Shown: positions 1 through 64,000 of the stretch, piece after piece | How the letters are laid out: each line of letters begins with the position of its first letter | Numbering within the stretch: the stretch's first letter is position 1 | Origin: Lobulomyces angularis | Taxonomy: Eukaryota > Chytridiomycota > Chytridiomycetes > Lobulomycetales > Lobulomycetaceae | Direction: 5' to 3' | Length of the DNA stretch: 64,000 nucleotides | Assembly: GCA_027604685.1 (NCBI GenBank) | Contig: JADHYX010000085.1 | Location: 1-64,000 of the forward strand | Notes under the pieces: model-generated | The model's input: only the letters and a program-made list of their open reading frames with translations | What the model was told of the DNA's origin: nothing | Database searches by the model: none | Made by a program: the position numbers and the translations under genes

Positions 1-673
1 AGATTATTGAATTTAGTTTTATTGCAAGAATGTTTTTCCATTTTGTATTTAAATGATCAAGTAAAAAATATTTATTTTACTCTCTATTTATAGTTTTTTT
101 CTAAGAATTTTTGGCATTTTTCATTATAGTTAAGTTATTCCCTAGCAAAAACAGCATGTTCAGAAAGATAATGCCCAAACACTAATAAAAAAAAAAAAGA
201 ACCAACTTTAATTTTCAATTCCCTTATTAAAAGACCAAAAACATACTTTAATTTTTAAAGCATTATTTTAAAATTTATTACTTAAGCAAAAAATCTTTAA
301 GTAATGTAATATCATACAAGTTACTCAATTTATACATAATAGTTACTTTCTATTTGACATTTCAGTAAGTGTTAGTAGATGGGAATTATAAATAAGTTTA
401 AAGTTAAGAAAGAACAGTTTGAATTTGAATTAAAAGTTAAACATCAAGGATTCTGAAGGTACTTGCAAATTTTTCATAAGCATATCTTAACATTATCTGT
501 TAAGACTTTTTATCAGTAACATATCAATTATAACAAAAATTGTAAAATTACTTAATTGAATGTATGGCTTTTCATTTTGCTGCACAATCGAAATTGTTAT
601 TTTCATTTAAATGTATGAGTAGTTTTATTACATTTATTTTTAAACTTGCGATCAGAAATACCCTAAAACCATA
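1..673. other. intergenic, left edge
   Basis: No supported gene. The stretch is A/T-rich with stops in all frames. It holds the 5' flank of the small membrane-protein gene that starts at 674, and possibly the 3' end of a gene outside the window. Confidence 0.5.
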
Positions 674-1501
674 ATGGAAGAACCGAAGAAGCTAAAGTTT
701 CAGTTGAATGAAAACTCTCACCGAGTGTTTGTTAATTTAAACAATTATCAATTAAATGAGCAGGAATATAAAACAGTGCGATCAATGAGGGACATTGTGG
801 TTCGTCCTGCTTTTTTTGGTTTTGGTAATGTATAAATAGTTTCAAATTTGCTTCTATTAAATAATCGTGTGGGATGAAAAATTTTTGAACTAAATTATAA
901 AATTAGTTTTCATACAAATTTAACAGAAAATACAATGGAATTAATTTTATTACACATATTTTTTTTTTTTCTTTTTATTCTACTCAGTTCTTTAAAAAAT
1001 ATCATATTTTAACTTTAATAAGTTTAGTTGTGGGGGCTTTCGCAGGATTCGCATTGGCAAAGAAAAATTTTCCTCATAATAGGATACCACAAATCGCTTC
1101 TGCAATCAGTAAATCTTACAATTGAGTTTTTTTTCTGTATTTATAAAAATTTAGCATTTTCATTTATTGGCATAAATCTCGGCGGATTTTATGGTCTAAG
1201 TGCTGCGAAGCAGAAATTTGAGCAGTTGAGAGGGACAGAACTCTATGGGAGAATTAAAAAAGGTCTTCAAGAAGAGGAGTTACGAAGGAGAGGGCATAAA
1301 TTACCTGATTTCGTTAGTATGGATTCCAAGGGTGATGCAGAGAACGCAACTATCTTTCCTGATGATGTTAAGAATGATTTATTACTAAAAGAAGATTACA
1401 AAGCAGACACAACTCTTGAAAATGTTGAGAATGGATTGATTGGAAATGATAAAAAAAGACGGTATTATAATAAGTATGGTGACCTAGTGGAGGAAGATTA
1501 G
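674..1501 (+). CDS. OCIA-like small membrane protein
   Basis: Three exons (about 674-824, 1028 to ~1104, and ~1155-1501) give a protein of about 190 residues. The start is the first ATG and opens with MEEPKKLKF. The middle holds two glycine-rich hydrophobic segments (VVGAFAGFALAKK and FSFIGINLGGFYGLSAAK) separated by a short loop with IPQIASAI and followed by KQKFEQL. The tail is charged and ends KYGDLVEED. The spacing of two small-residue-rich helices, an 'LP/IP-x-I/V' loop and a C-terminal K-Q-E/K-F stretch resembles the OCIA domain of OCIAD1/OCIAD2, which sit in mitochondrial and endosomal membranes. The conserved cysteine pattern is not evident, so the family call is inference from shape. 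It ends 228 bases before the oppositely oriented neighbour (convergent). Confidence 0.45.
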
Positions 1502-1728
1502 ACCAAGTTATTTTAAGGAACTTTTTATTTTTTATAAAAGAGTTTGTGGTGAATTACCTTTTTATAAAATCACCTTTTTCTTTTTATGTAAAATATACAT
1601 ATTTTTTTTTTACATAACATAATTTTAATTTTATTAATAAATAGTTGACAATTAAAAAATCTATTTTTAATAATAATAAAAAAAAAAGTATATTTTAATT
1701 TTTGTTTTTTTTTGTGTTGGCTAGAATG

Positions 1729-3441
1729 TTAAAGATCTGGTTTCACCATTTCTCCAACCTTCAAAAACTTATTGTACTCTTCATCTAATTTTGAAAATAA
1801 AAAATATTTTATTTTAGTATTCTGAAATAATATTCAATTCTTACCAGAACACCACTGAATGCTGTTCTTATCTTCTGCAACTGCATCTTTCAAAAGATTA
1901 AATTGGTCTGGTTCCCTGCCACCATCCATATATCTTTCAATAATAGCATCTATGAACAGAGTTAAATCTTTAAAAACTACAACAAAATTTTTCTGGTCAT
2001 TAACGCTAAACTCCCCAACCCAATCGTTTGCTGTAGTTTGAGTTAAAGCGCTACTTTTAAGAATGGAGGCATGCGAGCAACTGAGTTTAAATTGGTTTAA
2101 ATCTTCAAATTGAAAAAACGGTTTCAAAAAAAGCTTTCCTTTAAAATCCAAATTTTCGCTCAAGTATATTAAATTCAGATTTGGATCAAGTATTGCAAGT
2201 CTTACTTTAAAAACAGGATCCTGATGAGGCTTCGCCTTGTTTGCAGTTCTAATTCTGATTAATGTAACATAAAAATCTTTGTATTTCACTAAGCTGGAAC
2301 CTCCCCTAAATTCAGATAACCCAGGGGTACGATTTTCATTTTCTAAAGTAATTTTTTCTTGAAACCTTTTAAGGCCATCTAAATTTCTTGAGAAACTTTT
2401 TTTAGGTACTAAATAATCAAAACATTTGGCAGGGTGCTCAGCACCACAGCGTAATGGTCGAATAACTGGATCCCAAGAATATATAAAATTTACTTCGTCG
2501 TTTTGATTGATAAAGGGTACCCAGCTTTGAGGGCCCTTGTGAAATGGATGGCTTAATTTTCGAATAACACCTGATGTTAAGTCGTAATACCAGATCAACC
2601 TAAATTTTTATTTTAAAAATAAAAGTATATAAAAAATACCTAAACTCTTCATTATCATCCATATTAAATGTGATAATTATATTTCCATCACTATCAACTA
2701 TGGCTCTGGTGTCCTCAGGACCAATGCTACCGATATCATGATTGATACCTATAGTCTTTGGATAAAATTGTCCTTGATATTCAAAGTCAGAAGGCAACTC
2801 TTGAAAATTTGAATCCAGTATGGTTAAATGCATAAATGTAAGTGGTATTGTTAAACGGTTTAATAAAAGTACATCAAATTTATCATATATGATGCTATTT
2901 GTAACATAATTGACAACAGAGCAATGCAAATAGTATTGTTTATTGCTAGTTAAATGGTTTGATAAAGCTACCTAAAAAAAATAAAATATAGTTAATATAT
3001 AAATAATAAACAATTAATTGATACCAAAGTTCCAGAGTTTGAAATATAACTATTTTCACTTGCAGAAGGTAAAAACTCGTTACTTTGATCAACAAACTTG
3101 GTAGCATTAAAATGAATCTCTTTAATAAGACCGATTTCCACAAAATCAAGAAGTGATGTTTTGGAGTACTTCTCAAGGTAAAATATTCTATTATTATTGT
3201 TGACTGTATCATCGAATTCTTTCTGGTCAGGTAGAAGAAAATTTTTATTGAAGATATTTTTTTTCTTATTTAAGGTAGAATATTTTTCTTTAATTTCATG
3301 TATGTGTTGAGTTTGGTTGATATATGATTTTTTTATAACAGAAATGAAGAAGATAACAACGAAAAAGAAGAAAGCAATGAAAACCGGATTTTGAATTGAA
3401 ATTCTTAAATTCATTAGTTTCATTTTTTTCTTCCTAATCAA
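1729..3441 (-). CDS. putative secretory-pathway glycosyltransferase (beta-mannosyltransferase-like)
   Basis: Four exons on the minus strand (3441 to ~3027, ~2971-2641, ~2597-1847, ~1786-1729) give about 515 residues. The last short exon restores the end as WCSDEEYNKFLK...KPDL. The N-terminus is type II membrane-like: a short basic head (IRKKKMKLMN), then one hydrophobic anchor (PVFIAFFFFVVIFFISVI), then a lumenal domain. Motifs seen are GPEDTRAIVDSDGNIIITFN, QSWVPF, a Cys pair around PLRCGAEHPAKC, and RGGSSLVKYKDFYVTLIRIR. The G-x-E-D-x-R ... N-x motif and the RGG...Y...R block recall fungal beta-1,2-mannosyltransferases (GT91, Candida BMT family) and GH130-type folds. This is known for those families and only inferred here. 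An alternative start is Met at 3423. Another lumenal glycan-acting enzyme is possible. Confidence 0.5.
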
Positions 3442-3993
3442 ACTAAAATCTTTTGCATCAACTAAAAAAAAAAAAAATTTGAAAAAAAGTGAAAAGTGAG
3501 GCTTGGAGAAAAAAGCGGCTTGCTAAGCAAATTTTTGTAAGTTGCATTACATCAAGTTTCATCAAGCAGCATCATCAAGCATCAAGCTTGTCTCAACTTC
3601 GGCGATATTCTTTTACTTGGAGTTGCTGTAAACTACTGTTAGTTTACTTCGAATTCTGGAATGAGGCTTGATAGGAGAATTTTAGCCATTTATACTCCTC
3701 AAATTTTGCTTTTTTTTTTTGATTTTGAGAAAAATTTAAATTATCACCATTTTTGAAAATAATGACGTTTTTAAAAATTTATCACATAGTTCTGAATTTT
3801 GAACGTTTAAATGCAATATGTTCTATTTTAAGAATAAACAAAACAAGTTTGAGAAACTTTAAATTGCATGAATTAATAGTTAAAACTAGAAATTCCTCTG
3901 AAATTTGATATTTGATTTAAACAAAATGCAAAATATTTAATCATTAAAAAAAAACAACTAATACAATAAAGCAGAAAAAAATTCTATTTTCTA
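3442..3993. other. intergenic with short CATCAAG-type repeat
   Basis: No supported gene. It is the 5' flank of the glycosyltransferase-like gene and the 3' flank of the Ca2+-ATPase gene, both on the minus strand. Around 3545-3600 there are several imperfect copies of ATCAAG/CATCAAG. A 60-codon open frame at 3489-3671 has no ATG start and no family resemblance. Confidence 0.5.
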
Positions 3994-8150
<4,157 letters not shown>

Positions 8151-9813
8151 GATTTTTACTGAAGCGCGTATGAGATTTGTAATTGTAAGCTAACACAAAA
8201 TCTATGAGACGAGTAAATGAAGAATTGGACAAAAACAGCAAATCCTGTGTCCAAAAATTAAAAAAAGTGATCAAAAAGGAATCTAAAATACATCGGAGTT
8301 TAAAAAAAGTACAAGTACTTGCAACAACAGGAAAACTTAACTGGTATATTCTGGTAAATATCAAGTGTGATTTTTCAAACTTAAAATAGTAATGGTTGCA
8401 GTGTCCAGATAATCGCATTTTGGAAAAGAGAAAAACTATTTATTGTCAGCGCAATTAGCTGAAAAACAACTTTTAGATACAGATTTTAACTTAAGAATAA
8501 GGAGTTTAAAAATATGGACTTCAATTAAAAATAGAATAAAATAGTTAAAAATACTGGTTTTAAATTAGGGATTTTGTTTGCTAAGTATAAATTGGCATAT
8601 ATGCTAAGAATGATATATTTTCACTTAATGAACTGTTCGATAATTTTATACCCTGCAGAAGTTGCTATTTTTTTATACAATAGAAATTATTAATAGAATG
8701 GTTTCCTTTTATTAAGCTTTATTAGTTTAATTTTTCAAGAATATACATAAACAATTTTAAATTTTAATTAAGTGCAATGCTGATTGAAAAGATGAATAAA
8801 TAGTGAATGGAATCTTGTAAAAAAACTTTGAAAGAAAATAGGAATTTTTTAACAACATTAAACATAAAAAATGTAGAAGTTTTTTTTAAAAGCCACTGTA
8901 TTTAAGTAGATAATTTTTTCTTTAGCTGGCTGATAAAATAAATAAATAGATGGATAATAATAAAAGTCTCTGTGCAAAGTTGATTGGAACTTTAAGCTTT
9001 TCTTTAAACATTCAATCTTAATGGGTTGGGTAAGAAAATCCTTTTCATTTAGTCTGTGTGTTATTTTTCCCTTTTTTGTTTTTAATTGGTGTATTATCCT
9101 GTATTATCCCTAATTGCCTTTTCAAAGCTTTTAATTCATAATTGTTAATTAAGATATGTAGTTAAATCTAAACACCTATTACTCATTTTGACGATCCTAA
9201 AGAGAGTTGAAAACGTGTTCTCCATTGCATCTTAAAGGCATTTGTTTTTCTATGTACAAATCTTCTAATATATTCTTTTTTTTTTATATCTTTCTAATGG
9301 GATTGTTATTAGGACAGTCTCTTTTTTTTAATAATGTTATGGAAAGATCCCATTTGTTGTTAGATGAAAGAATTTTTAGATGAGAAGGAATGATGAAATT
9401 AAATTTAACGAAATTGTCATTTGGTATACCAATCATTCCAAATTGTAAAATTGAAAAATAGTGAGTTTAATTGTTTTAATGTTGGTTGGAAAAAAAATGC
9501 ATTGATTTTTTAAAGGCTTTTTACTTTCAAAAATGATTTCAACTTATTTTGTTTTCATAAGACAATGACAAGGGAAAATAAAGAAACTAGAACTACAATA
9601 AATCACTAAATTTTCAAACAAAGGATTACAAAGGAAATGCAATGAATTGGATTGTTGCCCTGATGACAGAGGGGACGTTGAGCACACAGTGATTTTAAAG
9701 CAATACCATTTCTAAGTATTAAATCAATTTTTTTAATTCAATTAATTTTTATTTTTTATTCTTTTTTTTTATTTCCTTTTTGTTATTTTGCTATTGTGTA
9801 ACAGTTTTTGTTA
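8151..9813. other. 1.7 kb without a recognised gene
   Basis: Divergent spacer between the Ca2+-ATPase (-) and PIG-L (+) genes. It is A/T-rich with stops in all frames. A 61-codon Lys-rich frame at 8204-8389 matches no family I know. A small less-AT patch at about 9650-9705 (containing CTGATGACAGAGGGG) looks different from its surroundings, but I cannot assign it to an RNA class. Confidence 0.5.
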
Positions 9814-10915
9814 ATGACAATTTCAATAATCGTTTTTCTCTATTTGATCGGTGTAATTGTGCTGCTATTTCTTGTTGCCAGTAGGCTGATAATTCGTTTA
9901 TCGAAAAGTCAAGTGAACTTGGAAAAATTGAACTCAAAATCCAAATTCCTTCTTTTGATAGCTCATCCAGACGATGAAGGTTACTACTTCAAAAACGAAT
10001 ATAAAAATAATAAAGTTTTTATTTTTTTTCTAAAATAAAAATTTTTTTATAAAATTCTCTTACTTTTACAGTAATGTTTTTTTCTCCAACTCTGATATAC
10101 TTAAAAAAGCACTTCAAAAATGTGAGGATCGTTTGTTTTTCAAATGGAAATTCTGAAAATTTTGGTAAAGTAAGAGAAAAAGAATTGCTTAGTTGTTTAA
10201 AAGCTCTGGGATTTAGTGAAAATCAGTGTGAATGCTTACAGGACCAGTAATTTTCTCTATTATAAATGTGCTTATCTTTTTCATTCCTTTCAATAATATT
10301 GCATTTAGAAATTTCGAAGATGACATAAAAACTTTTTGGAATCCCAAGTTAATCTCTGATAAAATAGAATACTTTGCTAGAAAATACAATACTGACGTTG
10401 TAAGTACTTTTTTAAATAGTTAATTTTTTTTATAAATATGCTCATAATAATTCAGGTATTAACTTTTGATGCAAACGGAATTTCTCAGCATCCAAATCAT
10501 ATATCATTGTTTCATGGTTTGAAGTAAACTCTATCTTATCTTTGTTCTTTATATTTAACTGCTTTAATAAAAAGACATTTTTTAAAAATTCAAAATTCAA
10601 GGAATGTAAAAGGCTATTCATTAATTACCGTCAACTTATTTAGAAAATATACTTCTATATTAGATATATACCTTTCCCTTCTGAGTTACCAAATCGCAAC
10701 TCCAGGTAAAAATATGGACAACTTTTGGTTTTAAATGTTTGTTAGTGAAGAAAAAAAAGAGGTTGGCTTTTGTTTCAAATTTTAATGAATTTCACTTATC
10801 ACATAGAGCGATGTTTATGCATAAGTCTCAATTAATTTGGTTCAGGCGATACTTTTACATTTGGATATCTAGATACATGTTTTTGAACGAATTTGATTTC
10901 ATTGAAGCTTCATAG
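9814..10915 (+). CDS. PIGL: N-acetylglucosaminyl-phosphatidylinositol de-N-acetylase (PIG-L/GPI12)
   Basis: Five exons, about 235 residues. It catalyses the second step of GPI-anchor synthesis on the cytosolic side of the ER, removing acetate from GlcNAc-PI. The N-terminus is a membrane anchor (ISIIVFLYLIGVIVLLFLVA). The zinc motif LLLIAHPDDE closes exon 1 and joins to VMFFSPT. Then come FSNGNSENFGKVREKELL, FEDDIKTFWN, and the second metal motif TFDANGISQHPNH. The C-terminal block VNLFRKYTSILDIYLSLLSYQ, followed by MHKSQLIWFRRYFYIWISRYM, matches the family's ending. Exon 1 ends at a GTTACT donor rather than GTAAG/GTATG, inferred because only that join keeps the frame. Length is close to human PIGL (about 250). 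Confidence 0.93.
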
Positions 10916-11097
10916 ATATATGTGAGATAGTTTTAAAATATCCCGTGTGAATTTTTTATACAAAATTTTTTATTACCAAGTTAACTACATAATAAAGTTT
11001 TTAAATTAGTTACTTTATTTCTATCCATTTATTATTGTTATAATTTCAATATATGCAAATTAGATTAATTTAAATGTCACAGTCCATCTGAAAAAAA

Positions 11098-11361
11098 TTA
11101 ATACTTTTCACTCTTTGCTAGTTTTCTTTTCTTCAATAAAATTTCATTGCTATTTTCTTCGTCATCGTCAGAGTCATTATCATCATTTTCGAATTCCTTT
11201 TCGTCTTCCTGACTTTCTCTTTCTGGTTTAAAGTGTTCATTTAATTGATTTTTCAAAACTACCAACTTTTCCTGTAATTCTTTTAAGTTTTTTACATCTT
11301 CAACTGGATGTGAATAGAGAATGGTTTTATTTAAGGTAGCGCTTATTGTTGAGATGGACAT
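11098..11361 (-). CDS. small acidic protein, GON7-like (KEOPS subunit candidate)
   Basis: A single exon of 87 residues on the minus strand, starting MSISTISATLNK. Residues ~24-43 form an amphipathic helix (NLKELQEKLVVLKNQLNEHF) followed by KPERE. A long acidic tract (DEKEFENDDNDSDDDEEN) and a basic tail (LLKKRKLAKSEKY) end it. This layout, a short hydrophobic start, an 'L..L...LK..LNE.F.P' helix, acidic disorder and a basic end, closely resembles human GON7 (VAQMKDMVTELFDPL then an Asp/Glu tract then KRPK). GON7 is the small fifth subunit of the KEOPS tRNA t6A complex. The match is short and partly compositional, so this is a hypothesis. It is convergent with PIGL. Confidence 0.45.
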   Translation of the reverse strand: MSISTISATLNKTILYSHPVEDVKNLKELQEKLVVLKNQLNEHFKPERESQEDEKEFENDDNDSDDDEENSNEILLKKRKLAKSEKY

Positions 11362-11627
11362 TTCTTTGCTAAAAATTTGATACTTAATACCTTTTTTATA
11401 AATTTTATAATTTCATAATTTTAAATTTTTCATAAATAATAATAATTATAAAAAATTAATAAAGAGAGTAAAGAATATCTAAATTTGATTTGCTTAACTT
11501 ACAAGCTTCTAAAAATCTGGAATTTTACTTATTTTCAAAAGATGAAAGTTTAACATCATAAAAAAACAAAATAGAAAATGTTTGAACTAATTAGTTTATT
11601 CTTACAAGGTGTATAAAAGTAAGCAAA

Positions 11628-13081
11628 TTAATGACCCTTTCCAAGGTCTAACTTTTTTTTAAGACTTTTTTCAGCGTTATAAATAAAACCATCAAGCATA
11701 CTGGCAACTGTAAAAATGCCTCCAACGATTGCACAAACGTCAGTCAAGAAATGAGCGAATGGCTTTTGATATTCTTTATAAACAACCAACATCGGAGAGA
11801 TTTCGTAATTGAAAAAAACTCCTGAATTTTTGGATTAAAAAAAAAAACCAAAAAAAATTAAGTTTACCTGGAATACCTCCCCCGGAACCCACTTGAGGTG
11901 AAACATCTCTTTCGTTTTCAGTAACTGAGAATTGATTTGTCTGGGCTTTGGTTCCATTCATAAAGTTGAATTCGGTTCCAACAACCTTCACAAAGTATTG
12001 AAACATGAAATAGTCTTCCAACAAAATATAAATAGAAATTTAAAGAGTATTTTTCATACTTTGAGTAGCAACTTTACCCGAACCATCCAAAGGATTCTGA
12101 AATCCAATGGATTTACCAAAACTCATCGTATGAATGTTGTGGGTGAAGTCAAATTTAGGATGTTGCACATACTGCAGTAAGTCGTGAATGTGTAGATTTT
12201 GTTGCTGAAAACTTTTTCCTGGTGCAAAGTGAAAATTTCCTGCTACCTTATTAACTTCAACGTGTCCATGCAAATTGCAGCCTTCGTTTTCTTGTTCTTT
12301 CATATTGGTTACCATTCCCTCCCTGACGCACTAAAAAAAAATATTACAGGAACGTAAACCTATTTTCATTACTTGAACAACTTCTTCCATATTTGTTAAG
12401 GACCAATGCTTCGCTTCATACGCCTTTCTCACATCTTCACAAGTATTACAACATCCACTTGGCGGTAGCTGACCACCGTAACAATCACCACATGCAGCAA
12501 CTTCGGTTTCATTTTTCTTCACTTCATTCTTTACATCACCCACAGTTGACTTGCTTTTTTGAACAACTCTACCGTTTTGGTCTATTCTTACCTGAAATAC
12601 ACTTTTAAAAATATCGCTAATTATACAAATTACCTTATAAATTGAGTGATCAATATCATTTTGATGATCCCCAGAAACATCCATTACATCTATAGTTAAC
12701 AAATAACAAGGCAGATGAGGAAAAGTTATATTTAAATGAATTTGCATTTTTTCTCGTCTGCCTCGATCTACTACTAAACTTGGATTTAGTTGCACTAAAG
12801 TAAATCAAAATTCACTTAACAGTTTAATTAAAGCTTTCACCTGTATTCCAATCCAAAAACTCTGATGAAATTAAAAAAAATATAATAATTGCGGAGATAA
12901 AGGTAACGGTAGCACCACTAGCAGTTCTTACTCTGAAATCATCATGTGGTTTAGCATATCTTTTGAAAGTTAAAAACTGAAGAATAATAAATGATATTTA
13001 CGCATCAAAGTTTTTTAAGGTATCTAAAAAACCATCACTCTGTTCCACAATACTTTTTCTTTTTCGTAGTCCGCTTGACAT
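11628..13081 (-). CDS. ERV46: ER vesicle protein ERV46/ERGIC3
   Basis: About six exons, about 385 residues. A COPII cargo receptor that cycles between ER and Golgi in complex with ERV41. It starts MSSGLRKRKSIVEQSDGFLDTLKNFDA, followed by YAKPHDDFRVRT and the first membrane helix (ATVTFISAIIIFFLIS). The lumenal domain has LNPSLVVDRGRREKMQIHLNITFPHLPC, DVMDVSGDHQNDI, and the paired-Cys stretch CGDCYGG...SGCCNTCEDVRKAYEAK. Next are GCNLHGHVEVNKVAGNFHFAPG, IHTMSFGKSIG and NPLDG. Near the end is GIPGVFFNYEISPMLV, then the second membrane helix (FLTDVCAIVGGIFTVASMLDGFIY) and a basic tail ending LGKGH. Length and order match the family. It diverges from MCTS1 over about 250 bases. Confidence 0.95.
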
Positions 13082-13330
13082 ATTATTTGGATGGTGCTGG
13101 TATAGTGTAAATTAAAAGTGAACCCTGAATAAATGAAATGAATAACCATTAATTTCTACATCACAAATATATCAAATTAATTGTGTAAATACAATATAAA
13201 TAAATCGCCTTGAAAGATATTTAACCTGTTTTATTAAAGTAACCAGTGTTGAAGTTTCGAAAGTAATAATTTTTTAATTTTTTGTAACACTAAAAAGTAA
13301 TCTCAACAGATTTTGTAAACATCTTAACAT

Positions 13331-14112
13331 ATGCTAAAAAAATTCACAGTAAAAGACGATGTTTCATCTAAATCCAAAGTAAAATCTAGTGTGCAGCGAA
13401 CTATTCGATCTAAAATATTAGCGCAATATCCACTTTTGGAACCATATGCAGATGAATTACTACCAAAGAAAGATCCTTTATTTTTGGTTAAATGTAAAGA
13501 ACAGTTGAATCTTGTATCAATAAATGTATGTAAAAATTAAAAAAAAAAAAGAATTTTTGTGAGGAAACTTATCATTCACAATCATTATCACCACTTTGCT
13601 TATTGTGATAAAAAGTGATGAAATAATTGATTAGTAAAATATTTTTGCATTTGCTGATTTAATTCCTCAATTAAGTTTTGAAAATGGATGGTGAACATTA
13701 ATTTTTACTTTTTAGAATCGTGTTTTATTCTTCAATTATTACGATGGTCCATACTTTCCACATTTGAAACTGCTGCATGAATGTATTATATTACTTATAC
13801 AGATTTTGTAACCTATTTTTAGTTCCTGATATTTTACCACATTTGCAAGTGGATAAGGGTGCTATAAAATTTGTTTTACAAGGAGCTAATGTAATGTGTC
13901 CTGGATTAACAAGCAAGGGTGCTAGGTTACCAGAAGAAAACATTGAAACAGAGAGAGTAGTTGCAATTATGGCTGAGGATAAAGAGCATGCATTAGGTCT
14001 TGGGCTGACAAAAATGTCGACAAATGACATGAAATCCATTAATAAAGGTATTGGATTAGAAAATATTCATTTTCTAGGAGATGGCTTATTTTTAGCCGAT
14101 TTCAATGAATAA
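13331..14112 (+). CDS. MCTS1: MCTS1/Tma20, PUA-domain translation re-initiation factor
   Basis: Three exons, about 182 residues. MCTS1 with DENR removes deacylated tRNA from post-termination 40S subunits and promotes re-initiation. The N-terminal domain reads [26 protein letters not shown], then [22 protein letters not shown]. The PUA domain follows: [78 protein letters not shown]. The end is [15 protein letters not shown]. The introns begin after SIN and within the codon joining LHE to FPDIL. Length equals the family's usual ~181. Confidence 0.96.
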
Positions 14113-15451
14113 TCTTTATTTTTGTTGAAGTGTGGTATCACACTTTCTTTTTAATGGTAAAACTTGGAGGACTAAGATTTTTACATATGAAATTTCTAAT
14201 TATCTCACTTTTTCTCTTAATTTAATTGTTTATTTAACATACGTCAAGAATATAGATTCTAATGTGTAATATCACCATGTTAGTTTAAATTTCCATAGAT
14301 CAAATAAGAGTTGCAGTTGAAAATAAATAGAAACATGCATAAATAATATGTATAATAGTGTCCACCAAACTATGCTGCATTAATATGGCAAGGTATTACA
14401 AGCCTTACAGAGCAGGTTGACAGCCTTTTGACATATAAGCTTCCCAATCAGCATTTTTTATTCCTATTTTTGACATAAATGTAATAAATTTATTTATTCT
14501 TTGATGACAATCACTGTAAATAAACGAATATACATTTCACAAACACTTCTTGTTTCATTTCAGTTAAAAGATTAGCTGTGTTGCAAATGTTCCTCCTGAA
14601 ATCCAATATAAAAAGAAAAATAAGAAGATTATATTTGATTGATAAGTAATTACTATTTCACGCAAAAAATTGTGAAATGTAATAACCCTTGTTCCCTACT
14701 ATTAATGTAACATCATCAGTAACTCTACATTAAAAAAAAAATGGTTAAAAACAAAAAATAACTTTTTTACCTAACAACCTTGTTTCTCAAAGTAAACCTC
14801 TTGTAACATCAATTCTTTCAACTCTGCAGACATTCATTTCAAAATTGTTAAAGTTCCATTTTCTTCGATATTCAGTCAAAGGTTTTAAGATATCGCTTTT
14901 AAGGACATTACTTACTCTTTAAAGTTTGATTATTACACTTAGTTTTAATTTGTAGTTTTGAATTTAAAAATCAAAATTTATTTCTGAAACTATCTTTTTC
15001 ATCTTTCAAAGTTCTGTTGCTTTTTTATTCCACCATCCAAATAAAAAACTTTAATTAAAACCTTTAAACCTTTTTCGAAATCGTCCGAGCCATTATCTTT
15101 TATTAATCTATATAAAATCACCAAGGTTCCAAATATCATTGGTTTCGAAATTCAGCACTTTTTAAAAAGGTTATAAAATTGATTTTACAGATTTTTAAAA
15201 AAAATCAATTTAGAATCAAGTTTAAAATCATTAAGTCAATTGGGGGGTCGAGAAAGGAAAAATTATGTTACCTATGCATTATTCTACATAAAGCAAAAAA
15301 GATTCCATAATATCTTTATAGTTTTGAGATTACAATTTTACAAGGGTTTTCTGAGATATCAAATACATTACTCTCCTTTAAAAAATAACGAAATTTAGAT
15401 TAAAAATTTCAGTAAGTGCTTTGATAGTTCACTTGAAAAGAAACAACTGTC
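14113..15451. other. 1.3 kb without a recognised gene
   Basis: Spacer between two plus-strand genes: the 3' flank of MCTS1 and the promoter region of taspase 1. Stops in all frames. A TTTGATGACAA / CTGA pair at about 14500-14597 superficially looks like C and D boxes, but no terminal stem is evident. Confidence 0.5.
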
Positions 15452-16851
15452 ATGTTTATTGCGGTACATTTAGGTAGATTAATGATTTTTTTAATTTTTT
15501 AATATCTCCCCTTGGTAGGAGCAGGCTCGCATAGCATTAAGAAGGAAAAATATTACAATACACTTAGTAAAAAGGCATGTATTGAAGGAATGAAAATTTT
15601 AAAGTTGAATGAAGAGGATTCATTGATAAGCGCAATTACTAGAGCCATTCAAATTTTAGGTTTCTTTTTAACATTACCATTAGTTTAAACTAATAAATAA
15701 AGAGGACAATCCTATGACGAATGCTGGGATAGGTTTTCGTTTTGATTTCAAGCAGCTTAAAAAACTAACTTTAATTTTTTAGGCTCAAACTTGAATAGAG
15801 GTGGTAAAGTCGAATGTGATGCGTCAATGATGTGTGGTAGAACTGGTGCCTTTGGAGCAGTGGGTGCGTCAGATTGTTTGCGAAACCCTATAAAATTCGC
15901 AAATGTAATTTTAAGAAGAGAAAAAGTTGGGTCTGTTGGCCACAAATTTGGCTTAATTCCTCCAATGTTGATTTGCGGCTCTAATGGCGTGAAAGAATAT
16001 TTAGAATTTGTAAATGAAAATTGTTCTGTTGAGGCCAAAAATGTTATTGAAGTAGTTAATAATGAAGTTTTGGTTACCTCTGAAAGATTAGCGAGGTTCA
16101 AGGAATATACAGATTTACTTCTTAACGATGCTATGAGTGAATCCGGCATTTTTCCTTCTGAAGATTTAACAGAAGATACTGTTGGTGCCATTGCCATGGA
16201 TTTGAGCGGTAATATGTTTATTTTTTCCCTTTTTTAATGTTGTTTAGGAAATGTTTTTTCTGGTGTAAGTAGTGGTGGTATATGGCTGAAGCATCCAGGT
16301 AGAATTGGTGAAGCTGCAGTATTTGGTGCAGGTTGTTGGAGCGAAAATCATTTAAAAAATGGATCCAACTTGTATGGATTTGCTACTAGTGTTAGTGTCT
16401 ATAAGTTTTATGTTTTATTTTAATTTTTATATACCTGTTTTAGGCCACTGGGGCAGGTGAAATGATAATTAGGTCGCAGTTTTCGTCAGCTTTGGCAGAT
16501 TCAGTAATGAATATGCGCACCCTCACATCACAGTTGAAACCTATTGCAACTGAAACTGTACCTGATCACTTGAAAAATTTTGTAAAGGAAAAAGTGTTTA
16601 AACAAAGCTTAAAATTTAAAGAAAAAAATCTGGGTGCCATTTTTTTGAAAAGTAATTTTAATTTGAACCAGAACTTTGCGGAATTAGAATTTTGGTTTTT
16701 ACACTCAACAAAAAGTTTGGCGTTTGGATATATATTTAAGGATGATTTAAAACCTACATGTGTTATATCTAGAAAAAGTTCAACAGGTCATGAAGATTTT
16801 ATTAAAGTGGGGTGTGAAGTAAAATGTTTGCGCATTGCAAAAATTAACTAA
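15452..16851 (+). CDS. TASP1: taspase 1 (threonine aspartase, Ntn hydrolase)
   Basis: Six exons, about 395 residues. The first exon is only 22 bases (15452-15473, MFIAVHLG) and joins to AGSHS, giving the family's opening 'FVAVHAGAG' pattern. Then come [37 protein letters not shown] and FGAVGASDCLRNPIKFAN. The autocleavage site and catalytic threonine are in EDTVGAIAMDLSGN (near 16170-16210), followed by VFSGVSSGGIWLKHPGRIGEAAVFGAGCWSEN. The C-terminal beta-subunit has GAGEMIIRSQ, FWFLHSTKSLAFGY and CVISR. Taspase 1 cuts after Asp in nuclear substrates such as MLL and TFIIA-alpha/beta in animals. All key residues appear intact. Of the Asn-amidohydrolase-related families, the SSGG/LKHPGR context favours taspase over asparaginase. 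Confidence 0.93.
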
Positions 16852-16956
16852 AGGTCGACAAAATATATTGAAATAATCTTTCAGTTTTATAAAGTTTAAA
16901 ATTTCTGTGAAATTTCTAAAGAATTTATCAACTTAGTTATAATAGTAAAAAAATTT

Positions 16957-18267
16957 TTATTCTCCTTTATATACAGGAGTACGCTTTTCCTTAAATGCAG
17001 TCAAACCTTCAATTCTATCTTTAGTTGGGATAATGTTTCCATAGCAAGTTTGTTCTAGGGATAGTCCAGAATTTCTAATTTTAAAAGATATTAGATGGTT
17101 AAAGTTTAATAAAATATTTTACATATCCAACTCTGATCCTTTATCAATCGCAATCTTTGCCATTTTTATGGATATAGGACCTACATGATAATATTCAGTA
17201 ACAATAAAATATATTATTACCATTTGGTAAAATTTCTCTCGCCAATTCCAAAGCCTTTTGCACCCCTGATCCCTCAACGGCATATGATACCAAATCTTAA
17301 TGGCATGGTAAACAAAAAAAAAAAAAATTTACTTTTAAAACTAAAGAATACCAATTTCTTTTGCTTCCACTGAATTTAATTTTCTTCCGGTGAAAATAAG
17401 TTCTTTTGCTTTTGCCACACCAACAATTCGAGGTAGTCTCTGTGTGCCACCAGCTCTACATAAAAAAATTTAAACTAAAAAATTAATAATTCTGAAGCAC
17501 CCAGGTATAATGGCTAGCTTAGCTTCCGTTAAGCCCATTAAAGCAGAGCTACCTGCAATTCTAAAATCAGTTGCCATAGCAATTTCCAAACCACCACCTA
17601 AAGCAACTCCATCAATCACCGATATTGTCGGAATTGGCAATGTCTAAACATGGAAAAAAAAATTACCATAAAAAACTATTTTTCAAGTCTTTTTACAGAT
17701 AAGTTATTAAAGGTAGTTCTTAGTAAGTGAACAAAAGAATCAACTTCGTTTTGAGGCATTTCCATTCTCTCCTTAAAAAGAAATAACACATTAATAATTA
17801 AAAATAAAATAAACTTTTTTACCTTTAAGTCGGCACCTGCACAAAAAGTTTTTGGTACATTACTTTGAACAATTAAAACTCTAACATCTCTTAAAATTAA
17901 AAAAAAAAAAAAAAAAAAATTAGCTACAAAGAAATGTTATTAGAAATTAAAGATAAAATAAAATTTTAGTAGAATTTTTTTACTTATTATTTCTGACAGA
18001 TTCTAAAGCATTTGAAAACTCGTTCAAAAATTTTTTTCCTATGGCGTTTTTTCTTTCAGCACGATCAAATATTAGTGAGGCAATTCCTTTTAATTAAAAA
18101 AAAAATTAAAAACTCTTGGCAATAAAAAAATTATAATCAATTTCTTAAATTATTTTTTTACCAGAATCTGAACCAGTTGAAAGTTTTAGATAAACTTCTT
18201 TTTTTTCAATGGAAGTAGAAAAAAATCTTTTTATTAAACTTAAATTTTTTGTTTTTAAAAAAATCAT
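16957..18267 (-). CDS. AUH: mitochondrial enoyl-CoA hydratase family, AUH-type (methylglutaconyl-CoA hydratase)
   Basis: About nine short exons, about 290 residues. The N-terminus [19 protein letters not shown] is a typical mitochondrial presequence. The crotonase fold shows [43 protein letters not shown], the oxyanion motif [47 protein letters not shown], and VEAKEIGLVSYAV. The C-terminal block [32 protein letters not shown] closely follows human AUH, which hydrates 3-methylglutaconyl-CoA in leucine breakdown. Glutamates at the expected catalytic positions are present (GGGLE, LTEAK). ECHDC2 is the close alternative. Confidence 0.92.
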
Positions 18268-18682
18268 TTTTAATTTGTCGATATGTGGAAAAAAGAGAGT
18301 TTTTTTTTTGGAGTAATTTTTCTTGAAAAATGGAGAAGTTGCTTAATCTATAATACTTTCGAAAGGAGAATGCTGATAATAACTTTTAGTCTTCAAACTT
18401 AAGAAATGCAAACACCAAAGGTTGTAATCTTTTTAAACACTTTATATTGCAAAGAAGTTAAAAAAGATACTAGACAGTGAGAGTTAGTGTATGGAAAGAA
18501 TCCTTATAAAAAGTATATTACTAGAAATTTTTTTGGTAAAAATCTTTAACTTCAGCTTTAATGTAGTATTTAACTGCCAATAACGGTAAAGTATTAAAAT
18601 GATTCAATTTTTATATCAAAATGGTTTTATTCTATTAATATCAAATTAATTTAAATACTTTAATAGATCTATCTAAACTTTT
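18268..18682. other. intergenic
   Basis: Promoter side of the AUH-type gene and 3' flank of the ABC transporter gene. A/T-rich, no supported frame, nothing recognised. Confidence 0.5.
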
Positions 18683-21600
18683 CTATTTCTTTTCTACTAA
18701 ACGATAAGTAATTAATAAAAATATTATTAACATAAGTAAAATAGTCACTCCTATACTGACAGTAAAATTTATCCAATAAGAATCACTGGAAATACCTATT
18801 TCTTCTAAAATTAAATTAGCAGGAATGTTCACTGAAACTCCTTTAATGTTATCCACTAATCTAGATTTTGCAATATCCTAAAATGAAAATAGTATGAAGA
18901 AAATATAATTTAATTATTGGGTAATTTACATTAACGACCAAGAGTTCAAAAGAATACTTGTAAAGTGAAAGATACTGAATCCATCTTATTGCAATTGGCA
19001 TATTTGCTAAAAAACTATATTAATATTATTGTAATATAATAGATTTCTTACATGCATTAATTAAAAATCCTGCCATCAACATTTGAAAGAGTTGAAGTAT
19101 AGAAGTAACTAAAGTAGCAGTCCCGAAATCTTTTATAGCGGAAGCTAACGCTAAGGAATACATACCACATTGTGCACTAAATAGTATTAAAGGGAGTATG
19201 AATTTGAAGTAGTCGCCATTTAATTGAATCATGTAAAAAGAAACTGTTCCCATCACTATAGCAGGTAATATTCTTAATGGTACCACATCAAAAATAATCT
19301 TTGTTAAAAAGAATGGGAATGCACCGTAAAAACCATTTGATCTTTCCCTCAAAAAAATCAAGCGTTCAGTGGTAAAAACACCAATGGCACTGATTGACGA
19401 AAACCCAATTAATGCTAAAATAATTAAAGCACTTCCAAGATGGTTTTGAAATCCAGCAAAAGTATTTGTAATACGAAAGTAAAATCCACCAATAATAATA
19501 CCCAATAACAATGCTACACCGACGTGTGCCAGAAGTAACGTTTTTTGGCGGTACAAAACTCTTGCTGATCTAATGCTAAGTTGTTGAAATTGAGTTAAAA
19601 AGGAAACTGTGAAGTGTTCACCAGCATGCTTGTTATTATGTAAATCCATTGAAGTTGGATTAGAATCGAAAGAAATATCTGTAATATTTTCTATAGATTT
19701 TTTTTTTCGGTTATAAAGACCTCCTACGTTAACATAAGGTTCCATTGCAATGCCAACTCCGCCAATCGGTTGATCAGCCAAACTATGCGCCATTGCTAAA
19801 TCCAATAAATGATCAGCAATATTATAATCTGAAGGGCATGGAGCACCAGAAGCAGCTACACTGCTCGCTGCCTCTTTTCCTTCACCAATATACATTACTG
19901 ATCCTTTGGCTAAAATTAAAACATCGTCAAATAGTTTATAAACATCTGATCTAGGTTGATGAATGGTAAAGATTATTGTTTTTCCACCATTTGCGTTTGC
20001 CAAATCGTGTAACGTTTTAATAACCATCATTGCGTTGTAACTATCTAAGCCGGAAGTAGGTTCATCAAGAAATAAAATAGATGGAGATGTTACTAACTCC
20101 ACACCAATACTGACTCTGCGTTTTTCTCCACCACTAATCCCTCTAACACCATTTCCACCAATGTAACTATTGGCAATATGTGATAAACCTAAGGTTTCTA
20201 ATGTTTCATCTACAATTTTTTCTTTTTCAGCTTTTGTATAAGCTTCAGGCAACCTTAAGTTAGCCGAAAATTGTAAAGTTTCTTTAACAGTCAATGTACT
20301 AATAAGAATATCTTCCTGATCGACAAATCCACAGATGCTGCGTAACTTATTCGCCGGCATAGTTTTTCCATTAACTAATATGTCTCCTGAAATAGTTCCA
20401 GATTTATTTTTTCCAGCTAAAATATCCAAAAATGTGGATTTTCCAGCACCTGCAAATTAAAAAAAGTGATAGATTAAAACACAACATGATTTATATTTAG
20501 AGTATATAAGTTTTTGTCAAAATGAATGGAAAAAGTGATGTTATGCATCAAATACCTGATGGTCCCAATATAGCCATTAATCTTCCAGACGAAGCCATAC
20601 CACTGATTCCTTGTAAAATATCCTTTTCATTTACACTGTAGCTTATATTATTGAAACTTAAACTGACTCCAGTTCTTGTAGCTGGAACCGGTATTTTCCT
20701 TAATTTATGTTGTTTTTTGAATGCAAAAGCAAATCCAATGATACATAATAGAAATACAGCACATCCAAATGAAATACTGGCGATGGCTTGCGTAGTAAAT
20801 TCAGAAGGTTTTTTTGATTTGTCGAGGTAGATTCTGTCAGCAGGGTCTACACATTCTCCTACGCGGCAAGGTCCTAGTTTTACACCGTTTGGAAGTAACG
20901 CAACAAAGTCAGGGTGTGTCACTGTAATAATACAATTGTAAATGAATTTGAATTAATTAACTTCGTTAGACTGTTTGATAAATGGAAAATTTGTGCCAGA
21001 TAAAGGGACAATAATTAAATTCCATTGAATGTTATAACAAGTGTCTATTTAAAAAATTACTTACAAAAAAAAATAGCAGGGTTCTTTTTGGCAACAATAT
21101 CAGCGGATTCCTCTGTAGGAAAGGCAATAGAAGCACCACTGTCCTCCAAGTTCTTAAAAATCTTTCCTAAAATACCTCCAGCGCCAGTGCACATTTCAGA
21201 ACCTTCAATGCATCGACACTCTGATTTTTCGCACTTCCATGTAACTTTTCCTTCGAAGTCCAGCTCTTGAGTACATCCGCTGGTACGACAATTAAATTGT
21301 TCCACTCCATCGTAAAATACTTTTTAAATCAGATAATTTTTTTTTAAAACATAAAAAAAGCGAAATTATAGTACATGAAGCTCGAGTACTTCCATCAGTA
21401 ATATTTCTTGCGAAATAAGAATTTTTTTTCCCAGGAAAAAAACCATTTAAAGTAATTTCATCTATTTCGCAATACATATTAGCAGAGTCTTTCCACACAA
21501 CAGTTTGCTTGTTGCAAATTTGCTTAGAGCCAAATGCCCCTGCTTTACAAACATCATCTTGTGTACACACTAAAAACGAAATTTAGATACTTTGTACAGT

Positions 21601-22064
21601 TGATGATTATAAATTCATTTTGATTGAAACAAAATAGAAAAAAGAAATACCATTGCAGTTTTCCCCTACAAAGCCAGGTTCACATTGACCTTCACAACTA
21701 TTTCCTTCTCTAGCTTTTCGTTGATGTGGTTCAGAATTTGGGGAACCACAACCTAAAAGCAATTAAAAGACTACTTCATTTCATATATACTTAGTTGAAG
21801 ACAAGCTTCACCAGTCCAACCAGGTTGACATGTACATTTATTTCCAGAACAATGACCAAATGCGTTACATTTCAAATCATCTGTACAAGAAAATAAATTT
21901 GGACAAACTGGACAAGTTTGTGGTATTGTAGGAACAGCAATTGTAGCGTTATTTTCATTTAAAGTTGGAGAAACAACATCAGTAGAATTGGAAATTATTT
22001 GGGATAAGATAAAATTTTGAAGAATAAAAAGAGTTACTAGAGGACCAAAGTAAGTGATCATCAT
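18683..22064 (-). CDS. ADP1: ABCG half-transporter with Cys-rich/EGF-like ectodomain (Adp1-like)
   Basis: About nine exons, about 1,000 residues. The protein begins with a signal-peptide-like segment (MMITYFGPLVTLFILQNFILSQ). A Cys-rich lumenal/extracellular region follows, including CPNLFSC...CNAFGHCSGNKCTCQPGWTGEAC and EGQCEPGFVGENC (EGF-like). After one membrane helix (AIASISFGCAVFLLCIIGFAFAF) comes the nucleotide-binding domain: LSFNNISYSV, Walker A GPSGAGKSTFL, signature GISGGEKRRVSIGVELV, Walker B SILFLDEPTSGLDS, and the H-loop in IFTIHQPR. A six-helix ABC2 membrane domain ends the chain (from SIRSARVLYRQKTLL to the last helix before LITYRLVEKK). Yeast Adp1 and its fungal relatives have this EGF-plus-reverse-order layout. 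The substrate is unknown. Confidence 0.93.
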
Positions 22065-23157
22065 TTTTTTTCTATGAAAAAAGGATAGCTGAATGAAGTT
22101 GCTTCAACTTTTATTGCAGATAAAAAAATTTTTAAGCAATTTTAATTCCTTTTATCCACTGTGAAGAAAAGAGCTCCACACCTTAGTCGTAAAGGTCCAG
22201 GTTGAAATTTTATATAACAAGCTTTCCTGCGTTTTTTTTTTAGACAAAATAATAGGGGCACCAAAGCACAGGAATTGGAACCAATTTCCGCAACTTCGTT
22301 CTAGTTAGAAAATCAAAGGTTCCAGTTCCTGCTGCGTCTTGATGTTTGCTGTTGACTCAGTGTACAACTGGAAATTCTCTTATGCGTAAACTTCCCAAAT
22401 TTCATGCACCTTGAGTCTGAAAATGCAAGCTCAGTTGCTCTGTCTTGGCGGGGAACTTGTGGTTTCATTCTTTTTTCTCCTCACTTTTTTATCATTCCTT
22501 TATCAAATATTCAACATGTATTAAAAAGCTCTATTTCTATATGTATGATAATGGGAGCAGTATTTTGGATAATAAACAGTTATTTTTATTCAATAATAGT
22601 TGTGATAGGGAAAGAGTATAAATGAGTATGAAGTAGTGTCGTTTAACTTTTTTTATTACTTTTAAAGCTGTTTTAACTGTGATCTGTGAATCACCATAGT
22701 TAACTATAAGATGGGTTAATCAGCAGTATTGAGGGTATTAATTAGAAGAAATGCAGCAGGATTTAAGATTATTAGACTCATACATTTTTTTCTAAAATTC
22801 CAAAAAGCAATTATTTATGTTTACTGAAAGTATAATTAAACATCATGGCATGATTTGTAAAAATATGATTAAAAATGATTAATTAAACAGAAAATAGCAG
22901 AAAATGCTGTTCGTCAAATGCGTGATAGCAATTATCATATTTTTAATTGGCACTGTTTTTTATTTGAAATTTGAAAATGTTTGTGTACGTTCTTGAAAAA
23001 TCAAACTACAAAAGCTACTCTAAAGCTATTAAAAAAAAGGAACCCTTCTATTAAATATTTTTATGGTTTAAAAAATTTAGCCAACGTTTTTCAATAATAT
23101 GCAAGCAATAATTTGGTTTTACTCCACAAATTTTCAAATTTTTCAAACTTAAAAAAA
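22065..23157. other. 1.1 kb divergent spacer with a hairpin-forming inverted repeat
   Basis: Between the ABC transporter (-) and cytidine deaminase (+). Positions 22140-22480 are clearly less A/T-rich than the rest and hold a 14-base inverted repeat (22269-22282 and 22318-22331). A 73-codon ATG frame at 22404-22625 encodes a hydrophobic stretch but matches no family I know. Confidence 0.5.
22269..22331. repeat. imperfect inverted repeat, 14-base arms
   Basis: The left arm CAGGAATTGGAACC (22269-22282) is the reverse complement of the right arm GGTTCCAGTTCCTG (22318-22331), apart from one position that would be a G-U pair in RNA. The 35-base loop is unstructured by eye. Flanking AGCA/TGCT bases could extend the stem with a bulge. 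Confidence 0.7.
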
Positions 23158-23782
<625 letters not shown>

Positions 23783-24026
23783 CTTATTGTTTAAAATTAG
23801 ACCAATTTGTTGACATAGAATTTTTTGGTTTTTTTTATAAATAGACAATTCAATTTCAATTATAATTTTCTGTTTCTTGTTTTATAGAAGGAGTAGGAAA
23901 ACCTGTTAAATAAGTATTGTTTAAATTCTAGTAAAAATGTTTTAAAAATTTAAATATAAATAAAACTAATAATATTCTAAAATTATGAATAGCTGTTATT
24001 CAAAAATCATCTAGAAAACAATCTAT

Positions 24027-27000
24027 TTACTCCCCAACTATCATTTTAAATCCTCCTACAATTCTTTTTAACTTACTTTCAATTAACTTTTTTTCATTTA
24101 AACACATCTCCAAGTGATTTCCACTTTCCTCATTTTTCAATTTAAATTTTTCCAGTTCGCTTTTCAACTCGAACTCAAATTCCATTTTATTTTTAATGTT
24201 GTCATTTAAATTTTCTACTTCCATTAATTTTATATTTAAGGATTTTTTCAAGTCCAGGTTTGATTTAAATATATTCTTTATTTTGATTTTTAAACCAAAA
24301 TTTTGCTCCAATAAAAATTTTATTATGGCACTAAAATTAAAGGGATGCTCAAAATTTTGTTGCATGCTGTGTTTTAAATGTTGAGTACTGTTATTGTTCA
24401 TTTTATTTTCACTTAATAGCTGCCTTAAGTTTTTCAATGAAGTAAAAAAGTTAAGCTGACTGCCTACCACCTCTTCGTTCAAAATTTCGCTGTTGTAAAT
24501 TGCCAAAAATTCATTATCAAATTGTTCTTCCTCGTTTATTTTACTTAAACTCAAAGCTTTAACTTCTTTAAAAGTTAACTCATATTGCTCTAAGACTGAT
24601 TTTAATTTTTTATTGTCCTCTGAATTATAATTTAAATCTGATTTTAAAAGTTTAAACTTATTCAACCAGCTTTGATCTCTCGCTGTAAATTTTTCTTTAT
24701 ACTCTTTTATAACTCCTTCAAATTTCAGATCATTTTCCTTTAGTATTCTCCTAAATTCATCTTCTTTTTCCTTAAAGCTCTTTTCTTTTTCCGATAGGCT
24801 ATCTTTTGTCATTTTTAAACTTTTTTTTAAGTTTTCTTTTTCATCTTTCACACTGCGAAGCAATTCAGATTGTTCTATAACAAAAATTAATTAATTTTGA
24901 TTATTCTAAAAAAATTATACCTTCTATCATGTCACTTAAACATTTCAACTTAGCGTTTGTGTCTTGATTTTCCTTTAATAAAACCAGCAAATTCTCCACT
25001 TCTCCAATTTCAAAGATATCATTAACGCCATTTGTTTTTCTATCACCTTCTAAGTTGACCTTTAGTTTTTCCAATCTGGAATCGACCAATTTTTCTAAAG
25101 AGTCCAATTGATTTCGACCTTCTTCATAATTTTGTTCATTAAAGTCTCTGTTACCCTCAACTTTCAAGTTTTTTATCTTAAATTTTTCTAATTCGGTTTT
25201 ACATTTTTCTAATTGGCTTTTCAATAATTTTATGAGTTCAGCAGCCTTGAAATTTCTGAGCTTTTCATCTTCAAAGTTACTTTCTGTTTTTTCCAATTTC
25301 AATTTTAATTTATCATATTTATCTTGATCAAAATTTTTGAAACTTTTTAGTTTGCTGTTCTTATTAAGAGCAATAAAATTTAAGGCACTTTCTTGTTCAA
25401 ATCCTAACTCATCAAATTCTTCAAATCCCAACTCTACTAGGAAATTTTTTAATTTAGTATTTTTGACTTTAAAGTTTTCTAACTTTAAATTAATTGCTTC
25501 GAGTTCCTTTCTAAGGTTTCCATTTAAAAGGGTAACGTTTTCATATTCCATTTTAAAACTCTTGAAATTTTTTATAAATTTGTTATTTTCTGTTAAAGGG
25601 AGATGATCATTGATGCCATCTTCTGCATTAGAGCCACCAGATTTTGATTTTTTATCTGAAACTTCGCTTTCCGATTCTTTTAACAGCCAGGAAGTTTCCT
25701 TTTGAGTAGATGCCACATTATTTTTTTCATTCTCCAAAAATCTCTTTTCTAAATCGATAAATTTTTCTCTAAAATTTTTTAACTGCTCAATTAAAACCAG
25801 GTTTGTACTTTCTAATTTTTTATTTTCCTCTTTCTTCACATCCAATTGCGCCTCGTATCTTTGGTACATTTCTTTAATTGTATACTCCGTTTCTTCTCTA
25901 ACATGGACACTCTCCACTCCAATTTGACTTATTCTCATTTCAATTTGTTTACTTTCTTCCATCATAGTTAAAACAGTGGAAGAACATCCTAGAGCTCCAT
26001 GCACTAAAGTTTGAATTAAACCAGTGTGCTGTTGTGGCAACTGGTGACTCAATAAAGGCTTTAAACTAGATAAGGTCATTAAAACAGCATCTAGGTGATA
26101 AATAGAAGGGAATATTCTTGAGTTAAAATTTTGCTGCGATTGGGTTTTGCTTTCACTTTGCTTTAGTTTAACTTTATTAATTTCCTCTTCTACCAAATCT
26201 AACAAATTCATTCGTATTCCAGAATCAAATTTTGATTCTTCTGGTAACAAAACAGCTGCACTTTCAACGATTTGCTTTTTTGGCGTTGTATTCTGATTCC
26301 TGACCTCAGCATCCTCAACAACGTCATCAATTTCTTCTTTCTTGGCAGCAATCTTTTTTTCTTTAATTTTTTGATTGCTAATACTAATTTCCATCAAGCT
26401 CTGTCTTAATTGATTTTCACTTTGTACTAAACGCCTATTTTCTTTCCGCAGAATATCATTTTGTTCAGTTAACCCCTTCAATTCCATATTTTTTCTACTC
26501 AGCTTCATTTGACATTCTTTTAAGTCAATCTCTTTTTGTTTGTAACTTTTTTCTAATTCTTGAAATTTTTTTACAGATTCAATTTCTTTATCAGTTGTAT
26601 CTTTCAGCGATTTTTTTAAACTTTCAACATCTAAACTCCTTTTTTCTAGTTTATGCTTTAAAAAATTCTGCTCTGTTTTCGAATCATGTTTTTCTACATT
26701 ATTTTCTTCTAAAATTTGTATACGTTGAATTAACTTATCTTCAGTATGTTTAATTAAATCCAGATTTCTTTTTAAATCAAAATTTTCTTTTTCCAAATTA
26801 TCAATTAAAGCTTGCAAAGTTCTGTTGTTGGTAATTGACTTTTCAATATCTTCTACAGGTTTCCTTAAACCTTGTCCAAACTGAATAGGACCTCCTTGAA
26901 AAATTGGTGATGTATTTGGGTGATATCTGTCTGCGCCAGAAGGTTCCACTTTTCCTGTGTATTGGGGAAGTTGTTGTATATTTAAAGTGTTTTTTATCTT

Positions 27001-27066
27001 TTCAGTGGTTTTAACAATTCTCTCTGCGCCGTTTTTAAAATCACCACTTCCAATTGTAGAAGACAT
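24027..27066 (-). CDS. large coiled-coil protein, unidentified
   Basis: Two exons (27066 to ~24922 and ~24876-24027) give about 1,000 residues. I do not recognise the family. The N-terminus is a short, probably unstructured head with a proline/glycine patch (SPIFQGGPIQFGQGLRKP, residues ~55-72). From about residue 80 on it is nearly all heptad-rich coiled coil (for example LIDNLEKENFDLKRNLDLIKHTEDKLIQRIQILEENN). A less charged segment near residues 330-400 (FPSIYHLDAVLMTLSSLKPLLSHQLP) contains several histidines and may be globular. The start lies 190 bases from the divergently transcribed IFT gene WDR35, so shared regulation and a role at basal body, centrosome or flagellum is a reasonable guess, but only that. 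Golgin or spindle-pole proteins are alternatives. Confidence 0.8.
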
Positions 27067-27256
27067 CCTTTTTTCCCAACTGCAAGCTGCAGTTTATATT
27101 TTACCGGAAAAATATGAAAATTTTTCTAAAAAATAAATAAGGTAGTTTAAAAAAAAAAAAACTTACTAGTTAAAAAAAATTTAAGTTTATTTTGTTACCA
27201 AAAAAAATAATTGAAAATTTTTCGGAGTTTTAAATTTAAAATTTATCAAATAATAA

Positions 27257-30200
27257 ATGTTCGTTTATCTTAGTAAAAAGGTATTAAATAAAAGTACGTT
27301 TCTAATTTTTATATTCTTATAAAAAGATTGCAATACCGAACAACGTTCGTTTGTGTTCAATAGCATGGAATAATGATCAAGGTTGGATCGCTTGTGGTGG
27401 TGAGGATGGGTTATTAAAGGTTTTAAAATTAGAACAAAATACCGCAAATCAATCAACTTTACCTTCTATTGCTGCTTCTGAAAGAAGAATTAGTAATAGT
27501 CAAAATGTTAATAATCCTACCAGCCCAACTTTACAAAATTCCCAGGAGCAACAATCTGCTCCATCAAACTTAACTATGAATCAGACATTGGAAGGCCACA
27601 AGGGTGGGGTTGTTGTCTCTACATGGAACACCCAACATCGGAAATTAACTACAAGTGACAGCATGGGTTTGATTATTGTTTGGATTTTGTATAAAGGAGT
27701 TTGGTATGAAGAGATGATAAATAACAGAAACAAGAGTGTTGTTACTGATATGCATTGGAATAGAGATGGTCAAAAAATTTGCATTGTTTATGAAGATGGT
27801 AATTTTTGGTTTAACAAATCAAATTTACTTAAAATTTGTGCAGGTGCTGTAATTGTTGGTTCTGTTGATGGAAATAGACTTTGGGGAAAAGATCTGAAAG
27901 GTCAAACTCTTACCAATGTTCAATGGTCTCCGGATAGCAAAAGTATTCTCTTTGGTACAGCGACAGGGGAGCTACTTCTATATGATATGAACGGAAATTA
28001 TTTGGTAAAGTTTAAACGACTTTCAAAAAATATTATAACTTTTAATTTTAAGACTAAAACATTGAGTTACTGTCACGAAAATGCGGCAGTCATAAAATTA
28101 AGTTCAATAGAATGGTACAATGGAATTAATGGATACATTGAACCAAAAGTTCCATGCTTAGCAATTTGTTTTGAAAATGGAAAAATACAAATTATGAGAG
28201 ATGAAAAGGACATGAGTAAGTACTTTTAAAAAAAATTTTATTTTTTACTGGATTTCTATACTAGATCCAACTATAGTGGATACCAATATGAGATATTTGA
28301 AAATGAAATGGAATAACAATGGATCAGTTTTAGCTGTATCAGGAGTTCAAATAGCCAAAAATGCACAGGGAGAAGAGAAAGAATTAAGTATTGTGCGCTT
28401 TTATAGCCCTTACGGGGAGGTAAATTGGTTTTGCTTATAATTATTTTTAAAATTAATCTTAAGTATTTAAGTTTCAAAGATTTTTAAAGGTACCAGGAAA
28501 ACGAATATCCTCTTTATCTTGGGAGCATAATGGATTAAGAATTGCTCTTGCAGTGGATAGCTTTATTTATTTCGCAAATGTTAGGCCAGACCACAAATGG
28601 ACTTTTTTTGCAAACGATGTTTTGGTGTATACATATAATAGATTGGAGAGAACTGAAACAATTGTAGTGTTTTGGAATACTAAAACAGGAGAAAAGTTTG
28701 CAAAATATTTAAATCAAGTATATTTTATAACCTCAAATAATGAAAATTGCCTTATAGTAACGAGATCGGAAGAAAATTCAGAAAAGTAAGAAAATGCATA
28801 AAAAAAAAATAAAATTAAAATTCTTATGTTTTATTAAAAAAACCAGATATAATTTTTCGATATATAATGCAATTGGTACTTCAGTTGAATCAAAAGAGAT
28901 TGATTTTGAACCAAAAAGTGTTTCTATCAATAAGTCACATGTTTTTATATCATCCAATGAGATAGTAGTAGATTGGCAATTTAAAATTCTTGGTGTGAAC
29001 AATACTCCACAAATTAATGCTGGAGCCGTTAATAAATTTAGTGCACTTGATGGTTTATAATAAAAATAAAAAAAAAATCCTAATACCATTCTTAATCTTG
29101 TAGCATTAAGGAGAAAAGAAACTAAGGAAAGAGCCTTTCACATCGATGATAATACAATTATTGGAAATAGCAGTGATAGTGGACAATCTGTTGCTGACGT
29201 TAAACAAAAACAGTATAATTTAACATTAAATAACTTTTTTTTTATGTAAAAATTTTATTATAATTTAAGGGGGACGACAGATCCAATTATATCAACAACT
29301 GCTAGTGAAAAATATTTGATTCTTATCAGAAGTAGTGGGGAAATTTGTCAATATATTCTACCTTCATTAAATTTAGAAAATAAGTTTAATATTTACAAAA
29401 AAGATAACGGACAAAATTTAATAAAAGTATTTAAAAGCAGCTTAAATTCTACCTCAACTAGACTATTGATATTAGATTACAGTGGTATCTTAAAAATGGT
29501 CAATTTAGAATCCAGATTAAAAGGCTCTAGCGTAAAACCCAAAAAAATTTCTAAATTCCCAAATTTTAATGCAATTTCCCATATTAGAATGCTGAAGATT
29601 CACAAAGATTGATGGATTTTGAAAAGAAAGATGTCTGTGATATAAGATGGTATGTGTGTTGAATAAAATAAATAAATTGCTTAAATAATTAAAACCTTTT
29701 TTAGGGCAGAAGATAATGAAGAACTTTTTGCAGTGATTGAAAAAACAAGAATGTTTGTTTTTAGAAATTATGAACCAGAAGACCCAATTCCGTGCAGTGG
29801 ATGTAACGTAGCCTATATAATCTATTGAGTTTCATATTTTTTTTATTAGATACATGTCATTTTTCGGATTTACAGATAAAAGTTGCTTTAATGGATGAAA
29901 TTTTAAGCGAAAATGAAAATGGACTTAAAGAGTCAATTATAACAATTGAAACTAAGAGACTTAGAGATGCTAAAAGTATTATTAAAATATAAAATTTTTT
30001 TACATATTTTATGTAGATATTTTATCACAATCGGGTCTATCGGAAGCAGTATTATATGTTGAAGCAAATCCTCACCCAAAATTATGGAAAGTTATTGCAG
30101 AAGCAAGTTTGAGTAGCCTAGATTTAAATACCGCCCAAAAAGCATTTGTACGATCAAGTAATTATCAAGGTTTACAGTTTGTAAAAAAACTAAGAAAAAT

Positions 30201-32064
30201 TGAGGTGTGTATTCATAACACTTTTACTTCAGCAGATTAAAAACTTTTTGTTATTAGGATCGATTGAAACAACGCGCAGAGGTCGCTGCATACTTTTGTA
30301 ATTTTGATTTAGCAGAAAAAATATATCTGGAAATGGATCGAAAAGATCTTGCAATAGACTTGCGATGTAGATTGGGAGATTGGTTTCGAGTAGTACAACT
30401 AATAAAAAGTGGTGGAGGTATTAGTGCAGCAGATGATATGGTTTTAGATAAGATTAGAAAAAATATTGGTGATTACTACTATGATAGGCAAAGATGGTAA
30501 CGAAATCCAGTAGTATGATTTTTTTAATGTTTTATATTAGGGTTCAAGCAGTTACATATTATAGCCAGGGTAAAGATATGGAAAACTTAGCAGAATGCTA
30601 CTATTTGCTGGAGGACTATGTTGGATTAGATAAACTAGCTTTTTCAGCAACAGATAATCATCCACTTTTAAAAGTAAATTTTAAAAAAAACGTTACTGTA
30701 CTAACCATTTAATAGAAAATTGCCAAATATTTTAGCAGTGTAGGAATGTGCGATCAAGCAGTCGATTGCTACTTAAACGCTGGAGATATTAAAGCTGCTG
30801 TAGATGTTTGTGTTCACCTAAATCAAGTATTGATAATATACCTTTAAAACAAACCTTAATTTCGTTTTTTATTTTTTAAGTGGAGTAGGGCCATAGAATT
30901 GGCAAAACTTCATAAATTTAAAGAAATTGAAGCACTTTTAGCAAATTATGCTAATTATTTACTTGACCGAAATAAAGTTTTAAATGCAATTGAACTATAC
31001 AGAAAAGCAAATTATTGCCAAAAGAGTGCCAGATTGCTATTTCAAGTATAGAGCTTTTTTTTATTATTTTCTTAATTTTTTATTTATTCCCATTCATTTA
31101 TTTGTAATTTTTTTTTAGCTTGCTAAAAGTACTGCAAAGCAAAATAAGAGTCCTCTACTAGTAAAAAAGCTGTATGTATTAGCAGCAATGGAAATCGAGC
31201 ATTATAACCACATCAATAAAAATACGATGAAGGTGAATATAAGCCTTTTCTGCAAATCAATATTTTTTTTTTGCTTAAAGGTAGGGGAAGGATATCCAAG
31301 CATTGCTAACAAAGGAAATTCTGATTTAATTAAAAAAGACGAAAATCCATGGAGAGGAGCAGAGGCATATCATTTTTATATATTATCTCAGAGACAATAC
31401 TATTCTGGAAATTTGGATGGAGCTTTAAAAACTGTAAGTGTTTTAATTTTACAAAGATATGTGTTGATCCTCTTTACAAAAAAGGCATTTCACTTGCAGG
31501 AGTATGAAGATACCATAGATCCTAAAATTATTTATTCTCTATTGGCGTTTTTGTCTGCACAATGCAAGCATTTCGGAACTTGCTCGAAAGCGTTTATCAA
31601 ACTAGAAGCATTAAATTCCTCGAACGGGGAGAATTCGGAGCAGGAAGATTTTGAAAATCTGGCCTTTAATATATTTACAAAGTAAAATAAAAAAAAAAAA
31701 AAAAATGAAAAAAATTGCTAATTGATTTTTTGTAAGGTTTCCACCTAATAATCCTCCAGAGGAGCAAGTATCATGTACAAACTGTGGAGTTTCCATTAAC
31801 GAGAAGTAATTATCTTTATAAATTTTACTTATCTTCAAATTTTATTTAGCGTAAGTTATTGTTCACATTGTCACATCCAGTTTCCAGTTTGCATTGTGAG
31901 CGGAAAGCCTATAATTGAGTTTCATCATTTTATATGTCATTGCTGTAAGCATAGAGCAATAGAATCAGAAATTAGAGGTTACTTATGCTGTCCAATGGTA
32001 AACATTATTCAAGTTGTTGAAAAACCTTTAATTTCATCTTTTGTAGTGTCATACGACGCTTTAA
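27257..32064 (+). CDS. WDR35: WDR35/IFT121, intraflagellar transport complex A subunit
   Basis: About 17 exons, about 1,150 residues. IFT-A runs retrograde transport in flagella and imports membrane proteins. Exon 1 is only 24 bases (27257-27280, MFVYLSKK) and joins to [17 protein letters not shown] repeats follow: [89 protein letters not shown] and [19 protein letters not shown]. The TPR-like half has [82 protein letters not shown] and [12 protein letters not shown]. The end has zinc-binding Cys/His pairs ([19 protein letters not shown]), and a last splice yields CCPMCHTTL. The match runs along the whole human protein. This gene implies a flagellated life stage. Confidence 0.97.
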
Positions 32065-32270
32065 TAAGGGTTGCTGCATCAAAAATATATAAACTAATTT
32101 TTTATTGCAATAAATGAAATTTGTCACTTTGGGTTATTTAATTTAAAAAAATTTCTGTAGTATTAATAATAATTTTTACCCACCAAAACCCTGGTTAAGA
32201 GATAATTTTTTTTTTTGTTGTATTATAAAAAAAGAAAAATTAAAAAAGAAAGAAAAATTTGCTTTTAATA

Positions 32271-34680
32271 ATGTCTCATAGAGAAAGTTTACTGCCTGTT
32301 TCGAAACAAAGTAGTAACGGAAGTTCTCGCTTATCAAATAGAAAGTCTTTGGTAGAAAATTTTAATAATCTTTCTGTTAATAACTCTGAAAGAAATTCCT
32401 TAAAAAAATTAATTTCAAATGAAAGACAGTCTTTCATCGGAAGAAGATCTTCCAATGTTAGACATTCCATGGTTCGTCAGCAGCAACCTTTTAAGGATCC
32501 CCGTCCTATTAGAGAAAAACAGTGGTAGATAATAAAAAAAAAAAAAAAGTGTACTATTTATTTATTCAAATATTTAGGCTTGTCCATGCGATAAAAACAT
32601 TAATCAACTTTCTTGTGGGAGCTGGTTATACGAATCCTGTTTCTCAAAAAACCTTACAGGCTCCCAGTGCTAAAGATTTTCAGAGCATTTTTAAATTTTT
32701 ATATGCACAATTGGATCCATATTTTGAATATGATAAGGATAAGAAATTTGAAGAAGAAGTTCCAATGATTTTAAAAGCATTGAGATATCCATTTGCAGAG
32801 CAAATTAGTAAGAGTCACTTGTACTCTGTGGGCAGTATGCATGCATGGCCAAGTTTACTTGCGGTATTGACATGGATGGTTGAACTAATTTTGGTTTGAA
32901 AAACAAAACTTTAATTTCATTTCAACTTTCTAATTAAATAAATGTTCAGTGTTGCGAAAATCTGGATCAAGTTGATAGCTATGAAGAAGATGCACAAGCC
33001 GAAAAAATATTTTATGATTATTTAACCAAAACATATACTATGTTTTTAATTAACGAAAATAATGACTATCATGAAATGGTGGAAGAATTAAAAGGAAATT
33101 TTGATAAAAAAAACGAACAAATTCTTAAAGCAGTAGAAAAATTAGAAAATACCAATAAAAATTTAGAAAAACAACTTACCGAATTAACTTTATCAGAAGT
33201 AAAAAGAGAATTTTTTTTTTTTTTTGTCTGATAACAGTTTATTTATTCGAATTTTAAATAGGATCCCTTAATTGCATTACAACGAGCGCAGGAAACTTTA
33301 ACATCTGACAAAGAAAAGTTTCAACAATATTTGTCCTACATTGAAGGAAGAAAGATTAAAGCATTAGAAATTACAAATACTTTAAACGAAGAAGTGTTAA
33401 CAAAAGGTTTTTTTTTTTTTTTTTTTTTTTNNNNNNNNNNNNNNNNNNNNNNNNNNNNNNNNNNNNNNNNNNNNNNNNNNNNNNNNNNNNNNNNNNNNNN
33501 NNNNNNNNNNNNNNNNNNAAACATCAGTCCTTGTTTTTTTTATTCATCAGAAACCGAACTTGAGAAAGTTTTAAATGAAAAAAACTCATTACAGCAAGTA
33601 GTTGATTCGCAAGAAATATCCCCTGCTGATGTAGACAGGATGAATGCAGAACGTGATCAACTTCAGTCAACTTTAATTCAACTTTCCAATAAACAAGAGG
33701 AAGTTAACAAACGAGTTTGGGAAAAAGAAATTGAAATTCAAAAAGAAATGGACAAGGTTTAATTTTTTTTATGTTTTTTTTATTAATTTTATATGTAACT
33801 ACTATAGCTTGATAAATTAATCAAAGCTTTTAACGATTCATCATTTCAACTTGGATTATCTGATCCTTCTGCGGATGGAGATGGAAAAATATATGAGCTG
33901 ATTTTAAATTTTCATGCGTCAAAAACAGATGAAATGTTGAATTTGGATTTAAAAAATGTTGTCAAGGTAATAAAAACAAAAATAATAACAAAAAATAATT
34001 GATTTCCTTATATAATTAAAATTATTTTTATTTTTATTTTTTTATTTTTTTTTAAAATAATTTAAATAGCCGACATTAATGGCACTTCGTTCAAAAAATA
34101 AAGAATCAATTCACCGAATTGAAGATTTAAATATTCAATTACAAGAAGAAATAGAAAAATTGATTGAAGAGATAAGTGAAAAGAAGGAAGAGTTGAAAGA
34201 GATGCAACAAAATATTATCAAATTTAATCTACAATATACTGAACAAAAAGATGTAAGTAATCTTAAGAAAAAAAAAAAATTTAATTTATTTTTATTTTTT
34301 TATTTAGATTATGGGTAACGCAATTTCCAATTCGAACAAGGAAAAAGAAAGGTTGGAAGGAGCCATTCAAAAATTAAAATTGGAAATAAACTCGAAATTG
34401 GTTCAATCACATCAAAAAGTAAAAGAAATGGAAATTGAGTAACTTGATTTTTTTTTTTTTTTTAATGAATATATTTAATTTTTTTAAAAAAAAAAAAAAA
34501 AGGCAAGATCAGGTTCAAAGAAAATGCCACGAAAGGTCTGAAAATAATAAAAAAATAATATACAAAGTACTCGAAGACTACATACAATACTCCTCTCATG
34601 TCAGTGAATGTCTTACTGAACTAGATTCGATCGTATTGAAAGAATATGTTGACGCTGGTGGTGAATTACCAGTTAATTAA
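32271..34680 (+). CDS. NDC80: kinetochore protein NDC80/HEC1
   Basis: About ten exons, about 600 residues. Ndc80 binds microtubules at kinetochores. The basic, Ser-rich head (RESLLPVSKQSSNG...RHSMVRQQQPFKDPRP) precedes the calponin-homology domain: FLVGAGYTNPVSQKTLQAPSAKDFQSIFKFLYAQLDPYFEY, FEEEVPMILKALRYPFAEQISKSHLYSVGSMHAWPSLLAVLTWMVELI. The rest is long coiled coil starting near NNDYHEMVEELKG and ending with HVSECLTELDSIVLKEYV. An assembly gap (33431-33518) lies inside the intron between VLTK and ETELEK. Both flanking exons join in frame, so the gap probably costs no coding sequence unless it hides an exon. The final exon joins as EMEIEQDQVQRK. Confidence 0.95.
33431..33518. other. assembly gap (88 N)
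   Basis: Eighty-eight undetermined bases directly after a run of more than 20 T. They fall in an NDC80 intron whose donor is GTTTTT-like on the left, with an acceptor TTCATCAG on the right. The homopolymer probably broke the assembly. Confidence 0.95.
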
Positions 34681-34852
34681 ATAAAAAATTTTATTATATA
34701 TATAAATCTAGCTATATAATATTTATATTATTCTTTTTATTTTATTTTTTTTTTGGAAATATTATTATTTTTTTGTTTTTGAAATATGCTATTTTATTCT
34801 ATATAATTTTTAAACAAATAAAAAAATAAAAAAAAAGGAAATATATATATAT

Positions 34853-35657
34853 TTAAATATTAAACTTGACCAAAGGAAGATAAGCAGAGCTAGTAAGATT
34901 TAAAGCCCAAAAATCATCAAAGACTTGAGAACCGTCGTAACCACCGAATAAAAAGATTCTACTATCGAATAAGATAGCAGAGTGATAACCTCTCTGTTTT
35001 GGAAAATTTCCTAAAATTTTTTTAGTTTCCCAGGTAAAATTTTTTAGATTCAACAGTAAAACTTGGTTTGAGTAGTTATTTCCATCGTGTCCGCAAAGGA
35101 CGAAGAGGTACGATCCTACAATTGTTGAGCTGTGACTTAATCTTGGTATCTGACGGTTGGGTATTGATTGTGTCCATGTAAAAGTTTTTAAATCTATTTT
35201 TTTTTTTTTTATTTTTTTTAAATTTTTTTATTTTTTTTTAAATTTTTTTATTATTATTATTAATTTTTTTATTTTTAATTTTTATTTTTACCCAAGACAT
35301 GAATATCACTAAAACATTCATGACCATCAGAGCCACCCAAGACGACCAATTTATCATCGACAAGATTACTAGTATGGTATCCTCTAGGACGAGGAGACTT
35401 TCCCATCGTTTTAATTTTTATCCAGCATATTAAACTGTCTCCTTCGTCCAACTTTAACATGTACAAGTCATCCAGCGCTTTTACCCCATCCCCGCCTGCA
35501 TAAATGTATACGTTTCCGTTATATGACCAACTGGTGTGGGCACGTCGGGGGCCAGGAGTTGTTCCTTGGACTTCTAACTTTTCCCATGAAAAATTTTGGG
35601 TATCTAACATGTATAATGTGTTGTAATAAGTGCTACCATCACCACCTTTATATACAT
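34853..35657 (-). CDS. kelch-repeat protein, 5' end missing
   Basis: At least two exons, joined across a 98-base nearly pure A/T intron (about 35194-35292), give at least 250 residues of kelch beta-propeller. Recognisable blades: KGGDGSTYYNTLYMLDTQNFSWEKL; PGPRRAHTSWSYNGNVYIYAGGDGVKALDDLYMLKLD; PRPRGYHTSNLVDDKLVVLGGSDGHECFSDIHVLDLKTFTW; IPRLSHSSTIVGSYLFVLCGHDGNNYSNQVLLLNL; and QRGYHSAILFDSRIFLFGGYDGSQVFDDFWALNL. The first blade lacks its R...H half and no in-frame ATG lies before 35610. The sequence upstream is homopolymer-rich, and the neighbouring gene begins at 35931 on the other strand. The start is therefore unresolved: lost in assembly, a tiny hidden exon, or real truncation. Kelch propellers are protein-interaction scaffolds, and the specific partner is unknown. 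Confidence 0.75.
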
Positions 35658-35930
35658 ATGATTTTTTTTTAATATATATATTTTTTTTATTTTTTTTTTA
35701 TTTTAAATTTTTTTTTTTTTTTTTTTAAATTATTTTTTTAAAATAAAAAAATTGTTAATAAAAAAAAAAAATATTTCTATAAATTTTTTTTTTTTTTTTT
35801 ATAAACTTTAAAAAGAAATTTTTTATTGATTTTAATTTTTTTTTAAAATTTCAAAAAAAATTTCAAAAAAAAAAAAAAAAGAAAAATAAAATTATGCAAC
35901 TCTTTTTTAATAAATAAAAAAAAAAAAATT
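35658..35930. other. extreme A/T homopolymer spacer
   Basis: Nearly all runs of A or T longer than 5, between the truncated kelch gene (-) and the Lys-rich gene starting at 35931 (+). It should contain the missing 5' part of the kelch gene, but no coding signal is visible. Confidence 0.6.
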
Positions 35931-37969
35931 ATGAAAAAAATTAAAAATCAAAAGTCTGAATTTTTAACACGGGTAACAATTAAAAAAAAAAAAAATATAT
36001 ATACATAAAAAATTAATAATTTTCAAGGTTTCATCAAAAATAAAAGCTGTTTCTAACGATGGAGAATTAATTGAGATACAGACAAAACAAATAAAAAAAT
36101 TCAATCCTTACGTCGAAACAAGTGAAAAAAAAGAAGCAGTTTTCCAAAAAAAAAAAAGTACTGATGAAAAGAAATTAGATTTTGATACCAAGATTTTTAA
36201 AGATCTACAAGCACCTACTTTTGAAGTGGAATTTATGAAAAGTTTAAACAAAGTTGATGAACTGGATTTAAAAACTTTAAAGTTTTTTACTGATATTTTA
36301 TTAAAACATTGTACACAAATTAAATTTGACCAAAAAGAAACAGTTATTTTGACTGAGAAAATATTGTTATCAAAAAAAAAAGAAATTGTTGAAAAGAAAA
36401 CAAACTTGCTTGGTGATGAAGACTTTGATGCGGGCATCGTCTCTTTGGATCCAGTTGATTATTTACTTCCAGATGTTGCATTGAATGTAAAAAAAATTAA
36501 AAAACAAGATACACTAGACAACATTCATCCAACAGAAATCGACTTTCATCATAACGCAATCCTAAACCAGGAGAGTGATTTACTTTTATCACCCAACGTA
36601 CAAACCATTGTGTCGAACCTAAAAGTCAAAAATGAAGATTCATCATCATCACAACAAAAAAAATTACACACACCTGCACCTTGGACATCATCAAACAACT
36701 TTGATTTTATTGAAAATCAACCAATTTTAAAAAATAATATTAACTTCAAAAACCAACCTACAAAATTACCAATTTACACCCCGCAGAGTAAACATGCCAG
36801 ACAATCTTTGGATCTTGATGTCGAAGAAGAAAAGAGAGACTCTATTACTGTAAAAAATCTTAAAGTAAAGGAAAAATCAATTTTGTTGGACAACTTTAAA
36901 ACCAGCTGCCAAACAGAAAATATTACCAAAAAAACAAAAAATACTTCATCAACAGATACCTCTTCACCAACACTTTGTTCAGCAAAAAAAAAAAATACAC
37001 AAGAAAAAAAAACAATATCCGAAAACTTGTCAACAAAAGTAAATCCAGAAAAAAGAAACCCAGTTTGTTTCAGTAACGAAAAGTCACAAGATCCTTTTCC
37101 TCGAAACTTTTCTAGAAACAGCTGTATCTCAACATCCACCACCAAGCAAAGTTTTTGCAATCGTTTAACGTATCTGATACCTACTGCTAATACCAATAAT
37201 TTTGAGTATGGCAGTCTAGGTCCTGATTTGGAAAATTTGGAGTATAAAAAAAAGGTTCCCAATTTTTTTTTTTTTACAATTATTTTATTTTTATTTTTTT
37301 CATCTTAACAGTTGGAAATGTTAACCAAAAGAAGAGAATATTCAAAACTAATAAATTGTAAACCAATACCAAAAACAAGTAAAAAAAAAAATAAATATAA
37401 TTTTTTTTTTTATTTTCCTATTTTTTTTTTTTAGTGTCAAGTGTAAACTTTTATCAAACTGACATAACAAATAAAAGTAACATAGTCTACGAAGAAAATT
37501 CGGAAAACACCAGTGGTAAAAAAAAAAAAAAAAAACACCTTGATTTATCAACAGTTGAGATGCAAGGTTTTAAAGAAAAAGTAAAGGTTCTAAAAGTAGG
37601 AACAATCCTTGACGTTGTTGATGCTTTTGAAAGAAGAAAGAGGGTTATTTTTAACTTCCTTTTTTTTTTTTTCCTTCTTATCTTTTCTTTTTTTTTTTTA
37701 GATGAAAGATTTTTCTTTAACCATAAAAAAAAAACCAAAATGTAAAGATAAACTATTACCACCCTTATTTGTTAAACAAAATTGTGAAGATAAATTTTTT
37801 AATAATCATGATTCTCTAATTGATTTAAAGTATGATTATTTAAAAAAAAAAAAAATTTAATTGTTTTAACAATTATTTTTTTTTTTTTTCTAGACTTGAT
37901 AAGATGAAGTTGGAACATTTAAAAGATATTGAAATGATTGAAAAAATTAAAAAACAATTTAAAATATAA
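35931..37969 (+). CDS. Lys-rich protein, possible JHY-like ciliary protein
   Basis: About six exons, about 600 residues. The start at 35931 (MKKIKNQKSEFLTR) joins in frame through a GTAACA...TTTCAAG intron to VSSKIKAVSNDGELIEIQ. Most of the chain is low-complexity Lys/Asn/Ser sequence without domains. The one conserved-looking block is NFEYGSLGPDLENLEYKKK followed, across an intron, by LEMLTKRREYSKLINCKPIP. A 'LGPD-x-E...K..K...KEYAK.I' block also occurs in JHY (C11orf63), a protein tied to motile cilia in vertebrates. The resemblance is from memory and short. The last exon ends MKLEHLKDIEMIEKIKKQFKI. The gene model itself is sound because several splices keep the frame. The function is unproven. 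Confidence 0.6.
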
Positions 37970-38263
37970 AAACTTTACAAAAAAAATAAAAAAATAAATA
38001 AAATTTTGTATCTCAATGATAATGAAAATTGGTTTTTTTTTAAAAAAAAAAAAATTAAATTTTCATAATAATTTATTATTTTTATTCTTTTTTTAAAAAA
38101 AAAAAATTAAATTTTGATAATAATTTATTATTTTTATTCTTTTTTTAATATAAAAAAAAATTTACAAAAAAACCAAAAAAAAAAAAAAAAGAAAATATAA
38201 TGTAATGTGTAAAAAAAAAAAAATAAAAAATATTGAACAAAAACTTATTTAACAAAAAATGGA
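37970..38263. other. convergent spacer with a 52-base tandem duplication
   Basis: Between the 3' ends of two converging genes. It is almost entirely A/T and includes the tandem repeat at 38042-38148. No coding signal. Confidence 0.6.
38042..38148. repeat. tandem repeat, two copies, period about 52 bases
   Basis: Two copies of a unit containing ATTAAATTTT(C/G)ATAATAA, then TTTATTATTTTTATTC, then a poly-T/poly-A junction. They differ by one base (TTTCATA versus TTTGATA), so the duplication is recent or maintained. Confidence 0.8.
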
Positions 38264-39311
38264 TCATAAACCCGGAAAACAGTTGGAAAACATTTCTTCA
38301 AATAATCCGACTGATGGTATTTCTTTAGATATTTCTTCACATTGTTGTGTCCTAGTAAACTCATTTTCAACTAAAAAAAATAATTATAAAAAAAATTGAA
38401 TAAAAATTAAGTTACCTTCAAAGTCACAGTGGTTATCAATTTCCTCGGTTTTCTCGTCAAATTCAAAATTAAAAAGGTCATCAAACAAATTGGTATACAA
38501 CTTTTCATGATCTTTGAAAACTGGAGTTCCCCAAGAGCCTTTGTCAGCGACGTTATTATCAAGGAGACAATAAGGAGGTTGATTAGGACATATTGGTGCT
38601 TGAATAGACAAGTCAACGATGTCAGCTGCAGAACCACTGAAGGGTTGCCGATATCGTTGAACTCCGTTACTAAGTTTTCAAAATTCTTTCCAGGTTGTAT
38701 TGGTTGGTTTGAAGAAAAAAATTCTGATTCTAAATTTAAGTCGAGCAAGGAAGCAGCCTGCGAAACAGGAGATGAATTTACTGAACTTGCAGTTGTTGAT
38801 GAACTTTCAGGAATCACATCACAATCTTTTGGTAAATTTTTTGCATTATGTAACAAAAGATTTGTAGTAGTCAAAATAGATTCTAAAGAGGGTTTATTAG
38901 ATTCAACATTTTTTGAGGTAGCCAAGGTAAAAAGATTTTTTAGAGAGTTGAATTGAGTAGAAAGGATTTCCAATTTGCTATTTAAATTTTGGTTGTCAGC
39001 CTCATATACTTTTAACTTTTTTTTTAATATCTCAGTTTCCTCTGTTAAACTAGCATGACTAATTTCCAGTTCTTCAGTTCGTTTTCTCTTTCTTTCTCTA
39101 GAAGCAACTGCTGAATGTCGATTTCTCATTATCCTCTCTAATTTTTTTGCAGCTCTTTCCTCTGCGGTTAAATCTAGATATCATGATTTAAAAAAAAAAT
39201 AAATATATATATTTAAAAAAAAATTGGAATTTATTATATATTTTTTTTACTTTTTCCTCTTCTTTGTTTTTTTATTTCTACTGGTTTTTCATTTTTTAAA
39301 ATAGAATCCAT
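38264..39311 (-). CDS. HAC1: HAC1/XBP1-type bZIP factor with a frame switch (candidate Ire1 intron)
   Basis: Exon 1 (39311 to ~39251, MDSILKNEKPVEIKKQRRGK) joins through a GT...AG intron to NLTAEERAAKKLERIMRNRHSAVASRERKRKRTEELE. This is a HAC1/HacA/XBP1-like basic region, with a leucine zipper after it (ISHASLTEETEILKKKLKVYEADNQ). The frame then runs through VNSSPVSQAASLLDLNLESEFF to NDIGNPSVVLQ. There the frame splits. Continuing gives hydrophobic segments (QYVLINLLIVSLIITSL, IPICLMTFLILNL) and a stop at about 38407. The other frame reads SIQAPICPNQPPYCLLDNN and LYTNLFDDLFNFEFDEK, then splices normally to VENEFTRTQQCEEIS and ends MFSNCFPGL at 38264. CUGCAGC at 38625-38631 matches the Ire1 loop consensus (CNG|CNGC). 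Ire1-spliced HAC1/XBP1 drives the unfolded protein response. The family call is from the basic region. The unconventional intron is inferred, and its exact ends are not fixed. Confidence 0.85.
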
Positions 39312-40421
39312 AATTTTTTTAATATTTAAAGAAGAGGAAAAAAGAAAATGCTGAATTTTTTTTTATTAATTTTTTAAAAAAAAAAAAAAAGTTGTAACAA
39401 ACTTTTTTTTTTTTTAATTTTCCATTTTCTTCAGTTTGACGCCACTGTATTACAAGCGGGGAAATCCTGTGTTACACAATCAATTCATTAGACATTAAAA
39501 TTGCTTGAAATTTTAGTAGAAGCTTTGGGGGTAACAATGCACCAATGGCATTAGGACAACCTGTTTAAGAGCGGAGGAAGTGAACCAGGATGCAGAGAGG
39601 TTCTTGGTAATTGAGTAGGAGTAGTAAGTGGACCGTGGTTCTAAAAAAAGATTTGAAGTTACAATAAAAACTTATTGTTTAATTCTTTCAAATCTACTTG
39701 GCCAACTATTAAAATTCAAAACACCAATAAAGCTAAGTCACTGCTGACAACAACTCCTGTACTATTATGCCCAATGTAAACTTCTGCTTCAAATCGAGCG
39801 AGAAACTGCCCAATTTACCAAGTGACTGGAAGGAAAAGTTTCAACAAATTTTTTAATTTTTTCAACTTTTTTATACTTTGAAAGCGCCTTTTCCAATTTC
39901 TGAATTGAAAAACGGTAAATTTTTTTTCTTAGATTATCCTACTTTTTTTTTTTTTAAAAAGCTTCTTTATTTCTTAAGCAATTTGTTTTTTTTTTTTTTT
40001 GGTCTTACGAAATAGGTTTCTTTTTTTTTGAAAACTTAATTTGTCACATACAAGAAAAACTTACTTGACATTATTTTCTATTAAAAAGTGCAAATCACTT
40101 AAGATCTTTACTAATGTTAATATTGGTTAATGTTTGACTTTAAGTAAAAGTTAAATTTTAATAGAATTTGCTGCAAGTTGTGCAAAGTAAATAATTTTGT
40201 TTAGTTCTTTCTATTTTTTTTCCATTAAAATATAAAGCTTTTACCATGGTAGCTCATTTTTGTTTCATTTTATCGTATTTTAGTTGTCACTGTCTCATAT
40301 TTTCTGTCATGTCTATCGAAAATATTTGTTTTTTTAGTAAAAAGTTGTGATATAAATTCTAATTTCAGGAGTTTCATCTAATAATTTAATAAATAAATAA
40401 CCAACTACAAGAGATTTGGTT
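39312..40421. other. 1.1 kb spacer with a less-AT island
   Basis: 5' flank of the HAC1-like gene. Positions about 39430-39650 are much less A/T-rich than the surroundings and have no long frame. They contain a small hairpin (GAACC...GGTTC near 39573-39594). It could be a promoter element or an unannotated RNA, and I see no match to U-snRNA, RNase P/MRP or tRNA motifs. Confidence 0.5.
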
Positions 40422-40628
40422 ATGTTCATAACAAGATGCCTCTTTGTTAATTTATTAAAAAAACATTTTAAAATTTATCACTTTAACCCTTTTATTTTAT
40501 CATTTAAACAAAACTTTTTTTTTAAACTGAAGAATTCTAAAAATCCTTCAACAACATCTGTTTTTTTAACAACAAAAAAATTGCCCAAATTCAAACTACT
40601 TTTCGTATCAAAAAAAAGAAAAATTTAG
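40422..40628 (+). CDS. hypothetical small basic protein (doubtful)
   Basis: A 68-codon ATG frame, basic and Phe-rich, with a presequence-like start (MFITRCLFVNLLKKHFK) and a Lys-rich end (LFVSKKRKI). No family recognised. It ends 108 bases before the oppositely oriented PLC gene's stop. In A/T-rich sequence such a frame can occur by chance, so it may not be a gene. Confidence 0.2.
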   Translation: MFITRCLFVNLLKKHFKIYHFNPFILSFKQNFFFKLKNSKNPSTTSVFLTTKKLPKFKLLFVSKKRKI

Positions 40629-40735
40629 TTTTATTTTTTAAAAAAAAAGTATATATAAAAAAAATAAAATTTTTCTTTAGTATAAATATATTAATTTCTA
40701 ATAAAAATTTTTTTGTTTTCAATTGCTCATTTTGT

Positions 40736-43700
40736 TCAATTTTCTAGCGGTATGGTTTCAACATTCAAAGCGACTTTGGAATCAACTATGGGTGCAGGTT
40801 CTGTATTAAAATTTGAAATGAATTTATTGGTTCTCTCATAAACTGGTCTTGATTTAGGTGTTTCAGTATCAAATTTTTTGCTACCTTCTTAAAAAAAATT
40901 TTTTTGTGTTTTTTTTTTTTGGTTATTTTTTTTTAAAAATGTTTTTTCTAAATTTACCTTCAATACCTTTAACTATTTCAACTTCTCCAGATTTATTTTT
41001 TTCATTGTCATCTATTGAGTCTTTTTTTTTTTCGTCACTTCCACTATTATCTATTGAGTCTTTTTTTTTTTCGTCACTTCCACTATTTGAAACAATTGTT
41101 GATACTTCTGTACCTTTCACTCCTGTTGCCTTAACATTTACATCTTTCTTTACCTCCGCATCTTCTTGTAAACTTCTATCCGTATTACCAAAATTTTCAA
41201 TAGTGGAGTTGAGTGTTTCAGCTTCAGCTTTCACCACATTTGGTTCCTTGGTAGCAGTTTTAGTTAAACCAGGCTCAACAAGGTTTTCTTTTTCATCAAA
41301 AACTGCATTAGATAAATTTGGCACCTCCTCCACTCTTGAATCAGTTTTACTTTCGACTTGCTTTACATCAACAGAATTTTCCGGAACAGAATTATTCGGC
41401 TTAATGTCCTCTTCAACATCAATGTGCAAAAGAAGTTTGGAAACAAGCAATAATTCTCCTTTCCAATCATACAATACGGCATTTCTGTATCCTTTTCCTA
41501 AGGTGCTCAAGTGTAAACAGCAACAGGCAATAAAATCGTTTTTCAAATTTTCCGTGTCAATGATTTTAAAGCGCAGGAAGTTGTGATTTAAGTTGTTATT
41601 GTTTTTTAATTTAAACTTGAAAGTTTCGTTAAAAACAGCATTCAATCCATTATTATTAATGTATTTTGTTTTAAACTTAAATTGTAAATCTTCTTCTTCT
41701 TCTTCTATCCCTCTCAACCTAACATTCATATCATCACTATCTCTCTTTTCCTCACTTTCCTCTCCAAACAGTTCTACTTCAATAAAGGGGTCCATAACTT
41801 CTTCCTTTACATTTCCTTTTGATTTTGGTAAATTATGAGCAGATATAATCTACAATATTAACTGGAACAAAAGTTTTTTAAAACACTTACAGTTACTGTT
41901 ATGGTAACAGGTTTTAGCGGGATGTCGGATTTTACAGGTTTTAAAATATAACCTGATCTACCATTATCCATAAACATGGCTTGATTTATCTGCATCCCTT
42001 TATCTGTAAAAAAAAAAAAATTGTTGTTTTTCGATTAGGCTTCAAAAATAAATATGCAAGATATTACCATAAGTTTGGTGATTTAGTGCCACCATTTGGC
42101 AACCACTATTCCAATGTGTAATAGGATTATAGTTTGAGCTGTCAACTCTAACTCCTTTCGGGTAAACTCTGGTGAAAAATTTTTGATTGTGTTTGAAATA
42201 TTGTTCCCGTTGTGTTTTGCTTAACATTACACTCTTGCTTTCACCAATTGAACACATTTGGTTAAATTTATACTTCATGTTATCTTCAAAATTTGAAAAC
42301 TTCACAGATTGAAAGTAAATCATCAATTTTGCGAGTTCTTCACTAATTTTATTGGCACTGCTACTTTGAGTAACCTTGGAATTATCAACTGTGTCATTCA
42401 CACAGTTCAATTCCTCCCCACTATTAAAACTTTCGGTCAAGTTACCATTCTGATCTTTTTTCATGATTCCCTTTCCCTTCAGCAAAAACTTGAACTTCAA
42501 ATCCTCCGGTGAAGGAAAATTTAATTCATCTTCCTTTAAATGATTAACAATTAACTCTTCTTTAAGTATGGAGATTAAGTATTTTGCCATCTTCTTTTGT
42601 TGCTCAATAGTGCAATGGGTCTCAAGTGATAAAATTACAGGATATGGAGAGGCAACAAAAGCATATGTTTTGATAACTTTAATAACATCGGCAAACAATA
42701 TCTTAGTGGTCAATGTCATCCCATGGTAAACAATAGGTTCACCTTCAGATCCGTCCCAACAATCGATTTCTAGACATCTGCAACCATTCAAAAGTACTCT
42801 AATATAACCTTAAAAAAAAAAAGAAAAAGTTATAAGTTTTTTAACTAGTTAATATTAGTACCTTCAATTGAAGAATTTCCTTTTAGCTGATCCTCAAGTA
42901 AATAGGTATTATGAGAGCTATTCATGAAATAGTTTTGCAATGGAAGAGTCATATCTTGCACTACCTCCTTGCTAAGCAAAAAGATTGAGTTGTCTTCTGA
43001 AAACAAAAATTTTGTAAAGCAGTGATAGTCCATTTTTTGTTCATCATCATCTGTTAAATACTTATTAAAGATATCTAAACAATATTCAGCTGTCCAGTTA
43101 TTCTAAATAAATTGTTATTTAACTTAAAAAATCTTGCCAAATTTTAAAAAAAAAGTTTTCTACCTCTTGAACTTCAATAACGAAATTTGTGAATTCTTCT
43201 AAAGTAAGTTTAACTTTATCGCTAGAGTAAGAATTAAACTAAAATAATAAAAAAAAAAAATAGAAAAGGATAAACATATTTTTTCCAAGATTCCTTAAAG
43301 AAATAAAAAAATAATAAAATTAAAGTATACTTACGATATCATGTAAAGAAGAATTAAAACTTTTTTTTTCAAAAACTTGTTTAAACTGTTCAAAATTAAT
43401 TTGTTTTTGATTTTCTAAACCAATTTTTTTTAAGTCCTCAAGCAACTCTCTAACGGTTATTTTCAAATTTAAATATTTAAAAACATCAACAACTTCATGT
43501 AACATTAAAAAACTATCCCGGTTGTCATTTTGGTTATTGACATAGACCCAAGCACCAAACAAATAATATTCGAAATCAAAGGAATGTTGTCTGTAGAGAT
43601 TTAATATCGATAAAAATTTATCTCGCTCTTCTTTAGAGTTTGCCAAAAAATTTAAAATGTCAATTTTTTGACCGTCATAATGTACAATGCTGTAATACAT

Positions 43701-44241
43701 AAATAGTATAAAAACGGAGTTAAAATTAGCTTATGTTATATTAACAATTACGAAAATGCTTTGTCCTCATTTTCAGGTTTTATTCCAAAGTTCTGAAAAC
43801 CTGAAGTACACTGTCCTAACCTGATTTCCTTAATTAAGAAAATATCAACTAAAAAGAATAAACAAAAAAAAAAAAAAAGTTAGTAGGCTGTTTAAAAAAA
43901 ATAAAAAAAATAAAAAAAAGAATAAAAAATAAAATAAAATAAAAACAACATATAAAAACAAAAACTTAATAAATAAGTTCAAAAAAAATTAAGGCAAATT
44001 TTTTTAGCTCACCTAGTTTTTCAATTTTTTTTAACTTTTTGACATTAATTTGGAATGTATTAAAATTTAAATTCAATTTTCTAGTTATTGCTGACTTTTG
44101 ATAAAATTTTGGCTTCTTTTCTGGTATTTGAGTAAATGTAGTGGTCTTCAAAGAAGTATTCATATGATCGTTATTTTTGCTGGATTTGCTAAATATGGAC
44201 TTGAGACTTACTTTTGAGTCAAACTTATCTAATTTTAACAT
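40736..44241 (-). CDS. PLC1: phosphoinositide-specific phospholipase C (PH-EF-X-Y-C2, delta-like)
   Basis: About nine exons, about 970 residues. It cleaves PIP2 into IP3 and diacylglycerol. Domains in order: a PH domain (KLNLNFNTFQINVKKLKK, then DIFLIKEIRLGQCTSGFQ); EF-hand-like region (FKYLNLKITVRELLEDL, FEQFKQVFEKK, LDIFNKYL); X domain with catalytic His in MNSSHNTYLLEDQL, then LLNGCRCLEIDCWDG, VYHGMTLTTKILFADVIKVI, PVILSLETHC and KFKFLLKGKG; Y domain with FTRVYPKGVRVDSSNYNPITHWNSGCQMVALNHQT; and a C2 domain (VTITVTIISAHNLPKSKG, MDPFIEVELFG). The C2 carries an acidic insertion (EEEEED). The tail is long, acidic and disordered, and contains a two-copy 13-residue repeat. The start at 44241 is the first ATG of the frame. 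The last exon ends ALNVETIPLEN. Confidence 0.95.
41011..41092 (-). repeat. two-copy 39-base repeat within the PLC tail
   Basis: Direct tandem duplication encoding two copies of a unit like NSGSDEKKKDSID in the disordered acidic C-terminal tail of the PLC. The near identity at the DNA level suggests a recent slippage event. Confidence 0.8.
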
Positions 44242-44463
44242 ATCGCTTTTGTAACTGTATTTGGCCAAAAGTACCGCAAAGATTTGAAAGCTATTTTTCT
44301 AAAATTGGAGTAAATTTGGATGCCTTTTAAAAGCCACACAGAACTATAACCTAACTACAAAAATACTATAAAATATACTTTAAAATAATGAAATATAATT
44401 TTATTACAACTACATTATAATATAAAATTCTGTAGCAAAATATTATTAAAACAACTTCAAATT

Positions 44464-46340
44464 TTATTTTTGTTCTTTAGTGGTGTTTTTTTTATCGAGA
44501 AGTGCTTGAAAAAAGTTAGATAAAACTTCATTTTGATCTTTTCCTGTAGAAGGCAACGATGAAGAAGACTATAATATTTGTTAAAAAACAATCTTTTTAA
44601 ATTTTTTCAACAAAAAGTTTTTTTTACCTCTGTGCTTGTAGATTTTTTTATTCCACTGCTTTCTTTTAGCTTTCCTAATCTAGCTAACTTAGTCGCAACG
44701 TCTTCATCTGTATTACTACTTTCATTATTTTGTCTGTCTGACTCATTCTCATTTGTATCAGTACTTAAGCTGCTATTGCCAGTTACTGCATTCAAGATCC
44801 TACTAGTTGAACTATTTGGTGAAACTCCTAAGGTACTGCTGCCCATACCCCCACCTCCCATTGCGCTCAAGGTGTTGAAACAACTTTCTAAAAATTTATT
44901 TTCATCTTCGGCCTCAAAATAATTCGAAATTTTTAAACTATCACCAATACTTTCAAATTTTTTTACTTCCAAGGAATAACTTTCTTCAATTTTTTTCATT
45001 AACTCTTCTGTTGGTAAATTTTCTTTGAAATAGTATTTTTCATTTATTTTAAAGTTTTTTTCCAATATTAGTATTTTATTTACGCTATCCCAACCAATTG
45101 GAACGAAAACTTCGTCCCTTTCGATTACGAGTGCTTTTTGATTAAAACTATTTTTTTGTCCTGATCCGTGTGGTTGCTGTGTCTGCTGTTGTTGTTGGCT
45201 TTTATTTTTATTTTTTTGTTTGCTAAGTTCAGTGGCATTTTGATTAAATGCCAGGTAATAAAGGTAGTCTTTTAATAATTGAATCGACGAAATTTTGTGA
45301 GTTGAAGTGTAAAAAAGTGCAGCACCAACTAAAAAAATAAATTTCATTAAAAAAAAAAAATAATGATTTTCATTAATTTTTTACATTTTAAACAAACCGT
45401 TCTCAAAACTTGTTGAATAAGATCAAATTTTTCTTCTCTATATTCCTGATCTCTTTCTAATACTGTAGTTTGATCTGATTTAGTGCATACAATAAGCAGC
45501 TTTAATCCAAGGTTATTAGATAAAACGCCTTCCCCTAGCGGAAGGAGAAGATTTCGAGCTTTTTCCTCTAAACTGATAGAAGCAGGAGTTCTCTGCTCTT
45601 TGTTTTCCCCTGCAAAATTGTTAAGATCCTTGCTACCACTATCTTCCGATTTTTTTTCTACAAAAAGATCATTTGAAATAGGGTCAACATATGATCTAAA
45701 AAATTCCTCCACTACATAATTAGATAAAAGAAGATTAATAAAATGAAATGAAGTTCAATACCTTCTTCTTTTAAACTTTCAATGGCAATTTTTTCTTTCA
45801 AACAAGCAGCACTGAAAACATTTTCAATGTTTACTAAGAATTTTTTTAACTCACTGATAAATAAGTGAGGTTTAGACCAATCTAAACAAATGATAACAAC
45901 TGAATTTTGAAGGTTCTTTTCCAAAGCAAAAGGTAATAGATTTTTTGAAGAATTATCACCCGATAGTTGAAAAAATCCCAATCTAGCAAACGTTTCTAGT
46001 TTATTCTTTAAGAGAAAGTTGAAATCATCAAAAAAATACCTTCAGAGTCCAACTCATCTTTTAATTCGCAGTATGAATATGATAACGCCAAATCATTCAC
46101 TTTTTTATCATTTAAAACATAATCTGGATCGAATAACAACTTCAATTCATTTAGTAGCGTAGATTTTCCTGACTGTTTTTCGCCTTAATAAAAAGTTATA
46201 TATTGTAATTCAGCTTTAATGTTTTATATAAAATAATGACGTATACCTAAAAAAATTAAATTTTTGGTTTTTATCTGTTTGGTTTTTGAAACTGAATCTA
46301 AAATAGTATTCCAAATGTCACTTTCTACTTCAACTGTCAT
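44464..46340 (-). CDS. DLIC: cytoplasmic dynein 1 light intermediate chain
   Basis: About six exons, about 560 residues. It is a dynein subunit that links the motor to cargo adaptors. It starts MTVEVESDIWNTIL. The Ras-like N-terminal domain has a P-loop FLGEKQSGKSTLLNEL, VIICLDWSKPHLF, VEEFFRSYVDP, LPLGEGVLSNNLGLKLLIVCTKSD and EYREEKFDLIQQVLRTVCL. Then come GAALFYTSTHKISSIQLLKDYLYYL, ALVIERDEVFVPIGWDSVNKILILE, and a disordered Gly/Ser-rich C-terminal half containing a helix (TDEDVATKLARLGKLKE). The last exon ends LSNFFQALLDKKNTTKEQK, resembling the conserved adaptor-binding effector helix. The P-loop differs slightly from the animal GEDGSGK form. It diverges from the HAUS8-like gene. Confidence 0.93.
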
Positions 46341-46927
46341 TAAAGTATTCTCTATTTAGTTTTTATTTATAAGTGTTGTTCTAATTTTAATTACAAAATA
46401 TAAAAATAGCTTTAGATGTATGCAAAAAAAAAAAAAATTGTGATTGATTTTACTATTTTCTTTTCAATGTAGTGACGTCAAAAATATCAAGTAAATGAAG
46501 AGAAAATTAATAAAAATAAAAATAAAAACAAAGCCAATTGATTCAAATATGTATAAAAAAAAAACTTAGTTTATTACTTTTTCAAATATAGAATTTCAAA
46601 ATTTGGGAAGCAAAGATCATGGTAACTTTTTATTCTTCCCCATTATGAACATCAAAAAAGTGTAGATATTGAGAAGTAAATTTAAAATTTGAAGTAATAT
46701 CATTATTTATAAATAGAAAAAATCATTATGAAATAATAAAAAAGTATTAAATAGACGATTAAAAAAATATTAAACGGGAAAAAAGTTGGTCTTTTACTTT
46801 CTGCGAATGGTCCTGAACTAGAAATATCTGATAATTGCCAAGAATATCAATGTTCTTAGACTTCATTAAGTTAAAATTTTTTTTTTTTTTTTACCACCAT
46901 TTTAACCCTAATAAAACCATCAGTAAA
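46341..46927. other. divergent promoter region
   Basis: A 587-base spacer between dynein light intermediate chain (-) and the HAUS8-like gene (+). A/T-rich, and no other gene is supported. An in-frame upstream extension of the plus-strand frame from 46835 is poly-Phe from a poly-T tract and is not convincing. Confidence 0.5.
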
Positions 46928-48068
46928 ATGAAGAGATCAAAAGTTGTTTTTGTAGAAAGTAGATATAAAACACAAGTAAAAGTTTCATCAAAGCAACCAG
47001 CTGCAAACAATGTAAATTCAAGTAACTTAGGCACACAAAAAGCTTCCAGTTCAACAACTCCTACTTCCAAATCTAAAACTGTTAATAAATCCCTCAAATC
47101 TACAAAGCAGCTGTCAACGGTTACATTAAAAGAATCCTCCAAGTTAAATGCAACTTCAGTGGCAACAATATCATTAAAAAATAGTGAAAATTTTAAAGCG
47201 ACACCAGTAAAGGAATCAGAAAAGGAAAACATAAATGAAGAAAATTTCGCAACAAATAAAAATGAAAAAAATTTTCTTCCTCTGTGTTCCAAGTCTGCCT
47301 TGGCATCATCCTCTGCTAAATCACCTACAGTGAGTAAGGAGGATGAAATTTTTATATCAAAAGTAAAACTGCTTCAAGTTCACTACCTTAAATTAAAGTT
47401 AAAAAAAAATTTAGATGAAAAAATTCAAAAAGAAATACTTAACTTAAAAAAATATATTTCAGAACTGTTAATTAAGAAAAAAAAAAAAGTTTCTACACTG
47501 TCCTTAAATTTGAATAAAAAAAAATTTTTGTTTAATCAGGTTCAAAAATTTGACTTGATTTTTAGTAGTGGATTATTAGAAGAAAATATAGAAGAAGATT
47601 TTACCTCCTCACAAACAGCAGCAATGTTTAGTCTCTATGAAGCCTTATTTCAACTAGTTAAAAATTTTGTTTTCAAATTTGAGCTTATTGATGTTTCAGT
47701 TGTCGACATCGCGTTATTTAGAGATACCATGTACAGCGCTGCTGTGGAAATCCAAAAACTACTAAATGCTAGTGGAATTGACGAAGTAAGAAAAATAAAA
47801 TAATTCAAGTATTATCTCAGAAATTGACAACCTCACTGCAATTTTAATTTATATATGTTTTGAAATATTATTTAACTTTACAAAGTTTATGATTTTTAGT
47901 GTACAGTTTAAGCAGTTTTTGAAGGTGATGGAAGAAAAATTAGGAGTGATAGAGGATTGTCTTAATGTAAAAGAAAAGTTACAACACCTAAATGTCATTC
48001 AAGAGAATTTTAACATTGAAAAATATTTTTCGCAAAGAAATTCTACAATTATCAGTGAATTATTATAA
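46928..48068 (+). CDS. HAUS8-like augmin subunit (candidate)
   Basis: Two exons (46928-~47787, ~47907-48068), about 340 residues. The N-terminus MKRSKVVFVESRYKTQ is followed by about 130 Lys/Ser/Thr-rich disordered residues, then helical coiled coil (SKVKLLQVHYLKLKLKKNLDEKIQKEILNLKKYISELLIKKKK; QTAAMFSLYEALFQLVKNF; FRDTMYSAAVEIQKLL). Human HAUS8 has the same layout: a basic disordered microtubule-binding head containing 'RVIESRYLQ', then coiled coil. Augmin nucleates branched microtubules in spindles. The VESRY motif plus architecture supports the call, but the coiled coil itself is not diagnostic. The start at 46928 is chosen because it places the motif at the N-terminus. Confidence 0.6.
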
Positions 48069-48293
48069 CGGCAAATGCAAATCTTTGCATATTGCAAAAT
48101 AAATTGTCGCTAATTATATATTATTCTATTATTACAAGTAAATTACTATTTTTTTTTTTTTTTTTATTCAAAACATTAACATTAATGAGCGTTTCATTAC
48201 GAGTAAAATAATTTAAAATGGATGTTCGGTAAAAAAAAAAGACTCTTTCAACTGGAATATCTAACCTTTTTAAAAGTCTCCTTTCTATTACCA

Positions 48294-49871
48294 CTAAACT
48301 GCATCATCCGCATTAGAAGCCGCTGCTTTATTTGAATTTTCTTCTTGTAATCTGCTGTTCAATTCCTCCTCCTCTGCTTCACGTATTGCTTCTCTTAACT
48401 CCTCTTCGTCACTATTAATATTAGTGTCATTAAAATTAGCTTCCTCTAATGGTGTATTTCCATCTTTTTTTTTTCCGTTTTTAGATTTTTTAACCATTTC
48501 ACGAAGTTCTTCATCGGTTAATGATGAATGTGATGATCTCCCATTTTTTTCCAAATATTTTTCTGCAACTTTTTCCTCAATCAAAATTTTCTTATTTTCA
48601 ACTTCTTGAACTTTTTGGTCTAAATCAGAATTTTCTCTTTCGTCAGCTGAACTTTTTTTTGAACTCTTTTCTCTACGTTCTCTATGCTCTCTTCTAGATT
48701 TTTTTTTTTTTTCTAATTTCTCCTCATCACTATTGGATAAATCTTTGCTTCTATGTCGATGTTTTCGGCTTTCACTTTTTTTATGTTTTTTTGATGATCT
48801 ATCTTCATCAAGGTCGTCGGTATACCTATCGTCTCGATCGTCTCTAAAACGACCGTCTCTTTCCATGTACTGATCATCGCGATCATCCCTATAACGATCA
48901 TCTCTGTGCCGATCATATCGATCATACTTACTATCTCTATACCGATCATCTCTATAACGATCATGTCTTCGACGATCGTAACTGGAAGGAGATTTTTCTC
49001 TTCTCCTTCTTGATTCATAGTACGAAGGGGACCGTTCCTTTCTTTCCCGTTTTCTGGAGGGAGATCTTTCTTTTTTATTTTCATCCTCTTTTTCGTCATC
49101 TTCTTTAGAATTTTTTACTTCCTCTAAAGCTCTTTCTTTCAATTTTTTCAATTCTTCTTTTTTTTCATTAACAAAATCCTTTTCTTTTATTTCCTTTAAT
49201 TTTAATTCAATATCTTTTTGTGCTTTAATTTTAACATCTAAATTGAGCTCTTCCATTTCCTTTTTTTTTTTAAGTCTCTCTTTTTTCAAATTTTCTTCTC
49301 TTAAAATGTTTTCTCCAAGCTCCTTTTCTTTTTTTTGCTTTAAAATTTCTAACCGCTTTTCTTCTAAAAATATTTTAGGGATTCCAGCCAAACTCTCTTG
49401 GGCAGATAGAAGAAGTGTCCAGAATTCGTTCATAAAGTTAATGGTGTTGTGTTCCAAAAAGCCTGTTAAGTTAATTTGTAATATCCTAGGATCTAAGTTC
49501 TAAGAAAATACACAAGTATATATATATATATAAATTGAATTTAAGTAATTATGATGATACCGCTTCTTCCAGAGAATTGATTATAAAGTCTACTAAAAAT
49601 TCATCTTCACACTTCAAATATTCTATAATTTTTTTATTAATCCATGGTTTAATTACTACTAGATTGACTTTGCTAATATCGACCTTAACAAGAATAAAAA
49701 TTAAAAAATTTAAGATATTTTAGTGAAAATATTTGAAAAAATGATTGATTAGTTGTTTTATACTTTTTGAGAAAAGTTTGCTGGAAAAGTCAATGATTTC
49801 ATTAATTTTTTCTGTTTATCTTTATATTTGGGATCTTGTGCAAGCGAAACACCTTTAAACGTTATATTCAT
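48294..49871 (-). CDS. SRRM1: SRRM1/SRm160-like PWI splicing coactivator
   Basis: Three or four exons, about 500 residues. It is a nuclear splicing coactivator that binds RNA through its PWI domain. Start MNITFKGVSLAQDPKYKDKQKKLMKSLTFP. The PWI domain reads VDISKVNLVVIKPWINKKIIEYLKCEDEFLVDFIINSLE, DPRILQINLTGFLE, FMNEFWTLLLSAQESLAGIPKIFLEEKRLEIL, matching human SRRM1 nearly position by position. A charged Lys/Glu helix follows, then an RS/RD-rich region (RDDRYRDSKYDRYDRHRDD) with RSPS and SPSYYESRRRREKSPSS phospho-sites, then an acidic C-terminus ending SNADDAV. Shorter than the animal protein, mainly in the RS part. Confidence 0.93.
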
Positions 49872-50107
49872 TTGAGTTAATTTAGGGAATAATATAATGT
49901 GAATGATCGTTTAATGTCAATATTGTTGTGTAACAAAAAGTAAATGATCACTTTCAATTTTTTATTATTGTAGTAAATACCGTATTAAAACTGATGCAAT
50001 TATAAGTAGCCCACAACAGAGTTAATAATGATCAGTATTATTTTCAGATTAACAAAGTAATAATATTAAAAACTAAGGAAATTTTGTTCGCTAACTGTAA
50101 AACAACT

Positions 50108-51175
50108 TTAAACAATTCTTTCCAATTCCCTGGCGTAGCCCAAAGCTAACTTAATCATTCTTTCTGTTGGAATTTCTACATTTTCTTGGCCCTCTACATT
50201 GAAATAAATTTTTCCATCGGTAATTACCCAATTTCTCTACACAACCAATTAAAAATTTTAATGAATTTAATAGAGTTTTTAAAAAATTACTTCTTTTGCG
50301 AATGAAATTACGTCTTCAGGAGTTTTAAAGTAAAGAAGAGTTGCTGCATCAGCCAAGGGAAGGCTGGAATATGCTTTTTCGCTACAACTAGCGATAGAAT
50401 TTCTAAAATATATTAATAACAATTATTGTTTTAAGCTTTACCTTATAGTACTCATTAAAATATCAATGAAAAAAAGGTACTCTTCTGCAGGCACATTTTG
50501 CCTTGAATTCCAAACTTTACTATAAGAACCTTCCATTAAGCACTGTTCTACCTATAAAAATAAAACCGTTAAAGTAAATAATAATTCTTGCAATTATTAT
50601 AAAAGTTATCGTCTACTCCTTCGTCAATTACCTCAATGGGATGTTTAATATATATGTTCCCTAATTGATCTAGACTTAAATACTCTAGCTCGGTATGAAA
50701 TTCATCAATCTTGTTTTTACTCAATAAATTTATTAAATTTAAACCCAACATAGTATACATTCTTTGACTAGGTGGTAATTTTTGATTTCCTTGGTTTAAA
50801 TCAAAATAATACTGCTTCAATTGGGCAATATATCTTTCAAAAGAAGGAATATCTTTTAATCTAATTGAGAGTTGGGCTCCAATTTCCAAGGTTTCCCCTA
50901 CAATCACAAGTTAAAGAATGCATTAAAACCTTTTTTTTTTAAAAAAAAAATCTCATTTATATAATTACTTGAAATTACTAAATCCTTTTGGTCATTTAAA
51001 TTTAACTTTGTCAAATCTAGTTTCAGTTTGTCTAAAGTCTGTTTGCACTTTTGTAAATCAGGTTTAGGTTGATTAAAATCTTTCTTTAAAGTTTCGAAGA
51101 GATTTACAGCTAAAAAAAATGATTTATTAGCTGAATCGTTTGCTGTTGAAAAAGTTTACCACTTGGAAGAGACAT
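50108..51175 (-). CDS. RPN12: 26S proteasome regulatory subunit RPN12/PSMD8
   Basis: About five exons, about 275 residues. It is a lid subunit of the 19S particle, with a CSN8/PSMD8 fold of helical repeats plus winged helix. The first exon is 16 bases (MSLPS). Then come [164 protein letters not shown] and [12 protein letters not shown]. It ends [11 protein letters not shown], as in the family. It diverges from eIF4B over 630 bases. Confidence 0.95.
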
Positions 51176-51804
51176 TTTTCAAATTTACGCAACTATCATC
51201 CAAGGGTTTTTGAAGTACAGCAAAAAAAATATTTTTTAGAATTAAAGTTGATATATCAAATATCAAAGAAGTATAGTCTAAATTAATCCCTAGTATTAGA
51301 TTATTCTTTACAATTGAGCAAATTGTTCCTACTCAAACGTTTCGTTTCTGTTCTGTTTTATTATTTAATATAAATTTAAAATTTTTAAATTCAAAAACTG
51401 GAATGAAAAAACTAATAATTTTTTGTAGCTATCTTTTCAATAGACCTCACTTTTTTTCTTTTATTAACATCTGCACTGAAAATTTCATCAAATATTTATT
51501 AATCTGATTGAGAAGAACGCTAACTGAAGCAAATTATTACTAAATGCCAAATATTGTAAAAAAAATTCAACTACAGAGTGATTTAATTAGTGAATTTTTT
51601 TTTTTTTTGACTTATGCAGTTAATAAATAAAAAACAGAATTTTAACAAGCGCTTGTAAACTAATATCTAGTTCATTAGGTTATAACATCAATCTTGAAGA
51701 TTAAATACAAGAAAGAATATTTGGAGTAAACATCCTTAAATACCGAAAGTTTAGAATTTTTGTTGTTAATTTTAATACAAAATTTTACATTTTCTTTTAC
51801 AATT
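51176..51804. other. divergent promoter region
   Basis: Spacer between RPN12 (-) and eIF4B (+). A/T-rich, with no supported frame or RNA gene. Confidence 0.5.
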
Positions 51805-53882
51805 ATGCCACCAAAGTATCCCTCATGATGATAAATGATTGTTTATTTTTATTTATTTTTCTTATAGAAAATCAAAAGGAGTGAAATTAGATCTCGGTAC
51901 TTTTCTAAATGATGAATGTATGAATTTCAAATAAATTAAATTTTAAATTCTAATTTTGAAATATTAGCATTTGGTAACAATTGGGCAGATGATGTAGATG
52001 ATCTTCCAACTGCACGTATGTCATAAATTTTTTTTTTTTATTAATTTTGTAATAATACAATTGATTTGACAAATTTAGCTGCACATAGAGAAAATAATGG
52101 TATTATTTAATAATTCTGATTGAAATTTTGATTTAATTTGATATTTTTAGAATATGAGCCTCGTCATAAGTCATATGGTGAATTTTTTTAATTTTTCTTT
52201 TTTTTGTAATTTGATGTACTCAACTCAATAAAAAAAAAAGATGATAGAAATGAGCGAAGAAGTGATAAACCTAAATTGCCAGTTCCAGATAATCCACCTT
52301 ATACAGCTTTTATCGGGAATTTAAGCTTTGATACAACTGAAAAAGACTTGGAAACTCTGTTTAGAGATTTAAATGTGATTATTTTTTAGAATTTAAAGAC
52401 ATTTTAATAAATTGAATATTAGATTTCTCATATAAAACTAATTCGAGCTGACGACAAACCTAAAGGGTTTGGATATATTGAATTTGGTGAAAGAGAATCT
52501 TTGGTTGATGCTTTAAAATTTAATGGAGAAGTATTTTTTTTTTTTTTTTGATTATCTTCTTAGCTTTTATTAAATGCTTGTTGTAGAGTGTTCGTAACCG
52601 TCCAATTAAAATCGACGTTGCAGAACGTAAACAAATTCTTTTTTTTGTGTAAATATCTTAATTTTTTTTTTTAGAAAAACAACATCATAACCGCGGTGGT
52701 GGTCGTGGAGGTGATAGGGATGGTGGAAGACCTGAGCGAAGAGAGTATGTCGAAGATGCAAAATTTGCTACAGACTGGAGAAGTGGCGCTGAAGGTCCTC
52801 TACCTCCAAGAGATAACTTTTCTCGTGGTGACAGGGGAGGATTTGGAAACCGTCAGCACAGTCAAGATAGAGGATTTGGCGGAGGACGTCAAAACAGCAG
52901 AGAAAGAGGAGGGTATCGAAACCAAAATAATAGAGATGGTGGGGATAGAAATTATGGTGGAGACAGAGACAGAACTAGAGGTAACTTTAAAAATGGAGGA
53001 GAAGCAAGGCCAGGTGGAGAAAGAAAGAAATTAGCACTTCTGCCACGTACCGCTGGTCCCTTATCACCTACTTCATCTGAACAGGAACTTTCAAATGCAC
53101 CAAAGGTAAATCCATTTGGTGCTGCAAAACCTAGAGATGACACTGATTTTCAAAAACAATTTGAAGAGCGACAGGCATTAAAAAAACAGAAAGAACTTGA
53201 AGAAAAATTAGCTAATGAGGAAGCTAATGATACTAATTCCAAAAATTTAGAGCAGCAAAATCAAGAGGAGAAAGTTGAAAGAGGTAATAGAAGTGAAAGA
53301 GGGGACCGAGACAGAGGTTATAGAGGAGACAGAAACGTTCACAGGAACAATGATAGGCAGGGTGATAGAAATAATTTTGAAAGGCCACCTAGGAAAGAAC
53401 AACCTATATCCAAAGCAGATGAGGTGGATGAATGGACTAGAGGCGTTGCATTAGAAGAAAAACCGAAACCGCATTTTGAATCCAAAAAATCTAATTGGGG
53501 TGATAACAATAGAGAAGACAAAAAAAGTTGGAATGATAACAATAGAGAAGACAAAAAAAGTTGGGGTGATAACATTAGAGAAGACAAAAAACATTGGGGT
53601 GATAACAATAGAGAAGACAAAAAAAATTGGGGTGATAACAACAGAGAAGACAAGAGAAGGGGAGAAAAAGATAATAGACCTAACCATAAGATTAAATCAA
53701 ATTGGGGAACTCACAATACAGATAGCAACAGTGATGGAACTTGGGGTAGAGGGGAAAAACTTCAAGATGTTAAGAAAACATTTTTGAAAAAAGAAAAAGT
53801 AGATACTGAACAAAGTGAAGCAAAAGAAAGTAAAAAACCTGCAGCTAACCCATACGATATTTTAAATGAAGATGATCAATAA
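51805..53882 (+). CDS. TIF3: eIF4B-like RRM translation factor
   Basis: About nine exons, about 570 residues. It stimulates eIF4A helicase and ribosome attachment. The first exon is MPPK, then KSKGVKLDLGTFLND, FGNNWADDVDDLPTA (the family's N-terminal signature), and an RRM: PYTAFIGNLSFDTTEKDLETLFRDL, then SHIKLIRADDKPKGFGYIEFGERESLVDALKFNGESVRNRPIKIDVAE. An Arg/Gly/Asp-rich section follows (RGGGRGGDRDGG, FATDWRSGAEGPLP, ERKKLALLPRT), then five tandem 11-residue repeats (WGDNNREDKKS type), ending ANPYDILNEDDQ. Fungal eIF4B (Tif3) and animal eIF4B also carry internal repeats between RRM and C-terminus. Several introns are under 60 bases. Confidence 0.93.
53496..53660 (+). repeat. five 33-base coding repeats in eIF4B
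   Basis: Five consecutive 33-base units encode W-G/N-D-N-N/I-R-E-D-K-K/R-x. They are nearly identical at the DNA level. Aromatic plus acidic/basic repeats at this place recall the 7-repeat region of yeast Tif3 and the DRYG region of animal eIF4B, but the unit sequence here is different. Confidence 0.92.
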
Positions 53883-55018
53883 ATTTTTTATTCCATTTTT
53901 ACATATTTCCAAATTGAAATATTCATAACGTGTTTTTTAAATTTTTAATTGACTTTATAAGTTTATTTGGTATGTCTCTAAAACAATTTATATTATTTTT
54001 TTTATTTTTTTTAATAATTTTTATTTTTAAAAAAAAAAAAGTTCTTAAAAAAAAAAAGAAAAAAGAGATAACTGATTATTTAACTTCCAATTTTTTAATC
54101 AAGTAAATAAAAACTTTTTTTTATGCAACTTTTAAAGTAAATCAAAAAAAAAACAAAAAATAAAAAAACTAAGTTTGAGTATAAATAATCAATAAAAAAA
54201 GAAGTCCAACCATATTTCTCTTATTTCTACTTTTTTCAATTTTTTTTATTGTTAAAAATGAAATAGAGAGCAAATTTTTTTTCCAGCAAACATTCTTACA
54301 AGCAAAAAAAACCAAATTAAAATCAAATAAACACAAATTAATACCTTGCAAAAAATAAATGATAAATAGATTGAAAAAGCGAGCTACCTAAAAATGAATA
54401 AATCAACCTAAAAATAATACTTACTTTTAAATAACACCTTTACATCAAAAAATTATAAAATAAAGTAACTTGACCATAAAAACTGTTAAACCTACAATAA
54501 GGGGTAATTCTATTTTTCTTTAAGAACAAAAAAAGAAGCAAAAAAAAAAAGTAACGTAGTTCGTAATATAACTTAATATAACGTACTTCTTCTTTTTAAC
54601 TTGTTTACATCTTGAAGGACTTAGTTGGTACAACTTTTCACTTTAAAAGAAAGTAAAAGTTAATTGATTTGAAAAGTGTTGCAACTAAAAGAAAGTACTC
54701 ACTCACATAGTTAGAAACTGTGACCTTTTCTATTTCTTAATTTAAGTGAATAATTACAACTGTTTTATGTATTAATATTCTACCTTTCAATATATCTCAT
54801 ATTAAATTACGAATTTACTGTCATCTTGTAAGAAAAAAAAATTTTTAATGTACTTCTAATTACACTTTTTAGTTTTGTTATAAATATTTATCAAATAAAA
54901 AAATAAATTTTTTTTCTTTGTGTATTGCGATTTTTTAAACAACACGAAAATAAGAGTAGCAACATACTAAAGTAAAAAAAGGGTATTTAAGGTTATTATT
55001 TATTAAACTACTACATAC
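53883..55018. other. 1.1 kb convergent spacer
   Basis: Between the 3' ends of eIF4B (+) and an unidentified gene (-). Strongly A/T-rich with many homopolymers. A 60-codon frame at 54169-54351 is not convincing. Nothing else recognised. Confidence 0.5.
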
Positions 55019-56515
55019 TTAAATGGGTACTTTCACATTTTCAAATGCAAAATTTAAAAATTTCTTGTTTTCTACAAAGTTGTTTGAAATGTTGATAGTA
55101 ATCAAAGGAAAATAGTTAATTAAGTTGTCATAAGTGGTATTTGACTTATTTTTATTGTTAAAGCCGCTTGCGACTGAAGAATCAGTGTCATAGTTACCGT
55201 ATATAAAATTATTTCCAATTTCATTATTTAGTTCGATTTTATGTAAGAGTAAAAAGTTGAAAAGTTTTCTTATGGTTTCAAAATAATCAAAAAAAAAAGC
55301 ATCTCTTTCTTTTGTGCCATATCTTTTTAGGTACATAAAAATTTTTAAACTTTTTATGGTGTTGAGATAATACAGATTTTTTTTTTTTAATGACTTATTT
55401 ACAGTCAAGGTTTTTTGATTAATTGTTAGAGTTGTAGTTAAATTTCTAATGTAAATTTCAAGATCCTTACTTAATTTGATTTCAGTTTCTATCTGTTTTA
55501 GAGTCTCATCTTCCTAGAAAAAATGTTGATAAAAATTTTTAAATAAATAAATAAATATAATTTTGTACGTTTTCAACATTAAAAATTTCAACCGTGTTCA
55601 AGTTTTGTTCAAAACCTTCAAACTGATGCTTATTTAATAATTCAAAATAAAAGAGGCAGTGGTTGAAATAAAGACTGCGAATAAAATCAAAGTTGCAGTT
55701 ATTTGAATTAGAATAATGTTCATCTCGTTCCAGTGATCCACCTAGTTTGAACCTATTTTTTTTGTAGTCACGTTCCTCCTGCTTAAGTTTAAGAAAATTA
55801 ATTTCATCATCGTCATCATCATTTTGAAATATTAAAATAAATAAAAATTTAAACTTGTTTTCGTTTTTTTTTAGGTATTCCAGTATCAAAAGTTGTAGTT
55901 TGATTGAAGAATTTTGAAAATTTTCTAAAACAAATATAAATCTTTTATTTTTTATCCTTTTTTTTAAATCTTCCTCCATTTTTTCCCTTTTTAAGTGAAA
56001 GCTGGAGGTTCTGTTATGTGTTGAGTTACTCTTTATAAAAAAAGGAAAAAAAAAATTTAGAAGTCTTTTGAACGCATTTTTTCTTTTTTTATTTATTTTA
56101 CCATAGTAGAGCTTAAAGTAGATAAAGTAGAATGATTTAATTTATATAAACTCCCACTACTGCCGACATTGCTACCACAGCCAATACCATTGTTGTAGAG
56201 ATTAGTGTTTTCGGACTTAAATTCCTTAAGTAAATTAACAAAATTGTCTTCAAAAAAATTAAAATTAGAGTCCAAAGTTGTGGAATCAAAATTTTTTAAA
56301 ATCAAGTTATGATTATTCTTAGTTTTTTCCACCAAAAAATTGTAAACGTTACTCCGATAGTTGCTGGATTTATGATTGATGATTAAAATTTTACTTTTTA
56401 ACAATAAAGACGTCGAAATCAAGTGTAATAAGTCTTCCATAAAATGTTTGCTATCACTATTTGATTCGGTAGCAAATTGAATTTTTTTTGTATTTTTACA
56501 CACAATTAAAAAGAT
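55019..56515 (-). CDS. unidentified protein, possible degenerate AAA+/ORC-like fold
   Basis: At least three exons (~56515-56107, ~55990-55570, ~55515-55019) give about 440 residues, Asn/Lys/Phe-rich. The first exon seen opens after a CTAG acceptor with IFLIVCKNTKKIQFATES and has no ATG, so a 5' exon is missing from this model. Next is a possible ATPase-like core: HFMEDLLHLISTSLLLKSKILIINHKSS where a Walker A would lie, but without G-K-S/T. Later comes KRFIFVLENFQNSSIKLQLLILEYLKK, shaped like a Walker B strand and helix. This arrangement could be a degenerate Orc4/Orc5-type subunit, but I cannot confirm it. The end is NFAFENVKVPI. It lies in tandem with the DNAJB13-like gene. Confidence 0.55.
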
Positions 56516-56728
56516 ATCTAGTTTGGATCAATGTAAGATGTATGAACAAATTTATTAACGGGATAACACTGAAAGGATGTTAAAAATATGCTCTAAGCAC
56601 AATTTTTTTTACTTAAATTCTATAACAATACTATGTATAAAAAAATTTAAAAATTTCATCCAACTAAACAAATGAAATTTTTCCATATCTATTAATGTAA
56701 AGTGTAATATATAGTTTTATGATGCGGT

Positions 56729-58073
56729 TTACAAATCAAAAGCTTGTTGAATAGCTTTCTTCTTTTCTTCAGACAAGTATGTCGGAAATTTTACGTTGAA
56801 TTTAATATAGAGCTTTCCTTTGATGTTATTGTCTTTCGAATTGGGCATACCTTCTTCACTTACTTCCTTCACATAATCGGGGCTAAAATAATAAGTAAAA
56901 ATAGATAGAGCCAACATCATACCTGATAACATCGTTGATTGGAATTCGCAGGATTCGCTCATCCAGCGTAGTAATGGTGATGACAGAGTTAGTGAGAGCT
57001 TTGACCAAGCTAACAGTTGTTGTGTAGGTCAAGTTGTCACCTTGGCGCTGGAAGGTATGATGCGGCTTTTCCTTGACAACAAAGATGATATCGTTGGGGA
57101 TCTTGTTTGGACCTTGGTCCCCTTCCTTAGGAAACACTATCTGCGTACCGTCTTTCCAACCTTTCTTCACATCTATTGTAAGGCATATTTCCTCGTTCGT
57201 CGTGCTCATACCGTTTTCTTCCAAAACCTAAAAAAAAAAAAAAAAATACATTTTAACACCAAATACTAGTAATGTGTCAAATGCTTACCTTTCTTTGAAT
57301 CTTCACCTTCTTGACAGTTCCAGAATAGAGTTCTTCTAAGGTCAGTGGCAAATCGATCAAAAACGGTGGATCTTTCGTTGGTCCTTCTGCATTTGAAACG
57401 CTGCTCATACCATGCATTCCACCAAACTTTGACCCAAAGAGCGAAATTGGATGTTCCACATGGTCATTAAAAAAATCTTGTACAGTTAATATTAAATTAA
57501 ACTACATCAGTTTTCTTTTAAAAACCTGAGAAAGGATTATTTCCACCAAAAAATTCTTGAAAAACTGCATTAACATCTCCATGAAATTGATATTGCCCCC
57601 GGAATCCATCAAAACCTAGGAAAATGTTTTTAATTATTCTAATACTTCTTGACGTTATATACCAGGTCTTGACGGTACTCCATTTTTCAATCCTTCTATT
57701 CCATATTGATCATATATTGCTCTTCTGTTTGCTAAAAACAAAGTTTTAAGTATTGTTATAATAATTTTTAATTAATTAAATTCAAAATTAAATATAGTTC
57801 TCATTATCTTACCATCATTTAAAACATGAAATGCTTCCGTGATTTTTAAAAATGTTTCTGAAGACGCTGCGGAATCGCTTTTATCTGGGTGATGCTAATT
57901 TTGATGTATTATTTTTTTTTTAAAATTTAAACCTTGTTAAAAATGTTCAAAAAAGCATTATATATTATTACCTTCAAAGCTAGCTTTCGGTAATGGCGTC
58001 TAATATCGTCTGGTGAAGCAGACCGGTCTAAATTCAATACCTGGTAAAAGTCACGTTCTGGTACTGTATTCAT
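56729..58073 (-). CDS. DnaJ/Hsp40 class B, DNAJB13 (radial spoke RSP16)-like
   Basis: About six exons, about 330 residues. J domain: [40 protein letters not shown], with an intact HPD. Then come AIYDQYGIEGLKNGVP, YQFHGDVNAVFQEFFGGNNPFSDFF, LPLTLEELYSGTVKKVKIQRKV and EENGMSTTNEEICLTIDVKKGWKDGTQIVFPKEGDQGPNKIPNDIIFVVKEKPH. The end is LDERILRIPINDVISPDYVKEVSEEGMP and FPTYLSEEKKKAIQQAF. The missing long Gly/Phe region, the 'FHG..' and 'FFGGNNPFS.FF' motifs and the 'IPND/AIIF' block favour DNAJB13, a radial-spoke component, over the general chaperone Sis1/DNAJB1. As I recall, human DNAJB13 has lost the HPD Asp, while this copy keeps it and could still stimulate Hsp70. Confidence 0.9.
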
Positions 58074-58510
58074 AATTTTCAATTTGCAAAAAAATTAGTT
58101 AGAAAATTTTTTTAAACTCCGCTCTTCATGTAAAAATTTTAATCTTAGTAATTAAACCAAAAGATAATATGAAATACTTTAATAACAATATGTAATGTTT
58201 GCATCTAAATACAGAACTTGTATAAAAAAACTCAATTTTTAAAAACAAATAAATTTTTTTTTTATTATTTTTTTTTTTAATTTTTAATAAAATTGAAAAG
58301 ATTTTAATTTAAAAAAACTTATTTATAAAGTATATTGTATAGAAAACATATAGAAAAAAAACTAAGATATAAAAAAAAAAGAAAAGAAAACTAAATGAAA
58401 AAAAAAAATAAGAAAGGGGGGAAAAAAACAAATTCTATAATATCAAAATGACAAAAAGTAAAATTTGAAAAAATAGAAAAAAAAAATTGTTTTGTCTCTA
58501 TCTACACCTC
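58074..58510. other. intergenic
   Basis: 5' flank of the DNAJB13-like gene and 3' flank of the Gln-rich gene. Dense A/T homopolymers, no supported gene. Confidence 0.5.
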
Positions 58511-59239
58511 TTAATTTGCAGCTTCATCTTGATTTTGTTGTTCATCATGGTTCTCGGCGTCATGAGATTGCTCTTGTTCAGCAGCTTGGTTTTCACTTTG
58601 GTCATTTTCGGCACCATGAGCTTCTTCTTGTTGTTGCTCATGTTCTAGTTGTTGTTCTTCATGTTGTTGTTGTGCTTCTTCGTTGTGTTGTTCTGCTTGT
58701 TCTTGTTGTTGCTCATGTTGTTGTTCTTGGGTTTCTTCGTTTTGTTGTTGTTCTTGTTGTTGTTCTTGTTCTTGTTCCTGTTGGTCTTGTTGTTGGTCTT
58801 GTTGTTGGTCTTGTTGTTGTTCTTGTTGTTGTTCTAGTTGTTGGTCCTGTTGTTGTTCTTGTTGTGCCTCTTGTTGTTGTTCTTGTTGTTGTTCTGAAAG
58901 TTGTTTAGCTAGGGATTTTTGTTGAGAAGCTTGCTTATTCAACTGTTGATTGGAGGGTTGATTAGCAGCTTGCTTCAAGGAGTGCTGTGACTTTTTGCTA
59001 GCTTGAGATTTTCTTAGCTCTTCTAAATTTTTAGCAGGAGCATCTTTGGTGGAATTTCTCTCTGCTGGTGCTGCTTGTTCCTCGGTAGCTTGTTGTTGCT
59101 CTTGGGCAGCTTGTTGTGGTGCTACTTGTTGTTGAACGTTCAAGTTATCTGCTTGTGAAGCTTTCTTTTCAGTCATTGTAGGTTGTGCTGAAGTTGTTGG
59201 TTCAACTGCCACGCTATCTTTACTTGCTCCGCAACCCAT
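58511..59239 (-). CDS. Gln/Glu-rich protein with N-terminal MGCGASK lipidation motif
   Basis: A single exon of 242 residues. It starts MGCGASKDS, which fits N-myristoylation at Gly2 and palmitoylation at Cys3, so the protein is probably tethered to a membrane. Residues ~30-120 are Ala/Gln/Ser/Lys-rich. Residues ~125-190 are an extended array of (E/D)QQQ units (QEQQQDQQQDQQ and similar). The tail is Gln/Glu/His/Asn-rich (HGAENDQSENQAAEQEQSHDAENHDEQQNQ). No globular domain is visible. The composition is prion-like or coiled-coil-forming. The base composition is less A/T-rich than the neighbours because of the CAA/CAG/GAA codons. Function unknown. Confidence 0.8.
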   Translation of the reverse strand: MGCGASKDSVAVEPTTSAQPTMTEKKASQADNLNVQQQVAPQQAAQEQQQATEEQAAPAERNSTKDAPAKNLEELRKSQASKKSQHSLKQAANQPSNQQLNKQASQQKSLAKQLSEQQQEQQQEAQQEQQQDQQLEQQQEQQQDQQQDQQQDQQEQEQEQQQEQQQNEETQEQQHEQQQEQAEQHNEEAQQQHEEQQLEHEQQQEEAHGAENDQSENQAAEQEQSHDAENHDEQQNQDEAAN

Positions 59240-59384
59240 ATTAATTAAATTTAATTAAGTTTAAAAAGAATAAATTCAAAAAAGTTAAAAAATAATTTTT
59301 AAATTATAAATTTGATTTAAAAAAAAATTTAATTTTTTATTTTTTTAGTTTTATTTTAAATTTTTATTTTTATTTTTTTTACAC

Positions 59385-59437
59385 TGATTGGATATTAAAG
59401 AGTATTTTGTTTTTTTTTTTTTTTTTTTATCCAATCA
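59385..59437. promoter_or_regulatory. inverted pair of CCAAT boxes upstream of the Gln-rich gene
   Basis: TGATTGGATA (59385-59394) and TATCCAATCA (59428-59437) are exact reverse complements around a poly-T loop, about 150-200 bases upstream of the start at 59239. Each arm contains a CCAAT box, the binding site of the HAP/NF-Y complex in fungi. Functional use is inference. Confidence 0.45.
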
Positions 59438-59571
59438 TAATCTGAATATCTTTTAAATTTTTTTAAGTAAAATATATATCACTCAATTGTTAGATAGACG
59501 TATAATGGAGGTGTTATAAACCTTTTTATCTATTTAATTTGAATTTTGAATAAACATAGCAAAAATTAACT

Positions 59572-59706
59572 ACTCAAAATAAAATATATTATTTAAAAAA
59601 AAACAAATGTAACATAAAATTTAATTGTAAAATATATTAAACAATTCAAATGGAATATATTATTTAAAAAAAAACATATGAAACATAAATTAATTATAAA
59701 ATAAAT
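59572..59706. repeat. imperfect direct repeat, period about 71 bases
   Basis: Two copies share ATATATTATTTAAAAAAAAAC, then A(A/T)ATG(T/A)AACATAAA and a TTAATT(G/A)TAAAATA tail. They lie just downstream of the RNA-binding protein gene's stop (59754). Confidence 0.7.
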
Positions 59707-59753
59707 GATTTTTTAAGTGCACAATGGAATAACTATAAGTTTTCTGAGAAAAA

Positions 59754-62361
59754 TTAATCATAGTCCGCAGTCCTTCTCTTTCTCGTCGCTAACAACACAG
59801 TATTATTACCTCTGTAATGATTATTTTTTGATATGGGACTTCTATTCCTTATCTCCTTAAAATCTTCACTTTTGTGTTTCTTATCTACTTTTTTCCAACG
59901 CTCTTCCACCGAGGACGGAGATAAACGACCCCTTTCGGAGTGCCTTTCACTATGCTTAAAATTGTTGTTACTGTACTTATTCGCATGTTTGTCTAAAGAT
60001 GGATTTCCATAACCTAGTGACTTATTTATTGAAGGGGAATACCCAGTACCCATTATATTATCTTTCATTATATTGTCTTTGCTATAATAACCTTCACCTC
60101 TGAGTCTTTTATAATCTCCACCATCATATCCACGACCCACTAAAACAATAGTTAATTATCTTGATCTTCTTTAAATATGCTATGTTACTTTCATATCCCC
60201 CAACCGCAAGAGGGTTAAAATATCCACCACCTCCATAACCAGTACCATTTTCAAAAGTTGAAGGTCTACCATCATATCCACCGGCGTTATAGCCGCTTCA
60301 GAAAATTGTCAATTTGGATGATTTAAATAACTAAAGTTGGTACCTGCCATATCCAGTTGGTCCATATCCTCCACCAACACCTAAAGGGCCAGAAACCGAA
60401 AAAGAACTGTATCCTCCACTGTACCCTCCAAAATCTCCAAAACCAATTCTACTATAGCCTCCTTTTTCATTTTTATTAAAATTCTGAGCTAAAGAGTAAT
60501 TGTATGGGGGGTTATCATTTCTTTCACTTCTATCTCTGCTTTTACTTCTGCTTTCAAAAGAATTCCTATCCGCATTCTGATTGACGCTTCCACCTTTTGT
60601 AAATGCATTTTGAATATATGATCTTTCCATATTTAGGGATCTGTATCCTCCTCTACCCACACTGCGTGAATTATCTGCATATTCCTCTTTTTTTCTTAAC
60701 GGTTTTGGAATGTATTCCACACCAACTTTAGTATCCTTTAGTGAGCAATTCTAATTAAATGATATTCAATAACATCAACTTACTAATTTAACATCCAGAG
60801 TCCTTTGATGCCACTCAAAACCGTCAAACATTGCTACCATAAAAAAAGCATTATTTTTTTAATATTTTATTGTATTTTATTTTTGTTTTCATCAGTTTTT
60901 TTAAAAAGTCAAAAAACTGTAAAAATTTCTTTTAAATTTCAATGACAGGTAGTTATCAATTTTTAAAGTTAATAATAGATATTATGATCAAAAAGATGTT
61001 GTGAAATAGTTTACATTTCATCGCAAAACGATTACTAATTTTGATCATGTCTACAAATTTCTTTCAAATTACACTGATTAAGTCAAATTTTAAATTTTTT
61101 AAACCAAATTAAACCAATTGTTAAAAACACGATCAAAACCGTAATAAATGAACTTCAACCATTTACTCTCAAAAATTATATTAAACTTAACCGAATTGTG
61201 ACATACAAATCGCTTCTTGAGCTTCATCTTTTTTCTCAAATAATACACAGCCTAACCCTTTAGATCGTTTATCATGATCCAAAAAAACTTCGGCTTTAAT
61301 GATTTTACCACATTGATAAAACAAATCTTTTAAATCTTCATTATCAATTGCATATGGTAACTATTTAAAAAAAATTTAAAAAAACTTTTTACTTCAGATT
61401 TTATACAAACATTGCATATAAAAATTTGTCGACCAGATAAATTTTGCTTTGCAGTTGGCATTAAAAATTGACTGTTATTGTAATCCCCATCACTGTATAA
61501 TCCTCCTACACTTCTTCCACCCCCAACATGCGTTTCTTTAACTTCGTGAACTGGTTTTTGGTAACTTCCTCTGTCCTGTAAACAATCCAGTTAATTGTTC
61601 AAACATATTTATATTATATACCTCGCGAACGTACGCAGGTCTTCCTAGTAAGTTTGACTGATCTAACTCCCTGATAGCGCGTTTGGCATCCTCCGCTGAT
61701 TCATATTCAACGAGTGCACATCCTTTTGACTTTCCATGGTATAATATCATATCAACCTGTAAAATTTTACCGGCTTAATGAAAAACAAATTAAAATATTA
61801 CTAAAATGTCATTAATTCAAAATTACCCTTTTTCATATGTTTTAGGATATCTTCAGCGTCTGCTTCATAATTCAAATTTCCAACGTAGACTCTACAATCG
61901 AAATTAGAAACGAAGTCTTTTTTGGTATTTTTAATGGTGTAAACGGGAGTAGATTTAACTTTTTTTTCTAGACTTTCCCCATTATTAAAGTCTCTATTAT
62001 CTTTATTTTTTTCCCGCTTAGCAGGACTTCTGCTTCTAGTTTTGCTTCTAGATCTACTATATCTTCTTGTTGGGCTTTTACTAAAGTCTCGCAGCGACTT
62101 GCTGTAACTTCCACTTCTCGACCTTCTTGAAAGAGATCCTGATAGCGACCTAGATTTACTTTTACTTCTACTTCTACTTCTAGGGGACCTTGATTGTGAA
62201 TAACGTATTTTATGTCTACTATGTTGGCTATTTTTTTCCATTTTTGAGTGGTCATCTTTTTTATAAAGGAAAGGAGATCGAGATCTATTGTTTGATGCAA
62301 GCTTTGGTGAAGGAGACCTTCTCTTTTTTCTAACAGATGACTTAATGGTTGACTCTCTCAT
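59754..62361 (-). CDS. SR/RGG RNA-binding protein with RRMs (Gbp2/Hrb1 or hnRNP-M-like)
   Basis: About seven exons, about 700 residues. It probably binds mRNA in nuclear export/quality control. The N-terminal ~130 residues are RS-rich (SRSPRSRSRSKSKSRSLSGS, RYSRSRSKTRSRSP). RRM1: CRVYVGNLNYEADAEDILKHMKKAGKIL, GCALVEYESAEDAKRAIRELDQSNLLGRPAYVRE. RRM2: RQIFICNLPYAIDNEDLKDLFYQCGKIIKAEVFLDHDKRSKGLGCVLFEKKDEAQEAICMFDGFEWHQRTLDVKLD. Then a Gly/Tyr-rich region (FGGYSGGYSSF, GVGGGYGPTGYGRSGYNAGGYDG) and a basic tail ending RKRRTADYD. Yeast Gbp2/Hrb1 have the RS/RGG head plus RRMs. No third RRM is evident, so hnRNP-M-like is an alternative label. Confidence 0.88.
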
Positions 62362-62532
62362 TGCAATTTTTCAAACCTGTTGCAATATTATTAATTTTTT
62401 TAAAAAAAAAAAAATTATTTTTTTCTGGTTAGTTTTCAACAATTTTTTAAATTTTCTTTTTTTGAAAATCAATCTTTTATTGCTGAATGAATTAAACTAA
62501 AGAATAAAAATAATTTTTTTTATATTTGCTAT

Positions 62533-63985
62533 TTAAAATACATCATCTAATCTTATACCATAACTTTTAAATACTTCCTTCAAGTCTGTACGTGTTGGTT
62601 TAATTTTATTTCTAAAATCAACCCTTTTTAGTTTCTTCATACTAAAACAAAATTTTGTTACAGCCGACTCTGAAACGTTTGCAAAGGGAGAAACTTCTTG
62701 ATAATCTTCATTAATATTTTTGTAAACCTTATAGGAAAAAATCTCAAGATTTTTCAGGTGATTTGAAAAAAAATCTAATTTTGAATCATCTAGTTCGTTT
62801 TCTTTACTTTCTATCAGGGTTAAATACAATTCAGTTAAATGATTTCCTAATATAAATAAATAAATAATTAAATAAAATTATGCATTATGATAACAACCTT
62901 TAAAAAAAATTATTACCTAAACTTTTAAAATAAACTTTTAATCCGGTTTCCCAAGAACAATAAGATAAAGGATCGACTTGCTTTCCGAATATGGTACACT
63001 TCAAATATTTCAGACTTACTTTACATTTGATCATGATATTAAACATTGCTTCACTTAAATGAAAATAGGAATTCAGCTTTTTTAAATTAGTTGCTTTTTG
63101 AAAAACTAAATTTGCAACATTTTCTTTAAATTCTCCAGGCTCGTTATAAAGATTGCCAGTTAATGTCAAGGAATATAAATTTTTTAAGCAATCTTTTAAA
63201 CTCTCCGCAGTTTCCATAGTTAAGTCTGGTATTTCTAAAACTTCGATAGAGGTAGGTGGAAAATTGGAAAATAAACTAGCATATTCGTCATTTCCTCCTT
63301 CCATACTCATTATACATAAAGTCTTGAGTTTTAAAAATGAATTTTTTAAATTTAAACCTTTTTCAATTGGTTTGATATCCCAAGTATTTGTTAATTTATT
63401 AATATCCAAGTGTGTTATATATTGGCAAGAAGTAAATAGGTCATTTAAATCATTCAAGTTAAAGTTAAGTACATCATAACCGCTCATTTGTTCGATAATC
63501 AAAATAAATGACATTAAATGTTTAGCATATGACGCAATGATTTTTAAAAGTTTTTTGCATATATCCTGATTTAAATCACTCCTAGTTTTTGAAGTACTGT
63601 AAAACGTCAAAGTGGAGATAAAAGGATTAAACCAGTTAGTGTGCGATTCCCTATAGATTGAGTTAAGTTTTAAACATTTTGCTAGAGTGTATAGTTTAGA
63701 AACACTGTCATGTCTGGTATAAAGATCTCTGTACAGTAAAGGTAAAGCAACAGTCGACCACTTTTTATTGACTAAAGCTAGGTTCAATAAAGGAAAATTT
63801 GAAGTCTCATCTTTGACTTTAAACCGCTCAAAAATGAGGTTTAATATTTCATTTGGAAGCTTATTCACATTATAATTTTTTAAATTAACTTTACAAACTT
63901 CATTTTGATTCGAATTTGACAATATTGGCAGTGGTTTGGTGTTGTATATCACCTGCTCTAAAAGAAAATTAGCTTTGGTTGCCAT
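62533..63985 (-). CDS. F-box-like protein with degenerate leucine-rich repeats
   Basis: Two exons (63985 to ~62905, ~62855-62533), about 460 residues. Residues ~35-75 look like an F-box: VNKLPNEILNLIFERFK, then LLNLALVNKKWSTVALPLLYRDLY, with the P-x-E-I-L-x-x-I-F and V-x-x-x-W landmarks. The remainder has irregular LRR-like turns (YITHLDINKLTN, FLKLKTLCIMSM, SIEVLEIPDLT, LYSLTLTGNL, LKYLKCTIFG, LKNLEIFSY, LKRVDFRNKI). Such proteins are usually substrate adaptors of SCF ubiquitin ligases. The substrate is unknown. The start is 15 bases from the window edge, and the Met is a clean first ATG. Confidence 0.8.
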
Positions 63986-64000
63986 TTTTCGAAGACCTAC

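Follow-up and report, generated by a model that had tools for sequence, protein, structure and literature searches.

Background

Excision of an intron by Ire1 from the mRNA of HAC1 or XBP1 is the model of mRNA splicing without the spliceosome, and it has been described with two stem-loops and, for the yeast enzyme, a strict 7-nt loop. The recognition rules given for Saccharomyces cerevisiae Ire1 are CNG/CNGN or CNG/ANGN (the slash marks the cut) within such a loop, and those for Schizosaccharomyces pombe Ire1 are UG/C in loops of varied size (PMC6037481, PMC8104961). The consensus has also been written as CNGNNGN, in a study whose account of double and single stem-loop substrates reports no preference of Ire1 between them (PMC3149027). 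The intron measures 20 nt in hacA of filamentous fungi and 19 nt in HAC1 of Candida albicans (PMC3154848), the latter being the shortest length met in the literature cited here. Metazoan XBP1 has a 26-nt Ire1 intron; overlapping frames are ascribed to all its homologues (PMC7580959), and CUG/CAGC is present at its 3' site (PMC6037481). As for the unfolded protein response (UPR) of the chytrid phylum, Ire1 and Hac1 are named in anaerobic fungi, with no intron described in the portion of that source covered here (PMC10512342). The gene described below is not reported among the papers listed in searches on HAC1/XBP1 introns in chytrids and early fungi, searches outside which the main survey of such introns lies.

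Gene structure and reading frames

The window is a stretch of 64,000 nucleotides from Lobulomyces angularis (contig JADHYX010000085.1, positions 1 to 64,000). A first, sequence-only reading of it had claimed an HAC1/XBP1-like gene with two overlapping C-terminal frames around a CUGCAGC motif. This bZIP gene occupies 39311-38264 of the minus strand, and its reading frame changes near 38630, beside CUGCAGC (38631-38625). The claim is borne out by the frames themselves, by the same frame change in a paralogue and by a switch of constraint within exon 2. The gene is laid out as follows.

39251-39311, minus strand: exon 1, with the ATG at 39311-39309; codes for MDSILKNEKPVEIKKQRRGK and part of the following codon; deposited protein P0001 starts likewise
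39174-39250, minus strand: ordinary spliceosomal intron of 77 nt, GTAAAA...TCTAG, 9% GC; junction same as in P0001
38416-39173, minus strand: exon 2, running from the frame-1 bZIP through the structured site into frame 2; assigned from Pfam and codon-position differences from the paralogue
38371-38415, minus strand: ordinary spliceosomal intron of 45 nt, GTAACT...TTTAG, 9% GC; junction same as in P0001
38264-38370, minus strand: exon 3, frame 2, terminating in GLFEEMFSNCFPGL and the stop at 38266-38264; the paralogue terminates in NPFEDIFASCFSKI

Frame 1 carries the bZIP and continues past 38630 as far as the genomic stop at 38409-38407. Frame 2 opens at 38677 and, after the 45-nt intron at 38415-38371, stops at 38266-38264; its passage through a normal intron to a stop at 38264, which had been proposed earlier, is thus seen. 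The offset between the frames is 2 mod 3, and removal of 2 mod 3 bases would join the frame-2 C-terminal domain.

The conceptual spliced protein matches Pfam bZIP_1 (E 2.9e-9) and bZIP_2 (E 6.5e-7), both above the cut-off. By blastp in a set of 120 proteins, matches to XBP1 had E values of 3e-6 and 4e-5 and 34-36% identity in the bZIP. The search of solved structures gave weak matches to MafG and C/EBP (E 0.4-0.9) and one to an unnamed protein (2e-4).

A paralogue with the same frame change

A second copy, 72% identical over an 87-residue bZIP query and 77% identical in nucleotides around the site, lies on a different contig of this assembly (G000:C276). It has the same frame change, the block GGCAACCCTTCAG[T/C]GGTTCTGCAGC[T/C]GA and equivalent ordinary introns. 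The only relatives obtained by protein search were two deposited proteins of Clydaea vesicula (Chytridiomycota, Lobulomycetales), HK099_004025 (P0001) and HK099_007874 (P0002), found as 2 of 1349 candidates at E 0.001 and 2 of 60 at E 10. P0001 is 97% identical to the conceptual spliced protein of this gene, and the few differences lie away from the site. The P0002 model continues from inside the last, HAC1-like exon into a reading frame further downstream (G000:C276, 2340-3200) and by eye looks like a fused gene model. A pattern-based search for further relatives returned 338 matches in viral contigs and 76 in genome contigs, of which none was confirmed.

Comparison of the two copies indicates where selection acts. 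Upstream of the site, differences at codon positions 1, 2 and 3 of frame 1 number 49, 36 and 80. Over the rest of exon 2 they number 12, 15 and 30 when read in frame 2, against 21, 24 and 17 in frame 1, so that third positions of frame 2 hold 30 of the 57 differences. The three downstream changes nearest to the site (38636, 38624 and 38621) leave the residue unchanged in frame 2 but not in frame 1; the four that follow alter residues even in frame 2 (I/N, V/I, S/F, I/N). In exon 3 overall conservation is poor, with 9 of 35 residues identical, and codon positions give frame 2 no advantage there: the counts are 19/14/17, against 14/8/17 and 13 of 32 identical residues in frame 1, the exon-3 alignments being short and gapped in both frames. 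As judged from these substitutions, constraint acts on the bZIP in frame 1 and on the exon-2 tail in frame 2; therefore something must join the frames.

We also considered whether the frame-1 tail is itself under selection as an XBP1u-like sequence. An open frame 1 beyond the site is no more than mildly unusual, with P values of 0.08 here and 0.12 in the paralogue from 20,000 synonymous reshufflings of frame 2 for each copy. Both copies have a frame-1 hydrophobic stretch recalling the HR2 hydrophobic region described in XBP1u (PMC4138184, PMC9217131), with P values of 0.19 and 0.46 against synonymous reshuffling. As neither openness nor hydrophobicity is clearly above expectation, and the frame-1 tail has no third-position excess between the copies in exon 2, we do not argue for such selection.

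A single predicted hairpin at the frame change

The region had been suggested for folding as twin stem-loops. Instead, the predicted RNA of both copies is a single hairpin, not a pair with 7-nt consensus loops. Both copies fold alike, into a 14-pair stem formed between exon and exon, a 5-nt bulge on the 3' side, a 4-bp helix and a 7-nt loop. The predicted elements and the best candidate intron are as follows.

38647-38660, minus strand: 5' arm of the 14-pair stem, in the fold common to both copies
38643-38646, minus strand: tip helix of 4 bp, AACC with GGUU (38635-38632), invariant between copies
38636-38642, minus strand: hairpin loop of 7 nt, CUUCAGU (CUUCAGC in the paralogue), with the putative 5' cut CAG/U between 38637 and 38636
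38627-38631, minus strand: 3' bulge of 5 nt, CUGCA with the putative cut CUG/CA, the first five bases of CUGCAGC; identical in the paralogue
38613-38626, minus strand: 3' arm of the 14-pair stem, pairing with 38660-38647
38599-38612, minus strand: small neighbouring hairpin, CUUG with CAAG around a 6-nt loop; its four pairs are invariant and hence give no covariation evidence
38629-38636, minus strand: best candidate unconventional intron, 8 nt (UGGUUCUG); the 11-nt variant with consensus sites spans 38636-38626

Among all 54-nt windows of each modelled mRNA, taken as far as 300 nt beyond the site, the one with the hairpin has the lowest energy (rank 1 of 852 here and 1 of 843 in the paralogue). 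The consensus energy of the two sequences is -18.85, against -6.8 +/- 2.4 for column shuffles, of which 1 in 200 matched it. Folded singly, the sequences give z-scores of -3.1 and -4.2 over 54 nt and of -1.9 and -3.7 over 74 nt. The copies differ at 9 of the 28 stem bases, and 13 of the 14 pairs form here and all 14 in the paralogue; compensatory changes of both partners occur in two pairs (C-G to U-A and A-U to U-A), and in three further pairs one partner is altered. When the same substitutions were placed at random, all 14 pairs were kept in 1.3% of cases and at least 13 in 6.5%. Under synonymous reshuffling the observed stem pairing was reached in 8% of cases here and 0.4% in the paralogue. 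A pair-counting covariation score was equalled by 230 of 500 shuffles, in a test that with two sequences can hardly decide.

The pattern of the tip, allowing up to two mismatches, matched twice in the assembly, at these two genes only (the reversed-pattern control matched once), and gave no match in the viral contigs. The motif CTGCAGCNG by itself occurs 440 times in the 20.8-Mb assembly. Scanning 37900-39500 with Rfam cmscan at E up to 5 gave no match at the site and five matches elsewhere, all at 39374-39495 and below the gathering scores. Just downstream, at 38596-38531, a second hairpin is predicted with similar pairing in both copies and without a consensus cut site in its loop; over a 70-column window it was reached by 3% of column shuffles.

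What stands above chance in the two sequences is the repetition of the arrangement in a second gene, that is, the frame-2 third-position excess, the same three candidate sites and the common hairpin.

Candidate cleavage sites

Within 150 nt of the site, CNG/NNG occurs only as CAG/YGGU, CUG/CAGC and CAG/CYGA, a set of three that both copies share (the full modelled mRNAs contain 12 occurrences here and 8 in the paralogue). The cuts would fall in the loop, in the bulge and at the first pairs of the stem, respectively. CUGCAGC had been regarded as the only perfect Ire1 site; in this gene, however, CAG/CUGA (38628-38622) matches CNG/CNGN, and CAG/UGGU (38639-38633) matches CNG/NNG. At the latter site the +1 base is U here and C in the paralogue, and the +2 and +3 bases are paired. 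The only pairs of CNG/NNG sites within 150 nt that join the frames excise 8 nt (38636-38629) or 11 nt (38636-38626), in both copies, and each copy thus has a pair of candidate cut sites that carry C at -3, G at -1 and G at +3. An 8-base intron after CAG/UGG at 38637 had been set aside by the sequence-only reading; together with the 11-nt variant, it turns out to be the only such pairing. Both lengths are well under the 19 nt of C. albicans.

Neither candidate cut falls at position 3 of a consensus loop of 7 nt, a placement that S. cerevisiae Ire1 strictly requires (PMC6037481, PMC8104961). We also tried CUGCAGC as a closed 7-nt loop, and it cannot close in either copy, the flanking bases being U and U here and U and C in the paralogue; therefore the geometry is not that of a canonical Ire1 site.

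Ire1 and RNA ligases in the genome

An Ire1 gene is present on contig C454, with a hydrophobic stretch recognized by eye and with kinase and KEN RNase domains. Its RNase motif YDGNSLRDLLRALRNKKHH holds the catalytic residues Y, R, N and H, spaced as Y1043, R1056, N1057 and H1061 of yeast Ire1, in the numbering of PMC3149027. A fungal Trl1 with ligase, kinase and phosphodiesterase domains is encoded on G000:C529. A gene of the RtcB family is encoded as well (G000:C449), which makes two possible ligases for Ire1 splicing.

Alternative explanations

Four readings without Ire1 were weighed. That the frame change is a sequencing error, an indel in the assembly, is so very unlikely as to be close to excluded, because the paralogue, on a different contig, has the identical frame change, the same block and equivalent ordinary introns; the deposited proteins, which differ from the assembly in a few residues, bridge the frame change too. 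A programmed -1 ribosomal frameshift, with the hairpin as stimulator and no splicing, is also a highly improbable way of connecting the frames. Frame 2 does correspond to a -1 shift and a stable hairpin is predicted, but no in-frame X XXY YYZ heptamer lies near the hairpin; from -120 to +220 there is one here, 109 nt before the cut, and none in the paralogue. Ordinary spliceosomal splicing deserves more attention, since a GT-AG intron of 26 nt (38662-38637) would join the frames in this gene. The sequence-only reading had found no joining GT...AG pair; this one does join them, ending at an acceptor-like TTCAG (38637) that both copies share (one of three common acceptor positions), and P0001 reads as joined there, P0002 being likewise read as GT-AG-joined. 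The donors differ, however, with GTTCAA here and TTTCAG at the equivalent place in the paralogue, and the join in P0002 is placed elsewhere, with a length of 59 nt. Over the region scanned, GT-AG excisions that join the frames number 17 here and 21 in the paralogue; a single one, of 11 nt, sits in the same relative position in the two copies. All four introns that are certain in these genes begin with GTA, measure 45-77 nt and have 9-14% GC, whereas the 26-nt candidate has 50% GC and starts with GTT, and it includes the 5' arm of the common stem; among the joins listed, none of those shorter than 120 nt (5 of 17 here, 11 of 21 in the paralogue) starts with GTA. We consider this reading improbable. 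The GT-AG joins of the deposited models look like bridges made by gene prediction, and the proposed Ire1 reading suggests that the models of both copies hide an intron beneath them. Less probable still is that the tRNA-splicing endonuclease makes the cuts in place of Ire1. The outer stem, 3' bulge, 4-bp exon-intron helix and loop resemble an intron-bearing anticodon arm, and Trl1 is encoded; against this, the gene is HAC1/XBP1-like, both cuts would fall in CNG/NNG, Ire1 is encoded and there is no tRNA body.

It is a different matter whether Ire1 removes another intron, either 11 nt cut at CUU/CAGU in the loop (38639-38629), 20 nt at 38628-38609, or 20 or 26 nt upstream of CUG/CAGC. Each option keeps the frame, and known introns include 20 and 26 nt (PMC3154848, PMC8674358). 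CUU/CAGU would be cut at position 3 of the predicted 7-nt loop, but CUU lacks the G before the cut, and the cuts for 20 or 26 nt upstream lack consensus bases and lie within the paired 5' arm. The 20-nt intron at 38628-38609 was the one put forward at the outset, with the remark that its second cut, near 38609, is off consensus. That remark is correct: in both copies the 3' cut reads UUG/UYUA, without C at -3 and G at +3, that is, without two of the three invariant bases. The intron itself does not fare well, as the 3' arm of the stem (38626-38613) would be removed with it. Taken together, these other introns are unlikely, with a chance that is nevertheless appreciable. An Ire1-type HAC1/XBP1 switch, summed over the 8-nt or 11-nt intron and these others, is the best explanation of the locus and in our view quite a likely one. 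The single-hairpin form with 8 or 11 nt is its more likely version, based on two DNA sequences and putative cuts. The claim of an Ire1-type frame-shifting intron at CUGCAGC is therefore upheld in part: the paralogue, the constraint switch, Ire1, Trl1 and the RNA structure agree with it, while the 20-nt intron proposed with it and the twin hairpins to be looked for find no support.

Comparison with known systems

Like metazoan XBP1, the gene combines a bZIP, a short putative frame-shifting intron and overlapping frames, and the exon-exon pairing recalls the XBP1 RNA zipper (PMC6037481). It differs in having one hairpin instead of two, a candidate intron of 8-11 nt, a frame-1 hydrophobic tail not above expectation and a weak C-terminal likeness to XBP1s. 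By eye, the frame-2 C terminus (38264-38310), FEEMFSNCFPGL, and that of the paralogue, FEDIFASCFSKI, are like the end of XBP1s, WEDTFANELFPQL, a likeness that is statistically weak. Shuffle P values against XBP1s were 0.055 and 0.34, with a human tail as reference; end-anchored, they were 0.029 and 0.034, with 8 of the 120 database proteins. We regard this candidate likeness as suggestive by eye and statistically unconvincing. The candidate 3' cut, CUG/CAGC, has the sequence of the XBP1 3' site, and the codon phase is that of human XBP1.

With hacA and C. albicans HAC1 the gene shares a fungal bZIP, an encoded Trl1 and a short intron removed on ER stress, the intron and the stress step being proposed for this gene; unlike them, it has no second stem-loop with a consensus loop, holds CUG/CA in a bulge and has a smaller candidate intron. 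The decay sites of S. pombe Ire1 are similar in that CUG/CA includes UG/C and lies outside a 7-nt loop; unlike decay sites, two sites with an exon-holding stem suggest splicing. In the anticodon arm of intron-bearing pre-tRNAs, a stem is followed by a cut site in a 3' bulge, a short exon-intron helix and a cut site in the loop. The hairpin here has the same succession of parts, but it lies in an mRNA, has no tRNA body and carries Ire1-type bases at the cuts.

Proposed mechanism and implications

On balance, the gene appears to be one of two HAC1/XBP1-type genes of this chytrid from whose mRNA Ire1 would excise 8 or 11 nt out of a single hairpin, a reading drawn from sequence comparison and modelled folds. 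The unspliced mRNA would be translated through the bZIP into the frame-1 tail. Upon ER stress, Ire1 would make one cut in the 7-nt loop, behind CAG (38637), and another in the 3' bulge, behind CUG (38629), each following a G, and 8 nt would be freed, or 11 nt if the second cut follows the next CAG (38626). Exon AACC would pair with intron GGUU, and the 14-pair stem, with exon on both sides, would keep the ends together while Trl1 ligates them. After ligation the ribosome would translate frame 2, an acidic C-terminal domain. The analysis shows both frames, the second gene, the constrained frame in exon 2, a predicted hairpin for each copy, where the sites lie, and that Ire1 and Trl1 are encoded. 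We infer Ire1 as the cutter, the exact cuts, the dependence on stress and the activity of the frame-2 domain.

An 8-nt or 11-nt intron released from one bulge-helix-loop hairpin, with exons zipped together before cutting, would mean that the two-hairpin rule is not universal and that a UPR splice site has converged on the geometry of tRNA splicing; we put this forward tentatively, as a possibility. If true, a single hairpin and so small an intron in an early-branching fungus would mean that the Ire1 substrate can be simpler. This would also bear on the evolution of XBP1/HAC1 introns, and the hairpin would be a minimal substrate on which the coupling of cutting and ligation could be tested.
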